From: Fibrobacteria bacterium
GTDB lineage: Bacteria; Fibrobacterota; Fibrobacteria; UBA11236
Reading direction: 5' to 3'
NCBI GenBank assembly: GCA_025360005.1
Contig: JANYDA010000030.1
Span: 62,001 to 126,000, forward strand
DNA: 64,000 nucleotides
Below the pieces are notes generated by a model. The model was given only the letters and a program-made list of their open reading frames with translations, did not search any database and was not told the DNA's origin. This document shows positions 1-64,000 of the stretch, one piece after another. Position 1 is the first letter of the stretch. The number at the start of each line of letters is the position of its first letter. Made by a program: the position numbers and the translations under genes.

Positions 1-1
1 A

Positions 2-3000
2 ACGGCTGCCGGGATCCGCGTCTCCCTGGCCGGGAAGAAAGGCGGCCGGGCCTACGCCAGCTGCGACGGTTCCGGGAAATTCTCCTTCCCTTCCCTGGCC
101 GCGGATACCTACACGCTTTCGCTCTCCGCCCCCGGCTACAAGCTTGCCGGCGCCACCCAGACTCCGGACATCGCCGTTACCGGACCCGCAGAATACAACC
201 CCGCCTTGCTTCCCGCGGTATTCCGTCTGGAAGGGAAGCTCTTAAACCAAGCCGGCGCAGGCATCGCGGGCGTGCCGATGGAACTGCGCGTTTCCCAGGA
301 CAAATTGAAATCCGTTTCCGGGGCGGACGGTTCCTATGCCTTTACGGACGTACCCGCGGGGCAGGATTACCAGCTCGCCTGCAAACCGCCCACTGCCGAC
401 TACGATGCGCGCGACACTTCCTTTTCCCTGGACGTCTCCGCTCCCGCACAGGTGACCGCCAATCTCGCCACGCTTTCCCGCCAGGCCGCCGTTTCCGGCA
501 TCGTGCTGCTCGACGATGTCCCCGTGGAAGGGGCCACCTTGCGGCTTACCGGCAACGGCAACAACCTGGCGGGCATAAGCCAACCCAACGGCGTATTCAA
601 GCTGCCGGGCGTGGCCGGATCCGCTTCAGCCGTGAATATCTCCCTCTCCAAGGCCGGCGCCGCCACTTTGGACACGACGGTGAGCGTGAACGTGGCCGAA
701 GCGAAAACGGGACTGATCCTGAAATTTAAAACGCTGAAGCTGGCCTTGACGGTGGCGATGCGGAGCTCCGAAGGCAAGCCCCTGGCCGCGGCCAAACTGG
801 TGGTGGCCTCGCCGGGACGCCTGGACACTTCGGTTTCCGGATCGGACGGATCCATCGCCATTTCCGGGATCCCGGCCAACCAGACTCTCACGCTGGCCAC
901 CTTGCTGGCCAGGGATCTTTACGACAATGCGGAAACCTCCGTTTTCCTCAAGGAACACGACACCACCGCGACCATCACCGCCGCCATCCACGCCTCCGTG
1001 GCCACGGTGGAAGTCCGCGATCAGGATGGGGCGGCCGTGAACGGCGCGGAAGTCCTCTTGAACGGCAGGAGCCAGGGGGCCGCCTCGCAGGGCAAAGCTG
1101 TATTCCGGAATCTCGCGGCGGGCACGTACCGGTTCGCCGCCGGCAAAGGGGCCTACAAGAGCGGGGCGGATCAGATCCTCACCTTTTCCGGGGATACCGC
1201 GGTCACGCTTACCTTGCCTCTGACCAAGGTGGAAGGCGGGCTCTACGGTAGCGTGCGTGATACGGGACTGGACGCGGGCGCGGGGGGACCCGTGGCCCGT
1301 TCCCTTCCGGGCGCCGTGGTGACGGCCATTGCGGGGACGGATACCTTGCGGGATACGGTGAATTCGCTTGGGCAGTATTTCCTCGCCGGCCTCTCCGATG
1401 GCCGCCGCTACGCCATCTCCCTTTCCCTGCCCGGGTATATGCCGTTGCAGGATTCCGTGCCGGGGACGCCCCAGGCCCAGAACCGCGACCTGCGCATGCT
1501 ACCTTTTCCGGGAACCGTGCTCGGCCGCGTGGAATCCGGATCCGCGGGCGTGGCCGTCGTCCTGTCCCATTCCGCCAGCGGGCAGGTCTCCATTTTCACC
1601 ACCAAGGCCGGGGGGTATTACGCCTTCACTGGCCTGCAGAACCGCAGCGACTATACCCTGCAAGCCATCGCCGGCCCGTCAAGCTCCCCGGCCGTTTCCT
1701 TCCAGGCCAACGGAAGCGCGGCCAAGCGGATCGATCCCGCGCTGGACCGCTGGGGTGGGGTAACGGGTACGATACGGGGGGGCGCCGCTCCGGGATCCGT
1801 TTTGGCGGGCGCCTTGGTCTCCGGCCGCAACGTTTTGACCGGCGGCCTCACGTGGACGCTTTCGGACTCGCTGGGAAAATACGCTTTGGCGGGCCTGGCC
1901 TCCGGATCCCATGAGATTTCCGTGGATCGCATAGGCTACCGTTCCCCCAAACCGGGTAACTTGGCCGTTACTAAGGGTATACTCGCCGCGGGCCAGGATT
2001 TCCTGCTGGAGGAAACGGAGGCCGGCATTTCCGGACTGGTGGCGGACGATTCCGGACGCGGCCTGGCGGCCACGGTCATGCTGGTCAAAGGCAAAGACAC
2101 CCTGAAAACGGCCACCGACGGCGGCGGGCAATTCGTTTTCGGCGGGCAAGCGGCGGCTGCTTACAAGTTGTCGGCCTCCAAAGCGGGCTACCTGTCGCCC
2201 GCGGCCGTGGATGTGGTTTTCGCCGGGAAGGGGATCGTTTCCCGCAACCTGGTGCTTTCCCGGCGCGGCAATCTCATCCAGGGCCTGGTCCGGGACGCTT
2301 TGACCAACACCCCCGTGGCCGGCGCCACCGTGCGCCTGCTTACCGCGATTCCCGTATCCGCCGCCACCGACAGCCTGGGGCGCTATGAGTTGGCCGCTCC
2401 GTCCGGCGCGGGGGCTCCCATCTTCCTCGCGGCCGCGCAGGATGGTTATCTCACGCGCACCGACATCCCCGTTTATCCGGACGCGGACGGTTCCGCCGTG
2501 CAGGACATCGTGCTCACCGCGGATTATAAATTCGACGGAGAGATCGATGTCTCCGTCAAGGAAGGCAAAGATGCGGTGACCGGATTGTTCCTGACCGTGC
2601 AGTCTTTCCATCCGGACGACAGCCTGAAGTTTTCCATTACCGGACAAGCGCCCAATTCCTTCCGGGAATTGCGCCGGCCCGCGCCCTATACGCTCAAGGT
2701 GAAGCGGGAAGGTTTCAAGGACGTCACCAAAGTGGTTGAATTGACCGCCAAGAATCCCGTCCTCAACGTTACCTTCGCCTATCCCACCAGCCAAATCAAG
2801 GTCTTCGTCACCTCCGACGGGATCCACGGGAAGGGCGTGGACCTTGCCTTGGAAGGGCGGAAGCTGCCGGAGCAGGCGGATACGGCGGGCCTTTTCGTAA
2901 GCGCAGCCAAGCTTCAGCCCGGCTCCTACGAAGTGACCATCAAGGATCCGGAATCCGATCTGATCCCTTTGTCACCCTATTTCATCGCGCTCGGCGCAGA

Positions 3001-4846
3001 CAGCGTCCGTACCGATACCTTGTCGCAGCCTTTTTTCCAGACGGCCATTCCCGATTCCATTATCGGCATTCCCTTCCCGGCCGTGGCGCGGCGGGCGGAT
3101 TCCCTGCGTCCGGCCGCGGCGGTGGTATGCAGTCTGTACTATCGGCCCCAGGGCGATCCCTTATGGAAGTCCATCGCCCTGGATTCGGTGGCGGGCGGTT
3201 TCGCGGGGACGGTGCCGGCCCAGGCCCGGGCGGGCGAATACGAGTATTATCACCTCTTACGGTCCGCCCATGGCGCCCGTATCGGCACGGTTACCCCGGC
3301 TGGAGGATCGGTCTCCAGTGCCTTGCTGGCCTATAGCGATATCCAGTCGCCCGGTCATTTCAATCTCCGCGATCCGTTCCTGCTCTATTCGGCGGCGCTG
3401 CTGCCGCAACGGTTGGAAGCGGACACGTCCCTGTATTCACTGGGCGCGCGCGATATCTACCAGGTGCAGATGCGCGGCGAGAAGGGCCGCTCCCTGGACG
3501 CCTATTTCGATCAACGGCAGACGGCCGGGGATACCTCCTTCTCGGTGGGTTGGACGTTTTCCGATCCGGCGCGCGCCAAGGCGCTGGGACTGTCGCTTAC
3601 GCCCGATGCCGCGACGCCCCGCGTGTGCCGCTTCCGCGGCGGCAGCGCGCCTTCGGATTCGGTATTCCAGATCACCTGTGCCGCGCGCATGGGCGCGGTG
3701 CGGCTCAAGAAATCCTTCTTCGTGAAGATCCAGGATCTGACCCCGGTCTCCATCGCCATCCGCTACGTCAAAGAGAACCGGGTCCTGGAGGAGGACGGAG
3801 CCGCCCTTTCGCTATCCAACCGGAACCCTGCCGGTTACCTCTTCGCCGCGTTCGCCAGGACGGGGCAGGGCAGGGAATTCAACATCTCCCCGCGTTGGTC
3901 CTTCGGCGCCGATTCCAGCGTGGGGAGCATAAGCCAATTGGGCGTCTTCGCCCCCGACTCCGTGGTGGCCCGCGGCGCCGCGCTGCGGATCAGCGATACC
4001 TTGCAAGTGGGCAACACCAATGCGGGCGCTCCCATCTACCGGGCATTCGCCTTCACCGCCAACGTGGCCACCTACGCGCAAGTGGTCCCCGCTTCCGCGG
4101 GGCTTACCACGGTGACCAATGGCGAGGGCGCCTTCCTGGATTTCAACCTGGCCGGCCTAAGCAAAGCCTTCACGGTAAGCGTGAAGAAGCCCAAGGTCAG
4201 CGGTTTGTTGCGCGCATCGCCGCAGGAAGAGGTGGTGGGCGATATCCTGGATATCGAATTGAGCGAGCGCCAGCCTTTCAAGGCGGACAGCGGCGCCACC
4301 TTGAAGCTGCCCGTGGCGGAAGGCATTGCGCAACGCCGTACGGTATTCCTGGGCCATTGGAATTCCTTGCGGCTGGCCTGGGAAAAGCTGGATAGCGGAA
4401 AGGGCGATGCCGCCGTAGCCGGCAAGGTCTATAGTTTTTCCAAGTACGCGGTCATTATGGGCAGCCTGCCCTTGGGAGCCTATGATTTCATCGTCGCCCC
4501 CAACCCGTTCACGTCCAATGATCCCTGGGGCCTCCAGTTGGGTTACAAAGTGTCGTCGGACGTTTCCAGCCAGGTCGGCGTGCGCGTGGAAGTTTACAAC
4601 ATGATGGGAGACAAGGTATACGAAAGCCAGGAAACCCAATTGAGCAAGGGCCAGGCGGTGCAACCGGGAGCCAAGAAGGCGGCCGTGCATTCCCCGCAAA
4701 GGAAGGTCGAACTTGGGCCGTACGTCTGGGACGGATACGACAATAACGGCGTGGCCTGCCGCAACGGCCGCTACCTGCTCAAGCTCATAGTCAAGGACGG
4801 CCAAGGGAGCAAGGAATACCTCAAGAAAGTGGTGATGCTGAAATGA
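2..4846 (+). CDS. Giant secreted protein with carboxypeptidase-regulatory-like repeats (5' end outside window)
   Basis: The frame is open from the first bases of the window, so the start lies upstream; over 1,610 residues are visible. At least nine beta-sandwich repeats follow one another, each with a pattern like 'SDSLGKYALAGLASG' (the aromatic/Gly turn typical of CarboxypepD_reg-like folds). After about residue 1000 the repeats give way to non-repetitive beta-rich sequence. The last ~120 residues look like a FlgD-type or type IX sorting-like domain (VAPNPF, VYNMMGDKVYES, YVWDGYDNNG, then NGRYLLKLIV). Such proteins are normally exported and surface-bound. The stop overlaps the next gene's ATG by 4 bp (ATGA), so the two are probably co-translated. 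Specific ligand or function is unknown. Confidence 0.8.
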   Translation, partial: TAAGIRVSLAGKKGGRAYASCDGSGKFSFPSLAADTYTLSLSAPGYKLAGATQTPDIAVTGPAEYNPALLPAVFRLEGKLLNQAGAGIAGVPMELRVSQDKLKSVSGADGSYAFTDVPAGQDYQLACKPPTADYDARDTSFSLDVSAPAQVTANLATLSRQAAVSGIVLLDDVPVEGATLRLTGNGNNLAGISQPNGVFKLPGVAGSASAVNISLSKAGAATLDTTVSVNVAEAKTGLILKFKTLKLALTVAMRSSEGKPLAAAKLVVASPGRLDTSVSGSDGSIAISGIPANQTLTLATLLARDLYDNAETSVFLKEHDTTATITAAIHASVATVEVRDQDGAAVNGAEVLLNGRSQGAASQGKAVFRNLAAGTYRFAAGKGAYKSGADQILTFSGDTAVTLTLPLTKVEGGLYGSVRDTGLDAGAGGPVARSLPGAVVTAIAGTDTLRDTVNSLGQYFLAGLSDGRRYAISLSLPGYMPLQDSVPGTPQAQNRDLRMLPFPGTVLGRVESGSAGVAVVLSHSASGQVSIFTTKAGGYYAFTGLQNRSDYTLQAIAGPSSSPAVSFQANGSAAKRIDPALDRWGGVTGTIRGGAAPGSVLAGALVSGRNVLTGGLTWTLSDSLGKYALAGLASGSHEISVDRIGYRSPKPGNLAVTKGILAAGQDFLLEETEAGISGLVADDSGRGLAATVMLVKGKDTLKTATDGGGQFVFGGQAAAAYKLSASKAGYLSPAAVDVVFAGKGIVSRNLVLSRRGNLIQGLVRDALTNTPVAGATVRLLTAIPVSAATDSLGRYELAAPSGAGAPIFLAAAQDGYLTRTDIPVYPDADGSAVQDIVLTADYKFDGEIDVSVKEGKDAVTGLFLTVQSFHPDDSLKFSITGQAPNSFRELRRPAPYTLKVKREGFKDVTKVVELTAKNPVLNVTFAYPTSQIKVFVTSDGIHGKGVDLALEGRKLPEQADTAGLFVSAAKLQPGSYEVTIKDPESDLIPLSPYFIALGADSVRTDTLSQPFFQTAIPDSIIGIPFPAVARRADSLRPAAAVVCSLYYRPQGDPLWKSIALDSVAGGFAGTVPAQARAGEYEYYHLLRSAHGARIGTVTPAGGSVSSALLAYSDIQSPGHFNLRDPFLLYSAALLPQRLEADTSLYSLGARDIYQVQMRGEKGRSLDAYFDQRQTAGDTSFSVGWTFSDPARAKALGLSLTPDAATPRVCRFRGGSAPSDSVFQITCAARMGAVRLKKSFFVKIQDLTPVSIAIRYVKENRVLEEDGAALSLSNRNPAGYLFAAFARTGQGREFNISPRWSFGADSSVGSISQLGVFAPDSVVARGAALRISDTLQVGNTNAGAPIYRAFAFTANVATYAQVVPASAGLTTVTNGEGAFLDFNLAGLSKAFTVSVKKPKVSGLLRASPQEEVVGDILDIELSERQPFKADSGATLKLPVAEGIAQRRTVFLGHWNSLRLAWEKLDSGKGDAAVAGKVYSFSKYAVIMGSLPLGAYDFIVAPNPFTSNDPWGLQLGYKVSSDVSSQVGVRVEVYNMMGDKVYESQETQLSKGQAVQPGAKKAAVHSPQRKVELGPYVWDGYDNNGVACRNGRYLLKLIVKDGQGSKEYLKKVVMLK

Positions 4847-5853
4847 ACAAGGCCATGCGCAGCTTGCTGGCAGCGGGTACCGTCGCCTCGGCCCTTTCCC
4901 GGGCTCCCGCCACCGACGTTTCCTCCCTACCGGGGGCGTTCGCGCCCATCGCCATCGGCGGACGCGGAACGGCATTGGCCGGAGCCCAGACGGCGGCCCC
5001 CGTGGGAGTGGAGGCCATCCTATACAATCCGGCCGCCATGGCGGACACGCGGGATTGGAGCGGCGGATACTATTACTCGAACATGTACGACCTGGTGCCC
5101 TTCCATTTCACTTCCGGGACGTATCGGTTGCCCGGCAAACCGTATGTGCTGGGAGCTGCCTGGCTGCAAAACGGCGACGACGTGTATTCGGAGAACGAGG
5201 TGCTGCTAGGAGGCGCCTTCGAACGCGGCTGGGTGCACTTGGGGGCCGCCTATAAGCTGCGCTTTGCGGGAACCAACGGCGGCGGTTCGGAATTCATCGA
5301 TCCGGAAGCCGGCGTGGGTCATCAGGTGCAAGGCACGGCGCTGGGGCTGCTGGGTTTCGACGTGGGCGCCACGGTGCGGCCGTTCGGGCCCCAATACGCA
5401 TTCGGGGTGGCCATGAAGGATTTGTTTTCCCGCATCTCCTGGGACACGCACAATGCGGCGAACACGGCGGCGGGGAAATACGCCGAGTACGTACCCGTCA
5501 CGTTACGCTATGGCTTTCTCTTCGATCCGGACCCGTTCCTGGATTTGGTGGTGGACTATGAACCCTCCCTTTACCATGACGGACTCACCAAGCTCGCCAC
5601 CGGCATCGAGATAGTGCCCCTGGAAATGCTCCCCGATTCGCGCGCCAAACCCTATCTGCACGATTTGCTGGCCGCCCGCATCGGTTATGCGCGGAACATG
5701 TTCACCAAGGAAGCGTCGCACCGCTTGTCCCTGGGGGCAGGCCTGGGCTACCGTTACCTGGGGATGCGCCTCAACGTGGACATGGCCTACGAGTGGGTCT
5801 ACAACTTCGACCACCATAACAACGTCAGGCTCGGATTCAATCTGAGCCGATAA
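4843..5853 (+). CDS. PorV/PorQ-like outer-membrane beta-barrel protein
   Basis: 336 residues with an N-terminal signal-like segment (MNKAMRSLLAAGTVASAL). The N-terminal signature 'IAIGGRGTALAGAQTA' followed by 'AILYNPAAMAD' is the hallmark of the PorV/PorQ/UPF0164 family of FadL-related barrels. The rest alternates polar and aromatic residues as expected for beta strands. In the type IX secretion system PorV carries sorted cargo to the surface; whether this member does so is inferred only from its position directly behind, and overlapping by 4 bp, a giant protein with a sorting-like C-terminus. It is convergent with the next gene, only 11 bp away. Confidence 0.8.
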   Translation: MNKAMRSLLAAGTVASALSRAPATDVSSLPGAFAPIAIGGRGTALAGAQTAAPVGVEAILYNPAAMADTRDWSGGYYYSNMYDLVPFHFTSGTYRLPGKPYVLGAAWLQNGDDVYSENEVLLGGAFERGWVHLGAAYKLRFAGTNGGGSEFIDPEAGVGHQVQGTALGLLGFDVGATVRPFGPQYAFGVAMKDLFSRISWDTHNAANTAAGKYAEYVPVTLRYGFLFDPDPFLDLVVDYEPSLYHDGLTKLATGIEIVPLEMLPDSRAKPYLHDLLAARIGYARNMFTKEASHRLSLGAGLGYRYLGMRLNVDMAYEWVYNFDHHNNVRLGFNLSR

Positions 5854-5864
5854 TAGGGCCGGCT

Positions 5865-6995
5865 TCAGATGCCCAAGCGGATGCCGAACATGTAGTGGCG
5901 ATCCTCGATCTGGCCTACATAGAGTCCGGCTTCATCCGCCCAGGAAGTGAATTCCAATTGCATGATGAAGAGGTTGGCGAGCAACCCATAACAGGGATAC
6001 CCGCCTTTGAACCCCCCCCGCAATTGGGCCAGGGAGAGGTTCATTTCCGCCCCCATATTGAGCTTGCCCAGGAAATCCTTGTCGGCAAAAACGTCTTCCA
6101 CATCGATGTCGAAGTTTACGTACCTGAGCATTCCTTGTTTGCGCAGCACGGCCGGCAGGTAGGCCAGACCCACGCTGTAGGTGATCGGTACGCGATCGTG
6201 ATCCATGGTCAGGAACATATTGTAGGCCACCGCGCCCACGCGCAATTCCGTGGGCACGATATCATAGAGCGCGCCGGCCGTGAGTCCCAGCCCGAACCCG
6301 GGGCGGTAGATCTTTTCCTTTTCCTGCGCGATGCGCGCCTGCAAGGTATCCGCCGCGGTGGCGTATTCCTGGATGGAAATGGATTGTTCAAAGGTATTGT
6401 AAGTGGCCACGGTGGGGGATAGGCCGATGGTGAAGCGGGGAAAGGGTTCGATGGCGCCCGCCACCTTGGCCACGAAATCGGTGCGTACGCGCGCGCTCGC
6501 GGCCGGCACGTAGATTCCCTTGTCGAGCATGAACCTGCCTTGGGAGCCCAGGAACCAGGCCGCGCCAATCCCGATGGGCAAATCCGGATCCGTGCTGCGC
6601 GCGGCGAAATGCATCTCCGGCGAAGTGCCCAGCCCGATGGGGCGCCGATCGAAAACCATGATATCGTCCACCAGGGTGTTGTCCGCGGACATGCTGTCCA
6701 GACTGGAGAAGCTGTTGGTATGGGAGCCCGCCACGTTCAGGGCGTCCCCGGCCGTACCGAAGAAATCGCCCGCGTCTACCTTGAGCGCCATGCCCGCGTC
6801 CAGGGGCGTATTCAGATGCGCCAGGCCGGCCGGGTTGAAATAGATGCCGCTGTAGTCGTCGGAAAGGGCCACGAAGGCATCGCCCATGCCCAGCGCGCGG
6901 CCGCTCAGGTAGCGCGGCCCCCGCACGGAATGGGCCGGGGCGGCAGCCAGCATCATGGAGGCCAGCGCGCCCAGGCGTTTCCAATCAATTGCCAT
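5865..6995 (-). CDS. PorV/PorQ-like outer-membrane protein
   Basis: 376 residues. A signal-like N-terminus ending around 'AAAPAHS' is followed by 'SGRALGMGDAFVALSDD' and 'GIYFNPAGLAHL', the same family signature as the gene on the other strand. The two paralogues are clearly divergent outside the signature. Its ATG overlaps the end of the upstream lipoprotein gene by 11 bp, so the pair form an operon. A GAAGGGA Shine-Dalgarno-like sequence lies about 9 nt before the ATG. Likely an outer-membrane barrel; substrate unknown. Confidence 0.75.
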   Translation of the reverse strand: MAIDWKRLGALASMMLAAAPAHSVRGPRYLSGRALGMGDAFVALSDDYSGIYFNPAGLAHLNTPLDAGMALKVDAGDFFGTAGDALNVAGSHTNSFSSLDSMSADNTLVDDIMVFDRRPIGLGTSPEMHFAARSTDPDLPIGIGAAWFLGSQGRFMLDKGIYVPAASARVRTDFVAKVAGAIEPFPRFTIGLSPTVATYNTFEQSISIQEYATAADTLQARIAQEKEKIYRPGFGLGLTAGALYDIVPTELRVGAVAYNMFLTMDHDRVPITYSVGLAYLPAVLRKQGMLRYVNFDIDVEDVFADKDFLGKLNMGAEMNLSLAQLRGGFKGGYPCYGLLANLFIMQLEFTSWADEAGLYVGQIEDRHYMFGIRLGI

Positions 6996-8292
6996 GTTTG
7001 AATCCCTTCACCGTGCCTTTGCACAAATCGAAGGTGGAAACGGTGTCCGTGACCCGGGGGGTGACGGTGGAATCCAGGACTACGATTTTCTTATGCCGGG
7101 TGTCCACCAACCCCGCGCCGCTGTCCGCCCAGAATATCTGGCCCTTCCGTTCGGGATGCAGCAGCAATTGCAGGGGTTGAAAGGAGTCCAGGTATCGTTG
7201 GTGGAACGCGGCTTCGGCGGCATCGTCGATTTTGCCATCCATGTTGTTATCCGCCTTGTCCTTGTCCGCATAGAAGTTCACGTTCCCCACGCTGTCCGGC
7301 GCTCCCCGAGAATCCTCGTCGATCTTGCCGTCTCCGTCGTTATCGATCCCGTCCAGCAATTCCTCGTCCAGGCAGCCGTCGCCATCATTGTCCTGCTTGT
7401 CGAATACCTTGTAGATGACCACGGTGGATCCCGCGTCCTGGATGAATTTCTTGACCTGGGTGATGGCGGAATCGCCGACCTGTTCCTTGTTGACTCCCTT
7501 CACTTGATCCTGGATCTTCTGGCAGGCCGTATCCGCCGCGGCGCATGCCCCCCCGACGGCGGAGTCTTTTTTATCCAGCACGCCGTTGAGGAAGAGGTCG
7601 ATGGCCTTGTCGCTCTTGGCCAACAGATCCTGGGATTTGTCCAGCAATCCGTTCAGGGCCTGGATCTTGGCGGTGTCGTTCTTCAAGTCCGCCAGGTTGG
7701 CCATGATGCTGTCCGGATTCAGCTTGGTGGGATCGGTGAAATCGATGATGCCGTTGAGGATGTTATCCTTGGCGTTGATGCGGCCGTCCCCGTTGAAATC
7801 GGCCAACGAGAGCACGGCTTCGATGGCGGAGGCCAGGGCATAGTCGGCGGAGAACCGGCGCGAGGAAATCCTGCCGTCGCTTTTGCCCGCCTTTTCGCGT
7901 TCCACCAGAGGGCCCAGGTATTTGTTGATGCCGCGGTTGGCGACGAAAATCTTGTCCTTGATGGAATCCGGTTCCCCCAGGAACGGGATACTCTTGCCAT
8001 CGTTGTTCTGGAACGACTGCATCAGTTGGAACATGTTGATGTGCTGCTGCAACAGCGCCGCCTTGGCGGCCCCGTAGTAGGCTTCGGATTTGGAAGAGTC
8101 GCCGTCGATGGCGGCCTCGAACTCCGCAAGGGCGGCGGGATAGTCCGCCTTCTGGAGATCGGCTTGGCCTTCCAGGATATGCTCGTCCGGAGTGTTCGCC
8201 TCGATACCTATCGCGGCTTTGAATATGTTGCACCCCGCCAAAAGCAAGGCCAAGCCCGCCGGGGCCAGCCATCCCATCCGTATGCGTATCAT
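6985..8292 (-). CDS. Lipoprotein with TPR-like N-terminus and several EF-hand/dockerin-like calcium loops
   Basis: The start is placed at ATG 8292; a TTG nine codons upstream is less likely. A hydrophobic stretch ends in the lipobox LLAGC, so the protein should be lipid-anchored. Residues just after it (ILEGQADLQKADYPAALAEF) read like a TPR unit. Four Asp-rich loops are visible: 'DFNGDGRINAKDN' (dockerin-like), 'DGIDNDGDGKIDED', 'DNDGDGCLDEE' and 'DNNMDGKIDDA'. These match DxDxDG calcium-binding loops of EF-hand, thrombospondin type-3 or dockerin type. The gene sits upstream of and overlaps a PorV-like gene. It may be a surface assembly or adhesion factor; that role is inferred. Confidence 0.7.
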   Translation of the reverse strand: MIRIRMGWLAPAGLALLLAGCNIFKAAIGIEANTPDEHILEGQADLQKADYPAALAEFEAAIDGDSSKSEAYYGAAKAALLQQHINMFQLMQSFQNNDGKSIPFLGEPDSIKDKIFVANRGINKYLGPLVEREKAGKSDGRISSRRFSADYALASAIEAVLSLADFNGDGRINAKDNILNGIIDFTDPTKLNPDSIMANLADLKNDTAKIQALNGLLDKSQDLLAKSDKAIDLFLNGVLDKKDSAVGGACAAADTACQKIQDQVKGVNKEQVGDSAITQVKKFIQDAGSTVVIYKVFDKQDNDGDGCLDEELLDGIDNDGDGKIDEDSRGAPDSVGNVNFYADKDKADNNMDGKIDDAAEAAFHQRYLDSFQPLQLLLHPERKGQIFWADSGAGLVDTRHKKIVVLDSTVTPRVTDTVSTFDLCKGTVKGFKHGN

Positions 8293-8390
8293 ACCGGTTA
8301 TTTTATCACCCCGGTCCAAGCAGGGGCAATAAGGAATTGGCGCTCGGGAAGCGGCGTGCGGCCGGCGTCGGCCTTCGGCGATCAGGCGAT

Positions 8391-9512
8391 CTAGGCGTCG
8401 GCCTTTTTCATACGATGGATGGTATAACCTTGCTCACGCGCAAGTATGGCGGACTCGCGGAACAGGGTTTTCCCAAGCGTCGAGTAATCCAGGAACTGGT
8501 TCACGACCAGGTAGGCCTCGCCGCCCGGTTTTAACAGACCCACAATGGTTTGCATAACGCGCCCCGGAAGCGAGTAGTCCGTATCGGCATCGGTGTGGAA
8601 GGGCGGATTGGTGAAGATCAGATCGTAGCCTCCTTCCGCGCCCTCGGCCAGATCCGCGCACAGGGCCCTGCCGGGCAATCCGGCCTCGGAAAAATTCCGT
8701 TCCGCGCAAGCGATTGCTATGGCGCTGTTGTCGGTGGCCAGCACCTGCGCGGCTCCCAGCTTGAACGCGGCCAGGGAAAGCGGTCCGCTCCCGCAACCCA
8801 GGTCCAGCACGGATTTGCCCGCGCAGGAAGGCAGATGCAATGCCAGCAAGGCGGTGCCCGCATCCGTAGCGCGATAGGCGAAAATGCCGGGCTTGGTGAG
8901 GTAGCTGACCGCGTCTCCGCCTTTGAGGGCCAGTCGCAACCGGACCGGATGGAAATACCGCGGGTCTTCCACGGGCGAGACCGGGTCCGCGCTTTCCTTG
9001 CGGAAGCGCAGCAGGCGGCAGGAGGATTTGATCTTTTGCAAGAGGATGTTCCCGAAATGGGCCTCGCCGCGCTTGGCGAAACTCTTGATGCCTTCCTGGT
9101 TGTGGCCGGAAACGATCAGGCTGCCCCCCGGGACCAGCAGGCGGAAGGATTCCACCAACACGGCATTGAGTTGGGCGGTGCCGCGGCCCAGCCGGAACAC
9201 GATCAGATCGAAATGGTTTTCCGGGAAGCGGATGCCGGGGAGGAAGGCATCGGTATCGCGATCGGAACAGGGCAGGTCTCCCAGCACGCAATGGACATTG
9301 GCCAGGCCCAGGCTGCGCGCGGATGCGGAGGCGGCCACGTGCATGCCATGGTTGGCGTTGTGGCATACCACCTCCCCGAACCGCGGGGAAAAGACGGAGG
9401 CCAGGCCGCCGTCCCCGGCCAGGATCAACAATACGCGTTGCCCGCTATCCTCGTCCGCCGTGAGCAGCAGGCGGATGGCGGGATCGATTTCTACTCGGGA
9501 AAGTTGGGACAT
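8391..9512 (-). CDS. RsmC/RlmG-family rRNA (guanine-N2)-methyltransferase
   Basis: About 373 residues from ATG 9512 (MSQLSRVE), which lies 4 bp past the stop of the upstream rsuA-like gene; an in-frame extension would run into that gene. The C-terminal half has a class I SAM-binding core: motif I 'VLDLGCGSGPLSLAAF', acidic strand 'VLATDNSAIA', and catalytic 'NPPF' in 'LIFTNPPFHTDADTD', the hallmark of MTS/RsmC/RlmG N2-guanine methyltransferases. The N-terminal half looks like the degenerate duplicate domain of this family. I cannot decide between the 16S (RsmC) and 23S (RlmG) target from sequence. It is the last gene of the rsmG-rsuA run of rRNA modification genes. Confidence 0.8.
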   Translation of the reverse strand: MSQLSRVEIDPAIRLLLTADEDSGQRVLLILAGDGGLASVFSPRFGEVVCHNANHGMHVAASASARSLGLANVHCVLGDLPCSDRDTDAFLPGIRFPENHFDLIVFRLGRGTAQLNAVLVESFRLLVPGGSLIVSGHNQEGIKSFAKRGEAHFGNILLQKIKSSCRLLRFRKESADPVSPVEDPRYFHPVRLRLALKGGDAVSYLTKPGIFAYRATDAGTALLALHLPSCAGKSVLDLGCGSGPLSLAAFKLGAAQVLATDNSAIAIACAERNFSEAGLPGRALCADLAEGAEGGYDLIFTNPPFHTDADTDYSLPGRVMQTIVGLLKPGGEAYLVVNQFLDYSTLGKTLFRESAILAREQGYTIHRMKKADA

Positions 9513-9516
9513 GTGT

Positions 9517-10266
9517 TCAGTCTTCCTTGAAACCCAGGGCGGAAAGATCCGTCGCCTGGAGCCAGCGCCATTGGCCGGAAGCCAAATCGTCCGGCAGTTT
9601 AACGGCACCTATCGCGATGCGATGGATGCTTTCCACGCGATTGCCCGCGGCCGCGAACATGCGTTTTACCTGATGGTACTTGCCTTCCGAGACGGTGAGG
9701 TCGCAGGATTTTTCGGAGAGCAAAACCAGGGAAGCCGGCAGGGTGGTCCCGTCTTCTCCCCGCAGTTCCACGCCCGCCGCCAGCTTGGCGATCTGTTCCG
9801 GCGAAATGGGATGCTTGGTCCCTACGCGATAGGTCTTGGGAACATGCTTGCGCGGGGAGGTGAGCAAATGGTTGAAGGCTCCGGAATCGGTGAGCAGCAG
9901 GAGCCCGGTGGTATCCGCGTCCAGGCGGCCCACCGCTTCCAGGCCGCGCCGCAGGAAGGGCTCCGGGAAAAAAGAGAACACGCTGCGATGGTGCGTCGGC
10001 GTGTGGCTGCATTCGGTGCCCGCCGGTTTGTGGAAGGCGATGTAAAGCTTTTCCCGCCAGGGGAATTCAAAGGCCCCGATCCGGATATGCAGTCCCTCCG
10101 GCGTTACCTGGGCGTCCGCATCCTCAGCCACCGACCAGCGCACGGCTCCGGACTCTTCACGACCCAATTCCACCGCTCCCTTGCCTACCAGGCTCCGGCA
10201 ATCCTTATGGCTTCCGAATCCCTGGTCCGAGAGGATGGCAGCCAAAGTGCCCTTGCGCTTAGCCAT
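9517..10266 (-). CDS. rsuA: 16S rRNA pseudouridine synthase, RsuA family
   Basis: 249 residues. It has an S4-like N-terminal segment (~1-55) and a pseudouridine synthase core. The active-site motif is 'AVGRLDADTTGLLLLT' with the catalytic Asp in RLD; 'TSPRKHVPKTYRV' and 'EGKYHQVKRMFAAAGN' are the other family blocks. The DTTGL and TSPR..KTY pattern fits RsuA better than RluB/E/F. It would isomerise a uridine in 16S rRNA. The start overlaps the end of rsmG by 8 bp, so translation is likely coupled. Confidence 0.85.
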   Translation of the reverse strand: MAKRKGTLAAILSDQGFGSHKDCRSLVGKGAVELGREESGAVRWSVAEDADAQVTPEGLHIRIGAFEFPWREKLYIAFHKPAGTECSHTPTHHRSVFSFFPEPFLRRGLEAVGRLDADTTGLLLLTDSGAFNHLLTSPRKHVPKTYRVGTKHPISPEQIAKLAAGVELRGEDGTTLPASLVLLSEKSCDLTVSEGKYHQVKRMFAAAGNRVESIHRIAIGAVKLPDDLASGQWRWLQATDLSALGFKED

Positions 10267-11167
10267 CGTCGGGATCGATCGCGGGGATGTCGGCCTCTTC
10301 TTCCGGGCCGGCCGGCCGGGAAGGATCGAGGATGGGGACCTGGGTCCGTTCCAGGATCAACAGCACACGGTCCTGGGTGGTATTGGGGATGCGGTAGGCA
10401 TGGTTGCGCAGCACTTTGTATTCATCGCTTTGGAATTGCGCCATCTCTTCCGCCGCCTTGGGCCCTTTCATGAAGATGGCCTTGCCGCCCACCGCCAGGC
10501 AGCTGCCGAAGCGAGGCAGGGTATGCTCCACGGTCTCGAAGGCGCGCGTGATGGCGGCTGCGAAGGGCTGGGTCAGGCTGCGCGACGTGACCTTGTGCCC
10601 GAAAACGGAAATGTCCTTGAGGCCCAGTTCCCTGATGACCATTTCCAGGAACTGCACCCGGCGGGGCCGCGGCTCCGCCAGGACTATTCGCGTTGATGGC
10701 GACATGAGTTTGATCATGATGCCGGGGAAACCGGCCCCCGTGCCCACGTCCACCATGGGGGAAGGCCACTTGCCTTTCATCAGGCCGTGCAGGATCATGC
10801 AATCCGCGTAATGCCTTTGCGCGATGGTATCGAAACCGATCAAGCGGGTCAGATCCTGATCGTGATTATTCTCACGCAGCAATCCGTGGTAGGCCCAAAG
10901 CAGATCCAGGGTCTGCGGTTGCAGATGGACCCCGTAGCGGGCCATCAATTGCCCCAAGGCAATCTTGGAAGGCTTGAAATCCATGGCCGCGTCCGGCCGC
11001 GGCGGAAATCGCTTGCCGCGGATGGGTTTGCCTTTAAAACGCGCGCCTTCTCCTCCCGGCCGCTGTCCCACTTGGCCCTGGCCGCCTTTGCGTGCTCCTT
11101 CCGGACCCGGTCCGCTTGGCCTTTGACCCGCCGGGCCTCCTTGGCCGCCCGGTTTACGAGGCTTCAT
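10259..11167 (-). CDS. rsmG: 16S rRNA (guanine-527-N7)-methyltransferase RsmG with a long basic N-terminal extension
   Basis: 302 residues against about 210 in typical RsmG. The core from ~residue 62 carries the SAM motif 'VDVGTGAGFPGIMIKL', followed by 'IVLAEPRPRRVQFLEMVI' and the C-terminal beta strand region, all classic RsmG. Residues 1-60 are almost only Gly, Pro, Arg, Lys and Gln, and the last ~15 residues are acidic. The first ATG forms an ATGA overlap with the glnE stop, which supports the long start; an inner ATG at 10984 has no obvious Shine-Dalgarno. The basic arm probably touches RNA. Confidence 0.85.
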   Translation of the reverse strand: MKPRKPGGQGGPAGQRPSGPGPEGARKGGQGQVGQRPGGEGARFKGKPIRGKRFPPRPDAAMDFKPSKIALGQLMARYGVHLQPQTLDLLWAYHGLLRENNHDQDLTRLIGFDTIAQRHYADCMILHGLMKGKWPSPMVDVGTGAGFPGIMIKLMSPSTRIVLAEPRPRRVQFLEMVIRELGLKDISVFGHKVTSRSLTQPFAAAITRAFETVEHTLPRFGSCLAVGGKAIFMKGPKAAEEMAQFQSDEYKVLRNHAYRIPNTTQDRVLLILERTQVPILDPSRPAGPEEEADIPAIDPDDG

Positions 11168-14100
11168 GCATGCTCCTGTGGCGTTCCCGCCGTTCCGCCC
11201 ATGGGCAGGTTTGTTTCATATCCGAATAAGGTGCCGGACAATTCCAGCAAGGTCAGCATATGCTGACGGTAACGCGCGCGGAACTGGGACGACGCGCTTT
11301 CCCCGAGCCGCTCCTCGAAGCCCATGCGCTTGGCCAGTTTTTCCAATTCTCCCGGCGAGGCCGGCAGTTCGTGGCGTTGCTGCAATCCTTGCAATTGCAG
11401 GACATGTTCTATGCGGCGCAGGAATACGTAGCTCTTGGAAAGCAGGTCATGGTAGTTGGGGCTCAGCAATCGGTAGCGGTAAAGGCGGCCCAGCACCGCC
11501 AAGGTGTTGCCGGAGATCAATTCCGGAAGCGCCTGGCCATGCTGGATCTGCAGGTATTGCGCGTAGAACTCGATGGTGCGGATGCCGCCGGGACCCAGCT
11601 TCACTTCCGTGGAGAGGCGGTTTTCCTGCTTGAGTTTGTCCAAACCCAGCTGCCTCACCTTGCGCATGCTGTTTTCCACCTTGTCGCGATTGTCCGGCGA
11701 AACGGCCATCGCCTGCGCGCCGCGCACCACTTCGCGGCCCAATTCCATATTGCCAGCCAAGGGCCTGGCCTTCAACCAGGCTTGCAGTTCCCAGCCGGAC
11801 GCTTCCTGCCGGAAATAATTTTCGCAGCGGTTTTTGCTGGCGATCAAGGAACCCTGGTTGCCGTGCGGCCGCAACTGCGTATCCACGCGGAATAACTTGC
11901 CCTGCGAGCCCGGCCGGCTCAGGGCCGAGATGAAAAGGCGCGCCCAACCATCCAGCGCGGATTGCCGTTCGGCGGAAACCCGATCCGGATCGGAAACGAA
12001 AACGATGTCGATGTCGGAACTGTAATTCAGTTCATTGCCCCCCAGCTTGCCCAGGGCGATCACGGAAATCCCGTCGCGGATGTCCAGCGTTCCCGCTTCG
12101 GCCATGGTCAACCCGAATACCGATTCCACCAGGGCATTGGAGAGATGGCTGATTTCCGCGGTGATACGCTGCAGATGTTCGCCCAACCAGATGTCCCGCA
12201 AGCCGATGCGGAGGTATTCCCGGTTGCGATAGCGTCCCAGGATTTCCACGGCCGAATCGAATCCCATCAACGCGGGCGATAGCGCTTCGATTTCCCTGCG
12301 GAACTCCCCCGGAAGCTTGGGTTTCTCCAAAGCCTTGGAATCCCCCATTTCCAAAAGGTATTCCGGCTGACGCAGCAGGATCCCCGTCAGGTATTCGCTA
12401 TGCCCGAAAGCCTTGATGAGGATCTCGTTCAGGTAGGGATGATTGAGCAACTGCCTCACGAAATAATCCGGGTCCGCGGTGGCTTCCAGATATTGGCCCA
12501 GATGGCGCAGCACCGCTTCCGGATCCGGGCTCGCGCGCAAACGTGGCGCAGCCACCACCAAGGCGGCGCAGAGGATGCCCTTTTCCCTCACCGGCGCCAG
12601 CATGTTGGCGATCAAGGCGGCGGGCGATGCGGGATTGCGGATGCCCAGGCGTTCCAACGCGGTTTCCACTTGCAGGGAGGTCGCTTGCGGATTGAGGAAG
12701 GCCCCGGTCAAGGAACCGTCTTCCTGGGCGCGCGTGCCTCCGTTGGTCTCAAGCCCGGTGGCAGCGGCGTCCGCCTCCCCCTGCGGGGCCATTCCCGTTT
12801 CCAGGAAACGCCGGGCGAAGATGCCGTGCACTTCCCTCAGCACGTGCCGCAGATCCCAATCCAGTTGCGCTTCCTCATCGTAGCGCGGGGTAGGTAGGTA
12901 ACCCATGCGTTTCGCCAGGTACAGGAACGCGTCCGCGCCCCGCGCGGGGACGATCAGATCGCGCGAATGCCCGCGCACCATGCGCAACGCATTGATCAGC
13001 CGGCGCAAGAAGGCGTATCCCTGGTACATTTTCTCGAACTCGGCCGGTTCCAGGATATCCTCTTCCAGCAATGCTTCCAGCGCCGATTCCGTATTCGGCT
13101 CCCGCAAGGCAGGATGACGGCGGCCATACCGGAGCTGCAGGAACTGGGCGGCATATTCCACTTCCACCAGTCCGCCCGGCGAGAACTTGGCGTTGATGCC
13201 ATGCGCCCCCTTCAGCTCGATCTGCTTGGCGCGCAGCGATAGCGTATGCTCGATAGCCACGGGATGGGCCCCGAAAATCAAGGCGTCGCGCGCGGTCATC
13301 ACATCCTCGGCGAACTCCCGGCCTCCTGCGATATGCCGCAGCTTGAGCAGCGCCTGCCGTTCATAATCGAAGGCCCCGCCGTCTATTCCGTAGTATTCCT
13401 TCCAGCGATCGAACTGGGAAGCCAAAGGTCCGCTGTCCCCATGCGGACGCAGCCGCAAGTCCAATTCGAAAATCCCTTCGCTCCTGGTCACGATGGCCGC
13501 GCGCATCTCCTGGACCATGCGGGAGAAGAACTCCGCGTGGCTGATGGGATCCTTGCCGCCTTGGGTTTCCCCGGCGCAGGCATACAGCAATTGCACTTCC
13601 AGATCGGAGGCGTAGCCCAGTTCGCGCCCGCCCAGCTTGCCTTGCGCAAAGAGCCCGTAGGCGCATGCGGATCCGCCCGTGAGCGGCTCCCCGTGCTCTT
13701 CCAGCAATTTACCGTAAGCCAGGCCCATGGCGGCCGTCAAGATCACCTCCGCCAGGTTGCTGATCTCGGCGGAGAACTCCTGCAGGGTTTTCTGGTGGAA
13801 GATGAGATGCACCGCTTCCAGCCGGAACAGCTGGAAATCCTTGAACCGGTTCAAGGCCGCCACCTTGCCAACATAAATGGACTCCCCGTCCATGGCTTCG
13901 CGGACGCCGTTTTCCAATTCCCTCCGCGTCGCCGGGCGCCGCTCTTCGTCCAACCTGCGTAACAGGGAGGTTACCTCGGCCAGAGGCAGCTTGGTCATCT
14001 CTTCCCATAGGTATGGGCCGGCGCCCAGAATGCGGGCCAGGGAGGACAGGAAGGTGAAGTCCCCGAAGGCCGGCAGGTTGGGCGTCCCCGCGGATTGGTC

Positions 14101-15033
14101 CATCAAGGCGTCGATGAAATCGTTGAAGGCCCGCACCGCGGCGGGATAATCGGTGGCCTGGGGCAAGGTGGACATGAAGCGTTCCATCAGGATGATGGCC
14201 ACTTTCAGCCGTTCCAGAGTATGCGGATTGGTGACGGGCCTGCCCTGGGAATCGGTAATGAAGATCCTATCCTCGAACCAGCGTCCTTCGGAACGGGTAA
14301 GCAGCTTCTCGATGGAAACGCCCTGCAAGGCCAAGGCATTGCTAAGGGAGAACAGCAGGGCTTTCCTATCCGCCCCCCGCACGATTAGGACGGCATGCCG
14401 CTCATCGGCTTCTGCTTGGATCTCCAAAGGCAATCGGGTCGCCACCGCTTCGCTGCTTTTCCGGCTCAGATACGCGCCGATGCGGCGGTAAAGGTCCACG
14501 CGGACTTCCTGCGTTTTTCGCTCGCGCAACAGGCCTATCAGGATTTTCAGATCGTCCAGTAGTCCGGCCTGGAACGATGCATCCACGATTTCCGGATACG
14601 GGTGCCCAAGTACCAGATAATCGATGATCTTCCGGCGTGACGGTGGGGAGGCTTTCAACCCCGATCGGGCCGCATCCGCGGGCAACGCCGCCGCTCCGTC
14701 TCCGCTGCCGTAAGTGAAAACCTTGCCCAGGGGGATGTCGAAATCATAACTGGCCAGCAGGCCGGAAAGCGCGGCGAAAAATCCCGGCAAATCCTCGCCT
14801 ATCACCGTAAAGCCCCAGCTCTGCGCATCCAGGCGCAAGAACTCGAATGAGAAGGGATTCTGTTTGTCGAGCGCGGCTATCCGCCGCAAATGGCCTTCGA
14901 TTTCCGACGGCGAGAATTCGTTGAAATAATCCGAATCCAGGCGATGGACGTGATCGAAAACCACCTCCGGGGGGAAACCGGATGCGTTGCGGAGGATAAG
15001 GGCTTTTTTCTCGGAAGGAGTCATATGCTCCAT
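11164..15033 (-). CDS. glnE: Bifunctional glutamine synthetase adenylyltransferase/adenylyl-removing enzyme with N-terminal ACT-like domain
   Basis: 1,289 residues, some 340 longer than E. coli GlnE. Residues ~1-330 are extra: a segment around 208-285 ('HAVLIVRGADRKALLFSLSN', then 'SIEKLLTRSEGRWFEDRIFI') reads like the ACT domains of GlnD. Two nucleotidyltransferase units follow: the first near residue 465 ('GKLGGRELGYASDLEVQ') with 'LDLRLRPHGDSGPLA', the second near 1005 ('GKLGGNELNYSSDIDIV') with 'VDTQLRPHGNQGSLI'. By family order the first removes AMP from and the second adds AMP to GlnA. The first unit has Asp-x-Glu where the second has Asp-x-Asp; both are allowed in the superfamily. It lies just downstream of glnA behind a terminator. 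An ATG three codons in (MTPSEKK) is an alternative start. Confidence 0.9.
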   Translation of the reverse strand: MEHMTPSEKKALILRNASGFPPEVVFDHVHRLDSDYFNEFSPSEIEGHLRRIAALDKQNPFSFEFLRLDAQSWGFTVIGEDLPGFFAALSGLLASYDFDIPLGKVFTYGSGDGAAALPADAARSGLKASPPSRRKIIDYLVLGHPYPEIVDASFQAGLLDDLKILIGLLRERKTQEVRVDLYRRIGAYLSRKSSEAVATRLPLEIQAEADERHAVLIVRGADRKALLFSLSNALALQGVSIEKLLTRSEGRWFEDRIFITDSQGRPVTNPHTLERLKVAIILMERFMSTLPQATDYPAAVRAFNDFIDALMDQSAGTPNLPAFGDFTFLSSLARILGAGPYLWEEMTKLPLAEVTSLLRRLDEERRPATRRELENGVREAMDGESIYVGKVAALNRFKDFQLFRLEAVHLIFHQKTLQEFSAEISNLAEVILTAAMGLAYGKLLEEHGEPLTGGSACAYGLFAQGKLGGRELGYASDLEVQLLYACAGETQGGKDPISHAEFFSRMVQEMRAAIVTRSEGIFELDLRLRPHGDSGPLASQFDRWKEYYGIDGGAFDYERQALLKLRHIAGGREFAEDVMTARDALIFGAHPVAIEHTLSLRAKQIELKGAHGINAKFSPGGLVEVEYAAQFLQLRYGRRHPALREPNTESALEALLEEDILEPAEFEKMYQGYAFLRRLINALRMVRGHSRDLIVPARGADAFLYLAKRMGYLPTPRYDEEAQLDWDLRHVLREVHGIFARRFLETGMAPQGEADAAATGLETNGGTRAQEDGSLTGAFLNPQATSLQVETALERLGIRNPASPAALIANMLAPVREKGILCAALVVAAPRLRASPDPEAVLRHLGQYLEATADPDYFVRQLLNHPYLNEILIKAFGHSEYLTGILLRQPEYLLEMGDSKALEKPKLPGEFRREIEALSPALMGFDSAVEILGRYRNREYLRIGLRDIWLGEHLQRITAEISHLSNALVESVFGLTMAEAGTLDIRDGISVIALGKLGGNELNYSSDIDIVFVSDPDRVSAERQSALDGWARLFISALSRPGSQGKLFRVDTQLRPHGNQGSLIASKNRCENYFRQEASGWELQAWLKARPLAGNMELGREVVRGAQAMAVSPDNRDKVENSMRKVRQLGLDKLKQENRLSTEVKLGPGGIRTIEFYAQYLQIQHGQALPELISGNTLAVLGRLYRYRLLSPNYHDLLSKSYVFLRRIEHVLQLQGLQQRHELPASPGELEKLAKRMGFEERLGESASSQFRARYRQHMLTLLELSGTLFGYETNLPMGGTAGTPQEHA

Positions 15034-15053
15034 GGGGACCCTAAAATAGAAAC

Positions 15054-15081
15054 AAAAAAGGACTCCCCCTCCGGGAAGTCC
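15054..15081 (-). terminator. Intrinsic terminator or attenuator between glnA and glnE
   Basis: Read on the minus strand, a 9-bp stem (GGACTTCCC with GGGGAGTCC, one G-U pair) with a GGAG loop is followed at once by TTTTTT. It lies 88 bp after the glnA stop and only 20 bp before the glnE start codon, so glnE expression from the glnA promoter would need read-through. Confidence 0.8.
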
Positions 15082-15086
15082 TCAGT

Positions 15087-15129
15087 CTCCCGTTTCCGGG
15101 AGTCTTCGCGGCCTCCGGAAACGGAGGCC
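15087..15129 (-). promoter_or_regulatory. Two hairpins ahead of the glnE terminator (possible antiterminator)
   Basis: Two perfect short hairpins stand in tandem: 15110-15129 (8-bp stem) and 15087-15102 (6-bp stem). On the minus strand their central parts, CCGTTTCCGG and CCGGAAACGG, are exact complements of each other. In addition GACTCCC (15104 to 15098) is complementary to GGGAGTC in the 3' arm of the terminator (15067 to 15061), so an alternative fold could break the terminator. The pairing is seen in sequence; regulation is inferred. Confidence 0.5.
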
Positions 15130-15169
15130 AGATTAACCGAAACCGCCGGCTCTGCGGAGCCGGGTGAAA

Positions 15170-16570
15170 TCAGCCGTGATAGTACAGCTCGAACTCGTAA
15201 GGGTTCGGGCGCAGTTTCAACGGTTCGATTTCTGCGGACTTCTTATAGCCCACGTAAGCGTCGATCATATCGGCGTCGAAAACGTCGCCGGCCAACGCCC
15301 ATTCCTTGTCCGCTTCAAAAGAGGCATGCGCCTCTTCCAGGTTCTTGGACGTGGAGGGGATGTTCGCCAGCTCTTCCGGGGGCAGTTCATAGATGTTCTT
15401 GTTCGCGGGAGAACCCGGATCGATTTGCTTCTTGATACCGTCGACCATGGCCATCAGCATCGCTGCGAAGGTCAAGTAGGCGGATCCGGAGCTATCCGGG
15501 CAACGGAACTCGAACCGGCGGGCCTTATCGCCGTTCACATGCGGAATGCGCACCGAACAGGAGCGGTTGGTCGCCGAATAGGCCAAGTTCACGGGGGCTT
15601 CGTAGCCCGGAACCAGGCGGCGGTAGCTGTTCACGCTGGAGTTGGAGAAGATCTGAATGGACTTTCCATGCTTGATGATGCCGCCGATGGCCCACATGGC
15701 CGTCTTGCTGAGGTTGGCATAGCCGTCGCCCGCGAACAGGTTCTTGCCTTCTTTCCAGATGGACGTATGCACGTGCATGCCGGAACCGTTGTCGCCCCAC
15801 ATGGGCTTGGGCATGAAGGTGGCTGTTTTGCCGTACTTGGCGGCGGTGTTCTTCACCACGTACTTGAGCTTGTGCACCTGGTCGCCGGCGGAAATCACGG
15901 TGCCGAACTTGACGCCGATTTCGCATTGGCCCGTAGCCACTTCGTGATGGTGGATTTCCGGGGTCAGGCCCATCTTGGTCAGGTTGGTGACCATTTCATT
16001 GCGCAGATCGAACAAGGTATCCTGAGGGGCCGCGGGGGCATAGCCGCCCTTGAAGGGGACCTTATGGCCCAGGCTGCCTTCCGCGCCGCTGGTCCAGGGA
16101 CCTTCGCCCGTTTCGATGATGTAGCTGCCCTGACGGGGATCGCTGGTATAGCGGATGCCGTCGAAAACGAAGAACTCGGGCTCCGGTCCCATGAAGGCCA
16201 GATCTCCGATTCCCGTGGTCTTCAGGTATTCCAGTGCTTTCTTGGCGATGGAACGGGGGTCCCGGTTGTAGGGTTGCCCGGTACGGGGTTCGATGATGTC
16301 GCAATACATTCCGATGGTGGGGGCGGCGACGAAAGGATCGAGATACGCGGAAGCGGGGTCCGGTTTCATGATCATGTCCGAAGCTTCGATGCCTTTCCAT
16401 CCGCGGATGGAAGAGCCGTCGAAGGCCATACCGACCTTGAACATCTCATCGTCAAGGCGGCTCACCGGAAAGGTGAAATGCTGCAATTGACCGAACATAT
16501 CTCCGAACAACAGATCCACATACTGGACGCCATTGTCCTTGGCCAGTTTCATGACTTCGGCTGGGGTCAT
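15170..16570 (-). CDS. glnA: Glutamine synthetase, type I
   Basis: 466 residues, the usual length for GSI-beta. It makes glutamine from glutamate, ammonia and ATP as a dodecamer. Visible family blocks are 'FDGSSIRGWKGIEASDM', 'MGPEPEFFVFD', 'HHHEVATGQCEIG', 'GSGMHVHTSIWKEGKNLF' and 'RIPHVNGDKARRFEFRCPD'. The adenylylation loop 'NKNIYELPPEE' keeps the target tyrosine (Tyr394), in line with glnE downstream. An AGGAG lies about 11 nt before the ATG. Upstream are several inverted and direct repeats that may bind regulators. Confidence 0.97.
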   Translation of the reverse strand: MTPAEVMKLAKDNGVQYVDLLFGDMFGQLQHFTFPVSRLDDEMFKVGMAFDGSSIRGWKGIEASDMIMKPDPASAYLDPFVAAPTIGMYCDIIEPRTGQPYNRDPRSIAKKALEYLKTTGIGDLAFMGPEPEFFVFDGIRYTSDPRQGSYIIETGEGPWTSGAEGSLGHKVPFKGGYAPAAPQDTLFDLRNEMVTNLTKMGLTPEIHHHEVATGQCEIGVKFGTVISAGDQVHKLKYVVKNTAAKYGKTATFMPKPMWGDNGSGMHVHTSIWKEGKNLFAGDGYANLSKTAMWAIGGIIKHGKSIQIFSNSSVNSYRRLVPGYEAPVNLAYSATNRSCSVRIPHVNGDKARRFEFRCPDSSGSAYLTFAAMLMAMVDGIKKQIDPGSPANKNIYELPPEELANIPSTSKNLEEAHASFEADKEWALAGDVFDADMIDAYVGYKKSAEIEPLKLRPNPYEFELYYHG

Positions 16571-16602
16571 ATCGTCTTGTCTTTCTCCTGAAGTTGGTGG
16601 TT

Positions 16603-16665
16603 CGGACTTTTAATTAAAAGTCCGAGTCTTAAAAAAATGACTAGGGGAAATTAGAAAAGTCCGAG
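16603..16665 (-). promoter_or_regulatory. Palindrome plus direct repeat upstream of glnA (possible operators)
   Basis: 16603-16624 is a perfect 22-bp palindrome whose half is CGGACTTTTAA. The 11-mer AAAAGTCCGAG formed by its right half (16616-16626) recurs exactly at 16655-16665, 39 bp away. The palindrome lies 33 bp before the glnA ATG. This spacing and repetition look like regulator binding sites; no regulator is known from the window. Confidence 0.45.
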
Positions 16666-16685
16666 AAGATTTCGGCTGCCAGTCC

Positions 16686-16729
16686 GTGACAAAAGACGAC
16701 CCGTTTTTACAAACAGCTATTTTTGTCAC
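16686..16729. promoter_or_regulatory. Wide inverted repeat GTGACAAAA...TTTTGTCAC
   Basis: Two exact 9-bp arms at 16686-16694 and 16721-16729 are separated by 26 bp. They lie 116-159 bp upstream of the glnA start. They could be two half-sites of a regulator or the stem of a leader RNA. Confidence 0.35.
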
Positions 16730-16971
16730 TTTTTGACTTCCATCCAATCTTTTCACGCCTAGGGCCGAATCGAAATTGTTAACTCCTGATTTGGTCCCCA
16801 CGGCGCCTCTGCCCTTCTTTTCCATCGTGATTTTTAGGTTCAACCGGTTAGGGTCCAACCCGCATCTCCCAAAAACCCCATCCCTAACTGGGGCTCGCAT
16901 TTTATCAAAGCTAATGGCATGCCAGACGACACGACGCTTGGTCTATTCCAGGTTCCAGGCGTCATGTCGTT

Positions 16972-17012
16972 CCCCTTGTAAGCGAGCCACAAGGTGGCTC
17001 GCTTACAAGGGG
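16972..17012. repeat. 19-bp perfect hairpin downstream of dcd
   Basis: CCCCTTGTAAGCGAGCCAC (16972-16990) and its exact reverse complement (16994-17012) enclose a 3-base loop. It lies 74 bp past the dcd stop, so it may end or protect the dcd transcript, but no T-run follows on either strand. The perfect long stem could also mark a mobile palindromic repeat. Confidence 0.6.
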
Positions 17013-17085
17013 GTTCGGTGGAAGCTGTTCGTTGGGCGGGTTCCCCTGTCTACGCGTATGGAGGAGATGAGACGGGAGGTGGAAA

Positions 17086-17661
17086 TCAGGGGTTGGGTTT
17101 GAAGTCTTGGAACAGCCGGCTCGCCTGCGGCTCGCGCTGTTTGGTGTACTTTCCCTTATAGTAGGTGATCTCGCCTTCCGGCATCATGAAGTAGACTTGG
17201 CCGATGCGGACATCGGGATAAACCCGGATGGGGTGCACCACTTCGATTTCCAGAGTCCAGGTAGGGAATTGGCAAACCAGGTTTCCTGCTTCATCGGGCA
17301 GGTAACCCCAGCCTACGTCCCCAAAGCCTGCGGTGATATGGGTGTTGATGCCCAACCTGCCGATGGAGCTGCGGCCCTCGAACATAGGCACGAAGCGATT
17401 GCTGGTAGCCGTTTCATTGCTGCACCCCAGGTACAAGGTCCCCGGTTGCAGCACCAGCCCTTCCGCGGGGATGACCAATGCGCGCGTGGCGTTCTCGCTC
17501 TTCATGTCCAATGGTTCGCCGGCGGCGAGATCGTAAACCAGCAGCTTGGGATTCAAAGAAACATCATAGGAGTTGGGGCCCAGGTTCGCGGCCGTGAATG
17601 GGGCGATATGGATTGCCCCCAGATCCATTTGCTTCAATATTTCCCGGCCCGTCAATACCAT
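17086..17661 (-). CDS. dcd: dCTP deaminase
   Basis: 191 residues, the normal size for the trimeric dCTP deaminase/dUTPase fold. The family block 'EGRSSIGRLGINTHITAGFGD' holds the conserved Arg-Ser-Ser and Gly residues; 'WTLEIEV' carries the catalytic Glu region. It converts dCTP to dUTP for thymidylate synthesis; a bifunctional dUTPase activity cannot be excluded. It is transcribed alone, away from the divergent TPR gene, with a GAGG-like sequence just before the start. Confidence 0.9.
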   Translation of the reverse strand: MVLTGREILKQMDLGAIHIAPFTAANLGPNSYDVSLNPKLLVYDLAAGEPLDMKSENATRALVIPAEGLVLQPGTLYLGCSNETATSNRFVPMFEGRSSIGRLGINTHITAGFGDVGWGYLPDEAGNLVCQFPTWTLEIEVVHPIRVYPDVRIGQVYFMMPEGEITYYKGKYTKQREPQASRLFQDFKPNP

Positions 17662-17777
17662 CGTCGCCTCTTGGTTGGGGTGAAAGTTATAAAATTGGGT
17701 CTTGCGCCGGAACGGAATGCACTGGCTTTGACGCGCGCAGGCTTGGCCGGGTGGACGATTGCTTTTAACTTGTGTCC

Positions 17778-19091
17778 ATGCATTTCCGGTCCATCGTCGT
17801 GCTATGCGCCCTCGCGACGGGCGAATCCACGATCGTCTTAGCGGAAGGCTGCCGTTATTTGGAACTGCAAGGGGGCAACGGGCAGCATGGCGCTACCAGC
17901 CGCGAGATCCGGCTCAACCTCGCCTTTCCGGATACCCTCGGCCAGCTGGCCGTCGGTCCCTTCTTGATGTCCCCGCCGGAAAAGGCAAAGGCGCAGTTGG
18001 GCGCGGTGGATTGGGCGGCTAAGCCTATGACCAAAACCGAACGCCGCTTTCTTAAAGCGCTGCGGGATTGGATCGACGGGCATTCGCAAGAGGCGGGAGA
18101 AGAAATCGCCGCTTTGCTCCCAAAGGCCCCGGCCCCTCTAAAATCGGCCCTTAAAATCGATCGCGCCATCTTGCTTTTGACCGCGGGTTTGCGGGAGGAT
18201 GCGGAAAAGGAATGGCGGCAACTCATCGATAGGAACGAACCCTGCCGCGAGGCGGCCTGGAAAAATCTCTATGCGGATTATCTGGATGGCGGTGCCATCG
18301 ACAAGGCGCAAGCCCTGGTCACCTGGATCCTGGCCCGGGAACCCAAGGACAAATGGGCCAATGAAGCCAACGGCTACCTCCGGCGCCAGGCCCTCTCCGA
18401 CGAAGAGTGGGAAGAGTACCTGAAGGGGAAATCGGATCGGCAGGACTCCCTTTTCGAGATCCAAATAGCTTACGGCAAATACCTGAAGGATCATAGGCGC
18501 TACGAGGAGGCCAAACGCTACTATACGCGCGGGCTGGAAGGCGCGCCGCGCAACGGACCGGCCTGGATGGAATTGGCGGACGTCTATTATCGCCTGGACT
18601 TGCCTTTCCTGGCGCAGGCATCATTGGAGAAGGCGTTTGAAACGGGCATTTCGGATCCTTACGTTTACGAATTGTTGGGCCGCGTGTTAGTGGCCTTGAG
18701 CGGTTATGCCGCCGACAAGAAAAGGGAATACGCTTCGCTTTTCGGAGAGCTGGATATGCGTGATCTGCAATGGGGGTTGGATCCGGCCTGGGCGGAAGGC
18801 TGCTGGCGCCTGGCCGAACGGAACCTGGAAAGCGGTTTCCCCCATGATTTGCAAAGCCGCAGCATGGCCCAATTGCTTTATCACTTGTATTGCCATAATG
18901 GAAGGACGGAAGCGGCCAACAATCTTCGCTCCGGATTCTGGTTCCACTTCACCGGACCCGCCATGCCGGTCCAGCTTCCGCTCGACCCGGCTCTTACGGG
19001 CTGGGATTCGCGCTTGGACATACGCCTCGACAGCGTGAGCCTACCGCTGGTGTTCGCCGCTTCCCGATCGGATTTTTTCGAGCCTTTTTAG
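17778..19091 (+). CDS. Exported TPR-repeat protein, first gene of an envelope operon
   Basis: About 437 residues from ATG 17778; a GTG two codons earlier (17772) is equally possible because no clear Shine-Dalgarno is present. The N-terminus looks like a short signal peptide (FRSIVVLCALATGESTIVLA). The middle is alpha-helical with TPR-like units, for example 'YEEAKRYYTRGLEGAPRNGP' and 'AWMELADVYYRLDLPFLAQA'. It is followed in the same direction by an exported protein, a FecR-domain protein and a large barrel, so it is probably a periplasmic partner of that set. No enzyme motif is visible. Confidence 0.65.
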   Translation: MHFRSIVVLCALATGESTIVLAEGCRYLELQGGNGQHGATSREIRLNLAFPDTLGQLAVGPFLMSPPEKAKAQLGAVDWAAKPMTKTERRFLKALRDWIDGHSQEAGEEIAALLPKAPAPLKSALKIDRAILLLTAGLREDAEKEWRQLIDRNEPCREAAWKNLYADYLDGGAIDKAQALVTWILAREPKDKWANEANGYLRRQALSDEEWEEYLKGKSDRQDSLFEIQIAYGKYLKDHRRYEEAKRYYTRGLEGAPRNGPAWMELADVYYRLDLPFLAQASLEKAFETGISDPYVYELLGRVLVALSGYAADKKREYASLFGELDMRDLQWGLDPAWAEGCWRLAERNLESGFPHDLQSRSMAQLLYHLYCHNGRTEAANNLRSGFWFHFTGPAMPVQLPLDPALTGWDSRLDIRLDSVSLPLVFAASRSDFFEPF

Positions 19092-19191
19092 TACCTTTTG
19101 CCGTCCATGCGCATCCGGCATCCGTTGCTGTGATCCAGAACACGGAATCGGGCGCGCGATATAGACATCTTTGCCTTGGGGGTATGGAGGC

Positions 19192-20463
19192 ATGACATTG
19201 GCAAGCGCTAAGGTTTTCCGGTTTTTCTTCGCCTGCATGGCCCCCGTTTTCATTTTCGCGCCCCATGTTTCCGCCCGATCGGCTCTCGACGCCTGCCCGG
19301 ACGTGAACGCGAGTACCAATAAGGCCAATCTGACGGTAACGACCCCGGGCCTGAAATACACCGTTACCAATTTCGATCCCAGTTGGTTCGATACGGATCA
19401 TCCGGCCAATGCCCCCACGCTTTTTTACCTGACCCTGTCCCCGAATTTGGCCAATCAGACCTATTCAAGCAGTCTCCGGCTTCACTTGCAGGTTTTGGCG
19501 GATACGTCCCGGGGCCACCACAGCGGCACGCCGCTGATTGCCTTCGATCGCTGGAGCGGCCCCATCGATCCGGCCAGCATCGGGGTGCCCCTGCGCTCGA
19601 ATGATGTTTTCGATTTTGCCTGGCAATCGGGAGGGATCACCTTTACCAAGAGCGAATTGTACGATCTGATCCTGCAAACGCACGTTGCGCCGGAAATGGA
19701 TCTCATTTTCCGCTTCAATCTAAGCTGCGAAAACGATCCTCTCGCGCAAGCCACTGCCACCATTCCGGTCGATTCCCTGGGAGGCAATATCGGCCGCCTG
19801 CGGTACGTGAAAATGATCCAGGCCCTGTACCCGGGTACCAAAATCACCAACCCCGTTCCCGTGCCGCTCTATACCATCACGCCGATCTTCAAAGTCGTGT
19901 CCGAGTTGTTCAACTCCACGGAATTCGACTATCCGCCGGACCAGCCGAAAATCGAGATCTTCATTTATGAATTGCCGGCCGGAACCAATCCCAAAGACGC
20001 TCTGGACGGCCTCGAGTTCGCCAAGTTCGGGATCTTCAAGGATTCGCCCACGCCTTATCCGCCGGGCCTGCCGCAATTGGAGCCGGGGATGACCTACGTC
20101 TGGCGCGCGCGCGCCGTGCTGCGCGGTCCTACCTCCGACTACCTGTATTCCGATCCTCTTTACTTCAAGGTGGACGAACGATTGGAGGGCGGTTCTTCGG
20201 TGCCTGCCTCCGAGCTCGGCGATCTGAAGACCCTGGAAGATCAGATCAAGTACGGAGACGATTATACCAAGCGGGTGATGGCCGCCCTGAAAATCATCCT
20301 GGGCGACAATTTTGAAATCTTCGATTTGTCACGGGCCGGCAAGGTTCCGGCCAAAGGCCAAATCCGCCTGAACGGGCATCCCTATTCCTTGGAAGAACTG
20401 GAGCGGCTGGCGCGTGAGTTCCATCAGAGCCGGCATTCGGTCACGCGCCTGAGGTTCCAATAA
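19192..20463 (+). CDS. Exported protein of unknown function in the FecR/barrel operon
   Basis: 423 residues from ATG 19192, chosen because TATGGAGGC precedes it directly. A signal peptide is clear (FRFFFACMAPVFIFAPHVSA). The mature part is beta-rich with a fibronectin-like look in the middle ('GMTYVWRARAVLRGP' resembles an Fn3 strand pair), and ends in a helical, charged segment (residues ~340-423). I do not recognise the family. A 100-bp gap separates it from the TPR gene; the following gene starts 129 bp later. Confidence 0.65.
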   Translation: MTLASAKVFRFFFACMAPVFIFAPHVSARSALDACPDVNASTNKANLTVTTPGLKYTVTNFDPSWFDTDHPANAPTLFYLTLSPNLANQTYSSSLRLHLQVLADTSRGHHSGTPLIAFDRWSGPIDPASIGVPLRSNDVFDFAWQSGGITFTKSELYDLILQTHVAPEMDLIFRFNLSCENDPLAQATATIPVDSLGGNIGRLRYVKMIQALYPGTKITNPVPVPLYTITPIFKVVSELFNSTEFDYPPDQPKIEIFIYELPAGTNPKDALDGLEFAKFGIFKDSPTPYPPGLPQLEPGMTYVWRARAVLRGPTSDYLYSDPLYFKVDERLEGGSSVPASELGDLKTLEDQIKYGDDYTKRVMAALKIILGDNFEIFDLSRAGKVPAKGQIRLNGHPYSLEELERLAREFHQSRHSVTRLRFQ

Positions 20464-20482
20464 TGCGGGGGTCTGTGGTTAT

Positions 20483-20553
20483 GGGGACGGATCTAAATAT
20501 GGGGTTGGTGCCGGGTTTCCCTGGCCCCATGCCCCTTTCTCGGTTCCGTCCCC
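20483..20553. repeat. REP-like palindromic unit (GGGGACGGA...TCCGTCCCC)
   Basis: Exact 9-bp outer arms at 20483-20491 and 20545-20553 enclose a second inverted pair, ATGGGG and CCCCAT. The GGGGACGGA / TCCGTCCCC ends resemble palindromes mobilised by REP-associated tyrosine transposases. It fills the gap between two operon genes. No transposase is present in the window. Confidence 0.5.
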
Positions 20554-20591
20554 AAGGCGGACCGCTTCGCAGCGGACTCGGGAGAATGCGG

Positions 20592-21257
20592 ATGTGGATT
20601 TTTACGCTTTTGCTTGCGGGGTTGTTTTCTTTTTCACTCGCTACGCCGCCGGCTTTGGCGGTGGCCAAGTATGTCAAGGGTAACTTGCATGTTACTGCCG
20701 GGGATCCGCCGGCGCAGAAGGATTTGCAGGCTTCCGACTTGATAGCGCCGGGGGCCAGGATCGAATCGGGTAATGATGGCAAGGCTGTGCTGCGCTTGCT
20801 TCCGGACCAGGCATTCATGGAAATCCGCCCCAAGTCCGCCTTCACCGTCAAGCGGGTCAAGACCAAGGATAAGCGAGTCCGCCGGGTGCAGATGGAAGCG
20901 GGCGAGGTGGTCTTTGGCCTCAAGAAGAAAAGCGAGGCGGTGCAATGCGAGAACTCCCAGACACAAGCCACGGCCGCAGCCGGGAGGTTTTCCTGCAAAT
21001 CGGATGAGAAAGGAGTGGGGATTTTCCTGGTCCAGGACGGAGAGCTTTCCGTATACAATCGCCCCAAGGATTTGACCGTAGTGGTACGCAGCGGGCAGAA
21101 GGCAGTTTCCGACCTCAACGGGATCAAGGTCTCGGACGCCACGGACTCGGAACTGGAACAAGTCGGATTCCGGCAGAATACCATCGAAGTGGATTTCGTG
21201 AATCCCCAGACGGAAGAATTCACGACCTTGGAAGTGGAATATGAAACCAACTTTTGA
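20592..21257 (+). CDS. FecR-domain protein, exported
   Basis: 221 residues from ATG 20592, which has GGGAG seven bases upstream; longer in-frame starts would read through the palindromic repeat. A signal peptide is visible (MWIFTLLLAGLFSFSLATPP). The mature part matches the FecR fold: 'KGNLHVTAGDPPAQKDLQAS', 'GARIESGNDGKAVLRLLPDQ' and 'FMEIRPKSAFTVKR'. Unlike iron-siderophore FecR there is no adjacent sigma factor, so it is probably a structural or sensing FecR domain. The end overlaps the downstream barrel gene by 17 bp. Confidence 0.75.
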   Translation: MWIFTLLLAGLFSFSLATPPALAVAKYVKGNLHVTAGDPPAQKDLQASDLIAPGARIESGNDGKAVLRLLPDQAFMEIRPKSAFTVKRVKTKDKRVRRVQMEAGEVVFGLKKKSEAVQCENSQTQATAAAGRFSCKSDEKGVGIFLVQDGELSVYNRPKDLTVVVRSGQKAVSDLNGIKVSDATDSELEQVGFRQNTIEVDFVNPQTEEFTTLEVEYETNF

Positions 21258-23523
21258 GCGGCTGATGCTCCCGGTTTTCCTGGCCTGCCTCGGCTGCTCC
21301 TTGGCGCAATCCAATGCGCGGGGCGGGGGAGACACCTTGGATACCTCCACGCCGGCGCCCGCGGGCATGGCCAGCGAGCCTGCTTCCGGACCGGTTCCCG
21401 ATCGCGCGGTCAGCATGGTCGATTCCGTCCCGGCCGAAATCCTGCCTCCGGAACCCGCTGCCGGCGGCTTCATCATTCCCATCGACGGGGACGTGTTCTA
21501 CGAACCGGAGCTGCGAGTGCTTTCCTCTTTGCCGGGCACGCCGCCCGCCAGCATGGTGCTCCTGGTGGATGGTTATCCGGATACCAGTCCCCTGACCATC
21601 ACGGAAGGCCTGCTCACGGCTAAACTTGCCGGACTCAAAACCGGCGTGCATCAATTGACCTTGCTGCTTTTCAATGAACGCACGGAAATCATCCAGAAAC
21701 AGGAGGCACGATTCTTCGTCCGCCTTCCGGAACCGGTCCGCGCCGTGCGCAGCGGCAGCTATCGCCAATTCGGCCATGTGGTCACCAAGATCGATTGGAA
21801 GAATGGGGAAGCCAAGGGGCGGGTCCTCTCCCAAAGCGAATTGAAACTCAAATCCCTTACCGATACCAATCTGGTGGCCGGCGATCCGGAAACACCCGTG
21901 TCGGAAGACCTGGATGGGGCCGCGGAAACGGCATACAATCTCAAGTACAAGCAATTCGAGGCGTACGGGAAAGTGCTGCTCCGTACCGATGAGGATCGCT
22001 TTCGTCAGCCCAGCCATCGCGTTACGGCCAACGTGAAATACGGTCCCTGGGCTGCCTTGAAGGCCGGAGACGTGTATCCTCTCTACAACTCGCTTTCCCT
22101 CAACGGGACGCGCGTCCGGGGTGGGGAAGCGGTGTTGAACCTGACCACGGGGGAAACCCAGTGGGGATCCTTGCGCGTGGTCCGCGGCGAAAGCCGCCGC
22201 GAAGTTCCCGCGTATCTGGTCAAGTACGATACCGGAAACGGCACCCGCATCGATACCGTTCCCGGAACCTTCGCGCAAACCCTGACCGCGATCCGCCTTG
22301 GGTTGGGAGGCGGCCCCAAATTCGACCTTGGATTCAGCGTGCTCAAGGCCTCCGATGACGAAGGATCGGCGGAACATCTCCGCGTCAATACCCTTTTGCG
22401 CGGGACGCGTCCGGCGGAGAACCTGGTCCCGGGAATGGATCTGCGCATCGGGTTCTGGGACGGGAAAATCCAGCTGTTCAGCAATGCGGCCCTGAGCCTG
22501 TACACGCGCGACAAATCCCTGGGGGCCTTCCATCCGGATACCTTCGACGTGGCTTTCAATCCCCAGAGCTTCCAGGATATCTTCATCTTCAACGCCACTA
22601 CGCGAGGCTGGCAATACCTGCTCAGCAACAACAACAGCAATCCGGACATCGCCGGGTTCATCGGATCCAACAGCGCGTACGAAGCAGGCGTGGTTTCCTC
22701 CCTGCCTTTGCCGGGCGTGGTTTCCGAAACGGAATTGACCTATTCCCACCTTGGGCTGGAATACCATAGCGAAGGCAATCCCTTCCTGGGGGGCAATCCC
22801 GGCGATGGCTTCACCCTTCTCCAGAAGCTGCTTGTGCTCGACAACATGCTTTCCCTGGGTTTGGAGTTGGGGAACTACACCCAGGATCTCGGACTCTATT
22901 CGCAGATCCAACGCAACCTCAAGGTGGAGCTCCGTTTCACTCCCGGGCCTTACAACCCCAGCTTCTGGATTGGCGGAGGCCGATCCAACATCGCGCCGGA
23001 CGGGTCTTATGCGCACCAGTTCACCTCCAGTTTCCTGAATTTCAATACGGGCGGATACCAGCAATTCCAATTGCCCAACGCCAAATTGCATACCACCTTG
23101 TTGTACAGCTTTACGCAAAGCGAGTATGCATTGGAATCCCAGTATCCCGGCGACGATCTGCAATCCTTTCCCACCACTCGCACCAATATCGTGAACGGGA
23201 TGGTCCAATACAAAATGCGCTACACGGATTTCCTGCCCCGGGTTTCCTATACCTATTCCAGCAACGGCATCCAACTGCCCACCAACAACGTGACCATGGG
23301 ATTCCTCCAACCCATCCTGGAGAACACCGTGAGGCTGGATGTGTCCGGCTCGGTGGGGCAATATCCGGAGACGAATGACAAGAACGATTTAAGCTTGGGC
23401 GTGGCCGCCAACGTGGAATACGTGCTGGGACCTCAGCAGACCTTCCGCCTGCGCGAAAAATTGATCCAATACGGCAACCGCCGCCATCTCATGGTCGGCG
23501 CCAATTACGAATTGTTCTTCTGA
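21241..23523 (+). CDS. Large outer-membrane beta-barrel protein, last gene of the FecR operon
   Basis: 760 residues with a signal peptide (LPVFLACLGCSLAQS; the Cys could also be a lipobox). Residues ~75-180 look like a small beta-sandwich ('MVLLVDGYPDTSPLTITEG'). From ~200 to the end the sequence alternates aromatic and polar residues in strands such as 'GWQYLLSNNNSNPDIAG' and 'FLPRVSYTYSSNGIQL', and it ends in Phe (YELFF), as outer-membrane barrels do. It overlaps fecR-like by 17 bp, so the proteins are likely made together. Family not recognised. Confidence 0.65.
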   Translation: MKPTFERLMLPVFLACLGCSLAQSNARGGGDTLDTSTPAPAGMASEPASGPVPDRAVSMVDSVPAEILPPEPAAGGFIIPIDGDVFYEPELRVLSSLPGTPPASMVLLVDGYPDTSPLTITEGLLTAKLAGLKTGVHQLTLLLFNERTEIIQKQEARFFVRLPEPVRAVRSGSYRQFGHVVTKIDWKNGEAKGRVLSQSELKLKSLTDTNLVAGDPETPVSEDLDGAAETAYNLKYKQFEAYGKVLLRTDEDRFRQPSHRVTANVKYGPWAALKAGDVYPLYNSLSLNGTRVRGGEAVLNLTTGETQWGSLRVVRGESRREVPAYLVKYDTGNGTRIDTVPGTFAQTLTAIRLGLGGGPKFDLGFSVLKASDDEGSAEHLRVNTLLRGTRPAENLVPGMDLRIGFWDGKIQLFSNAALSLYTRDKSLGAFHPDTFDVAFNPQSFQDIFIFNATTRGWQYLLSNNNSNPDIAGFIGSNSAYEAGVVSSLPLPGVVSETELTYSHLGLEYHSEGNPFLGGNPGDGFTLLQKLLVLDNMLSLGLELGNYTQDLGLYSQIQRNLKVELRFTPGPYNPSFWIGGGRSNIAPDGSYAHQFTSSFLNFNTGGYQQFQLPNAKLHTTLLYSFTQSEYALESQYPGDDLQSFPTTRTNIVNGMVQYKMRYTDFLPRVSYTYSSNGIQLPTNNVTMGFLQPILENTVRLDVSGSVGQYPETNDKNDLSLGVAANVEYVLGPQQTFRLREKLIQYGNRRHLMVGANYELFF

Positions 23524-23549
23524 ACGCGGACCCGGTTGCGGTTCCCGCT

Positions 23550-24719
23550 CTAGTCCGGACTTGCCTCCGGCAAAACGGCACTCGCTTCCGCCCGGGGAGT
23601 CCGCGTCAGTCCCTGTTTCCGCCAAGGTTGGAACGGCGCCAGATCGAACCCGGGCTTTTCCCCATGCAGCAATCTGACCATGCATTGGGCCGCCAAGGGC
23701 GCCATGCTGATGCCGCATTTGTAATGGCCGGTGCAAATGGCCCAGCCGCGATCCAAGTCCAACCAGCCCATCCAGGGTAGCCGATCGCGAGTGCGCGGCC
23801 GCAGACCCGACCAGGCCTCCAACGGTTGCCGGCTCACTTCCGGCAGAAAGCGCCGCAATTGGGAGGCGATGAAAGCCTCGCCTGCGCCGTCGAACCCTTC
23901 GCTCCAGGTGCCCGGCTCCGTGGTGGCTCCCACGACAAGGCTATCGCCTCTAGGGACCAGGTACAGGGCATCGTTGAAGTGGATCATGCTTTGGGAGCCG
24001 TGGAATTTGGGGATGCGCATCATCTGGCCCTTGACGGGGATGATGGGTGCGGAAACGCCCAATGATTCCAGCAGGCGCAAGCTCCATGCGCCGGCCGCGA
24101 TGAGGACTTTGCGCGCCTCCCAGCTTCCTTCCGGAAAGGCGAGCAGGGTGCGCCCCGAAGCGTACTCCCAGGCCCGCTCCGGATGGCAATGCCGGAACAC
24201 CACTCCCGCTTTCCCGCAGGCGCTGCGCAAGGCGGAGATCAATTCCCGGTTCTGGACGTAGGCCTCTTCCGGGAAATGGAATACCTTCACGTTTTCCAGG
24301 GCGCAATGGCCCCGCAAAAGCGGAGGTAACGTATCTGTTACGGTGAAGGCGAGCGAGCGCTCGCGTTCCAGTTGCCGCGATTTGGCCTCCAGCCTTTCCC
24401 GCCCCGCCCTATCATCCAAATCGAAAACCAGATAATCGCCTTCCCTATGCAGCGGTACTTGCGCGCCGGCGGCCGCGGAAACGCCGGCCAACCATTCCGG
24501 ATAAGCGCGGATGGATCGGACGTAGAATTCCCGGAAGGGGGAAGCGAAGGCATGGGCGTCCCGCGTGACCAGGATCCCGGCCGCGGCGCCGGAGGCCTGC
24601 GCTTCCGTTAGGCCGGGATCGAATACGCCTACCTTGGCTCCGCGGCGCGCCTCTTCCAGCGCGCAAGCCAAACCCATCACGCCGGCGCCGGCGACTACCA
24701 AATCGAAACCGGGGTTCAA
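23550..24719 (-). CDS. FAD-dependent amine/glycine oxidase (DAO family, ThiO-like)
   Basis: 389 residues. The N-terminal dinucleotide motif is 'DLVVAGAGVMGLACALEEAR'. The middle and C-terminal DAO blocks include 'VLIAAGAWSLRLLESLGV', 'PVKGQMMRI' and 'WSGLRPRTRDRLPWMG', ending with 'TGHYKCGISMAPLAA'. These match glycine oxidase/ThiO and related D-amino-acid oxidases. No thiamine genes lie nearby, so the substrate is open. Its ATG forms an ATGA overlap with the end of the upstream M20 peptidase gene, which suggests a shared role in peptide or amino-acid breakdown. Confidence 0.75.
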   Translation of the reverse strand: MNPGFDLVVAGAGVMGLACALEEARRGAKVGVFDPGLTEAQASGAAAGILVTRDAHAFASPFREFYVRSIRAYPEWLAGVSAAAGAQVPLHREGDYLVFDLDDRAGRERLEAKSRQLERERSLAFTVTDTLPPLLRGHCALENVKVFHFPEEAYVQNRELISALRSACGKAGVVFRHCHPERAWEYASGRTLLAFPEGSWEARKVLIAAGAWSLRLLESLGVSAPIIPVKGQMMRIPKFHGSQSMIHFNDALYLVPRGDSLVVGATTEPGTWSEGFDGAGEAFIASQLRRFLPEVSRQPLEAWSGLRPRTRDRLPWMGWLDLDRGWAICTGHYKCGISMAPLAAQCMVRLLHGEKPGFDLAPFQPWRKQGLTRTPRAEASAVLPEASPD

Positions 24720-26179
24720 ACCGGTGGGCGCTTTTTCGTATCCGACCAGAAATCGGGTTCCGCGTCCGATGCTGCGGCCAGGTCCGCGAAGAAATGGATC
24801 TGGCTGCGCACGGAACTGTGAAAATCGGCCAGGCCCAGCGATTCGTTTTCCGAATGGGCGTTGGTGTAGGGATCCTCGATCCCCACCAGCAGAGCCGGGA
24901 TGTCCCCGAGCACGCGCGTGAAGCTGTCGACGAAGGGGATGGTTCCACCGCAGCCGATAAGGACGGCGTCGCGGCCGTAGCCTCGTCCCAGGGACTGCTT
25001 GGCTACCGCGAAGACGGGATGATCAGGTTTGGTCATCCAGGGATTGGCGCCTTGTTCCGGCACCACATCGACCTTGAGGCCCCAGGGGCAACTGGCCTTG
25101 ATGAATCCTACCAGCAACCGCATAGCCTTGGCGTGATCCATATTGGGCACCAGGCGCAAACCCACGCGGGCCCAGGCGGAATCCATGATCACGTTGCCGG
25201 CGATTTTCTTGCCGCCCGCCTGGATGGAGTTCACGGCGATGGAAGGTTCGCGCCACATCTTGGCCAATAATCCTGGTCCTTTGGAAAAAAGCTCCACTCC
25301 GGGGCCGATGCCGGCCTGTTCCCGGAAGACCGCATCTTCCATCCCCAGCTTGCGCATATCCTCCATCTCGGCCGCGCTGGGCGGCACCACGTCGTCCCAG
25401 ATGCCGGGCACGGCCACGCGCCCCTGTTCGTCGGAGAGCTTGGCCAGGATTTTGGCCAGCCCTTGCACGGGATCGGGAATGGGGCCGCCCCACATGCCGG
25501 AATGCAGGGGATGATCCAGCGCCGTCACCGTTACGTCCATGCTGATGAGGCCGCGCAAGGTGGTGGTGAGGCTGGGCAAACCCGTATCGAAATTGCTGCA
25601 ATCGGTCAGCACCACGCAATCGGCCCGCAAACGATCCTTGTACTTCTCCAGGAAGGCGCCCAGGTGGGTAGAGCCGATTTCCTCTTCGCCCTCGATGATG
25701 ACTTTAACGTTCACGGGCAGGCTGCCGGCCGTTTCCAGCCAAGCGGCGATGCTGGCCGCGTGGATGAGCACGCCCGCCTTGTCGTCCGCGATGCCGCGCG
25801 CGAACAGGCGCCCGTCCTTTTCCACGGCCTGGAAGGGCGGGGTTTTCCACAGCTCCTCGCGCAGGGGAGGCTGGACGTCATGATGCGCGTACAGCAATAC
25901 CGTGGGCGCGCCCGGCCGTTTCAGCCAATCCGCGTACACGTAAGGGTGGGTGCCCGGCACGCGCATGATCTCCGCATGCTCCAGGCCGGCCGCTTCCAGG
26001 ATGCCTTTGACGCAATCGGCGGAACGCTCTACTTCCTTGGGGTCGAACCCGTCGAAACTGACGCTGGGGATGCGCGTCAGGCGGATCAGATCGGCGAGAT
26101 GCTTCTGCTTATCGGCCTCGTACCTGGCCAAGGCCGCTTCCCGGCCCGCATCCGCGCCGGCGGCTTTGCGATTAGCCAT
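24716..26179 (-). CDS. M20-family metallodipeptidase
   Basis: 487 residues. Metal ligands and catalytic residues of the M20 family are in place: 'LLYAHHDVQPP' (His, Asp), 'GIADDKAGVLIH' (bridging Asp), 'IIEGEEEIGSTH' (catalytic Glu pair) and 'LDHPLHSGMWGGP' in the dimerisation lid. It would cleave dipeptides in the cytoplasm using two zinc ions; no signal peptide is seen. It sits between an M3 oligopeptidase upstream (8-bp overlap) and an FAD oxidase downstream (4-bp overlap), so the three form a peptide-to-amino-acid operon. Confidence 0.88.
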   Translation of the reverse strand: MANRKAAGADAGREAALARYEADKQKHLADLIRLTRIPSVSFDGFDPKEVERSADCVKGILEAAGLEHAEIMRVPGTHPYVYADWLKRPGAPTVLLYAHHDVQPPLREELWKTPPFQAVEKDGRLFARGIADDKAGVLIHAASIAAWLETAGSLPVNVKVIIEGEEEIGSTHLGAFLEKYKDRLRADCVVLTDCSNFDTGLPSLTTTLRGLISMDVTVTALDHPLHSGMWGGPIPDPVQGLAKILAKLSDEQGRVAVPGIWDDVVPPSAAEMEDMRKLGMEDAVFREQAGIGPGVELFSKGPGLLAKMWREPSIAVNSIQAGGKKIAGNVIMDSAWARVGLRLVPNMDHAKAMRLLVGFIKASCPWGLKVDVVPEQGANPWMTKPDHPVFAVAKQSLGRGYGRDAVLIGCGGTIPFVDSFTRVLGDIPALLVGIEDPYTNAHSENESLGLADFHSSVRSQIHFFADLAAASDAEPDFWSDTKKRPPV

Positions 26180-27980
26180 GTGATCCGCCCTTTCCCACCG
26201 CGGTTTCCCATTCCTCGCGGACTTTTTCCACCAGCGGGCGGATGGCTTCTTCCCGCATGTCGAACTTCAGCCCTCCGCCTTCAAAAAGCTCCCGTAACCC
26301 GCGGGTTCCCCCCAGGCTCAGGCCGCGCTTGTAATCCGCCAGGGCCCCTTTTTCGTCCTTAAGGGCTTTCAGCCAAACCTGCAGGGCGCCTAACTGGGCG
26401 ATGCCGTATTCGATGTAGTAGAAGGGAACTTCGAAAATATGCAATTGCCGGTGCCAGGAATTGGCGCGGAATTCTTCCAATCCGCTCCAGTCCAGATTGG
26501 ACCCAAAGCGCCGATCCAATCCCAGCCAAACGGCTTTGCGCTCCGCTTGGGTATGGCCCGGATGCGCGTATAGCCAATGCTGGAAGGCATCCACGGTAGC
26601 CACCCAGGGCAGCAGGCGGAATACTTCCTCGTCCTCCGTTTGGACGGCGCGCCTGCGCTCTTCGGGAGTATAGAATTCGTCCAGGTAACGCGAACCCAAG
26701 CGTTCCATGGCCATGGAGGCCACCTCGCTGAATTCCATGGGCGCGCTGCGGTTGAAGCCCAGGGACATTCCGCGCGTATAGAACAGGTGGAAGGCGTGTC
26801 CGCTTTCATGCAGCAAGGTGAATACGTCCTCGTTCATGCCTACCGCGTTCATGAAGATGAATGGGAGGCGTACTTCGTTCAGGCTGCACTGGTAGCCTCC
26901 CGGGGCCTTGCCGATGCGGTTCTCAAGGTCCATCAGGCTCTTATCGGTCATGGTTTTGTAGAAGCCGGACAATTCCGGATCCATGCGCGCGAAGATTTTC
27001 CCGACGCCTTCCACCAAACGGGAGGCTTCCTGGAAAGGCTTCAGGGGAGGGCGTCCCAGCGGATCGCATCCCAGATCCCAGGGGCGCAAAACGCTCAGTC
27101 CCAGCTTTTCCTTGCGGTAGTCCAAGGAGCGGCGGAAAGTAGGCACCACGGATTTTTCCACGCTGGCGTGGAACTGGAAGCAATCTTGGGAAGAGTAATC
27201 CGTGCGATGGTTGGCCTTGAAGCTGTAAGCCGCAAAATCCGGCAGACCCAGATTGCGCGCCACCTGGTTGCGCAGCACGAAAAGCTCATCGAAGAGATCG
27301 TCCAGGCGCTGTTTGTCCTTGCTGCGGCGTTCGGCCATTTTCATCCAGGCCTTCTCGCGCAGGGAGCGATCGCTGGCCTGCAGGAAAGGGGAGAGCTGGC
27401 TCAGGGTCTTGGTTTCCCCGTCCCACTCCACGGTCATGTCCCCGCAAATCTTCTGGTAGATCTGGGAGAGCTTGGAAATTTCCGTCCACAAGGGAATGTT
27501 GGAATCGGTGAAGAGCTCCACGCTTACATTCAAGGCTTCCAGCCATTTCCCGTACTCGGCGGCGGGTAAGCCGGCCGCATCGGGATGGGCGATGGCTTTC
27601 TTGTTCAGCTCGTCGATCACCGGGGCCATGGCCGGCTCGACCGTTTCCACGAAGTCGAGGTAGGCCTTCTGCTTGCCTTCGTCCTGGGTGAAGCAGGTCA
27701 TGCCGATATAAAGCCGCGAGCCTTCTTCGTTGACTACGTCGCCCAATTCGGCGTAGTCGCGGATCCATAGCAGCAAGGACTCCCGGTCCGGCAGGAAGCG
27801 GCGGTTCAATTCGTCGAGATAGGTTTTGATCTCATCCCATTTGGAAAGATCCGCATCGGCGGCGATGTAGCTGCGCGGGAACTCCGGACTGGGCCGCGGC
27901 ACCTTGGCCATCCAGGCAGGCACGGCCTTGCCGTCCGGCGTTCCCGATTGTCCTTGCTGTTGCGATCCCGATACGACCAT
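26172..27980 (-). CDS. M3-family oligoendopeptidase (PepF-like)
   Basis: 602 residues from ATG 27980, preceded by AGGGGA; a longer frame to 28085 would eat the divergent promoter region of prfC. The zinc site is 'LLHESGHAFHLF' (His391, Glu392, His395 from this start) with the downstream Glu in 'EFSEVASM'. 'WHRQLHIFEVPFYYIEYGIA' is the substrate-binding Tyr-rich block of oligoendopeptidase F relatives. It cleaves short peptides in the cytoplasm. First gene of the three-gene peptidase operon. Confidence 0.88.
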   Translation of the reverse strand: MVVSGSQQQGQSGTPDGKAVPAWMAKVPRPSPEFPRSYIAADADLSKWDEIKTYLDELNRRFLPDRESLLLWIRDYAELGDVVNEEGSRLYIGMTCFTQDEGKQKAYLDFVETVEPAMAPVIDELNKKAIAHPDAAGLPAAEYGKWLEALNVSVELFTDSNIPLWTEISKLSQIYQKICGDMTVEWDGETKTLSQLSPFLQASDRSLREKAWMKMAERRSKDKQRLDDLFDELFVLRNQVARNLGLPDFAAYSFKANHRTDYSSQDCFQFHASVEKSVVPTFRRSLDYRKEKLGLSVLRPWDLGCDPLGRPPLKPFQEASRLVEGVGKIFARMDPELSGFYKTMTDKSLMDLENRIGKAPGGYQCSLNEVRLPFIFMNAVGMNEDVFTLLHESGHAFHLFYTRGMSLGFNRSAPMEFSEVASMAMERLGSRYLDEFYTPEERRRAVQTEDEEVFRLLPWVATVDAFQHWLYAHPGHTQAERKAVWLGLDRRFGSNLDWSGLEEFRANSWHRQLHIFEVPFYYIEYGIAQLGALQVWLKALKDEKGALADYKRGLSLGGTRGLRELFEGGGLKFDMREEAIRPLVEKVREEWETAVGKGGSHG

Positions 27981-28107
27981 TCCGGTCCCCTTTCCGGATT
28001 CCGCCCAAACGCATGCGCCGGAAGTCCGTTCCCCCAATTTAAAAAAGACGCCGTCCCTGCAGGTTGCTACTTTTACCCGCTTCACCCGATCTCAAGTCCG
28101 GAAAAGC

Positions 28108-29676
28108 ATGACCGAGGAAATCCTAAAGCGCCGCACCTTCGCCATCGTCAGCCATCCCGACGCCGGCAAAACCACCATTACCGAGAAGTTCCTGTGGTAT
28201 GGCAAGGTCATCCGCGAAGCCGGCCACGTACGGGCCAAGGCCAACAAGAAATTCACCACCTCGGATTGGATGAAAATCGAGCAACAGCGCGGGATTTCCG
28301 TGTCTTCGTCCGTGTTGAGCTTTCCCTACCAAGGCTGCCAGATCAATCTTGTGGATACCCCCGGCCATCAGGACTTTTCCGAGGATACCTATCGCGCCCT
28401 TACGGCCGTAGACTCGGTGCTGGTGTTGCTGGATGCCGCCAAAGGCGTGGAGCCGCAAACCATCAAGCTGATGGAAGTCTGCAGCCTCCGCAAATGCCCG
28501 GTGACGGTTTTCATCAACAAGATGGATAGGGACGCCCTGGATCCGGTGGCCTTGATGGACGAGGTGGAACGCATATTGGGACTCAAGTGCTCGCCCATGA
28601 CCATGCCCATCGGCAACGGCAAGTTCTTCCAGGGGGTGTATTCCTTCGCCAGCGACAATGTGCATCTTTTCAACCCAGAGGTCCCCGAAGGGGAGATGCG
28701 CAAGGTGGACGGCCTGAACGATCCGCGCCTGGACGAGTGGTTCCATCCCCGCTACCTGGCGGAGTTCCGCGAGCAGGCGGAACTGGTGCACGGCGCCATG
28801 GAGCCTTTCGACCATGCGAAATACCTGCGCGGGGAATTGTCGCCGGTATACTTCGGCTCCGGCATCAACAATTTCGGGGTCAAGCATCTGCTGGACAGCT
28901 TCGTCGCCTACGCGCCCTCGCCCATGGCCCGCCAGGCTGAACAGCGCATGGTAGAGGCTACCGAGCCCAACTTCACCGGCTTCGTATTCAAGATCCAGGC
29001 GAATACGGATCCCAAGCATCGCGATCGCATCGCCTTCATGCGCGTCTGCTCCGGGAAGTTCTTACGCGGCGCCAAGGTCCTGCATTGCCGCACGGGGCGC
29101 CAAGTGCGCCTGGCCGCGCCCTCCACCTTCCTGGCCAACGATAAGACCGTGGTGGACGAGGCTTATGCGGGCGATATCATCGGCATCCATGATCCCGGCC
29201 TCTACAACATCAGCGATACCATCTCGGAATCGGAGAACCTGAAGTTCCTGGGCATCCCCGATTTCGCCCCGGAGCATTTTTCCCGCGTGTACCTGGAGGA
29301 TCCGCTCAAGAGCAAGCAGCTCACGCAAGGGTTGAAGCAGCTTTCCGAGGAAGGCGCCACCCAGCTTTTCGCCCCCGTCAACAGCCCCATCCCCGTGCTG
29401 GGCGTGGTCGGCGTACTGCAATTCGACGTGATCAAGTTCCGCCTGGAAGAGGAATACAATGCGCGCTGCCGCCTGGAAGCGGCGCCCATCCATGTGGCCC
29501 GCTGGGTCAGCGGCGATCCCGTCACCGTACAGGAGTTCAAATCCCAGAACAACCATGATCTGGCCATGGATAAGGGCGGCAATCTCGTTTACCTGTGTCC
29601 CAACGAATACAGGCTTACCTTGATGGAGAAGAACTTCCCCAAAATAGTGTTCTCAAAATTCCATATCGGTGAATAA
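28108..29676 (+). CDS. prfC: Peptide chain release factor 3
   Basis: 522 residues from ATG 28108 (MTEEILKRR), close to the usual ~529. GTPase motifs: G1 'SHPDAGKTT', G3 'DTPGHQDF', G4 'NKMDR'. The 'GISVSSSVLSFPY' switch block and C-terminal 'FDVIKFRLEEEYN' are RF3 signatures. It removes RF1/RF2 from the ribosome after termination. It is divergent from the peptidase operon. An in-frame upstream extension with no family similarity was ignored. Confidence 0.95.
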   Translation: MTEEILKRRTFAIVSHPDAGKTTITEKFLWYGKVIREAGHVRAKANKKFTTSDWMKIEQQRGISVSSSVLSFPYQGCQINLVDTPGHQDFSEDTYRALTAVDSVLVLLDAAKGVEPQTIKLMEVCSLRKCPVTVFINKMDRDALDPVALMDEVERILGLKCSPMTMPIGNGKFFQGVYSFASDNVHLFNPEVPEGEMRKVDGLNDPRLDEWFHPRYLAEFREQAELVHGAMEPFDHAKYLRGELSPVYFGSGINNFGVKHLLDSFVAYAPSPMARQAEQRMVEATEPNFTGFVFKIQANTDPKHRDRIAFMRVCSGKFLRGAKVLHCRTGRQVRLAAPSTFLANDKTVVDEAYAGDIIGIHDPGLYNISDTISESENLKFLGIPDFAPEHFSRVYLEDPLKSKQLTQGLKQLSEEGATQLFAPVNSPIPVLGVVGVLQFDVIKFRLEEEYNARCRLEAAPIHVARWVSGDPVTVQEFKSQNNHDLAMDKGGNLVYLCPNEYRLTLMEKNFPKIVFSKFHIGE

Positions 29677-29761
29677 TCCCAGTTCGGGCAGGGTGGCTGG
29701 ATGCCTCCTTCAGGGTAGTATATACCCGGAATTCGACCGATTCTGACAAGATTTTACAGGG

Positions 29762-29775
29762 TTCAGGATCCTGAA
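29762..29775. promoter_or_regulatory. Perfect 14-bp palindrome TTCAGGATCCTGAA before the 624-aa gene
   Basis: The palindrome abuts the Shine-Dalgarno (AAGGGAGG) of the next gene, so either a repressor or an RNA stem there could limit its translation. Upstream, GGGTAGTATATACCC (about 29716-29730) is another short inverted repeat. Confidence 0.35.
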
Positions 29776-29796
29776 GGGAGGATTTTTTAATACACT

Positions 29797-31671
29797 ATGC
29801 AGGCACCTTTAAGTCAGGCAGGCATGTACAAAACCCATCATTATCTGCATATCCCCATCATGGGAACGGGCTTCACCATCGATAGCGCCTTGCGGGTGGC
29901 CAAGTTCGGCATCTCGTCCGTGCTGTCCCTGGTGGATGATTTGCTCATCGAACGCATCCGCAAGCATTACGCCGCCCAATACGGATTTCCCTTCGAGGCC
30001 ATTACCGCCTCCCAGCCGGACGCGCGTGCGCGCCGCATCACCGCCTATCTGGACATGGTCGATGTCATCGTCAAGCGCCAGATCGAAGAAATCCGCGCCC
30101 TGCCTTTCGAGGCCGGCAACGACAAGATCAAGTATTTCGAATTGCTCCCGGACACTTCCTCCACCAAGAAGCTTTACCTGGCCTATCTGGGATCCCTGGA
30201 CGGGGCGGAAAAGCGCCAATTGGAAACCGATCTGACGCAGGCCATTGTCCCGGGCAAGATCGATTGCAATATCATGACCAAGCTCGACAGGATCACATAC
30301 GATAGGGAAGGCCATGCCATGAGCATGGAGCATGCGGACGCCAAGTCCGCCCTGCGTGGCTTCGCCAATTCCACCCTCCGCGCGGATATCGTTTTTTCCG
30401 CCGGCATCAATCCCACCCTTTACGGGTACATGGAAAGCTTCCCGGACTTCTATCGCACGGAAGCCGGCCCCGCCAAGAAGGGCGTGATCCTCAAGGTTTC
30501 CGATTACCGCTCCAGCATTATCCAGGGCAAGTTCATCGCCAAGAAAGGGATCGAGGTGCGCGAGTTCCGCATCGAATCCGGCCTGAACTGCGGCGGGCAT
30601 GCCTTCGCTTCGGACGGTTACCTGATGGGGCCCATCCTGCAGGAGTTCAAGGACAACCGGGCCAAGTTCCCGGAAATCTTTGAACCCATGATCGCGTCCT
30701 GGTACGAGAAGAAAGGCCGCAGCTACCCCGCGGAAGCCCGTAACCGGGACATCCCCGTGACCGCCCAGGGCGGCATCGGAAACTTCGCGGAAGTGCAACG
30801 CCTGATGGACTTCTATGGCATGGACGCCACCGGCTGGGCCAGTCCGTTCCTATTGGTCCCGGAAGCTACCGCGCTGGACAACGGCACGCGCCAGCAATTG
30901 GCCGCCGCCAAGGAAAAGGATCTCTACCTTAGCGACGTTTCTCCGCTGGGAGTGGTGTTCAACAATCTACGCAACTCCACTTCCGAGCAATGGACCAGGA
31001 AGCAGATCGAAAGCGGCAAACCCGGCTCGCCGTGTCCGAAAAAGTTCCTGGTCTCCAATACCGAGTTCACGGAGCTGCCCATTTGCACGGCTTCCAAGGA
31101 ATACCAGGGAATGAAGCTGAAAGCCATGGGCAAGGAAACGGTTCCGCCCGTGGATATCCCCGATCAAAGGGTCCAGGCCGTGTACGTAAAAAGCTGCATT
31201 TGTGATCAGCTCGGCAACGGGGCCTTGATCAATCTGGGCATCATCAAGGCGGAAATGCCGGTCTCGGTTTGCCCGGGACCCAATATCGCGTACTTCGATC
31301 GCCTTTACACCTTGCGGGAAATGGTGAACCATATTTACGGACGCGGCCGTTCCCTGGTGCCCAACGATAGGCCGCATATGTTCTCCAAAGACTTGGTGAT
31401 GTCGGTGGATTATTTCGGGAAGCTGGCGGACAAGTTGGCGGCAGGTGATGCCAAGTCCTTCGCCTACCTTTCCCTTTTCAAAGCCAACCTGGAAGAAGGC
31501 CTGGCTTATTACCGGGATCTGGTTGGGTCTCGCCCTTACCCTGGCGAGAACATGGATTCCCTTAAGGAGACCATGGTGGTTCAAGGGACGCGTTTAGCGT
31601 CCCTTTGGGATGCAGTCCAAGAGCGGATGGAGGGAGCCGCCAAGGTGGCTTCTGCCCCCCTTTCCAGTTGA
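29797..31671 (+). CDS. Conserved-looking protein of unknown function, 624 aa
   Basis: The start ATG has a strong AAGGGAGG 14-22 bases upstream. No signal peptide or membrane helix is visible. The N-terminal third has an enzyme-like opening ('HIPIMGTGFTIDSALRVAKF'). Around residue 262 comes 'ESGLNCGGHAFASDGYL' and near 330 'TAQGGIGNFAEVQRLMDFYG', which has the look of a TIM-barrel flavin enzyme such as nitronate monooxygenase or glutamate synthase, but I cannot assign it. The last third is cysteine-rich: Cys near 413 (CPKK), 430 (ICTAS), 467/469 (CICDQ) and 492 (VCPGPNIAYF), which could hold an Fe-S cluster. It stands alone between prfC and a TPR gene. Confidence 0.7.
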   Translation: MQAPLSQAGMYKTHHYLHIPIMGTGFTIDSALRVAKFGISSVLSLVDDLLIERIRKHYAAQYGFPFEAITASQPDARARRITAYLDMVDVIVKRQIEEIRALPFEAGNDKIKYFELLPDTSSTKKLYLAYLGSLDGAEKRQLETDLTQAIVPGKIDCNIMTKLDRITYDREGHAMSMEHADAKSALRGFANSTLRADIVFSAGINPTLYGYMESFPDFYRTEAGPAKKGVILKVSDYRSSIIQGKFIAKKGIEVREFRIESGLNCGGHAFASDGYLMGPILQEFKDNRAKFPEIFEPMIASWYEKKGRSYPAEARNRDIPVTAQGGIGNFAEVQRLMDFYGMDATGWASPFLLVPEATALDNGTRQQLAAAKEKDLYLSDVSPLGVVFNNLRNSTSEQWTRKQIESGKPGSPCPKKFLVSNTEFTELPICTASKEYQGMKLKAMGKETVPPVDIPDQRVQAVYVKSCICDQLGNGALINLGIIKAEMPVSVCPGPNIAYFDRLYTLREMVNHIYGRGRSLVPNDRPHMFSKDLVMSVDYFGKLADKLAAGDAKSFAYLSLFKANLEEGLAYYRDLVGSRPYPGENMDSLKETMVVQGTRLASLWDAVQERMEGAAKVASAPLSS

Positions 31672-31924
31672 GGATATATTTCCATTGAAATCATGGACTT
31701 AGTTGGTGGGCTGCCGCCCCTTTGGTTGAGATTTCAACTGCTTTTTCAGCTTAGTTGCTTATGGGAAGCCCCAATAGCGGGGGATTGTCCCATGGCGCTT
31801 CCGATCCTCAATACAAGTCCTTGATTTCACGGTAATTGGGATCTTCTTGGGACATTCCTTGTCCCCACTTTTCCCCTATATTTCCTGCTCGACAGGTTTT
31901 GCCGCCTTCACTTAGAATGAATAT

Positions 31925-33313
31925 ATGGCACTTCCATTCTCCCTCTCCAAACAGCTCTTCATAGGCTCCCTACTGGCTTCGACAGCCGGTCTGGCCGCCA
32001 GAGCGGAAGCGCCCGTCGCCATTGAATACTTGCCCAATGGCGCCACCAAGATGGATATGGACGAACGGGTTTCGCTCAATTCCCGTTGGGATCTGGGCTA
32101 TTATCTCTTTCAGATGCAGGAGTTTTCCGCTGCGGCCAAGGAGTTCGAGAAAATCCGGAAAGTGCTGCCTAACGATCCTTCCTTGCTGGCGCTGATCGGC
32201 TCCTGTTATTCCATGTCCGGCAAATGGAGCGAAGGGGAAAAAGCCCTGCTGGAAGCGAAGGCTCAGAATCCGGAGGATGAAGATATCAACGGCCTGCTGG
32301 GGCAGTTCTATCTTACCGAGGGCCAAGCCTTGAAGGGCGCGGCTTACCTGGAACACTCCTTGCGCATTACTCCCGAGCAGGACGATTTGCGGGCGCGCCT
32401 GGCCACCCTGTACCTGGATGCGGGCCAAGCGGAACGCGCGCGTTACCATCTGGAATACCTCCTGCGGATGCGCGGGGAAGACTCGGCCCACTTCGGTTTC
32501 GGGGTTCCGGAACTGGACTATGCCTTTGCCCGTTGCCTCATCCAATCGGGAAAATTCAAAGAGGCCCAGACCTATGCCGTCCAGGCCCATGCCGCCGAAC
32601 CCAACAACGCCCGCTATTCACGGGTGTTGGGCTTGGCCCTGATGGGCTCCAATCAATACGCCGAAGCGGCGCATATGCTTTCCGCCGGGCGGAACGAGAT
32701 CGAAGCCGAGGAAATCATCTACCTGCAATGGGGAGAAGCCTTGTTCCTGGATCGCCGTTGGGAGGCCGCGGAAGCGGTTTGGCTGGAAGGCGTAAGCCGT
32801 TTTCCCAAGTCCTATGAGTTAATGTCCCGGTTGATCGAATATTATATCTCCACGGCTAAGCCCGCCCAGGCCCGTCGTGTGGTGGTCTTCGGCGAAACCC
32901 ACAATCCTGGGAATCCCGGCAACCTGTTGTTGGATGCCCGGTTGTTGCGCAAGCTGGGGTATTATTCCGCCTCCGGAAAGTCCTTGGAACGCCTGAAACG
33001 CATGGCTTGCGGATCCATGGCCAAGGAAGCCCTCTGGGAAGAGGCGCAGTTGGATTTCTCCCTGGCCAAGTACTCGGCCTGCGATAAAATCCTGGATAAC
33101 CTGCTATTGGCCAAGCACCGCAAGGCGGAGGCCCATCTTATGAAGGCGAAGCTGGCTCTGTTCCGAGGGGACAAAGCCAAGGCGGAGTTCCAGTTGCGGG
33201 CGGCCAAAACCGCGGACCCCGCCAACCAAAAGGTTTACGCCTTGGCCAAGCAGGCATTCGGCGCATCCTCCGACGAAGGCAAACTCGCCGGTCTCCTAAA
33301 AGACGCTCCCTGA
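31925..33313 (+). CDS. Exported TPR-repeat protein
   Basis: 462 residues. The N-terminus is a signal peptide (LFIGSLLASTAGLAARAEA). Most of the rest is TPR: for example 'FSAAAKEFEKIRKVLPNDPS', 'LLALIGSCYSMSGKWSEGEK' and 'LRARLATLYLDAGQAERARY'. It is likely a periplasmic or outer-membrane-associated scaffold. The 253-bp gap upstream is free of genes and holds a loose inverted repeat (TTGAAATC at 31685, GATTTCAA at 31730). Its stop codon directly abuts the stop of the convergent pseudo-receiver gene with no base in between. Confidence 0.75.
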   Translation: MALPFSLSKQLFIGSLLASTAGLAARAEAPVAIEYLPNGATKMDMDERVSLNSRWDLGYYLFQMQEFSAAAKEFEKIRKVLPNDPSLLALIGSCYSMSGKWSEGEKALLEAKAQNPEDEDINGLLGQFYLTEGQALKGAAYLEHSLRITPEQDDLRARLATLYLDAGQAERARYHLEYLLRMRGEDSAHFGFGVPELDYAFARCLIQSGKFKEAQTYAVQAHAAEPNNARYSRVLGLALMGSNQYAEAAHMLSAGRNEIEAEEIIYLQWGEALFLDRRWEAAEAVWLEGVSRFPKSYELMSRLIEYYISTAKPAQARRVVVFGETHNPGNPGNLLLDARLLRKLGYYSASGKSLERLKRMACGSMAKEALWEEAQLDFSLAKYSACDKILDNLLLAKHRKAEAHLMKAKLALFRGDKAKAEFQLRAAKTADPANQKVYALAKQAFGASSDEGKLAGLLKDAP

Positions 33314-33952
33314 TTATTCTTCCGCAGCCTCGCCCTCGGGGGTGTCCGTGGCATTGCTGGTATCCAGATCGAACAAGCGCTTGAGCGGAATGATTTTCAA
33401 TCCTTTTTTGGGATCGACCGCATCGGACATCTTGTCGGCGGCGAAGCCGATTAAAAGGGGATGTTCCGGATGGTTGGCCACCGCCTTCACGAAAGGCGAG
33501 CTGCTGTAGCCCGGCATCAGGAAGTTGACCACGAAGGTATCGAAGTCGCCCTCCTCCATCATTCCCAAGGCTTCTTCCGGATCGTTGGCCACCTCGATGA
33601 CGGCGTTGGGGAGGATTTGGCTGATGATGGCGACGGTTTCGTTGCGGCGCTGGCCTTCTTCGTCCACCACCAGGATGATGCGCTCGGACGTGTCGGTGGT
33701 GCCCAGCGTGGTTTCCAGGACGGCCTCTTCCTCTGCGCCGCCTTCGTCCCCGAACAGGGCCTCCGGACTGTCCTCGTCTTCTTCTTCCGCTTCCTCATCC
33801 GCGGAAGGATAAAGGTCCGCTTCCCTGAGCGCGTCCTTAGAAGGTTTGGGAACGGCCGGTTTTGCGGGCGGGACCGGTTTCTTGGCCGAGGGTTCGCCGG
33901 CCGCGGGGGAAGGGGCCTTGGGCTTGGGATCTTTGTTCTTATCGTCGCTCAT
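33314..33952 (-). CDS. Pseudo-receiver (REC-like) protein with an acidic, proline-rich N-terminus
   Basis: 212 residues. Residues 1-90 are low-complexity: Lys/Pro/Ala-rich, then a run of Glu and Asp. Residues 91-195 follow the response-regulator receiver fold: 'RIILVVDEEGQRRNE' (beta1, acidic Asp97-Glu98), 'AVIEVANDPEEALGMMEEGD', 'FDTFVVNFLMPGYSSS' and the Lys-containing 'IIPLKRLF' (Lys191). The phospho-acceptor position is Asn143 where Asp is normal, so phosphorylation is unlikely. No output domain is present. It might act as a constitutive partner-binding module. Confidence 0.7.
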   Translation of the reverse strand: MSDDKNKDPKPKAPSPAAGEPSAKKPVPPAKPAVPKPSKDALREADLYPSADEEAEEEDEDSPEALFGDEGGAEEEAVLETTLGTTDTSERIILVVDEEGQRRNETVAIISQILPNAVIEVANDPEEALGMMEEGDFDTFVVNFLMPGYSSSPFVKAVANHPEHPLLIGFAADKMSDAVDPKKGLKIIPLKRLFDLDTSNATDTPEGEAAEE

Positions 33953-34003
33953 GTTCCGCCGTTCCTCAGGTTGTCTTTAGCCGATTAAATATAAACGATA
34001 TCG

Positions 34004-35470
34004 TCAGGCGCGGGGTTTAGCCGCGAGCATGGCTTCCAATTCGCCGATTTCCTTGGGGATTTCCGCGCACAGGTTGCGGCAGCCGGCTTTGGTTATCAGC
34101 AGGTCGTCTTCCACCCGGATGCCTATCCATTCGGAATATTTCTTCCCGTCCAGGGTCACGGCAAAGTGGCCGTAGAGACCGGGTTCATTGGAAATCTGCC
34201 AACCCGGCTGCAGGGGATAATCCTGGTAGATGCGATGAGGATCCCCGTCATGCTCCTGTTCGCCCATCAAGTGGGAGACGCCGTGGGGCTGCCCCGCGTA
34301 GGAGCGCATGGCCTTGCCGCCCCGGGAGAAAAAGCGCGCTTGCAATTGCTCTTCCAGGAAGAGCCAGGTTTTCTTGTTCAGGTTGCGGATGGTTTCGCCC
34401 GGACGCGCATTGCGCGCGGTCTCTTTGTTGGCGTCCAGTACGATGCCGTATAGGAGGGCCTGCAGGGGACCGTATTTGCCGTTATGCGGCACCGTGCGGG
34501 TAATGTCCGCGTGCATGGTCCCGTATCGCACGCCGAAATCCAGGAGCACCAGGGAGCCTGACGCAATAGGCTCGTCGTTCTTGAGATAATGCAGAACGGT
34601 GGCGTTCTTGCCGGAGGCCACGATGTTGGGGAAGCTGAGGCCGGAAGGGCTTCGCTTCTTCATGCCGTATTCCAGATGGGCGGAGAGCTCGTTCTCATCC
34701 CGGAAGGAGTTCATGGCCGCCAAGGTTTCCGCGAAAGCGGCTCCGGTATGTTCGATTGCGATTTCCGCATCCTTGATCTGCTCCGGCTCCAAAGGCAGGC
34801 GCAGGCGGAAATGCAGGTCCACGCAGGACTTGATCTCGAAACCCTTACGCCCGGATCCGCGCGCCAGCTTTTCCAACTGTTCCTTGAAGGCCCAATTGTA
34901 ATCCGTCTTGGTGCGGATGATCTTCTTGCCGCCCTCGACTTTAGGGTTGTAGGAATGGAAGAAGGCGTAGCCGAACGGTTTCGCCGCCGCTTTCACCATA
35001 GCCTGGAAATAACCCGGAAAGTCCTCGAAAGGCCGCACGTCCCGGATGCCGGTCAGCGCGCGCAGCTCTTCCAGATCGCGTTTACCTTCCGGAGAGGGAT
35101 CCTTAGGATACCCGAAACGGACCCCGTCCCAGAATTCCTTGGCCGGATCCTTCCGGGATATGAACAGGACTTCCTTTTCCGCGCCCTTGGCCTTGGGGTT
35201 GAGGATCAGGATGACCTTGGGCTGGTTGATGCCGGTGAGATGGATCAGGGCCGGTTCCTGGAAGATGCGCAGGCCGCTCATGATCCAGATGTGCTCGCTG
35301 CCCGGCTCCCGGAACACGCCGGAAAAAACGGCGAAGCAGTCCAACTCCTTGAGATGGGCTTTGCGCCGATCGATAAGGCGCTGGGTATGCTTGGCGCCGG
35401 CCGAACCGACGGGAAAAACCTGCGAGTATTTCCGCAGTAGCGCCTGGGTTACCGGGGTGCGAACGGGCAT
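34004..35470 (-). CDS. Xaa-Pro aminopeptidase (M24B family)
   Basis: 488 residues. The pita-bread metal ligands are all visible: 'LLDFGVRYG' (Asp), 'HADITRTVP' (Asp), 'GQPHGVSHLMG' (His), 'ISNEPGLYG' (Glu) and 'GIRVEDDLL' (Glu). The N-terminal ~170 residues match the creatinase-type domain. It removes the first residue from peptides with proline in second place, in the cytoplasm. It lies 10 bp downstream of leuD on the same strand and may be co-transcribed with leuCD. Confidence 0.9.
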   Translation of the reverse strand: MPVRTPVTQALLRKYSQVFPVGSAGAKHTQRLIDRRKAHLKELDCFAVFSGVFREPGSEHIWIMSGLRIFQEPALIHLTGINQPKVILILNPKAKGAEKEVLFISRKDPAKEFWDGVRFGYPKDPSPEGKRDLEELRALTGIRDVRPFEDFPGYFQAMVKAAAKPFGYAFFHSYNPKVEGGKKIIRTKTDYNWAFKEQLEKLARGSGRKGFEIKSCVDLHFRLRLPLEPEQIKDAEIAIEHTGAAFAETLAAMNSFRDENELSAHLEYGMKKRSPSGLSFPNIVASGKNATVLHYLKNDEPIASGSLVLLDFGVRYGTMHADITRTVPHNGKYGPLQALLYGIVLDANKETARNARPGETIRNLNKKTWLFLEEQLQARFFSRGGKAMRSYAGQPHGVSHLMGEQEHDGDPHRIYQDYPLQPGWQISNEPGLYGHFAVTLDGKKYSEWIGIRVEDDLLITKAGCRNLCAEIPKEIGELEAMLAAKPRA

Positions 35471-35480
35471 CCGGTCGTCC

Positions 35481-36101
35481 TTACCAGCCGGATACGTAGG
35501 GCAACCCGGCGGCCACGGCGGCCACGCCGGTCTCGTTCAGGAGCAGCTCATTCAGGGAGTTCCAGCGGCCGCTCAGGAATTGCGACTTGGGTCCTTGCGG
35601 CAACACCGCGGCTTCCTGCACGGACTGAGCGCCCGCGGTGCCTTTGACCAAGCCCGCTTCCACGTCCACGGTCCACTCGGTGGAGGGATGCTTTTCCGAC
35701 GCATCCAACAACCGCGCCAGCGACGCCTCGCCCGCGGTGAGGCAGGGGATGCCGATGGCGACGCAATTGCCGAAGAAGATCTCGGCGAAGGATTCCCCCA
35801 CGATGGCCTTGATGCCCCAGCGCATCAGGGCCTGGGGCGCATGCTCGCGCGAGGAGCCGCAACCGAAATTCTTGTTCACGAAAAGGATGCCGGCGCCACG
35901 GAAACGGGCATCGTCGAACGCGTGGGTATTGCCTTTGGCCTTCAGGCCCAAACGGTCGTCCTCAAAGGCATGTTCGCCCAGACCGTCGAACACCACGCAG
36001 CGCAGAAAGCGGGCGGGGATGATGCGGTCCGTGTCGATATCATTCCCGCGCAAAGGAACGGCGCGGCCCTGGACTTTGGCGATGATGGCTTGGGCGGTCA
36101 T
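35481..36101 (-). CDS. leuD: 3-isopropylmalate dehydratase small subunit
   Basis: 206 residues, normal for LeuD. The swivel-domain signature '[19 protein letters not shown]' is intact, and '[16 protein letters not shown]' near the N-terminus is also typical. With LeuC it converts 2-isopropylmalate to 3-isopropylmalate in leucine synthesis. Its ATG overlaps the leuC stop by 4 bp. No leuA or leuB is in the window. Confidence 0.95.
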
Positions 36102-37546
36102 ACGGTCTCCTTGGCGATCCCTTTGGGACCGGCGGCATAGGCGAATACGACCCTGGAATCCGCCACCTTGCCTTCGATGGCGGCCGCAGCGGCCATGGCC
36201 GGGCTCATTAGCAGGGTCCGTCCGGAAGAGGATCCCTGCCTGCCCTTGAAATTGCGGTTCGAGGTGGACGCGCAGATTTGCCGGCCCTCGAGTTTATCGG
36301 GATTCATGGCCAGGCACATGGAGCAGCCGGGCTCGCGCCATTGGAAGCCCGCGGTCTTGAATACCTCCGGAAGCCCCAGGGCCACCGCCTGGCGTTGCAC
36401 TTCCATGGAGCCGGGTACCACCAGGGCCTTTACCTTGGGTGAAACCTTGCGGCCGGCCACCAGGCGCGCCACCTCCTGCAAATCGGAAAGGCGGCCGTTG
36501 GTGCAGGAGCCTATGAAGACCACGTCCACGGGGATGCCTACCATGGTTTGTCCCGCTTCCAGGGACATGTATTCCATCGCCTCGCGGATGAGCGGACGTT
36601 CGTCCGAAGGGAAGGCGTCCACGGCGGGTATGGCCCCCGTTACGGGCAAGGACTGAGCCGGAGTGATGCCCCAGGTAACGAATGGCTCCAAGGCCGAGCC
36701 GTCGAGCTCCACCACGTCATCGAAGCTGGCGTCCGCATCCGAGGCGATGCTCTTCCAGTAGGCCAGGGCCCTGTCCCATGCCTCGCCCGTGGGCGAGAAT
36801 TTACGGCCCTTGAGGTAGGCGAAGGTTTTCTCGTCCGGATTGACGTAGCCGATGCGCGCGCCGCCCTCGATGGACATGTTGCAAAGGGTCATGCGCTCTT
36901 CCATCGAGAACGCGGAGATGACCGGGCCGGCGTATTCGTAAGCGTAGCCCACGCCGCCGTTAACGCCCAGCTTGTTGATGATGGCCAGGATGACGTCCTT
37001 GGCATAGACGCCCGGACGTAACGCCCCGGTTACGTTGATGCGTCTGACCTTGAGCTTGGACATGCTCATGGTCTGGGTGGCCAGGATATCGGCCACCTGG
37101 GAGGTCCCTATTCCAAAGGCCAGGGAGCCGAAAGCGCCGTGCGTGGAGGTATGGCTGTCCCCGCAGGCGATGGTCTGCCCAGGCTGGGTCAGGCCCATTT
37201 CGGGTCCGATGATATGGACCACGCCCTGGTTGCCGGAGCCTTCGCCGAAGAAAGTGATGCCGTTGGACTTGGTATTGTCCTCGATGGCCACCAGCATCTC
37301 TTCCGCCAGGGTATCCCGGAGGGGGCGTTGGCGTTCGCGGGATTCGGTGGGAATGATATGATCCACGGTCGCGAAGGTGCGCTCCGGAGACCGGACCTTG
37401 AGACCGCGCTGCTTAAGCAGGGAGAAGGCCTGCGGGGAGGTCACCTCATGAATGAGGTGCAGTCCTATGAAAAGCTGGTACTGGCCGGAAGACAATTGCC
37501 CCACGGAATGCTTGTCGAAGACCTTGTGGTAGAGGTTTTTACCCAT
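36098..37546 (-). CDS. leuC: 3-isopropylmalate dehydratase large subunit
   Basis: 482 residues, slightly above the usual ~466. The three [4Fe-4S] cysteines are present, one in '[14 protein letters not shown]' (near 347) and two in '[12 protein letters not shown]' (near 407 and 410). '[20 protein letters not shown]' is the aconitase-family substrate block. It forms the catalytic part of isopropylmalate isomerase with LeuD encoded directly downstream. Confidence 0.96.
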
Positions 37547-37578
37547 GTTCAGGTTTCCAATGGTTGAATAAAAATGCC

Positions 37579-37609
37579 GGGGTCAGGGCTTTGGGTAAGA
37601 CCTAACCCC
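37579..37609. repeat. REP-like palindrome (GGGGTCAGG...CCTAACCCC)
   Basis: A 13-bp stem with two mismatches and a TGGGT loop fills most of the 90-bp gap upstream of leuC. The GGGGTCAGG-type ends with an AAGACCT inner arm resemble palindromes associated with REP-type tyrosine transposases. The stretch after it (TTCTTC) is too weak for a clear terminator. Confidence 0.5.
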
Positions 37610-37636
37610 TTCTTCAATTGTAATAAATCCCTGCAG

Positions 37637-38170
37637 TCATCCCGCAGGGGCCAGGGCAGACAGGACCATGCGCTCCAGCTCATCTTCCGGCTGCAAGCCC
37701 TGGAGCTTTTCCCTAATCAGCCCATCGCTGCCCACGATGAATGAAGTGGGGAGGGCCACGATGCCGCCGAACTGCTTCATAATCTCTTCATTCCCGATCA
37801 GGACCGGGTAATTGATGCCGAAGTCCCGGATGATGGCTTTAACTTTTTGCCCTTCCGGGTCATCCACGTTGATGGAAACGACCCGGAAATTCCGATCCTT
37901 GTACTTCTGATGCAGCTTCATCAGGGAGGGAACCTCCATCAAACAAGGCTGGCACCATGTTGCCCAAAAAACCAGCAGGGTCACTGCCTTATCGTCTCCA
38001 GCCAAGGTGAAGGACTCGCCGGAATAGCTTTTTAAGGTCACGGTAGGCACTTTTCCGCTGATCGGCCGTTTCTCTTGGCAAGCAATCATCAGCAGGGCCG
38101 CCGCGGAAAGGCTGATTGCGGAGGTTAGAAATCGGGAAATGGTAAAGAAGCGGTAAACCGACTTTTGCAA
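37637..38170 (-). CDS. TlpA/ResA-like thioredoxin-fold lipoprotein
   Basis: 177 residues. A long hydrophobic N-terminus ends in the lipobox LMIAC, so the protein should be anchored at a membrane and face the periplasm. The redox motif is 'FWATWCQPCLMEVPSL' with Trp-Cys-Gln-Pro-Cys, and the cis-Pro loop is 'ALPTSFIVGSDG'. It probably keeps cytochrome or other exported thiols reduced. It is divergent from pilB. Confidence 0.85.
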   Translation of the reverse strand: MQKSVYRFFTISRFLTSAISLSAAALLMIACQEKRPISGKVPTVTLKSYSGESFTLAGDDKAVTLLVFWATWCQPCLMEVPSLMKLHQKYKDRNFRVVSINVDDPEGQKVKAIIRDFGINYPVLIGNEEIMKQFGGIVALPTSFIVGSDGLIREKLQGLQPEDELERMVLSALAPAG

Positions 38171-38283
38171 ATGGATTCCCGGTGTGGATTCTCTGGGTGG
38201 ATGTGGATTACAATATACACAAAAAACGTCAAAAAAAGCTCTTGGGGAACCGGCTTCCCCACCTCAGAAAGGCTCCGCTTCTT

Positions 38284-39981
38284 TTGTCAGAAAAATTAGG
38301 CGAAATACTCCTACGCGATGGCGTGGTCAGCCAGGACCAATTACAGAATGCCCTGAGAGGGCAAATTGAAAATGGGCTCAGCCTGGGAGAGAACCTGGTG
38401 GCGGTCGGGGCCATTGCCTCCGTGGACGATATCGTTTGGCAATTGGCCGCCCAGATCAATACCCAGGTGGTCAATCTCAGCGAGATGGAGTTGCCGGCCA
38501 ACATCGTTTCCCTGATCCCGGAGGAAATGGCGATCAAGTACGGGGTGATCCCGGTGCAAAAGGAAGAGCGCATCATCCATGTGGTCATCGGCGATCCCAA
38601 GAACGTTTTCGTGGTGGATGCCATCAAATTCCTCACCGGATGCAATGTCCGCATCTGGATGGCTCCCGAATCCCAGGTCAAGAAAGCCATCGAGAAATAT
38701 TACGTCTCGTCCGTCAGCACCACCGGCTTCGACGGCATTCTCCAGGATGTGGAAGACAGCAACCTGGAAATCGTGCAGGACACCGCTGACGATGAGGGCT
38801 CCGCCGACTACAACCTGATGGAGGCTCCGCTGGTGCGCCTGGTGAACAAGGTCTTGAGCGATGCGGTCAAGATCCGTGCTTCGGACATACATATCGAAAC
38901 CTACGAGAAAACCGTGCGCGTGCGTTACCGCTTGGACGGAACCTTGATCGAACAGACCACTTTGCCTTACAAGCTGAAAGGCGCCATCGTATCGCGCCTG
39001 AAAATCATGGCCAATCTGGACATCGCCGAGCGCCGCCTGCCGCAGGATGGCCGCATCAAGATGTCCTACGGGATGAAGAAAATCGATTTGCGCGTAAGCG
39101 TGTTGCCCACCATCTGGGGCGAAAAGGTGGTGATGCGTATCCTGGATCAGACCAACCTGAACCTGGATATGAGTAAGATGGGCTTCTCCGCCAAGAGTCT
39201 GCAGGATTTCCAGGAATCGCTCAACTCGCCTTTCGGCATGATATTGGTCACGGGACCGACCGGATCGGGGAAGTCGACCACGCTGTATTCCGCTCTCTCC
39301 TCGGTGAACACTTCCGATACCAATATCATGACCGCGGAAGATCCCGTGGAATACAACCTGGAAGGCATCAACCAAGTAGCCGTGAACGGCGATATCGGGC
39401 TGACATTCGCGGCCGCGCTGAAATCCTTCCTGCGCCAGGATCCGGATATAATCATGGTGGGCGAGATCCGCGATCTGGAAACCGCCCAGATTGCCACCAA
39501 GGCGGCGCTCACTGGGCATTTGGTGCTGAGCACCTTGCATACCAACGATGCCCCCAGCACCATCACCCGCATGGCGGACATGGGCATCGAGCCTTTTCTC
39601 ATCGCGACCTCGCTGCGGCTGGTGATCGCCCAACGCCTGGTGCGTAAGATATGCAAGGAGTGCAAGGTGGAGGACCACCCGACCTCGGAAGAGTTGCGGT
39701 TGCTGGAAATAAGCGAGCAGGAGGCCAAGACCATTTCCTTTTTCAAGGGAACGGGCTGCACGGTATGCGGCAACACGGGTTTCAAGGGGCGCGTCGCCAT
39801 CCACCAGGTGCTGCCGGTGACCGATTCGATCCGGAAACTGATAGTGGATCGCGCCACTCCCGATGAAATCGAAAAGGTTTCCATCTCGGAAGGCGTGTTG
39901 AACCTGCGCATGAATGCGCTGGAAAAATTGAAAGCCGGAATCACCACCGCCCAAGAGGTTATCAAATCCACCAAGATATGA
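38284..39981 (+). CDS. pilB: Type IV pilus assembly/type II secretion ATPase, PilB/GspE family
   Basis: The frame is open from a GTG at 38182, but family similarity begins at TTG 38284 (MSEKLGEILLRDGVVSQ), so I place the start there; the first 34 codons are doubtful. N-terminal MshEN-type region, then the ATPase core: Walker A 'VTGPTGSGKSTTLYSAL' (near residue 325), Walker B 'PDIIMVGEIRDLETA', His box 'STLHTNDAPS'. The four-cysteine zinc motif of PilB/GspE is present (CKECK ... CTVCGNTGFKGR). It powers pilus extension and is followed by pilT and pilC. Confidence 0.9.
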   Translation: MSEKLGEILLRDGVVSQDQLQNALRGQIENGLSLGENLVAVGAIASVDDIVWQLAAQINTQVVNLSEMELPANIVSLIPEEMAIKYGVIPVQKEERIIHVVIGDPKNVFVVDAIKFLTGCNVRIWMAPESQVKKAIEKYYVSSVSTTGFDGILQDVEDSNLEIVQDTADDEGSADYNLMEAPLVRLVNKVLSDAVKIRASDIHIETYEKTVRVRYRLDGTLIEQTTLPYKLKGAIVSRLKIMANLDIAERRLPQDGRIKMSYGMKKIDLRVSVLPTIWGEKVVMRILDQTNLNLDMSKMGFSAKSLQDFQESLNSPFGMILVTGPTGSGKSTTLYSALSSVNTSDTNIMTAEDPVEYNLEGINQVAVNGDIGLTFAAALKSFLRQDPDIIMVGEIRDLETAQIATKAALTGHLVLSTLHTNDAPSTITRMADMGIEPFLIATSLRLVIAQRLVRKICKECKVEDHPTSEELRLLEISEQEAKTISFFKGTGCTVCGNTGFKGRVAIHQVLPVTDSIRKLIVDRATPDEIEKVSISEGVLNLRMNALEKLKAGITTAQEVIKSTKI

Positions 39982-40051
39982 TATTATCTATTTTGAGAAA
40001 CTTGGGAATCCGCCCCCGCGGGATCCGACTGCCTTTACCCGGAGCCGTGTC

Positions 40052-41119
40052 ATGGTAAGCATTCAGGAGTTGTTGAGCAAAATGGTGGAGATGAGCGCCT
40101 CCGATCTCCATATCACCACCAGCAAACCGCCTTTGTTCCGCGTGCACGGCAACTTGCGGGCCATGATGACCGATCCTCTGGGTCCGGAGGACTGCCTACG
40201 GTTGGCCTATGGCGTAATGAATGAAGGCCAGCGCAAGAATTTCGAAAGCAAGAAGGAATTCGATTTCTCCTTCGGGGTCGCCAACCTGGCCCGTTTCCGC
40301 GCCAACGTGTTCCTGCAAAGAGGCTGCGTAGCCATGGCCATACGTCTCATTCCCTACGAGATCCAGACCCTGGAATCGCTGGGGCTTCCGCGCATCTTTT
40401 CCGATATGATCGATAGGCCCTCCGGCCTGGTGCTGGTCACAGGCCCCACCGGTTCCGGCAAGTCCACTACCTTGGCCGCCATGGTGGACAAACTCAACTC
40501 GGAGTTGGAAGGGCATATCCTCACCGTGGAGGATCCCATCGAATTCGTCCATAAGCACAAGAAATGCATCGTCAATCAGCGCGAAGTGAAATCGGATACG
40601 GAAACCTTCGCCTCCGCCCTGCGGGTGGCCTTGCGCCAGGATCCGGACGTAGTGCTGGTGGGGGAAATGCGCGATACGGAAACCATGGAGGCGGCGCTTT
40701 CCATCGCCGAGACCGGCCATCTCACCTTGGCCACCTTGCATACCAACTCCGCAGCCCAGACCATCAACCGCATCGTGGACGCGTTTCCGGCGGGCGAGAA
40801 GTCCCAGATAAGGACGCAGTTGTCTTTCGTGCTGCAAGGCGTCATCAGCCAATGCCTGGTTCCCAAGATCGGCGGGGGGCGCTGCCTGGCTTGGGAAGTG
40901 ATGGTGATGACGTCCGGAATCCGCGCCATGATCCGGGACGACAAGGTGCACCAGATCCAGAGCTCCATCGAAGCCGGGCAGAAGTTCGGCATGAACACCA
41001 TGAACGCCAAGCTGGTAGAGCTGGTGCAGACCCGGAAGGTGGAACGCACGGACGCATTGTCCCGCTCCCCGGACCCGGAACATTTCGAGCGCCTGCTGGC
41101 GGCGAACTTCAAGAATTAA
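40052..41119 (+). CDS. pilT: Type IV pilus retraction ATPase PilT
   Basis: 355 residues, typical for PilT. Walker A 'TGPTGSGKSTTLAAMVD', Walker B 'PDVVLVGEMRDTETMEAAL', His box 'TLHTNSAAQTINRIVDAFP' and the AIRNLIRE-like C-terminal block here read as 'GIRAMIRDDKVHQIQSSI'. It drives pilus retraction (twitching, DNA uptake). A GGAG lies before the ATG. 70 bp separate it from pilB. Confidence 0.95.
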   Translation: MVSIQELLSKMVEMSASDLHITTSKPPLFRVHGNLRAMMTDPLGPEDCLRLAYGVMNEGQRKNFESKKEFDFSFGVANLARFRANVFLQRGCVAMAIRLIPYEIQTLESLGLPRIFSDMIDRPSGLVLVTGPTGSGKSTTLAAMVDKLNSELEGHILTVEDPIEFVHKHKKCIVNQREVKSDTETFASALRVALRQDPDVVLVGEMRDTETMEAALSIAETGHLTLATLHTNSAAQTINRIVDAFPAGEKSQIRTQLSFVLQGVISQCLVPKIGGGRCLAWEVMVMTSGIRAMIRDDKVHQIQSSIEAGQKFGMNTMNAKLVELVQTRKVERTDALSRSPDPEHFERLLAANFKN

Positions 41120-41144
41120 TCACAGGGTAGAACAAGTAGGTCTC

Positions 41145-42344
41145 ATGTCCAAATGGCTTTACAAGGGTAAGACTGCCCAAGGCAAGGAAGTCGGCGGGGA
41201 AGTCGAGGCTTCCAACAAGGCGGATGCGGAAATCCTGTTGCGCAAAAAGCGCATCCGGGCCTCCAGCATCAAGCGGAAACCCATGGATTGGAAAGTCAAT
41301 ATCGGCGGCGGGGTTCCCTTAAAGGTGATGGCGCGCTTCACGCGGCAATTTTCAGCCATGACTTCGGCGGGCCTCCCCCTGATTCAGTGCTTGGACATCC
41401 TTTCGGAACAAACAGAGCACGAAGTGTTGAAGCAGGCCATCATGCAGGTGGCGGCGGACATCCAGGGCGGCGGCACCCTGGCGGATTCCCTTTCCAAGCA
41501 TAAGAAGATCTTTTCCGAACTCTATTGCCAGATGATCGCGGCGGGCGAAGCGGGCGGCATCCTGGATACCATCCTCTTGCGCTTGGCCGAGTACCAGGAG
41601 AAGGCCGATGCGCTCCGCCGAAAAATCAAAGGGGCCATGACCTACCCCGTCATCGTGGCTATCGTAGCCATGGCCGCGGTCGCCATCCTGATGGTGTTCG
41701 TGGTGCCCATTTTCGCCAATATGTTCACGGAAGGCAATGCCAAGCTGCCGTTGCCTACCCGCATCGTCATGGGCATCAGCGAGTTCATCCGCGGATGGAT
41801 ACTGGTCATCATCGCCGGCATCGGGTTCGGCCTGTTCTCCTTCTTCCGGTATTACAAGACGGACAAGGGTAAGCTCAAGATCGATCAGATCCTCCTCAAA
41901 ACACCCGTGGTCGGGGATCTGGAGCGCAAATCCTGTATCTCGCGCTTTACGCGCACCTTGGGCACCTTGCTCAATTCCGGCGTCTCCATCATCGATGCCC
42001 TGCAGGTGACGGCCAAGACGTCCGGCAATAAGGTATTGGAACTCGGCATCTATAAGACCCTGGAAAGCATTTCCGGCGGCCAGACAATCGCGGATCCCCT
42101 GAAGGCCACCGGGGTTTTCCCTCCCATGGTGATCCAGATGATCGCGGTAGGCGAGCGTACCGGCGGCCTGTCGGAGATGCTCATCAAGATCTCGGATTTC
42201 TACGACGATGAAGTGGACGCCGCGGTAGAAGCCCTGACTTCCATGATCGAACCTCTCGTCATCGTGGTGCTGGGTTCCATCATCGGCGGCGTGCTGGTGG
42301 CCATGTACCTGCCCATGTTCGAGATGGCAGGGACGGTGGGATAA
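41145..42344 (+). CDS. pilC: Type IV pilus inner-membrane platform protein PilC/GspF
   Basis: 399 residues with two copies of the T2SSF domain: 'FTRQFSAMTSAGLPLIQCLD' near residue 65 and 'FTRTLGTLLNSGVSIIDALQ' near 268. Three transmembrane segments are visible (around 168-190, 217-236 and at the C-terminus, 'IVVLGSIIGGVLVAMYLPMF'). It anchors the PilB/PilT motors. Order pilB-pilT-pilC on one strand is the standard T4P arrangement; no pilin gene is in the window. Confidence 0.95.
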   Translation: MSKWLYKGKTAQGKEVGGEVEASNKADAEILLRKKRIRASSIKRKPMDWKVNIGGGVPLKVMARFTRQFSAMTSAGLPLIQCLDILSEQTEHEVLKQAIMQVAADIQGGGTLADSLSKHKKIFSELYCQMIAAGEAGGILDTILLRLAEYQEKADALRRKIKGAMTYPVIVAIVAMAAVAILMVFVVPIFANMFTEGNAKLPLPTRIVMGISEFIRGWILVIIAGIGFGLFSFFRYYKTDKGKLKIDQILLKTPVVGDLERKSCISRFTRTLGTLLNSGVSIIDALQVTAKTSGNKVLELGIYKTLESISGGQTIADPLKATGVFPPMVIQMIAVGERTGGLSEMLIKISDFYDDEVDAAVEALTSMIEPLVIVVLGSIIGGVLVAMYLPMFEMAGTVG

Positions 42345-42355
42345 CCGGGGGGCGC

Positions 42356-44077
42356 GTGACAGACTCCGCTCCTGGCGAGGAGGTTCCGCTCGGGGAAAAA
42401 GCGACCGATACATCGGAGCGTTACGGCGAAGACCTAACGTTTTCCCAGGATGCCGGCCTGGACATCCTGGCGGTGGTGGTCTCCCGCATCGCCATGTTCG
42501 CGGTTCTCTTCTGGACCGCGCTGACCTTCGACAAGGAATCCCTGGCCCGCGGACTGGTGATCATCTACGGCCTTTCCACCATTCTATACCTGGCCACCTG
42601 GGCTTCCTCCAATCGCTCCCGGCAAACATCGCCCGTGGGTTTCCTGCTCTTCTTCCAATTCCTCATCGAAGTCCTGGTGGAAGGGGCGATCTTCTTCTCC
42701 AACGACGGATACCTTTCCGACTACGGCCTGCTTTTTATCCTCACCATCCTCAGCGCGGGATTCTTCTTCCGCTACGTCGGATCCTTTCTGTTGGCGACCC
42801 TGGCCGTCTTGGTATTCGGATACGCGGGCCTTCTCCACTTGGGGCTTCCGGACACGCTCGATATCGAGTTGCCGCGGCTCCTGGTGGAAACGGTGCAGGT
42901 CCGTTTTTTCCTTTACACCACGCTCTTTTTCATGGTGGCACTGCTTTCCTCCCTCTTGTCCGGGCGCTTATGGGCCGCTCGCCGGGAGCTGGAGGGGACG
43001 CAAAGGGACAAGGAACTGTACCAGTTCAGCGCCGAATCGGTGATGAACGATTTGCAGACGGGACTTTTGTTTTTCGACGCGGAAGGCAAGCTCAAGCTTA
43101 AGAACCGATCCAGCGAGGAATGGCTCGGGATGCTTTTGGCGCCCGGCTTGGACCTAAAGGAAACCATGAAGAACCTGCTGCGGGAGGATGTCCTGGATGA
43201 TCTGCGCGAGCAGCGGGAACGGTTTCCCTACACGGAAATGGAAGTGGAGACCGTTTCCCAGGTCCCTTTGCACATCCAGATCAAGACCCTGATGCGGGAC
43301 GGAAAGTATTTCGGCAGCGTGTTCCTGCTGATCGATTTCACCGAAGAGAAGCGTATGGCGCGCACCCTGCTCCGTTCCGAGCGAATGGCGGCCCTGGGCG
43401 CCATGTCCGCCCGTATCGCCCATGAAATCCGCAATCCCTTGGCCAGCATCAGCGGCTCGGCCCAATTGCTTCGGGATGCAGTGCTCCAAAGCGAATCGGA
43501 CCGGAAGCTGGTCAGTCTTATCGTGACCGAATCGGCGCGCCTCAACCGTATCCTCACCGGTATGCTGGACTATGCCAAGGATCGGGCGCCCTCCAACCGC
43601 GAAGTCTCTATCGCCGAGATCTTCAGGAAAATCCAATTCATGCTGGAAAAGGATCCCGCCTTCCATAAGGAACTTGTAAATGTGCGGCAATTTATAGAAA
43701 ATGGGGATATTCGGTTTTTCAGCGATCCTGACATCATCGTACAGGTGCTGTTGAACGTCGTGCTGAACGCCGTGCAGGCATTGCCGGAGGGCCGGGGGAA
43801 CCTGCAATTCGAGGCCAAAACGGAAAGCGGCAAGGTGATCCTGCAAATCGTGGATAGTGGCAAAGGAATGGATAAGGACGAATCGTCCCGGGCTTTTGAG
43901 CCCTTCTATACCAACAAAACCAACGGCACCGGCTTGGGTCTCGCCACTTCATTGCATTATATGCAAGCCTTGGAAGGAAATATTACCTTGAACTCTTCAG
44001 TAGGGGCCGGGACCACCGTTACAATCAACCTGCCCTTCAATCAGCGCGGGATCGGATCGGGGAAGAATGGACATTAA
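42356..44077 (+). CDS. PilS-like membrane sensor histidine kinase
   Basis: 573 residues from GTG 42356. Several membrane helices lie between residues ~35 and 200, then a PAS-like domain ('VMNDLQTGLLFFDAEGKLKL'), HisKA with the phospho-acceptor His356 in 'RIAHEIRNPLASISG', and HATPase_c with N-box 'VLLNVVLNAVQALPEG' and 'GTGLGLATSLHYM'. Position after pilC fits PilS. No pilR-type regulator follows; instead a STAS-domain gene overlaps its end by 11 bp. Confidence 0.85.
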   Translation: MTDSAPGEEVPLGEKATDTSERYGEDLTFSQDAGLDILAVVVSRIAMFAVLFWTALTFDKESLARGLVIIYGLSTILYLATWASSNRSRQTSPVGFLLFFQFLIEVLVEGAIFFSNDGYLSDYGLLFILTILSAGFFFRYVGSFLLATLAVLVFGYAGLLHLGLPDTLDIELPRLLVETVQVRFFLYTTLFFMVALLSSLLSGRLWAARRELEGTQRDKELYQFSAESVMNDLQTGLLFFDAEGKLKLKNRSSEEWLGMLLAPGLDLKETMKNLLREDVLDDLREQRERFPYTEMEVETVSQVPLHIQIKTLMRDGKYFGSVFLLIDFTEEKRMARTLLRSERMAALGAMSARIAHEIRNPLASISGSAQLLRDAVLQSESDRKLVSLIVTESARLNRILTGMLDYAKDRAPSNREVSIAEIFRKIQFMLEKDPAFHKELVNVRQFIENGDIRFFSDPDIIVQVLLNVVLNAVQALPEGRGNLQFEAKTESGKVILQIVDSGKGMDKDESSRAFEPFYTNKTNGTGLGLATSLHYMQALEGNITLNSSVGAGTTVTINLPFNQRGIGSGKNGH

Positions 44078-44396
44078 GTTGCATACCAGCGGCAAATGGC
44101 ATGTGCTCGACATCAGCGGGCACATCAAGGGAAGCGAAGTGAGCCATTTCCGGGCCGCCATCCAAAAGGCGATCGCGGAACAGAAGCTGTTCCTGGTAGC
44201 CAATATGCAGGAGGTAGGTTTCATCGATAGTTCCGGGGTGGGAATGCTTATTACCTGCCACCAGGACTTGAAGGCAGCGGGAGGACAACTGGTTCTGATG
44301 CGCCTGTCCGACGACATCTATGATCTTTTTGAAATGACTTCGATCGATCGGTTGTTCGAGATCGTCGATAATGAAGAGGAACTGGCTTCCCGTTGA
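44067..44396 (+). CDS. STAS-domain anti-sigma factor antagonist (SpoIIAA/RsbV-like)
   Basis: 109 residues, the usual single-domain size. The block 'VGFIDSSGVGMLITCHQDL' holds the conserved Asp-Ser-Ser with the serine that a partner kinase phosphorylates. Such proteins bind anti-sigma kinases and release sigma factors. The gene overlaps the kinase gene by 11 bp and is followed, 99 bp on, by a FlgM gene. Whether it works with that kinase, with FlgM or with an unlinked anti-sigma factor is not shown. Confidence 0.85.
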   Translation: MDIKLHTSGKWHVLDISGHIKGSEVSHFRAAIQKAIAEQKLFLVANMQEVGFIDSSGVGMLITCHQDLKAAGGQLVLMRLSDDIYDLFEMTSIDRLFEIVDNEEELASR

Positions 44397-44446
44397 GTTT
44401 TTTGGGGGGCGGTCAAATCCGATTTAATCTTTTCTTGAAATAATGC

Positions 44447-44474
44447 TTAAGTTCCACTCACCGGAATCCGATAA
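44447..44474 (+). promoter_or_regulatory. Sigma-28-like promoter of flgM
   Basis: TTAAGTTC, 12 bases, then TCCGATAA: close to the FliA consensus (TAAAGTTT, 11 bases, GCCGATAA) apart from one extra spacer base. It ends 21 bp before the flgM ATG. Class 3 control of flgM by the sigma factor it inhibits is a known pattern. Confidence 0.6.
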
Positions 44475-44495
44475 TAAGGAATAGAGGAAGATGGA

Positions 44496-44795
44496 ATGAA
44501 AATCGACAGAATCTCCCAAATATTCGGCATGGACCTCCAAAAGGTCGCCAATGGCGGGAAAAGCCCGGACAAGTCCGAGAAGCCAATCAAAGGCGACTCC
44601 GTCTCCCTGTCCAAGAAGGCAAAGGAACTGTCCTCTTCTTCCACTGAGTCGATTGCCCAGCATATCAACGCCTTGCCGGACGTCCGCGCCGGTAAAGTGC
44701 AGGAAGCCAAGGAAAAAATCGCCTCCGGCTATTTCAACTCGCCGGATTTTGAAGAGAAGCTGGCCGATAAGCTGATGAAGGAATTCGGCTTCTAG
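44496..44795 (+). CDS. flgM: Anti-sigma-28 factor FlgM
   Basis: 99 residues. The FlgM pattern is clear: a disordered N-terminal half with 'GDSVSLSKKAKEL', then the sigma-binding helices 'ALPDVRAGKVQEAKEKIASG' and 'YFNSPDFEEKLADKLMKEF'. It would hold a FliA-type sigma factor inactive until the flagellar hook is finished. GAGGAAG precedes the ATG, a sigma-28-like promoter lies upstream and an intrinsic terminator follows. No fliA is in the window. Confidence 0.88.
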   Translation: MKIDRISQIFGMDLQKVANGGKSPDKSEKPIKGDSVSLSKKAKELSSSSTESIAQHINALPDVRAGKVQEAKEKIASGYFNSPDFEEKLADKLMKEFGF

Positions 44796-44843
44796 AACCC
44801 AGTTCTCCCATCGGCTTGGGCCTATGCTAGACGCCCCATCATG

Positions 44844-44869
44844 AAAACCGGCTCCCGCCGGTTTTTTTT
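44844..44869 (+). terminator. Intrinsic terminator after flgM
   Basis: AAAACCGGC, loop TCCC, GCCGG and eight T's form a textbook Rho-independent terminator 49 bp after the flgM stop. An ATG overlapping it was therefore rejected as the start of the next gene. Confidence 0.92.
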
Positions 44870-44909
44870 ATCCCCAAGCCATGTCCCGGAGTTTTATAAT
44901 CGCTGCGTA

Positions 44910-45824
44910 ATGCCCAAGGCTCCGCTTCCGTTTTTTATCCTCGCCTGCTTGATTGGAACGCTCTCCGGGGGAGAAGGCCGCGAAAAAAGCGCCGGAGATG
45001 CACAGTCCGAATCGCTTCCCAAGGCCGCCCATGCGGCCTCCAACGAAAGCGAGACTACACCCCAACTTGCCCCTAAGCCGGATTCCACTTTCGCGAATGC
45101 ATTGGATTGGAACGACGGGGCCGCGGAAATCCTGGCCTACTCGGTCAAGCGGAACGGCAAGGGAGGGGAGTCGGTAGGCGAGGGCAGGTTGGTAACCGAA
45201 AGGATGATTTCCCATTCCGATGGATCAGCCGATCGCAAGGCCGCCGGAAAAGGGGACACGGAGATCCTGAACGCCCTGCTGATGAATTTCGGGGAAGAAA
45301 ACGGAGCCTTTTTTTCCAGTCAGACCACGGTGAAACTCGCGCGCCATGATAGGCTCCGCCTGCTGAGGCAGGACCAGTCCTTGCAAGCTTGGCCGGGGAC
45401 ATCCTATCGATCCCTGGATTGCCGGGTCACGCCCCCGCGCCTACGGATCTTTTCCAGCGGAGGCGAGGCGCCCAAGGATACCCTGATCGCGCGTTGGCCC
45501 GTGTACACGGAAGCCATGCTGTTCACCTACCTGCGATCGGTACCGTTACGTGTAGGTTACCGGGAGGAGCTGTGGTTCCAGGATTGGGCCGGGGAAGGAC
45601 GATTCGTCGCCGGTCCGCAATTCGCATCCATCACGGTACATTCCAAAACCACCAGCATCCGCGACATGGATACCTGGTATATCACCATGGACAGGGAAGA
45701 CGGCCGCAGGGCGGAGTTCTGGATCTCCTCCACCGGGTTGCACCCCGTTGTGCTCGCCGTTATGGGCGATAGATCGGAATGGACCTTGAAGGGGATATCC
45801 CGTAAAAAATACTGGAGTTGGTGA
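44910..45824 (+). CDS. Exported protein, possibly DUF3108-like
   Basis: 304 residues from ATG 44910 (MPKAPLPFFILACLIGTLSG), which gives a clean signal peptide and avoids the flgM terminator. A Ser/Ala/Glu-rich linker follows (residues ~25-70). The C-terminal half is beta-rich with 'MDTWYITMDREDGRRAEFWI' and 'HPVVLAVMGDRSEWTLKGIS', which recalls the end of DUF3108 envelope proteins. The match is weak. Function unknown. Confidence 0.6.
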   Translation: MPKAPLPFFILACLIGTLSGGEGREKSAGDAQSESLPKAAHAASNESETTPQLAPKPDSTFANALDWNDGAAEILAYSVKRNGKGGESVGEGRLVTERMISHSDGSADRKAAGKGDTEILNALLMNFGEENGAFFSSQTTVKLARHDRLRLLRQDQSLQAWPGTSYRSLDCRVTPPRLRIFSSGGEAPKDTLIARWPVYTEAMLFTYLRSVPLRVGYREELWFQDWAGEGRFVAGPQFASITVHSKTTSIRDMDTWYITMDREDGRRAEFWISSTGLHPVVLAVMGDRSEWTLKGISRKKYWSW

Positions 45825-45830
45825 TTCCCG

Positions 45831-45890
45831 GCTTCACCGATTTTCACTCCGCTTCACTTAACTTCACCTGACTTCACCCGTTTTCACCAG
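45831..45890 (+). repeat. Six tandem 10-bp units, each with TTCAC (putative enhancer array)
   Basis: TTCAC starts at 45833, 45843, 45853, 45863, 45873 and 45883, exactly 10 bp apart, with variable flanks (consensus NCTTCACCNG). All copies would face the same side of the helix. The array ends 73 bp before the -24 element of the sigma-54 promoter, the distance expected for an upstream activator site. Confidence 0.8.
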
Positions 45891-45960
45891 ACCCCGCTTC
45901 TCGCCATCGGCAAGTGCCCCTTTCAGGGGCCGAATCCATTTTTCTCCAAGCGGAGTGGTT

Positions 45961-45976
45961 TGGCACCGCCTTTGCA
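45961..45976 (+). promoter_or_regulatory. Sigma-54 promoter of the first spoVG
   Basis: TGGCAC, 5 bases, TTGCA: exact agreement with the -24/-12 consensus, with GG and GC ten bases apart. Transcription would begin near 45987, giving a leader of about 140 nt. It needs an ATP-driven enhancer-binding activator, which is not in the window. Confidence 0.82.
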
Positions 45977-46126
45977 TTGATTCCATCCGACCAGCCAAGA
46001 TAACGGCTCGGGACCGGATCCTCTCCGCAAGGAGCGGTGACGGGTTTACCCCGGGGTCTTGGCGGTTTTTATGAACCGGGTCGGGTTGCCCAAAGCGTCC
46101 GGCCGAGAATTGACTAAGGAGTCACA

Positions 46127-46414
46127 ATGTCCGTTAAAGGAATCGAAATCACAGAAATCAACATCCACCCTCTTCGCAACAAAAAGTCGGATAGCCCTCT
46201 CGAGGCTTTCGTACGGGTTGTCTTGAACGAACAGTTCGTGATCAACAGCATCAGGGTGGTGAAAGGGAAATTCGGCTTGTTCGTTTCCTTTCCCCGGGAA
46301 TACAACAAGAAGGAAGGCAAGGGTTACAACTACTGCTTTCCCATCACCAAATCCCTCCATGAATACATGTCGGAACGGATCCTGAACGAATATCGTTTGG
46401 CGGCCGCGGCCTGA
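46127..46414 (+). CDS. spoVG: SpoVG family nucleic-acid-binding regulator (copy 1)
   Basis: 95 residues. The SpoVG pattern is clear: 'EITEINIHPLRNKKSDSPLE' at the start, then 'AFVRVVLNEQFVINSIRVVK' and 'GKFGLFVSFPREYNKKEGKG', ending in a helix. SpoVG proteins are small dimers that bind DNA or RNA and control many genes in Firmicutes and Borrelia. AAGGAG precedes the ATG. A second, more divergent copy follows 142 bp downstream; the pair lie under a sigma-54 promoter. Confidence 0.9.
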   Translation: MSVKGIEITEINIHPLRNKKSDSPLEAFVRVVLNEQFVINSIRVVKGKFGLFVSFPREYNKKEGKGYNYCFPITKSLHEYMSERILNEYRLAAAA

Positions 46415-46425
46415 TCCCGTAAGCC

Positions 46426-46462
46426 GGCGAAAGGAGGGACCGGCTGTTCCCTCCTTTGCGCC
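46426..46462 (+). promoter_or_regulatory. Hairpin between the two spoVG genes
   Basis: GGCGAAAGGAGGGA and TCCCTCCTTTGCGCC pair over 14 bp with one bulge and an 8-base loop. No T-run follows. It could be a processing site or a partial terminator that sets the ratio of the two SpoVG proteins. Confidence 0.5.
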
Positions 46463-46556
46463 TTTCCGCCGGTTTCCGGATCCGCCATGGAGATGAATTT
46501 CCGCGGCCGGTTCCGGAAACCTTTTTAACGACTTATGAAAATCGAAAGAAAGAATC

Positions 46557-46832
46557 ATGGAAATCACATCGATCCAAATAGAACCCAATATCCATCCGGA
46601 AATGAAAGTGATCGCCACGGCCCAAGTGGTGCTCAACGGCAGCCTTTCCTTGCGCGGGATCAAAATCCTGAGGGGCCGCTATGGCTTGTTCCTGGCCTTT
46701 CCCGGCTTAGCGGCGGGCACGCCCTACCGCGCGTTTGAAACCTTGTCGATGCGCTTCCGCAAAGAATTGCAAGGCGAGATTCTTAAAGCCTATCAGAATC
46801 TCATGGCCACTCCGCTATCGCTTTTCGGGTAG
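46557..46832 (+). CDS. SpoVG-like protein (copy 2, divergent)
   Basis: 91 residues. It shares the SpoVG frame with copy 1 ('EITSIQIEPNIHP', 'VVLNGSLSLRGIKILRGRYG' and 'LFLAFPG') but lacks the basic 'YNKKEGKGYNY' loop, which reads 'GLAAGTPYRAF' instead. It may form heterodimers with copy 1 or have a different target. The Shine-Dalgarno is weak (GAAAGAAAG). Its stop is 6 bp before comM. Confidence 0.8.
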   Translation: MEITSIQIEPNIHPEMKVIATAQVVLNGSLSLRGIKILRGRYGLFLAFPGLAAGTPYRAFETLSMRFRKELQGEILKAYQNLMATPLSLFG

Positions 46833-46838
46833 GTCCCT

Positions 46839-48380
46839 ATGATATCCCTGATCGGCACCTGCGCTATCGCCGGTATTGACGCTTATCCCATCACGGTGGA
46901 GGTGGACATCGCCTCCGGCCTGCCGGGCTTCACCATGGTGGGCCTGCCGGATTCCGCCGTGAAGGAGGCTCGGGAAAGGGTTTTCGCGGCGCTCAAGAAC
47001 TCCGGATTCGTGGTGCCCAGCAAAAGGATCACCGTAAACCTGGCTCCCGGCGGAATCAAGAAGGAAGGCACGGCATTCGATCTGCCTTTAGCAATAGGAA
47101 TCCTGCTGGCCTCGGGGCAAATGGAATCCAGGCCCTTGGAAGGCTTTCTGTTTCTGGGAGAACTTTCCCTCGACGGCGCCATCCGCCCCGTGCGCGGCGT
47201 CCTTTCCGCAGCCATATATGCAAAGAGCCGCGGCCTGGCCGGTTTGGTGGTCCCCTCCGGGAACCGGGACGAAGGCAGCTTGGTGGAAGGGATAGGGCTC
47301 TTCGCGGCGGGAAACCTGCTTGAGGCGTTGGATTTTTTGCGGCGCCCCGGTTTTCCTTCACATGATAAGGATATCCGGAAAGAGCCCATGGATGAGGAAC
47401 ATTTGGACTTTTCGGAAGTGAAAGGCCAAGAGAACGCGAAGCGTGCCCTAGAAGTGGCTGCCGCTGGAGCCCACAATTTCCTTCTGGTTGGCAGCCCCGG
47501 TTGCGGCAAAACCTTATTGGCCAAACGGCTCCCTTCCATCCTGCCGCCCTTGAGTCCGGCCGAAGCTTTGGAGACCACGCGCGTTTACAGCGTAGCGGGG
47601 ATGATGAAAGCGGGTAGGCGCATTTCCGGCACGCGCCCGTTCCGATCCCCGCACCATTCCATCAGTTTACAGGCCTTGATCGGCGGCGGCGGATGGTCGC
47701 GACCCGGCGAGGTGAGTTTTGCGCATAATGGAGTGCTATTCCTTGATGAGCTTCCGGAGTTCCACCGCGATGCCATCGAAGCCTTGCGGCAACCGCTGGA
47801 AGAAGGCACCGTAACTGTTTCCCGCTCTCTGCAATCGGTGACCTACCCCAGCCGCAGCATGCTCGGAGTAGCCATGAACCCCTGCCCATGCGGATTTCTG
47901 ATGGATCGCAATCGCCGTTGTGTCTGCCGTATGGAGGAAATAGTGCGCTATCGTGCGCGGCTCTCCGGTCCCTTGTTGGACAGGATCGATCTGCACCTGG
48001 AATTGCCAAACCTCGATTTTTCGCAAATGGTCGATACCCGGCCGTGCGAACCGTCCGCTACCATCCGGGAAAGGGTGCGGATGGCAAGGCGGATTCAACG
48101 GGACCGCTTCCGAAAGGATTCGGGCCCGGAGATTTTCTGCAATGCATTCATGTCCGCGGCGCAGTTGAGGACGCACTGCGCATTGAACCAGGGGTGCAAG
48201 GATCTGATACGCCAGGCTGTCGAAACCCTGGGGCTTTCCGCCCGCGCTTTCGACCGGATCCTGAAAGTGGGGAGAACCATCGCGGACTTGGAAGGGAGCC
48301 CGCTTATCCGAGAGCGGCACGTAGCGGAAGCGGTGCATTATCGGAGCTTGGATAGGGAGCTATCTCCTTATCCCGCGTGA
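46839..48380 (+). CDS. comM: ComM/YifB-type AAA+ helicase (Mg-chelatase-like)
   Basis: 513 residues, normal size. N-terminal Lon-like fold ('VDIASGLPGFTMVGLPDSAV', 'RITVNLAPGGIKKEGTAFDL'), Walker A 'GSPGCGKTLLAKRLPSILPP' near residue 218, Walker B 'LFLDELPEFHRDAIEAL', a cysteine cluster 'NPCPCG...CVC' and the Mg-chelatase C-terminal helices. In Vibrio, ComM moves branches during natural transformation. It follows spoVG copy 2 by 6 bp; with PilB/PilT nearby a link to DNA uptake is possible but not shown. Confidence 0.93.
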   Translation: MISLIGTCAIAGIDAYPITVEVDIASGLPGFTMVGLPDSAVKEARERVFAALKNSGFVVPSKRITVNLAPGGIKKEGTAFDLPLAIGILLASGQMESRPLEGFLFLGELSLDGAIRPVRGVLSAAIYAKSRGLAGLVVPSGNRDEGSLVEGIGLFAAGNLLEALDFLRRPGFPSHDKDIRKEPMDEEHLDFSEVKGQENAKRALEVAAAGAHNFLLVGSPGCGKTLLAKRLPSILPPLSPAEALETTRVYSVAGMMKAGRRISGTRPFRSPHHSISLQALIGGGGWSRPGEVSFAHNGVLFLDELPEFHRDAIEALRQPLEEGTVTVSRSLQSVTYPSRSMLGVAMNPCPCGFLMDRNRRCVCRMEEIVRYRARLSGPLLDRIDLHLELPNLDFSQMVDTRPCEPSATIRERVRMARRIQRDRFRKDSGPEIFCNAFMSAAQLRTHCALNQGCKDLIRQAVETLGLSARAFDRILKVGRTIADLEGSPLIRERHVAEAVHYRSLDRELSPYPA

Positions 48381-48687
48381 GCACGCATCGAGATCGGAAT
48401 CATGGCTCAATCCCAAAGCGTAGGCGTAGCTCCCTTGCGACTCCATGCTCTCCTGGTATAGGCAGATACAGAGAATAGGCCGCGCAAAGGCGGAGAGGTG
48501 CCGTCAAGATCGAGGGCCAGGGCAGGGGGAGGGCGGGCAAGGGTTCTCCTTGTGGTATTGGAAGAAATAGCGAATTCTGATGGGTAAAATAAAATAATAG
48601 GCCTTAAGTATTTCTGAATAGAGCCGATATAAATCTCGGGAGTCGCTCCGTTCGCAAGAGTGAACGGTCTACCAAGGATTGGGGCCA
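48381..48687. other. 307-bp gap between comM and the flagellin gene
   Basis: It carries the flagellin sigma-28 promoter near its right end. The part from 48381 to about 48600 is purine-rich in places (near 48520-48535) and shows no gene, tRNA or clear terminator that I can see. Confidence 0.5.
48604..48630 (+). promoter_or_regulatory. Sigma-28 (FliA-type) promoter of flagellin
   Basis: TTAAGTAT, 11 bases, GCCGATAT: seven of eight bases of the -10 consensus GCCGATAA and the exact consensus spacing. Transcription would begin near 48637, about 50 nt before the flagellin ATG. Confidence 0.85.
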
Positions 48688-49512
48688 ATGCGAATAGAAA
48701 AAAACCTGAATAACCAGTTGGCGCTCAAGTACAGCCAAACGGCCAAAGATAATTCCAAGGTCATGGAGCAGCTCGCCACAGGAAAGAAAATCAATCATGC
48801 CTCGGATGATGCGGCCATGATATCGGTCGCACGCGAATTCGAGAAGCAAATCCGGGCCTACCGAAGCGCATCCGACAATATCGACTACGGCTCGGACGCC
48901 CTATCCATCGCCGATGGCAGCGCTTCCAGCATCAACGACATGCTGCAACGGCAGCAGGAGTTGGCAGTGCAAAGCGCCAATGGCGCCTACGGGCAGGATC
49001 AACGGGATGCATTGGACAAGGAATTCCAATCCCTGTCCCAGGAAATCGATCGGGTCTCCAAATCGACGGAGTTCAACGGGCAGAAATTATTGGATGGAAC
49101 CGGACCCCTTGCCGATGGGACTGGCCAAATCCAGTCGGGAGCCGATGCCGGCGATTCTATCACCTTGACCGCCGCGGATCTTTCCCTGAGCGCCTTGGGA
49201 ACGGGCTCGGAGTCCTTGAAAGATCCGGCTTCCGCGCTTAAAGCCATGGGGTCCATCGATGCCGCCATGCGTAAGGTCAATGATACCAGGGCCTCCGATG
49301 GCAGTGTCGCCAACCGTTTGGACTACGCCAGCGCCAATAGCCAAAGCCAGCAAATCAACCTAACCCAGGGGCTTTCCAACATCGAAGACCTGGATTATGC
49401 CCAGGCTATGACGGAAAAGGTCAAGAACGACATTTTACAGAACAGCCAGGCTTCGGCAATCAGCCAATTCAACCAATTGTCGAAGACCCATATCCTCGCG
49501 CTTTTGCAGTGA
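48688..49512 (+). CDS. fliC: Flagellin
   Basis: 274 residues from ATG 48688 (MRIEKNLNNQ); a TTG three codons earlier is less likely. The N-terminal D0/D1 region is standard ('QLATGKKINHASDDAAMISV', 'SADNIDYGSDALSIADG' type heptads, 'LQRQQELAVQSANGAYG'), and the C-terminal D1/D0 helices end in 'LSKTHILALLQ'. The variable central domain is very short. It is secreted through the flagellar export apparatus and forms the filament. It has its own sigma-28 promoter and no flagellar neighbours other than flgM 4 kb upstream. Confidence 0.88.
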   Translation: MRIEKNLNNQLALKYSQTAKDNSKVMEQLATGKKINHASDDAAMISVAREFEKQIRAYRSASDNIDYGSDALSIADGSASSINDMLQRQQELAVQSANGAYGQDQRDALDKEFQSLSQEIDRVSKSTEFNGQKLLDGTGPLADGTGQIQSGADAGDSITLTAADLSLSALGTGSESLKDPASALKAMGSIDAAMRKVNDTRASDGSVANRLDYASANSQSQQINLTQGLSNIEDLDYAQAMTEKVKNDILQNSQASAISQFNQLSKTHILALLQ

Positions 49513-49542
49513 ATTAGGTATCTTAAGGACTTCACCACTCAA

Positions 49543-49909
49543 GGGGGCGCCAAGGTTTCGACGGGATTGGATGAGCTGATAGTTGCATGCCGAGGATTCT
49601 GGTTGGCCTCGTAAAAAAACCGGAAAAAAACAAATGCAGAAGAATCATATTCTTATGCAATGGCTGCCTAGTTAATAGCTAGGTGACCACGGTTCGTAGG
49701 TCGCCGCCTTAAAGGCCGACGAATTGGAATACTCTGAGGCTGGGTTTCCCCGATGCCTGGGCATGGAAGCCGAGAAAAACCAGGCTAGCGATTCGAAGAA
49801 CCAGTTCCTTGGGTGCTTCGGGTAGCGAGAATCAAATCAGGAAAAAAGCATGTAGGAGCGACCGGTAAGTTGATTTCGGACGCGGGTTCGATTCCCGCCG
49901 CCTCCACCA
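49543..49909 (+). ncRNA. ssrA: tmRNA (10Sa RNA)
   Basis: 367 nt. The tRNA-like ends pair (GGGGGCG with CGCCTCC, then ACCA encoded). The 5' block CGCCAAGGTTTCGACGGGA and the 3' T-arm GGTTCGATTCCC are universal tmRNA features. The tag frame near 49634-49672 reads NAEESYSYAMAA followed by TAG; which codon resumes translation (probably GCA, giving AEESYSYAMAA) is uncertain. It rescues stalled ribosomes with SmpB. Confidence 0.96.
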
Positions 49910-49947
49910 CTTAATAGTTCCGGTAAAATTCTATGAAGTGCAGGGAG

Positions 49948-49967
49948 CCCGCTGAAAAGCGGGTTTT
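49948..49967 (+). terminator. Intrinsic terminator after ssrA
   Basis: CCCGCT, loop GAAA, AGCGGG and TTTT, 39 bp past the tmRNA 3' end. It separates ssrA from the convergent desaturase gene, whose stop is 7 bp away. Confidence 0.75.
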
Positions 49968-49973
49968 CTGTTC

Positions 49974-51050
49974 CTAGGCCGCCAACCCCATCCGCCGCAG
50001 CCAGCGGAAGTGAGATACCAGACCCGCGCCAAAGGATTTATGTTCGGAGTACCGCACCCCGAACTCTAGGCATGTCGTCTCTACCAGCTTGGAGATGGCC
50101 GGATAGTTAACATGGCAAAGGCGGGGGAACATATGATGTTCAATTTGGAAATTCAAAGCGCCGACCAACCATATCACTATCCGGCTGTTACGGGCGTAGT
50201 CAACGGTCGTCTCCACCTGATGCACGGCCCAGGCGTTTTCGATGCAACCGGTATCGGGCCGAGGCAATGGGAACCCCGCTTGCTCCACCACGTGGACCAC
50301 CTGAAACACCATGCTGAGCGCGATGCCCGTTACCACCGCCACCACTCCGTAGAAAAGCGCCACCACCAAAACCGGATGGAACAACAGTGGAATGGCGAAG
50401 GCCAAGGTGAAAAACACCATCTTGCCGCCTAAAAAAAGGATCCACTCCCAGCCTCTGGGCCGGGGAACCTGATGGCCGCCAATCCGCCCCGTGATGACAT
50501 CGCGGAAATCATCGAACAGGAGCCATTTTATGGCCAGGAATCCGTATAGTGGCCATAGATAAAGGTGTTGCCAGCGGTGGAACTCGTAACGTTTCTGGTG
50601 CGGCGACAAGCGTCCGAAAAATCCGATATCGATATCGGCATCATGGCCGGTGATATTGGTGTAGGTGTGGTGGAAAATATCGTGCTTCCAGTGCCAAATG
50701 TAGGAACTGCCGCCGATCAAGTCCAAGGTCATCGCCATCAACTTGTTGATCCACTGGTGCTCGGAATAAGCCTTGTGCGAGCCGTCGTGCTGGATGTTGA
50801 AGCCTATCTCCGCCGTGGTCAGGCCAAGCAGAATGGCGAGGGGAAAGGCTTGCCACCATCTGGATGCGTAGAATACCAAAAGTCCGTACGATGCCGCGTG
50901 CACGGCCAGGATGATGGCCGTCTTCACATACATTTGCGGGCAATCCCGTTGCCGGCGTCCGGTGCTTTGGAAGTAACCCTCGACACGGCGCCGGAGTTCT
51001 GTTTGGAAATTATCGGCTTTTCCGAATTTCAGCCTGCCGCCTACATCCAT
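49974..51050 (-). CDS. Membrane fatty-acid desaturase
   Basis: 358 residues from ATG 51050, which has GGAGGT seven bases upstream; an ATG five codons earlier (51065) lies inside an inverted repeat. The three histidine boxes are visible: 'HDGSH', 'HDIFHH' and 'QIEHH', with Gln in the third box as in front-end (delta-5/6) acyl-lipid desaturases. Two pairs of membrane helices flank them (around residues 45-85 and 205-250). It places a double bond in membrane lipid acyl chains using an external electron donor; no cytochrome b5 domain is fused. Confidence 0.9.
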   Translation of the reverse strand: MDVGGRLKFGKADNFQTELRRRVEGYFQSTGRRQRDCPQMYVKTAIILAVHAASYGLLVFYASRWWQAFPLAILLGLTTAEIGFNIQHDGSHKAYSEHQWINKLMAMTLDLIGGSSYIWHWKHDIFHHTYTNITGHDADIDIGFFGRLSPHQKRYEFHRWQHLYLWPLYGFLAIKWLLFDDFRDVITGRIGGHQVPRPRGWEWILFLGGKMVFFTLAFAIPLLFHPVLVVALFYGVVAVVTGIALSMVFQVVHVVEQAGFPLPRPDTGCIENAWAVHQVETTVDYARNSRIVIWLVGALNFQIEHHMFPRLCHVNYPAISKLVETTCLEFGVRYSEHKSFGAGLVSHFRWLRRMGLAA

Positions 51051-51052
51051 CT

Positions 51053-51073
51053 GTTGAACCTCCATGGTTCAAC
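51053..51073 (-). promoter_or_regulatory. Inverted repeat covering the desaturase ribosome-binding site
   Basis: GTTGAACC and GGTTCAAC (8 bp, exact) with a 5-base loop. On the mRNA the 3' arm contains most of the GGAGGT Shine-Dalgarno, so the stem would hide it. The same palindrome could be an operator on DNA. Confidence 0.55.
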
Positions 51074-51167
51074 CGCATTACCGGGTAAATCCATATCGCT
51101 TGAATATATTGCCTAGGACGGACTCATGCGAGTCATTCAAGAGGTCGCAAGGACTCCGAGGCCTCAT

Positions 51168-51176
51168 TGATATAAT
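51168..51176 (+). promoter_or_regulatory. Extended -10 promoter (TGATATAAT)
   Basis: A perfect TGNTATAAT extended -10 element with no clear -35. Transcription would start near 51183 and run toward the terminator at 51375-51399. There is no convincing protein gene in between. Confidence 0.5.
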
Positions 51177-51182
51177 AAAATG

Positions 51183-51400
51183 GGCACACCAGACCGGATA
51201 TATTTGCAAAGGTCTTAAATGACATGGGCATCCGGTTCGAGTCGCGGAAGGGGCCGGGGAATCGCCTGAATCCCAAGGTTGCTATATTCGAGTGGGAAAA
51301 GCGCCGCGGCATTGGCGGCCTCTTGCCCATCAACCCATCTTTGGACGGTAATGGGCACACGAAACTCGCGGTAGGGACGGTCCCGGAACCGTCCTTTTTC
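51183..51400 (+). ncRNA. Candidate small RNA of about 215 nt
   Basis: Bounded by the extended -10 element and by a Rho-independent terminator (GGACGGT, loop CCCGGA, ACCGTCC, TTTTTC at 51375-51399). The 11-mer AATGGGCACAC occurs at its start (51179-51189) and again just before the terminator (51350-51360), and TGCCCAT (51324-51330) can pair with either copy or with ATGGGCA near 51222. A 73-codon frame inside starts with ATG 51224 but has no family look. I cannot name an RNA family. Confidence 0.4.
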
Positions 51401-51502
51401 TTTTCGATTCCGGGCCTTAAAACGCCGCGGGGAGGTATGCCTTAGCTTGCCGGCAGTGGGTAGGACCGATCTCGAGAATCGCCGGAAAATCATCCCATTC
51501 GC

Positions 51503-51531
51503 TTGATTTTGGATTTTCACCATAGTAAATT
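51503..51531 (+). promoter_or_regulatory. Sigma-70-type promoter of the ABC cassette
   Basis: TTGATT and TAAATT are 17 bp apart and lie about 60 bp before the ATPase start. Match to consensus is moderate. Confidence 0.45.
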
Positions 51532-51593
51532 CTACCCGCTTTTAGAGGGGTTCCCGGATGGGACAACCCTTATCAAAACGTGAAAGGTTGAGC

Positions 51594-52523
51594 ATGATTC
51601 ATGTTGAAGGCCTTACCAAACGTTATGGCCCGTCTACCGCTATAGATGATATTTCGTTCCACATCAACCGTGGCGAGGTGGTGGGTTTGCTGGGGCCCAA
51701 TGGCGCCGGTAAGACAACCACTATGAAAATCCTGACCTGCTTCATTTCCGCCACCGCGGGCAAGGCCAGCATCAACGGGCACGATACTTTCGACCAGCCG
51801 TTGCAGGTGAAAGAGCAGATCGGGTATTTGCCGGAAAGCTGTCCCCTCTACCACGACATGGATGTTGCCACCTACCTCGCCTTTTCGGCTGAGGTGCGTG
51901 GAGTGGCCTCCCACAAGCGCAAGGGCGCCGTGTCCAAGGTGATCTCGGACTGCGATTTGGGCAAGGTGACCAATAAGCTCATCGGTCATCTCTCCAAGGG
52001 CTATCGCCAACGCGTGGGCTTGGCTCAGGCGATGATCCATGATCCGGCGGTCTTGATCCTGGACGAGCCCACCTCCGGGTTGGATCCCAACCAGATCCGG
52101 GACATCCTGAGCCTCATCAATAATCTGGGCCAAGAAAAAACCGTCATCCACTCGACCCATATCCTGTCCGAGGTGGAAGCCACCAGCGACCGGGTTTTGA
52201 TCATCAACAACGGGCATATCGTAGCGCAGGGCACTCCCAAAGAGCTGATGTCCCGATCATCCGGTACTACCGTATACGTGACCGTGAAGGGAAGCGATGT
52301 CCAGAGCCAATTGGCCGCGGCCGCTTTCGTGAACAAGGCGGAGAAGCTTGCGGATGCAAAGGACGGCTTCGTCCGTCTGGCGGTGCAAGGCGCGGACCAG
52401 CGGGACGTTTCCCTGGACCTGTTCAAGTTGGCGGTGGAAAAGGATTGGCTGGTTTCCGAGCTCAAGGCCGAAACCGCCAGTCTGGAAGACGTTTTCGCGA
52501 AACTGACGAGGGGCCAAGCATGA
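51594..52523 (+). CDS. ABC transporter ATP-binding protein, GldA-like
   Basis: 309 residues from ATG 51594 (MIHVEGLTKRYG) with AAAGG upstream; an earlier ATG 12 codons upstream is less likely. Walker A 'GLLGPNGAGKTTTMKIL', signature 'LSKGYRQRVGLAQA', Walker B 'VLILDEPTSGLDP' and the switch His in 'VIHSTHILSE'. The C-terminal ~80 residues are the extra domain of GldA/NatA-type exporters. It overlaps the permease gene by 4 bp. Together with the next three genes it forms a cassette like gldA-gldF-gldG of gliding Bacteroidota, but such cassettes also occur in non-gliders. Confidence 0.9.
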   Translation: MIHVEGLTKRYGPSTAIDDISFHINRGEVVGLLGPNGAGKTTTMKILTCFISATAGKASINGHDTFDQPLQVKEQIGYLPESCPLYHDMDVATYLAFSAEVRGVASHKRKGAVSKVISDCDLGKVTNKLIGHLSKGYRQRVGLAQAMIHDPAVLILDEPTSGLDPNQIRDILSLINNLGQEKTVIHSTHILSEVEATSDRVLIINNGHIVAQGTPKELMSRSSGTTVYVTVKGSDVQSQLAAAAFVNKAEKLADAKDGFVRLAVQGADQRDVSLDLFKLAVEKDWLVSELKAETASLEDVFAKLTRGQA

Positions 52524-53242
52524 ATCACGTTTCATCCATATTCAAGAAGGAACTGCGGAGTTACTTCTCCTCACCCATCGGCTTCGTATTCATCATCTTC
52601 TATCTGCTGGTATCCAATGCCTTCTTCTTTTTCGTGCAGGACTTTTTCCGCCAGGGCCAGGTGACCATGCGCGGTTATTTCGCGGCCATGCCCTGGGTAT
52701 TCTTGTTCTTTGTCCCGGCCATCACCATGCGGTTGTGGGCGGAAGAGAAAAAGATGGGGACGGTGGAATTGCTGCTGACCATGCCCATGAAGGAATGGGA
52801 AATCGTGGTAGGCAAGTTCCTGGCGGCTTTCGCCTTTCTGGCGATAACCCTGGCTTTTTCCCTGACCATCCCCGCTTCCCTCATGTACTTGGGGAAACCC
52901 GATATCGGCGTCATCGTAGGTTCCTATGTGGGCGCCTTGTTCCTGGGTTCCGCCTACTTGGCCATCGGGCTTTATATCAGTTCCCTCACGGAAAACCAGG
53001 TGGTCGCCTTCATCATTTCCCTGGCCGCGATTTTCGTGCTGCTCCTGATCGGGATTGCGCCGGTATGGCTCAATGCGCTCGGCTCTATCGTTTCCGTATG
53101 CGAGTACGTCAGCCTGCTCAGCCATTTCAACAATGTAACGAGGGGGGTTATCGATTCCCGGGACGTGGTCTACTACGCTTCCGTTATCGCCCTGTTCCTC
53201 TACCTCAACATCAAGAACATCGAAGCCAGGAAGTGGAGATAA
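52520..53242 (+). CDS. ABC-2 type permease, GldF-like
   Basis: 240 residues; the ATG overlaps the ATPase stop (ATGA). Six membrane helices can be seen, for example 'PIGFVFIIFYLLVSNAFFFF', 'PWVFLFFVPAITMRLWAEEK' and 'AFLAITLAFSLTIPASLMYL'. 'EEKKMGTVELLLTMPMKEWE' is the coupling helix block of this family. It forms the channel for the GldA-like ATPase. Three bases separate it from the next gene. Confidence 0.88.
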   Translation: MNHVSSIFKKELRSYFSSPIGFVFIIFYLLVSNAFFFFVQDFFRQGQVTMRGYFAAMPWVFLFFVPAITMRLWAEEKKMGTVELLLTMPMKEWEIVVGKFLAAFAFLAITLAFSLTIPASLMYLGKPDIGVIVGSYVGALFLGSAYLAIGLYISSLTENQVVAFIISLAAIFVLLLIGIAPVWLNALGSIVSVCEYVSLLSHFNNVTRGVIDSRDVVYYASVIALFLYLNIKNIEARKWR

Positions 53243-53245
53243 TCC

Positions 53246-54880
53246 ATGGCCATGAATTCCAAGAAACTGAGCAGCCGCGCCAATTCTTTTCTGGGCATCA
53301 TCACCCTGGTGGTGATCTTGGCCGTGGTGGGCCTTACCAGCGAGATGTTTTTTCATCGCCGCCTGGACCTCACCTCCGGCAAGCAATTCACCTTGAGCAA
53401 GGCATCCCTCAATACCATCCGTTCTTTGCCGGACCTGGTGACGGTGAAGGTGGTCATGAGCAAGGATCTGCCCACTCAGTTCCTGCAAATCCGCACTCAC
53501 GTGGTGGATCTGCTACGCGAATTCGAGGCGCAGGCCAACGGCAAGATCACCCTGGTCTTCGAGGATCCGGGCGAGAGCGAGACCAAGCGGCAGTCGGCCA
53601 CCTCGCTGGGCATCCAGGAAGTGCAATTGCAGGAGCAGAGCTCGGAAGGCCTGCAGATCAAGAAAGGCTTTTTCGGACTGGCCATGACCTATGGCGATAA
53701 GAAGGAAGTGATCCCGGTCCTGCAGAACCTGGAATCCTTCGAGTACGATCTGGTGGTGAAGCTGAAGAAGCTGACCGGCTCCGTCAAGACCATCGGCATT
53801 CTGGAAGGCGGCCAAGGCGCCAAGCTGACCATGACCTTGCCCGGCCCGCAGCCCAAGACCACCAGCGGCTTCGATGAGAATTTCCCCACCCTGAAAGAGG
53901 AGGCGGAGAAACTCTACAAGCTTGAGAAGCTGGATCCCCTCACCGGTCCCATTCCGGAGACGATCGATCTGTTGTTGGTAGCCGCGCCTGCGCATGTTTC
54001 CGATCTCGAAAAATTCCGCATCGACCAATTCCTGATGAAGGGCAAATCGGTGATGTTCCTGTCCCCGGGCTTGGACATGAGCCTAGGCCAAGGGATCAAC
54101 GGAACCGCTTCGCATAACGGCTATGAGGATCTCCTGGCTGCCTACGGATTGCCGGTCAAGAAAAACGTGGTGCTGGAGGATCGCAATTTCGAGTTCGTCC
54201 GTTTCGGGAATTCCTTTTTCCCTTCGCCTTATCCCTATTGGATCAAGTTGCAGGGCGATGGCCTGAGCGCCAGCAGTCCCATCACCTCCAAGCTGGGCGC
54301 GGTCAGCCTGCCTTGGGCCTCGACGGTGGACATCGATTCCACCCGCAAGGACTCCACCAAGGTGGAAGTGTTGGCCAGCTCCACCAAGGGATCCTGGGAA
54401 GAGGCCAACAACTTTTTCCTGCTTCCACGCGATATGAAGGAATACCTGCCCGTCAAACAGCGTGCGCAAAACCTGATCGTGCTCAAGTCCGGGAAAATCC
54501 ATTCCTTCTATGAGAACCACCCGCTGCCCGCCACGGACAGCACGCAGAAAATCGACTCCGCCGGCGTCATCAAGGTTTCCCAGAAGGAAAGCCGGATCCT
54601 GGTGGTGGGCAATGCCCTCTTCGCCACGGACTTCTATGTGGGCTACACCAATGCGGTGGCCAACCTGCATCTGGTCCTCAACAGTTTCGATCAGCTGGCT
54701 TTGGATCCGGACCTAATAACCATCCGCAGCCGGGAAATCGCGAATGCGCCCATCCTGGAAGCCAGGAAATCGCAGAAGCCGATGGTCCTGGTCCTGAACC
54801 TGGTGGCCGCGCCCTTGCTGCTGCTGGCGGCCGGGATCTTCATCGGCTTCCGCAGAAAGAATAAGGAGGCTATGGCATGA
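53246..54880 (+). CDS. GldG-like ABC auxiliary protein
   Basis: 544 residues with one N-terminal membrane helix (FLGIITLVVILAVVGLTSEM) and one near the C-terminus (LVLNLVAAPLLLLAAGIFIG). Between them lies a large extracytoplasmic domain; 'RLDLTSGKQFTLSKASLNTI' and 'LPTQFLQIRTHVVDLLREFE' match the ABC_transp_aux/GldG family. It probably works outside the membrane with the GldA/F-like pump. The stop overlaps the next ATG by 4 bp. Confidence 0.88.
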   Translation: MAMNSKKLSSRANSFLGIITLVVILAVVGLTSEMFFHRRLDLTSGKQFTLSKASLNTIRSLPDLVTVKVVMSKDLPTQFLQIRTHVVDLLREFEAQANGKITLVFEDPGESETKRQSATSLGIQEVQLQEQSSEGLQIKKGFFGLAMTYGDKKEVIPVLQNLESFEYDLVVKLKKLTGSVKTIGILEGGQGAKLTMTLPGPQPKTTSGFDENFPTLKEEAEKLYKLEKLDPLTGPIPETIDLLLVAAPAHVSDLEKFRIDQFLMKGKSVMFLSPGLDMSLGQGINGTASHNGYEDLLAAYGLPVKKNVVLEDRNFEFVRFGNSFFPSPYPYWIKLQGDGLSASSPITSKLGAVSLPWASTVDIDSTRKDSTKVEVLASSTKGSWEEANNFFLLPRDMKEYLPVKQRAQNLIVLKSGKIHSFYENHPLPATDSTQKIDSAGVIKVSQKESRILVVGNALFATDFYVGYTNAVANLHLVLNSFDQLALDPDLITIRSREIANAPILEARKSQKPMVLVLNLVAAPLLLLAAGIFIGFRRKNKEAMA

Positions 54881-55971
54881 AGAGGACTTTGATCGTTCTG
54901 CTGGCGGCTTTGGTCCTGTTGGCCGCCATCTTGCTGAAGAAGAACAGCAACGAGAACAATATGCGGAAGGATTCCTTCGTCATCGACAGCACGCTGAAAG
55001 CCGGGGTGAACGCGCTGCGCGTCAACACCAAGACCGATACAACGGCGTTGCAACTGAAGGACGGCAAATGGGTGGTGGCCAGGGATGCGTTCCCCGTGGA
55101 TACCTCCAAGATCAACAAGGTTTTGGGCGATATCTTCCGCCTTCAGAACAAGGAACTGGTTTCCACCAGCGCCGGCAGGCTTGCGGAGTATGGCCTGGAT
55201 TCCTCCGCGGCCAAACATGTTACCGTTACGGATGCTTCCGGAAAGGCGATGGCGCAGGTGATTATCGGCAAAACTTCCGGTGCGGACTACAGCTCCACCT
55301 ATTGGAAATGGGAAAGCAAGCCGGAAGTCTATCGCACACCGGGGAACTTTACCTGGGAGATAGCGACTAAGGACGATGACTGGAAGGATCGAAAACTCTT
55401 CGCGGCCACGTCCAAGGACGTAAAGTTCGTGGAGACCACCTGGAGGGATTCCACCGGAGCCGTATTCAACTACAAGCTGGAAGCCGCCACCGATTCCACC
55501 TGGAAGATGCTGGCCCCGCAGGATAGCAACCGTGTGAAGAATGCCTTGGCTTCCGAAATGGCCACCCGGTTCGCTGAGATGACCATCGACGAGTTCGTTG
55601 CTCCCAACGATACCAACGTGGCGAAAGCCAAGCTGGACACGCCGTCGGTGGACGTGAAAGTGGGATTGAAGAACGGGACCGTGATGGAGCTGAAGGCCAG
55701 CAAGGCCTTGGGCGGATATGCCTACACGCAGCATCCGTCCCGCAAGGATCTGATCAAGCTCTCTGCTTGGCGTTTCGACTCCTTCAAGAAAAAGCCCTTT
55801 GAGCTCCTGGACGCGCCGCCCGCGCCTAAAACGGATTCGGCTCACGCGGAATCGATCAAGCCCGGGGCGACTCCTGCGGCCCCGTCGGCCGCTTTGAAGC
55901 CGGCATCGATGCCGGTGAAGCCCAAGCCGGTTTCTCCCGCCAAGCCTACCGCTCCTGCCGCCAAGCCCTAG
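54877..55971 (+). CDS. DUF4340 protein of the Gld-like cassette
   Basis: 364 residues: an N-terminal membrane anchor (RTLIVLLAALVLLAAILLKK), a beta-rich middle with repeated units such as 'LQLKDGKWVVARDAFPVDTS' and 'AEYGLDSSAAKHVTVTDASG', and a disordered Pro/Ala/Lys tail (last ~55 residues). DUF4340 proteins commonly follow GldG-like genes. Function unknown; probably an envelope partner of the pump. Confidence 0.85.
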   Translation: MKRTLIVLLAALVLLAAILLKKNSNENNMRKDSFVIDSTLKAGVNALRVNTKTDTTALQLKDGKWVVARDAFPVDTSKINKVLGDIFRLQNKELVSTSAGRLAEYGLDSSAAKHVTVTDASGKAMAQVIIGKTSGADYSSTYWKWESKPEVYRTPGNFTWEIATKDDDWKDRKLFAATSKDVKFVETTWRDSTGAVFNYKLEAATDSTWKMLAPQDSNRVKNALASEMATRFAEMTIDEFVAPNDTNVAKAKLDTPSVDVKVGLKNGTVMELKASKALGGYAYTQHPSRKDLIKLSAWRFDSFKKKPFELLDAPPAPKTDSAHAESIKPGATPAAPSAALKPASMPVKPKPVSPAKPTAPAAKP

Positions 55972-55984
55972 GATTCCCATCCAC

Positions 55985-56014
55985 GGGCTCCCCACTCCAT
56001 TCGGAGGGGAGCCC
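55985..56014. terminator. Bidirectional hairpin between the Gld-like cassette and lplA
   Basis: GGGCTCCCC and GGGGAGCCC (9 bp, exact) enclose a 12-base loop, in the 53-bp gap between two convergent genes. T-runs on either side are short, so termination strength is uncertain. Confidence 0.55.
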
Positions 56015-56024
56015 TTACCGTAAC

Positions 56025-56771
56025 TTAGCGGTTACTGCACAACTCCCAATCCAGATTCAATCCCTGCTCCGTCGGGATTTTCCTATCCAGCCAATCCGCG
56101 AATTCGGAGGGTTGTACCGGCAGCCCCGAGAGGGAAGCCAGTCCCGCCAGGAAATCCGGATGCGTTCTTCCCGCCCTGTAGCCGGGCTCTTTGGACGGGT
56201 GGGCTAGGTATTTGTCGATATCGGCGAAGTCCGGATCCACCAGGATGGAAACCAGGTAAAGCGCGAAGTCTCGCGGCATATACAAGGCGCAGCCGGCAAC
56301 CTTCTTTTCCATCCGCTCGTCCTGCGGCGCCGAAGAGTCCGCTAGGGAAGCGTTCGATCGCGGGCCCTTGGCCGCGCAGGCCAAATCGGACGTGCCCCGC
56401 AGGTGCAGGTGCAGGGAAAGTTTTTCCCGGGCGACGTCCGCGATCAGGGCCGATCCTTTGGCGAAGTAGTCGTGGATGGATAGGGATTTATCCTTGGCGA
56501 AGCGCAGCCCCAGGCAGACGCAGCCCGGCGAGAGCAGTACCGCGCCGCCGCCGCTCATGCGTTTGAAAACGGGAATGCCGTCCGCTTGCACGGCCTCCAG
56601 ATGCAATTCCCTTTCCGGTTCTTGCGAATTCCCCAGCACGATGGTTTTTCCGGATGGGACCCATGCCAGGAAAGGCCGCGTGGATCGATCCAACAATCGT
56701 TCGCCGGTGGGAATGGATTCCGCCGCCACTTGGTGGTGGCGAAGGGGCTGGATGGTGCGCATGGAATCCAT
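56025..56771 (-). CDS. lplA: Lipoate-protein ligase A-type enzyme (short form)
   Basis: 248 residues. The BPL/LplA/LipB fold signatures are present: 'RMSGGGAVLLSPG' (the RRxSGGGAV lipoate loop), 'SDLACAAK' and 'KVAGCALYMPRD' with the catalytic lysine. It lacks the ~90-residue C-terminal domain of E. coli LplA, so it may be a ligase that needs a partner, or an octanoyl/lipoyl transferase. A Ser-rich insert lies between the last two motifs. It lies 43 bp past lpd on the same strand, so it probably lipoylates the E2 encoded nearby. Confidence 0.82.
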   Translation of the reverse strand: MDSMRTIQPLRHHQVAAESIPTGERLLDRSTRPFLAWVPSGKTIVLGNSQEPERELHLEAVQADGIPVFKRMSGGGAVLLSPGCVCLGLRFAKDKSLSIHDYFAKGSALIADVAREKLSLHLHLRGTSDLACAAKGPRSNASLADSSAPQDERMEKKVAGCALYMPRDFALYLVSILVDPDFADIDKYLAHPSKEPGYRAGRTHPDFLAGLASLSGLPVQPSEFADWLDRKIPTEQGLNLDWELCSNR

Positions 56772-56814
56772 TCGCGAAAGCCCGCGGCCGCCCGGGATAG
56801 GATGGCCGCCGGGT

Positions 56815-58218
56815 TCAGATGTGGACGGCAGCGCCCTGGCTGTCCATGGCCGCTTCCATCACGGCTTCGGATAGGGTAGGGTGGGCATGCACGGTATGCA
56901 TGATTTCTTCGTATGTCGTTTCGAGTTTCATGGCCACCCCCAGCTCCGCCAGCATTTCCGTGGCTTCGCTGCCTATGATGTGGGCCCCCAGCAATTCCCC
57001 GTGCTTGGCGCCGAAGATCAATTTGACCATGCCTTCCGTGCGGCCGATGGCGCGCGCCTTGCCGCTGGCGGAGAACGGGAAGCGCCCGATCTTGACCTCG
57101 ATGTTCTTTTCCTTGCAGGCCTTTTCCGTGAGGCCGATGGAAGCCACCTGGGGTTGGCAATAGGTGGCTCCGGGGATTTGGCCGTATTCCAGGCCATGCT
57201 TGGCCGTGCCCAGGATGCGCGCGACGGCGACTTCGCCTTCTGCGGAAGCCTTATGCGCCAGCAATTGCTTACCCGCCACGTCTCCGATGGCGAAAATACC
57301 CTTGATGGAGGTTTCCTGGAACGCGTCCACCTTGATGAAGCCGCGCTCGTCCAGTTTCACGCCCACCTGTTCCAGACCAAGATCCTTGGTGTTAGGCACC
57401 ATCCCCACGGCTACCAGCACGCGGTCCACCGTCAAGGCGGTTTCCTTGTTCGCCGTATCCAGCAGCTTGGCCTCGATGACACCGGGCCCGGCGGCTTTTA
57501 CTTCGCCGATTTTGGTAGAGACATGGCAATTGATGCCCTGCTTCTTGAAGGATCCCAGCAGCACCTTGGCGATCTCCTCGTCCTCGATGGGGAGGAGTTG
57601 CGGCAGCATTTCCACCAGGTGGACTTCCGTGCCCAGGCTGTTGAAGTAATAGGCGAACTCGACGCCGATGGCGCCCGCGCCGATGATGAGCAGCTTCTTG
57701 GGCTGATCCTTGAGATCCAAGGCATGGCGATAGGTGATGAAGTTGCTGCCGTCGATGGGATACTGGGGAAAGGAACGCGGGGACGCTCCCGTGGCCAGGA
57801 TGACGTTCTTGGCGTTGATGTTCTTGCGTCCGCCCTGCGCATCGCTAACTTCAATGAGCCCCTTGGCGATCAGCTTCGCGGTGCCGGGAATGACATCGAT
57901 CTTGTTCTTCTTCATCAGGAACTGGACGCCGTTGCTGTTCTGCTTAGCCACATCCCTGGAGCGATCGATGATTTTGGGGTAATTGATCCTGATGTTTTCC
58001 GCGGACAGGCCATAGGCATCGGCATGGTTCAAGTAGCCGGCCACTTCGGCGCTTTTCAACAGGGCTTTGGTGGGGATGCAGCCCCAGTTAAGGCAAATGC
58101 CCCCGAGCTCGGATTTTTCGATGAGGGCGACTTGCTTGCCCGCTTGCGCGCCTTTGATGGCGGCCACGTATCCGCCGGGCCCGCTTCCGATCACCACGAT
58201 GTCATAAGTCGATTCCAA
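56815..58218 (-). CDS. lpdA: Dihydrolipoyl dehydrogenase (E3)
   Basis: 467 residues, starting at TTG 58218 with AGGAG seven bases upstream. FAD motif 'DIVVIGSGPGGYVAAIKGAQ', redox disulphide 'GGICLNWGCIPTKALL' (Cys42, Cys47), NAD motif 'LLIIGAGAIGVEFAYYFNSL' and the C-terminal catalytic His-Glu block 'VHAHPTLSEAVMEAA'. It reoxidises the lipoyl arm of E2 with NAD+. It is separated from the E1-E2 genes by a terminator, so it has its own promoter or relies on read-through, and leads into lplA. Confidence 0.95.
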   Translation of the reverse strand: MESTYDIVVIGSGPGGYVAAIKGAQAGKQVALIEKSELGGICLNWGCIPTKALLKSAEVAGYLNHADAYGLSAENIRINYPKIIDRSRDVAKQNSNGVQFLMKKNKIDVIPGTAKLIAKGLIEVSDAQGGRKNINAKNVILATGASPRSFPQYPIDGSNFITYRHALDLKDQPKKLLIIGAGAIGVEFAYYFNSLGTEVHLVEMLPQLLPIEDEEIAKVLLGSFKKQGINCHVSTKIGEVKAAGPGVIEAKLLDTANKETALTVDRVLVAVGMVPNTKDLGLEQVGVKLDERGFIKVDAFQETSIKGIFAIGDVAGKQLLAHKASAEGEVAVARILGTAKHGLEYGQIPGATYCQPQVASIGLTEKACKEKNIEVKIGRFPFSASGKARAIGRTEGMVKLIFGAKHGELLGAHIIGSEATEMLAELGVAMKLETTYEEIMHTVHAHPTLSEAVMEAAMDSQGAAVHI

Positions 58219-58332
58219 AATAAGCTCCTAGTTGCTTCGATCTTTTCTGAAATTTATATAACCCGGCGCTTCCAGGGTAGCCGTGCCGCCATTGCCGCCC
58301 GGGTCCACGACTGCCGATATCCCGCCGGCCTG

Positions 58333-58365
58333 AAAAAAAACGGATGCATCCGCCGTGCATCCGTT
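58333..58365 (-). terminator. Intrinsic terminator after the E2 gene
   Basis: On the minus strand AACGGATGCA and TGCATCCGTT (10-bp stem, 7-base loop) run straight into TTTTTT. It lies 45 bp past the E2 stop and separates E1-E2 from lpd. Confidence 0.9.
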
Positions 58366-58409
58366 CAATCAGGTTATCGAAAGCGGCTAAGCGCCAACCG
58401 AGTCCGGTC

Positions 58410-59747
58410 TTACAGCATCAACCACATGGGATTCTCCAGCAGGGACTTGAGCCCCGCCAGGAATTGGGCCGCCAGGGCGCCATCGATGACGCGATGATCG
58501 GAGGTCAAGGTCAGCTTCATCACGTCCCGTTCCTTGGCTACGCCGTCCTGCAGATAGCATTCCTGTTGGATGCCGCCCACCGCCAGGATGGCCGCTTGCG
58601 GCGGGTTGATGATGGCCGTGAATTCATCCACGCCGTACATGCCTAGGTTGGAAATGGTGAAGGTCCCGCCTTGGTATTCGTCGGGCGCCAGCTTTCCCGC
58701 CTTCGCTTTGGAAACCAATTGCTTGATCTCGGTTGAGATGAGCCCCAAGCCCTTCTGATCCGCATCGCGGACGATGGGCGTGATCAGCCCGCCGTCGATG
58801 GACACGGCTACGCAGATATCGATGTTGGCATTCTGGCGGATGAAATCCCCGTGATAAGAGGAGTTCACGCTGGGGAATTCGCGCAAGGCGAAGGCGGTCG
58901 CCTTGGTGATGATGTCATTGACGCTGATCTTATAGCCCGGGCTCCGGTTCAACTGCGCGCGCAGGGTGTTGACGGCCGCCATTGCCACCTTCATGGTCAC
59001 GTAGAAGGTGGGCGTGCCCTGGGTCGATTCCAGCAGACGCTTGCCGATGGTCTTGCGCATCATGTTGATCGGCGTATCCACGGTCGGGGCGATAGGCGCC
59101 AGGGATCCGAACAGGGGGCGCTGTACCGGTCCATCCGCTTTCGCGGCGCCGGTTTTGCCCGCGCCCGGCGTGGCCTTGGGCTCCGGTTTATAATTCTCGA
59201 TATCGCGACGGATAACACGTCCATTGGGTCCACTGCCCGCCAATCCTTGCAGGGCAATGCCGGCGTCTTCCGCCATTTTCCGGGCTAGGGGAGAGGCTTT
59301 GACGCGCCCATCCGATGCGCCCCCATGGGCAACCGGTTCCGGTGCCGCAACCGTGGCGGCCCGCGCCGGCGCGTAACTGGCGGAGGAAGGGCCGGAGCCG
59401 TTGGAAACCGCTACGGGTGCCGGAGCGGCTTTGGCGCCGCTTTTGGAAGCCACCATGTCCTGGCTTTTCTTCAGAGCCTTTTCCAGATAAGCCGTAATGT
59501 CTTCGTCCTTTTCATCGGTCAACACCGCTATCAACTGGTTCACCTTGGCAGGCGATCCGCCCGGGACGATTATTTTGCGGAGAAAGCCTTCATCCAGGCT
59601 CTCATAGTCGACGGTGGTCTTATCGGTTTCGACGCTGCACAGCATCGTTCCCGGTTTTACGAAGTCGCCTTCCTTGACCAACCATTTGGCTAATACGCCT
59701 TCTTCCATGGTCGGGCTCAAACTCGGCATCAACATGCTGGTCGGCAT
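58410..59747 (-). CDS. pdhC: Dihydrolipoamide acyltransferase (E2) of a 2-oxoacid dehydrogenase
   Basis: 445 residues from ATG 59747 (MPTSMLMPSL), with AAGGGAG upstream. Domains in order: one lipoyl domain with Lys43 in 'ETDKTTVDY', an Ala/Pro-rich linker (~85-145), a peripheral-subunit-binding domain ('KASPLARKMAEDAGIALQGL'), a second linker and the catalytic domain ending in 'SDHRVIDGALAAQFL' (His and Asp). The SPTMEEG start is typical of pyruvate dehydrogenase E2. It moves acetyl groups to CoA. Confidence 0.93.
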   Translation of the reverse strand: MPTSMLMPSLSPTMEEGVLAKWLVKEGDFVKPGTMLCSVETDKTTVDYESLDEGFLRKIIVPGGSPAKVNQLIAVLTDEKDEDITAYLEKALKKSQDMVASKSGAKAAPAPVAVSNGSGPSSASYAPARAATVAAPEPVAHGGASDGRVKASPLARKMAEDAGIALQGLAGSGPNGRVIRRDIENYKPEPKATPGAGKTGAAKADGPVQRPLFGSLAPIAPTVDTPINMMRKTIGKRLLESTQGTPTFYVTMKVAMAAVNTLRAQLNRSPGYKISVNDIITKATAFALREFPSVNSSYHGDFIRQNANIDICVAVSIDGGLITPIVRDADQKGLGLISTEIKQLVSKAKAGKLAPDEYQGGTFTISNLGMYGVDEFTAIINPPQAAILAVGGIQQECYLQDGVAKERDVMKLTLTSDHRVIDGALAAQFLAGLKSLLENPMWLML

Positions 59748-59798
59748 CGCTATATACTCCCTTAAGCTTTTTGACCGGCCCATCCCTGGGCCGTTTGA

Positions 59799-60779
59799 TT
59801 AATTCCGGTAGGTGACTTGCTTGGCGGCCCGGATGATCTTTTCGACCGAGGGCAAGGTGGCGGCTTCGAGATTGGCCGCATAAGGCATGGGATTTTCGCT
59901 CTGGCAAACCCGCGCGATGGGGGAGTCCAGGTAATCGAACAAATCGGTATAGATGGATTCGGCCACTTGCGCGCCCAGGCTGGAGAAGTAATGGCCTTCT
60001 TCCACCACCACCACGCGGTTGGTCTTCTTGACCGACTCCGCGATCAGCGGCATGTCCAAGGGCTTCAGGGTACGCGGGTCGAGCAGCTCGACATTAAGCC
60101 CTTCCTTAGCCAACTCCTCCGCGGCCGTCTTGGCCAGGGACATCATGCGCGACCAGGCGATGATGGTGACATCGGTTCCTTGGCGTTTGATATCGCCCTT
60201 GCCGATGGGAATGATATAGTCGCCTTCCGGAACTTCTTCCTTCAGGTTGTAGGCCAATTCATTTTCCAGAAAAATGACGGGATCATTGCAACGGATGGCG
60301 GCTTTGAGCATGCCTTTCGCGTCCGCAGGCGTGGACGGGGCCATCACGTGCAGGCCCGGGAAATGCGCATAGACCGATTCCATGTTGTGCGAATGCTGGG
60401 AAGAGACGCGGGGGCCCGCCCCGTTGGGGCCGCGCATCACCATGGGAATATTGTAGAGGCCGCCGGACATGTAATACATCTTGGCCGCGTTGGAGATGAT
60501 CTGATCGATCGCCACCAGGGAGAAGTTGAAGCTCATGAATTCCACCACGGGGCGCAAGCCCATCATGGCGGCGCCTACGGCCAGACCGGTGAAGCCGGAT
60601 TCGGAAATCGGGGTATCGATGACGCGCTTGGGCCCGAAATGATCCAGCAATCCCTTGGTCACCTTATACGCGCCGTTGAACTCGGCCACTTCTTCCCCCA
60701 GGATGAAGACTTTCTCGTCCCGGGTCATTTCCTCTTTGAGCGCCTGGTTCAGGGCTTCTCGCATTTCAATCATCGGCAT
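59799..60779 (-). CDS. pdhB: 2-oxoacid (pyruvate) dehydrogenase E1 component, beta subunit
   Basis: 326 residues, the usual size for PdhB. Blocks such as 'EVAEFNGAYKVTKGLLDHFG', 'RVIDTPISESGFTGLAVGAA', 'MRGPNGAGPRVSSQHSHNME' and 'DVTIIAWSRMMSLAKTAAEE' are characteristic. It completes the thiamine diphosphate site with the alpha subunit. Its start overlaps the alpha stop by one base (TGATG). Confidence 0.95.
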   Translation of the reverse strand: MPMIEMREALNQALKEEMTRDEKVFILGEEVAEFNGAYKVTKGLLDHFGPKRVIDTPISESGFTGLAVGAAMMGLRPVVEFMSFNFSLVAIDQIISNAAKMYYMSGGLYNIPMVMRGPNGAGPRVSSQHSHNMESVYAHFPGLHVMAPSTPADAKGMLKAAIRCNDPVIFLENELAYNLKEEVPEGDYIIPIGKGDIKRQGTDVTIIAWSRMMSLAKTAAEELAKEGLNVELLDPRTLKPLDMPLIAESVKKTNRVVVVEEGHYFSSLGAQVAESIYTDLFDYLDSPIARVCQSENPMPYAANLEAATLPSVEKIIRAAKQVTYRN

Positions 60780-61780
60780 CAGGCGTTCCCCACATCATCC
60801 ATGAATACGTGCCGGGTCAATTCTTCCAAAGGCGGTTCCGGGCTTTCCTCCGCGAAATCCAGGGCTTCCTGGATACCGGCCTTGGCTTTTTTCTGCATCG
60901 CCTTGAACTCTTCTTCGGTGATCATCTTGTTCTCGATCATCTCGCGGCTCACGGCGATGATGGGATCCTTCAGCTTGTAGGTATCCACTTCTTCCTTGGT
61001 GCGGTAGAGGCCGGCGTCGGAAACCGAATGGCCGGTATACCGGTAGGTTTTCATGTGGACGAGCACAGGGCGCCGCGTGGCGCGCACTTCCTTGACTATG
61101 TCGCCCATGCGACCATGGACCTCGTTCAGATCCATCCCGTTGAACGTATAGCCCTTCATCCCGTAGGCTTCCGCTTTGGAGGCGATGTCCGTGTTGGCGA
61201 TGGCGCGGGCGTTGGCGGTGCCCATTCCGTACTGATTGTCTTCGCAGATGAAAATGGCGGGGAGGTCCCAGAGGGAGGCGAGGTTCATGGTCTCATGCAA
61301 GGTGCCTTGGACCGTGGCTCCGTCGCCGAAGAAGATGAAGCTCACCGCGTTGTCTTCGTCGTAGTTTGATTTGAACGCGGCGCCGATGCCGATCCCGAAC
61401 TGGCCGCCTACAATCCCATGGCCGCCCAGGAAGTTATGCGGTTTTGAGAAGAAGTGCATTGAGCCGCCCTTCCCCCGGGCGCATCCGGTCACTTTACCGA
61501 ATAGTTCCGCCATCCCCTCCTTGGCCGGCATCCCCAGCGCCAAGGCCAGACCATGGCAACGATAGGTGGTGACCACGGAATCCTGGGGAAGCTTATGGGC
61601 GAGAGTACCCACTCCTACCGCCTCTTGCCCGATGTATGTATGCAGGAACCCGGCGATTTTCTTTTGCTGGTAGGCTTTGATGCTGGCTTCCTCGAAGTTG
61701 CGGATCACCAACATCTTCTCCAGGATCTCGACCATTTTTTCCTTGGACAAGGACTGCATTTCTTTTTTAACGCTTGCCAT
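60779..61780 (-). CDS. pdhA: 2-oxoacid (pyruvate) dehydrogenase E1 component, alpha subunit
   Basis: 333 residues from ATG 61780 (MASVKKEMQS), with GGAGAAAC directly upstream. The thiamine diphosphate motif is 'FFGDGATVQGTLHETMNLAS' followed by 'EDNQY', and the phosphorylation-loop region reads 'YRYTGHSVSDAGLYRTKEEV'. 'GKGGSMHFFSKPHNFLGGHG' favours pyruvate over branched-chain substrates. First gene of the E1-E2 operon; the alpha-beta type rather than the single-chain AceE type. Confidence 0.95.
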   Translation of the reverse strand: MASVKKEMQSLSKEKMVEILEKMLVIRNFEEASIKAYQQKKIAGFLHTYIGQEAVGVGTLAHKLPQDSVVTTYRCHGLALALGMPAKEGMAELFGKVTGCARGKGGSMHFFSKPHNFLGGHGIVGGQFGIGIGAAFKSNYDEDNAVSFIFFGDGATVQGTLHETMNLASLWDLPAIFICEDNQYGMGTANARAIANTDIASKAEAYGMKGYTFNGMDLNEVHGRMGDIVKEVRATRRPVLVHMKTYRYTGHSVSDAGLYRTKEEVDTYKLKDPIIAVSREMIENKMITEEEFKAMQKKAKAGIQEALDFAEESPEPPLEELTRHVFMDDVGNA

Positions 61781-61806
61781 GTTTCTCCGGCTTGACTTGA
61801 AACCCA

Positions 61807-61835
61807 ATGATATGGAAAGGCGGATATCCTTTCAA
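61807..61835 (-). promoter_or_regulatory. Sigma-70-type promoter of the pdhA-pdhB-E2 operon
   Basis: On the minus strand TTGAAA and TATCAT stand exactly 17 bp apart, 27 bp before the pdhA ATG. The spacer contains GGATATCC, a perfect 8-bp palindrome that could be part of an operator. Confidence 0.65.
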
Positions 61836-62146
61836 GATGAACCAGGCCCGGACGCCGGTAATTGGCGATGCCGGGGTCTGGTGGTGCCGGTGTTTCCGGC
61901 GGAACTTCTTCTTTATTCGGACTGTCGAGTCCAAGGGGTTAATTTAGTAAAAAAATCCCGAATCCTGCCCTGAAGCCATGGACAGGCGATGCATAAACCC
62001 GCGTGAGGAGGGGTTTATCGGTTCCCATCCAAACTCAATTACGGAGAAAGCTTGGCGGAATTTGATTCCTGGTTGATATTTTTTGCGTACGCCGCAAAAA
62101 CCATTGGGTCGGCGCAATCCTTTAGCGGTTAAAGGGAAGGAAAAAA
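61836..62146. other. Gap between the pdh operon and the flavin-reductase-like gene
   Basis: No gene is visible. It holds two inverted repeats: ATAAACCC / GGGTTTAT (61993-62018) and TTTTTGCG / CGCAAAAA (62080-62100), the latter just upstream of the next gene. They may be operators or weak stems; no long T-run follows either. Confidence 0.45.
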
Positions 62147-62623
62147 ATGGAAGATATTTCGCCGCTTGCTGCTTCGGTCGGGAAAATCCCCTCGGGATTG
62201 TTCATCGTGACTACGCTGCTTGCCCAACAGAAAGAGGGTTACCTGGGATCCTGGATCCAACAGGTTTCCTTTTCCCCCTTGATGATCCAAATCGCCATCC
62301 GCCCCGGACGGCCCTGTTACCAGGCCATAAAAAGCCATGGGCGGTTTTGCGTCAATGTGGTTGGCCAGAAAAATGGGGGCATGATGAAACCGTTTTGGAA
62401 CCCGGATTCGGCGCAGGATCCATTCGCGCAGTTGGAATGGTCCTTAAGCCCTCGCGGCAATATCCTGATTGGAAACTCGTTAGCCGCTCTCGAATGCGAG
62501 GCGCGCTCGGTTTTTGTGCCCGGAGATCATGAGATTATTTTCGGCGAGGTCGTGGCCGGGCATATCCTCCAGCCGGAAGATAAATCGCTGACCCATACCC
62601 GGAAATCGGGCCTTGGGTACTGA
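62147..62623 (+). CDS. Flavin-reductase-like FMN-binding domain protein
   Basis: 158 residues. The start 'LAASVGKIPSGLFIVTTLLA' and 'GYLGSWIQQVSFSPLMIQIA' follow the flavin_reduct split-barrel pattern ('G.y.vT......gm..swv.q.sf.P'), and 'GRFCVNVVGQKN' with 'LECEARSVFVPGDHEIIFGE' supply the later strands. Such small proteins bind FMN and often serve diiron or oxygenase partners. GGGAAGGA precedes the ATG. No obvious partner nearby. Confidence 0.82.
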   Translation: MEDISPLAASVGKIPSGLFIVTTLLAQQKEGYLGSWIQQVSFSPLMIQIAIRPGRPCYQAIKSHGRFCVNVVGQKNGGMMKPFWNPDSAQDPFAQLEWSLSPRGNILIGNSLAALECEARSVFVPGDHEIIFGEVVAGHILQPEDKSLTHTRKSGLGY

Positions 62624-62641
62624 GCCTGGACTAGGCTCGCT

Positions 62642-64000
62642 TCAATCGAGGTATACGGGAGCAGTCAATGCAAAGCGGTTCTCGGAGGTTTTCGCCTCGG
62701 CCCGGAGATAGGTGGTACCAGCCGGGATTTCCGCTGCAAGGGAAAAATCCAACGTGAATTTGTCATTCCAGGCCCATTCCTTTGCGACTCTTTCCCGGCT
62801 TTCACCCCGCCGCCCCGCGTACACGGTGGCCTGTGCGAAGCCGCCATACTCGGGAATGCTCCTGCCTAGGATTTCGATCTTATCGTCGCGGGCTTCCACA
62901 TTCAAAAATGGCCCGTCTGTTACGTTCAAACGTCCTGAGGCCAATCCAGCTTGAATGCCCGCAATTGTCTTCTGGGGAGAAAAAACCAGGGTACGCACAT
63001 GGCCGAACACGTGGTTTCGGTTCTGATAGAGGGAGAACAGAGGGGTTTTCACCCCAATGTTGCGGTTCAAGTCCCCATGGGCGTCATTTGCTCCGATTGG
63101 TGAGACGCGTTTGCCCTTCAGTAGCTCTTGGATCCAGAATTCCCGGCCCTCCGAATAATCCTTGCCTCGGCTTCCATTCCAGAACTGCAGCCCATCCACA
63201 CCGCGTCCGCTTGCGGAGGATTGTAGATCCTTTGCATGCCACATCCCGCGCCGGAAAATGAGCCTTTCCAAAGCGCCCACCCGCGAGCGAGGATGCGCAG
63301 CAAAACAGGGCGTCCTTTCCAGTCGTTCCAGAACCTCCTTCACCGTGAGATCCGGTTTGTTATTCAACCAGCGCCTTCCGCCATCTCCCAAACCCGGAAG
63401 GAATTCGGGATGCCCAGCCACCAGCAAATGCACATTCTCACCCAGGTGATTGCCGCAAGAAACCTCTTCGCCCGGAATCAAAACCGGGGCGTCGATTCCA
63501 CCTGAAATATTGAGGGCCAGCGCCTCTTGCCGGTAAGCCCGGAAATTCTCATCAGGATCGATCCGTTGCATGTAACGCCGTTTGTCGTAATAAAAATCAT
63601 AGGAATGGTCAGTGCAGACCACATACCCCATTCCCAAGGCTTTACCCGCTTCTTGCAATACCGCCAAAGGAGCGCCAAATTCAACGGGGTCGTTGGAATA
63701 ATCCGAATGGCAGTGTAGCTCCCCTCCTTGCCATCCGGGCGGGTAGGGAAGGGGATTTGCCAGGAGGTGTAGCCTAAGTGGAGAGGACTGGATCCCGGGA
63801 AAATTGGCGTTCAAAAAATCACGCCGCCTACCATCAGAGGCTTCAACGGAGATTTTCCCGTTGATGGAAAGGATTCCATTCAGCCCGGAAAAATCGATTG
63901 CAAGCGGGATGAATCGTAGGTTGTCGCTTACCGATAACTCAAGAGGAATCTGAACTTTACGGGATTCTCCGTCGCTCTGGATGAGGACTTCAATGGACAG
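62642..64000 (-). CDS. PHP-domain metal-dependent phosphoesterase-like protein (5' end outside window)
   Basis: The frame stays open to the right edge of the window, so at least 452 residues exist; an internal TTG at 63814 is not the true start. The visible N-terminal ~70 residues look like a beta-sandwich ('KVQIPLELSVSDNLRFIPLA'). The PHP core follows with metal ligands 'GELHCHSDYSND', 'CTDHSYDFYYD', 'GEEVSCGNH', 'CFAAHPRSRVGA' and 'GANDAHGDLN'. PHP enzymes hydrolyse phosphate esters. The C-terminal ~80 residues are again beta-rich. Substrate unknown. Confidence 0.82.
   Translation of the reverse strand: MSIEVLIQSDGESRKVQIPLELSVSDNLRFIPLAIDFSGLNGILSINGKISVEASDGRRRDFLNANFPGIQSSPLRLHLLANPLPYPPGWQGGELHCHSDYSNDPVEFGAPLAVLQEAGKALGMGYVVCTDHSYDFYYDKRRYMQRIDPDENFRAYRQEALALNISGGIDAPVLIPGEEVSCGNHLGENVHLLVAGHPEFLPGLGDGGRRWLNNKPDLTVKEVLERLERTPCFAAHPRSRVGALERLIFRRGMWHAKDLQSSASGRGVDGLQFWNGSRGKDYSEGREFWIQELLKGKRVSPIGANDAHGDLNRNIGVKTPLFSLYQNRNHVFGHVRTLVFSPQKTIAGIQAGLASGRLNVTDGPFLNVEARDDKIEILGRSIPEYGGFAQATVYAGRRGESRERVAKEWAWNDKFTLDFSLAAEIPAGTTYLRAEAKTSENRFALTAPVYLD

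Follow-up and report, generated by a model that had tools for sequence, protein, structure and literature searches.

We found that spoVG in the Fibrobacteria is preceded by a conserved sigma-54 box, which in the family of the window's genome stands in fixed helical phase with an array of short, same-orientation words, and that the gene is linked to comM. We propose that the spoVG-(spoVG2)-comM operon is driven by an enhancer-dependent sigma-54 promoter and activated by a bEBP (an AAA+ sigma-54 activator) acting from the direct-repeat array, a reading that we would give a probability of roughly 70%. The locus was analyzed in a stretch of 64,000 nucleotides, here called the window, and the features that concern us are as follows:

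42356..44077, + strand: orphan membrane histidine kinase, after pilB-pilT-pilC (domain search)
44841..45824, + strand: upstream ORF of 327 aa, no Pfam family (ORF list, Pfam)
45833..45887, + strand: proposed enhancer of six TTCAC words, unit YTTCACY (sequence, uniqueness in the genome, conservation in the family)
45916..45930, no strand assigned: inverted repeat GCCCCT-TTC-AGGGGC between array and promoter (sequence and in silico fold)
45961..45976, + strand: sigma-54 (-24/-12) promoter TGGCACCGCCTTTGCA, predicted start near 45987 (sequence and conservation)
45987..46126, + strand: leader of 140 nt, predicted, structured in silico, counted from the predicted start (sequence and fold)
46127..46414, + strand: spoVG, 95 aa (Pfam PF04026, 2.4e-18)
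46557..46832, + strand: second spoVG paralogue (spoVG2), 91 aa (Pfam, synteny)
46839..48380, + strand: comM/yifB-type Mg-chelatase-like AAA+ gene (Pfam, synteny)

The TTCAC words start at 45833, 45843, 45853, 45863, 45873 and 45883, a period of exactly 10 bp, as the initial annotation had described. Its statement that such spacing is too regular for chance was borne out by shuffling: the three-copy phased pattern has 4 overlapping matches in the window, as against 0.00 expected from 100 shuffles of the window. Across the whole genome (4.98 Mb) this pattern matches only the spoVG array, with 0 matches for the reversed-pattern control, and 5 of the 6 matches to the two-copy phased pattern also fall inside that array. 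When 35 words from the arrays of the family were compared, a pyrimidine stood on the 5' side in 32 and on the 3' side in 32, with the remaining positions of the unit near random. The pentamer is thus invariant and the linkers are variable, save for the C/T preference beside the word; a perfect word between variable linkers resembles a binding site and not a slippage repeat. The words are also strongly biased in strand (37 TTCAC versus 6 GTGAA in 3300 bp of upstream sequence), such that the dyad symmetry of each site that is typical of bEBP enhancers, if not universal among them, is absent here. We found no further sigma-54 promoter with the same array in the window's genome (G000), nor in half of the genome of G154, a member of the sister family.

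The box lies 73 bp past the array end at 45887 and is a perfect TGGCAC-N5-TTGCA at 45961-45976, in agreement with the initial annotation, with the GG of the -24 element and the GC of the -12 element spaced as in sigma-54 promoters. Considered alone the box is unremarkable, as approximately 1.2 one-mismatch matches are expected within the window, and genome-wide there are 16 box matches versus 9 in the reversed control; its significance therefore comes from conservation. A scan of 45600-46900 for sigma-70-like promoters found none. In all six genomes of the genus a hairpin of the GGCCCCT...AGGGGCC type separates the array from the promoter, and some sister-family loci (e.g. L218) have similar hairpins in the same position. 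A simple terminator scan did not flag the inverted repeat at 45916-45930, which probably serves as a terminator of the upstream gene or as a bending element. Downstream of the box, the 45985-46126 leader folds strongly in silico (-56.9 kcal/mol, a value calculated without a shuffle control), the ribosome-binding site AAGGAG is at 46116-46121, and ATGAACC-like starts recur in relatives.

The initial annotation had named lack of conservation in close relatives as grounds for giving up its proposal. We applied this test to a family set of ten genomes, G000 to G009, all of which have a spoVG orthologue, and it did not refute the proposal: the array was found in eight and the box, in some variant, in all ten. 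The phased TTCAC words keep a 10-bp register and number two to six: six in G000, four in G002 and in G003 (each with one more out of register), four in G004 (with one gap), four in G006, three in G009, three in G001 (with one gap) and two in G005. G007 retains a single exact copy and G008 lacks the word, yet both keep the box; drift of the word or dispensability of the array in these two genomes would account for this, and the observation weighs against our reading. The reversed TTCAC pattern had almost no matches in the family genomes. The box is canonical in G000 through G004 and ends in TTGCG in G005; the variants are TCGCA in G006 and G009, TGGCCC...TTGCG in G007 and TTGTT in G008. The -12 element is therefore atypical in G006 through G009, and this counts against the explanation that we favor.

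The distance from the nearest word to the -24 element differs among genomes, at 46, 66, 67, 68, 78, 79, 79, 88 and 98 bp, and yet these distances share one helical phase. At 10.5 bp per turn R is 0.885, with a Rayleigh p of 0.0009 when the genomes are treated as independent and relatedness is ignored, and of 0.0015 when duplicate distances are dropped (relatedness again ignored); because the genomes are not independent, the Rayleigh p is only an indicative figure. Insertions and deletions between array and promoter thus appear to have stayed near whole-turn multiples, which is what a looping activator would demand. Several upstream sites that tolerate changes in distance (46-98 bp) and keep their phase are the behavior of a bEBP enhancer, and the suggestion of an enhancer acting from this distance is consistent with the phase coupling seen across the family.

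To place these results more broadly, we sampled 30 genomes from all parts of the phylum, followed by 34 spoVG loci of the class Fibrobacteria. The box TGGCA[CT]-N5-[TC]TGC is present ahead of spoVG in 32 of the 34 class loci, 30 of them strictly and 2 lacking only the leading T, so that the predicted sigma-54 promoter ahead of spoVG, first noted in the window, extends through the class. The two loci that lack it (L230 and L231, in G099 and G109) are Fibrobacter spoVG paralogues on other, apparently mobile DNA, without comM. Wherever the flank is long enough, comM lies directly downstream of spoVG at the box-bearing loci, and in one group of class loci pilC precedes spoVG. Neither the box nor a comM neighbor was found for spoVG of other classes in the phylum, or for that of G163, which belongs to the same order. 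In family f5, comM and a TTTGGCAC element are present and the canonical -12 element is absent. The sister family (f4) mostly has [AG]ATCA in place of TTCAC as its upstream word, and a spacing of 10-11 bp is far commoner there than in a mononucleotide shuffle (12 versus 0.14 at 11 bp; 6 versus 0.12 at 10 bp). Some sister-family arrays contain GTGATTAATCAC dyads, and in G054 the array word is a AGTGTCCAAAA repeat. As the letters TCA(C) are common to TTCAC and [AG]ATCA, both may be read by a single activator whose specificity has shifted.

The gene that follows the promoter is a whole-protein SpoVG: the domain (PF04026) spans residues 7-90 of the 95 and scores 66.5 bits against a cut-off of 29.6, with the NCBIfam match falling below the NCBIfam cut-off. 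The initial annotation had taken spoVG as the target, and spoVG does lie directly downstream, but it is not alone. It is followed by spoVG2 and, after a further 6 bp, by comM, which makes a spoVG-spoVG2-comM transcription unit likely. The comM product has the ChlI-Mg_chelatase-Mg_chelatase_C architecture of ComM. The second paralogue is present in the other four genomes of the genus that were checked for synteny, and a separate second copy is absent from the sister genus. Upstream of spoVG and on the same strand are pilB, pilT, pilC, the orphan membrane histidine kinase, a STAS protein and a FlgM-like protein; the last, an anti-sigma-28 protein at 44496-44792, adjoins the pilus genes and the STAS protein. 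In the sister genus and the sister family, different genes stand in place of the 327-aa ORF that follows. Speculatively, the histidine kinase could be a sensor for the circuit. Elsewhere in the window a tmRNA gene occupies 49543-49909, just 3' of a flagellin gene, and an Rfam scan of the window at the gathering threshold found nothing but this tmRNA.

In the mechanism that we propose, the bEBP would line up along a single face of the helix, with one protomer or half-dimer per helical turn occupying adjacent YTTCACY words. Looping of the intervening DNA would then bring it to the promoter, where it would open the sigma-54 polymerase complex at 45961-45976. SpoVG is a nucleic-acid-binding regulator, and ComM is the established branch-migration helicase of natural transformation. 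The content of the operon and the frequent neighbor pilC together point to a possible connection with type IV pili or DNA uptake. A wider proposal, which we put forward tentatively and hold at somewhat less than even odds, is that a dedicated, one-target sigma-54 activator of a novel binding class reads one pentamer per turn and controls the SpoVG-ComM operon throughout the Fibrobacteria, its word rewritten between families (YTTCACY, [AG]ATCA, AGTGTCCAAAA) with geometry and promoter kept, and SpoVG tied to DNA uptake.

We searched the genomes for proteins that could fill this role. The window's genome encodes 17 full-length bEBPs, from which we infer that RpoN is present there as well; in G154 the RpoN box is encoded. 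Two of these bEBPs have counterparts in each of the five relatives compared. A (L241) is NifA-like and has a GAF domain (sister genus, 77%), and B (L243) has a degenerate receiver and adjoins dnaK-dnaJ (72-75%). Two others, C (L244) and D (L239), each accompanied by a kinase, lack a counterpart in G007 alone, a genome that is 87% complete. C and D are unlikely activators of spoVG, because the sigma-54 boxes beside their genes carry GGTAACCC-ATAT-GGGTTACC or TGCGCA repeats, an argument from adjacency that assumes each acts on its neighbor. A, B and the PspF-like P (L252) remain as conserved candidates. The half of the G154 genome that was examined (1.6 Mb) contains weak relatives of A (38%) and P (47%), and no clear relatives of B, C or D. 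No phased TTCAC pair leading to a sigma-54 box was found near a bEBP gene, and position thus offers no clue to the activator. Other sigma-54 boxes of the window's genome have dyads upstream, and bEBPs bind dyads more often; both points weigh against our preferred explanation.

Several sigma-54 boxes encountered in this search deserve mention in their own right. At G000:C8:70608 (L060) a box precedes the gene for an ECF sigma factor, and four TGCGCA words stand upstream at intervals of 14, 10 and 11 bp, a putative second phased direct-repeat enhancer in this genome. At G000:C11:179046 (L062) the perfect dyad GGTAACCC-ATAT-GGGTTACC precedes a box just past a kinase-bEBP pair, and the target may be a small exported protein. 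Boxes also stand ahead of heat-shock genes (Hsp20, HtpG) at G000:C21:134985 (L066) and at G154:C1:181943 and 1415000, which, together with the position of B (L243) beside dnaK-dnaJ, raises the possibility of sigma-54 heat-shock control in the class Fibrobacteria.

The array could instead be occupied by a response regulator of the OmpR/PhoB type, in the way that CreB binds TTCAC-N6-TTCAC. Such a regulator would modulate the sigma-54 promoter, while the opening itself would fall to a bEBP that binds at another site or acts from solution. OmpR-type proteins bind direct repeats of 10-11 bp, at least four such regulators are common to both genera, and within the phylum TTCAC arrays of 11-bp period precede creD in G001 and a CreD-like ORF in G032. 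By the established mechanism, OmpR-type proteins cannot open sigma-54 complexes, so that this reading needs a second activator. The cre/blr tag likewise consists of directly repeated TTCAC (PMC4689548, PMC3660660), but CreD is absent from the window's genome and from the whole sister genus. With the CreB orthologue of G005 as query, nothing above 36-37% was found in G000, G006, G008 and G009, although the longest array of all is that of G000 and good arrays are present in G006 and G009. The spoVG array moreover has a period of 10 bp, not 11. We consider an OmpR-type occupant unlikely overall, though a regulator of this type other than CreB could sit on the array next to a bEBP. CreB itself is an unlikely binder of the array: the word matches, but no orthologue was found in the four genomes tested and the period differs by 1 bp.

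We judge it less probable still that the array is a binding site for SpoVG, which would thereby autoregulate its own operon while the sigma-54 promoter is activated from another place. Homologues of SpoVG bind DNA at specific sites, with a word that varies by species; the protein of Staphylococcus aureus prefers DNA with at least two TAATT(T/A) motifs, and specificity is set by a 6-residue stretch of helix (PMC3688583). Within the Fibrobacteria, both the array word and SpoVG (28-38% identity) change from one family to another. A constant helical phase relative to the promoter, however, is expected of a looping activator rather than of simple autorepression, and we know of no SpoVG with helix-phased arrays. 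Finally, the array begins 8 bp past the stop codon of the ORF upstream, but it is scarcely credible that it is a leftover tandem repeat, or a part of that gene, which lies ahead of spoVG only incidentally. This reading is already contradicted by the conservation data, as the word is perfect while the linkers vary, the array remains with spoVG in the sister genus although the upstream gene is another, and the phase with the promoter is kept.

If the activation of spoVG by a bEBP on the array is correct, then a widespread regulator, known mainly from the sporulation and virulence genes of other phyla, would be under sigma-54 control throughout a class, in one operon with ComM, the helicase of transformation. 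The footprint in ten genomes provides a ready test of how a sigma-54 activator can read a single short word of a direct repeat at each turn, and the altered words of the sister family would serve as a natural experiment in the coevolution of activator and DNA. The initial annotation knew of no sigma-54 control of SpoVG, and we likewise found no report in the open-licence literature of such control or of a sigma-54 spoVG-comM operon.

The array word itself matches the cre/blr tag of CreB/BlrA, a known two-component tag with TTCAC in direct repeat that the earlier reading of the array had overlooked. The tag is TTCAC-N6-TTCAC, has an 11-bp period and lies ahead of creD and beta-lactamase genes, whereas all of the spoVG arrays have N5 and 10 bp. 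The arrays directly ahead of creD at G001:C53:1285-1333 (L044) and ahead of the CreD-like ORF in G032 (L086) are on this basis cre/blr tags in the Fibrobacterota, apparently undescribed.

The sites of PilR, a bEBP of type IV pili, hold tandem pentamers, and the PilS-PilR systems of Pseudomonas and Geobacter resemble the present locus in their short repeated elements; at this locus, too, pilus genes (pilB-pilT-pilC) and an orphan membrane kinase are found upstream. PilR sites include GTCT elements (PMC6058289), which differ from the word described here, and no pilR is found beside the kinase. General bEBP promoters of the NtrC, NifA and PspF type share with the spoVG locus an exact TGGCAC-N5-TTGCA core and a multi-site element within about 45-130 bp upstream. 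They differ in having one or two dyads in place of two to six same-orientation pentamers, one per turn, and the target here is spoVG-comM.

The nearest precedent for the arrangement is Nla28 of Myxococcus xanthus, a sigma-54 bEBP with a direct-repeat site of 8-bp repeats upstream of TGGCACG-N4-TTGC promoters (PMC9765219). Its word is CT(C/G)CG(C/G)AG, with a mean half-site spacing of 25 bp and a large regulon, in contrast to the 5-bp word, 10-bp period and single target per genome seen here. The contrast that the initial annotation drew between direct repeats and dyad enhancers thus holds insofar as the array contains no dyads, but its novelty was overstated, as the direct repeats of Nla28 were already known. 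Elsewhere, spoVG is driven by other sigma factors. That of Bacillus is driven by sigma-H; here the predicted promoter is of the sigma-54 type. Direct-repeat sites of sigma-54 activators have thus been seen before, and what is new is the predicted sigma-54 target, spoVG-comM, and the footprint that accompanies it across the clade.
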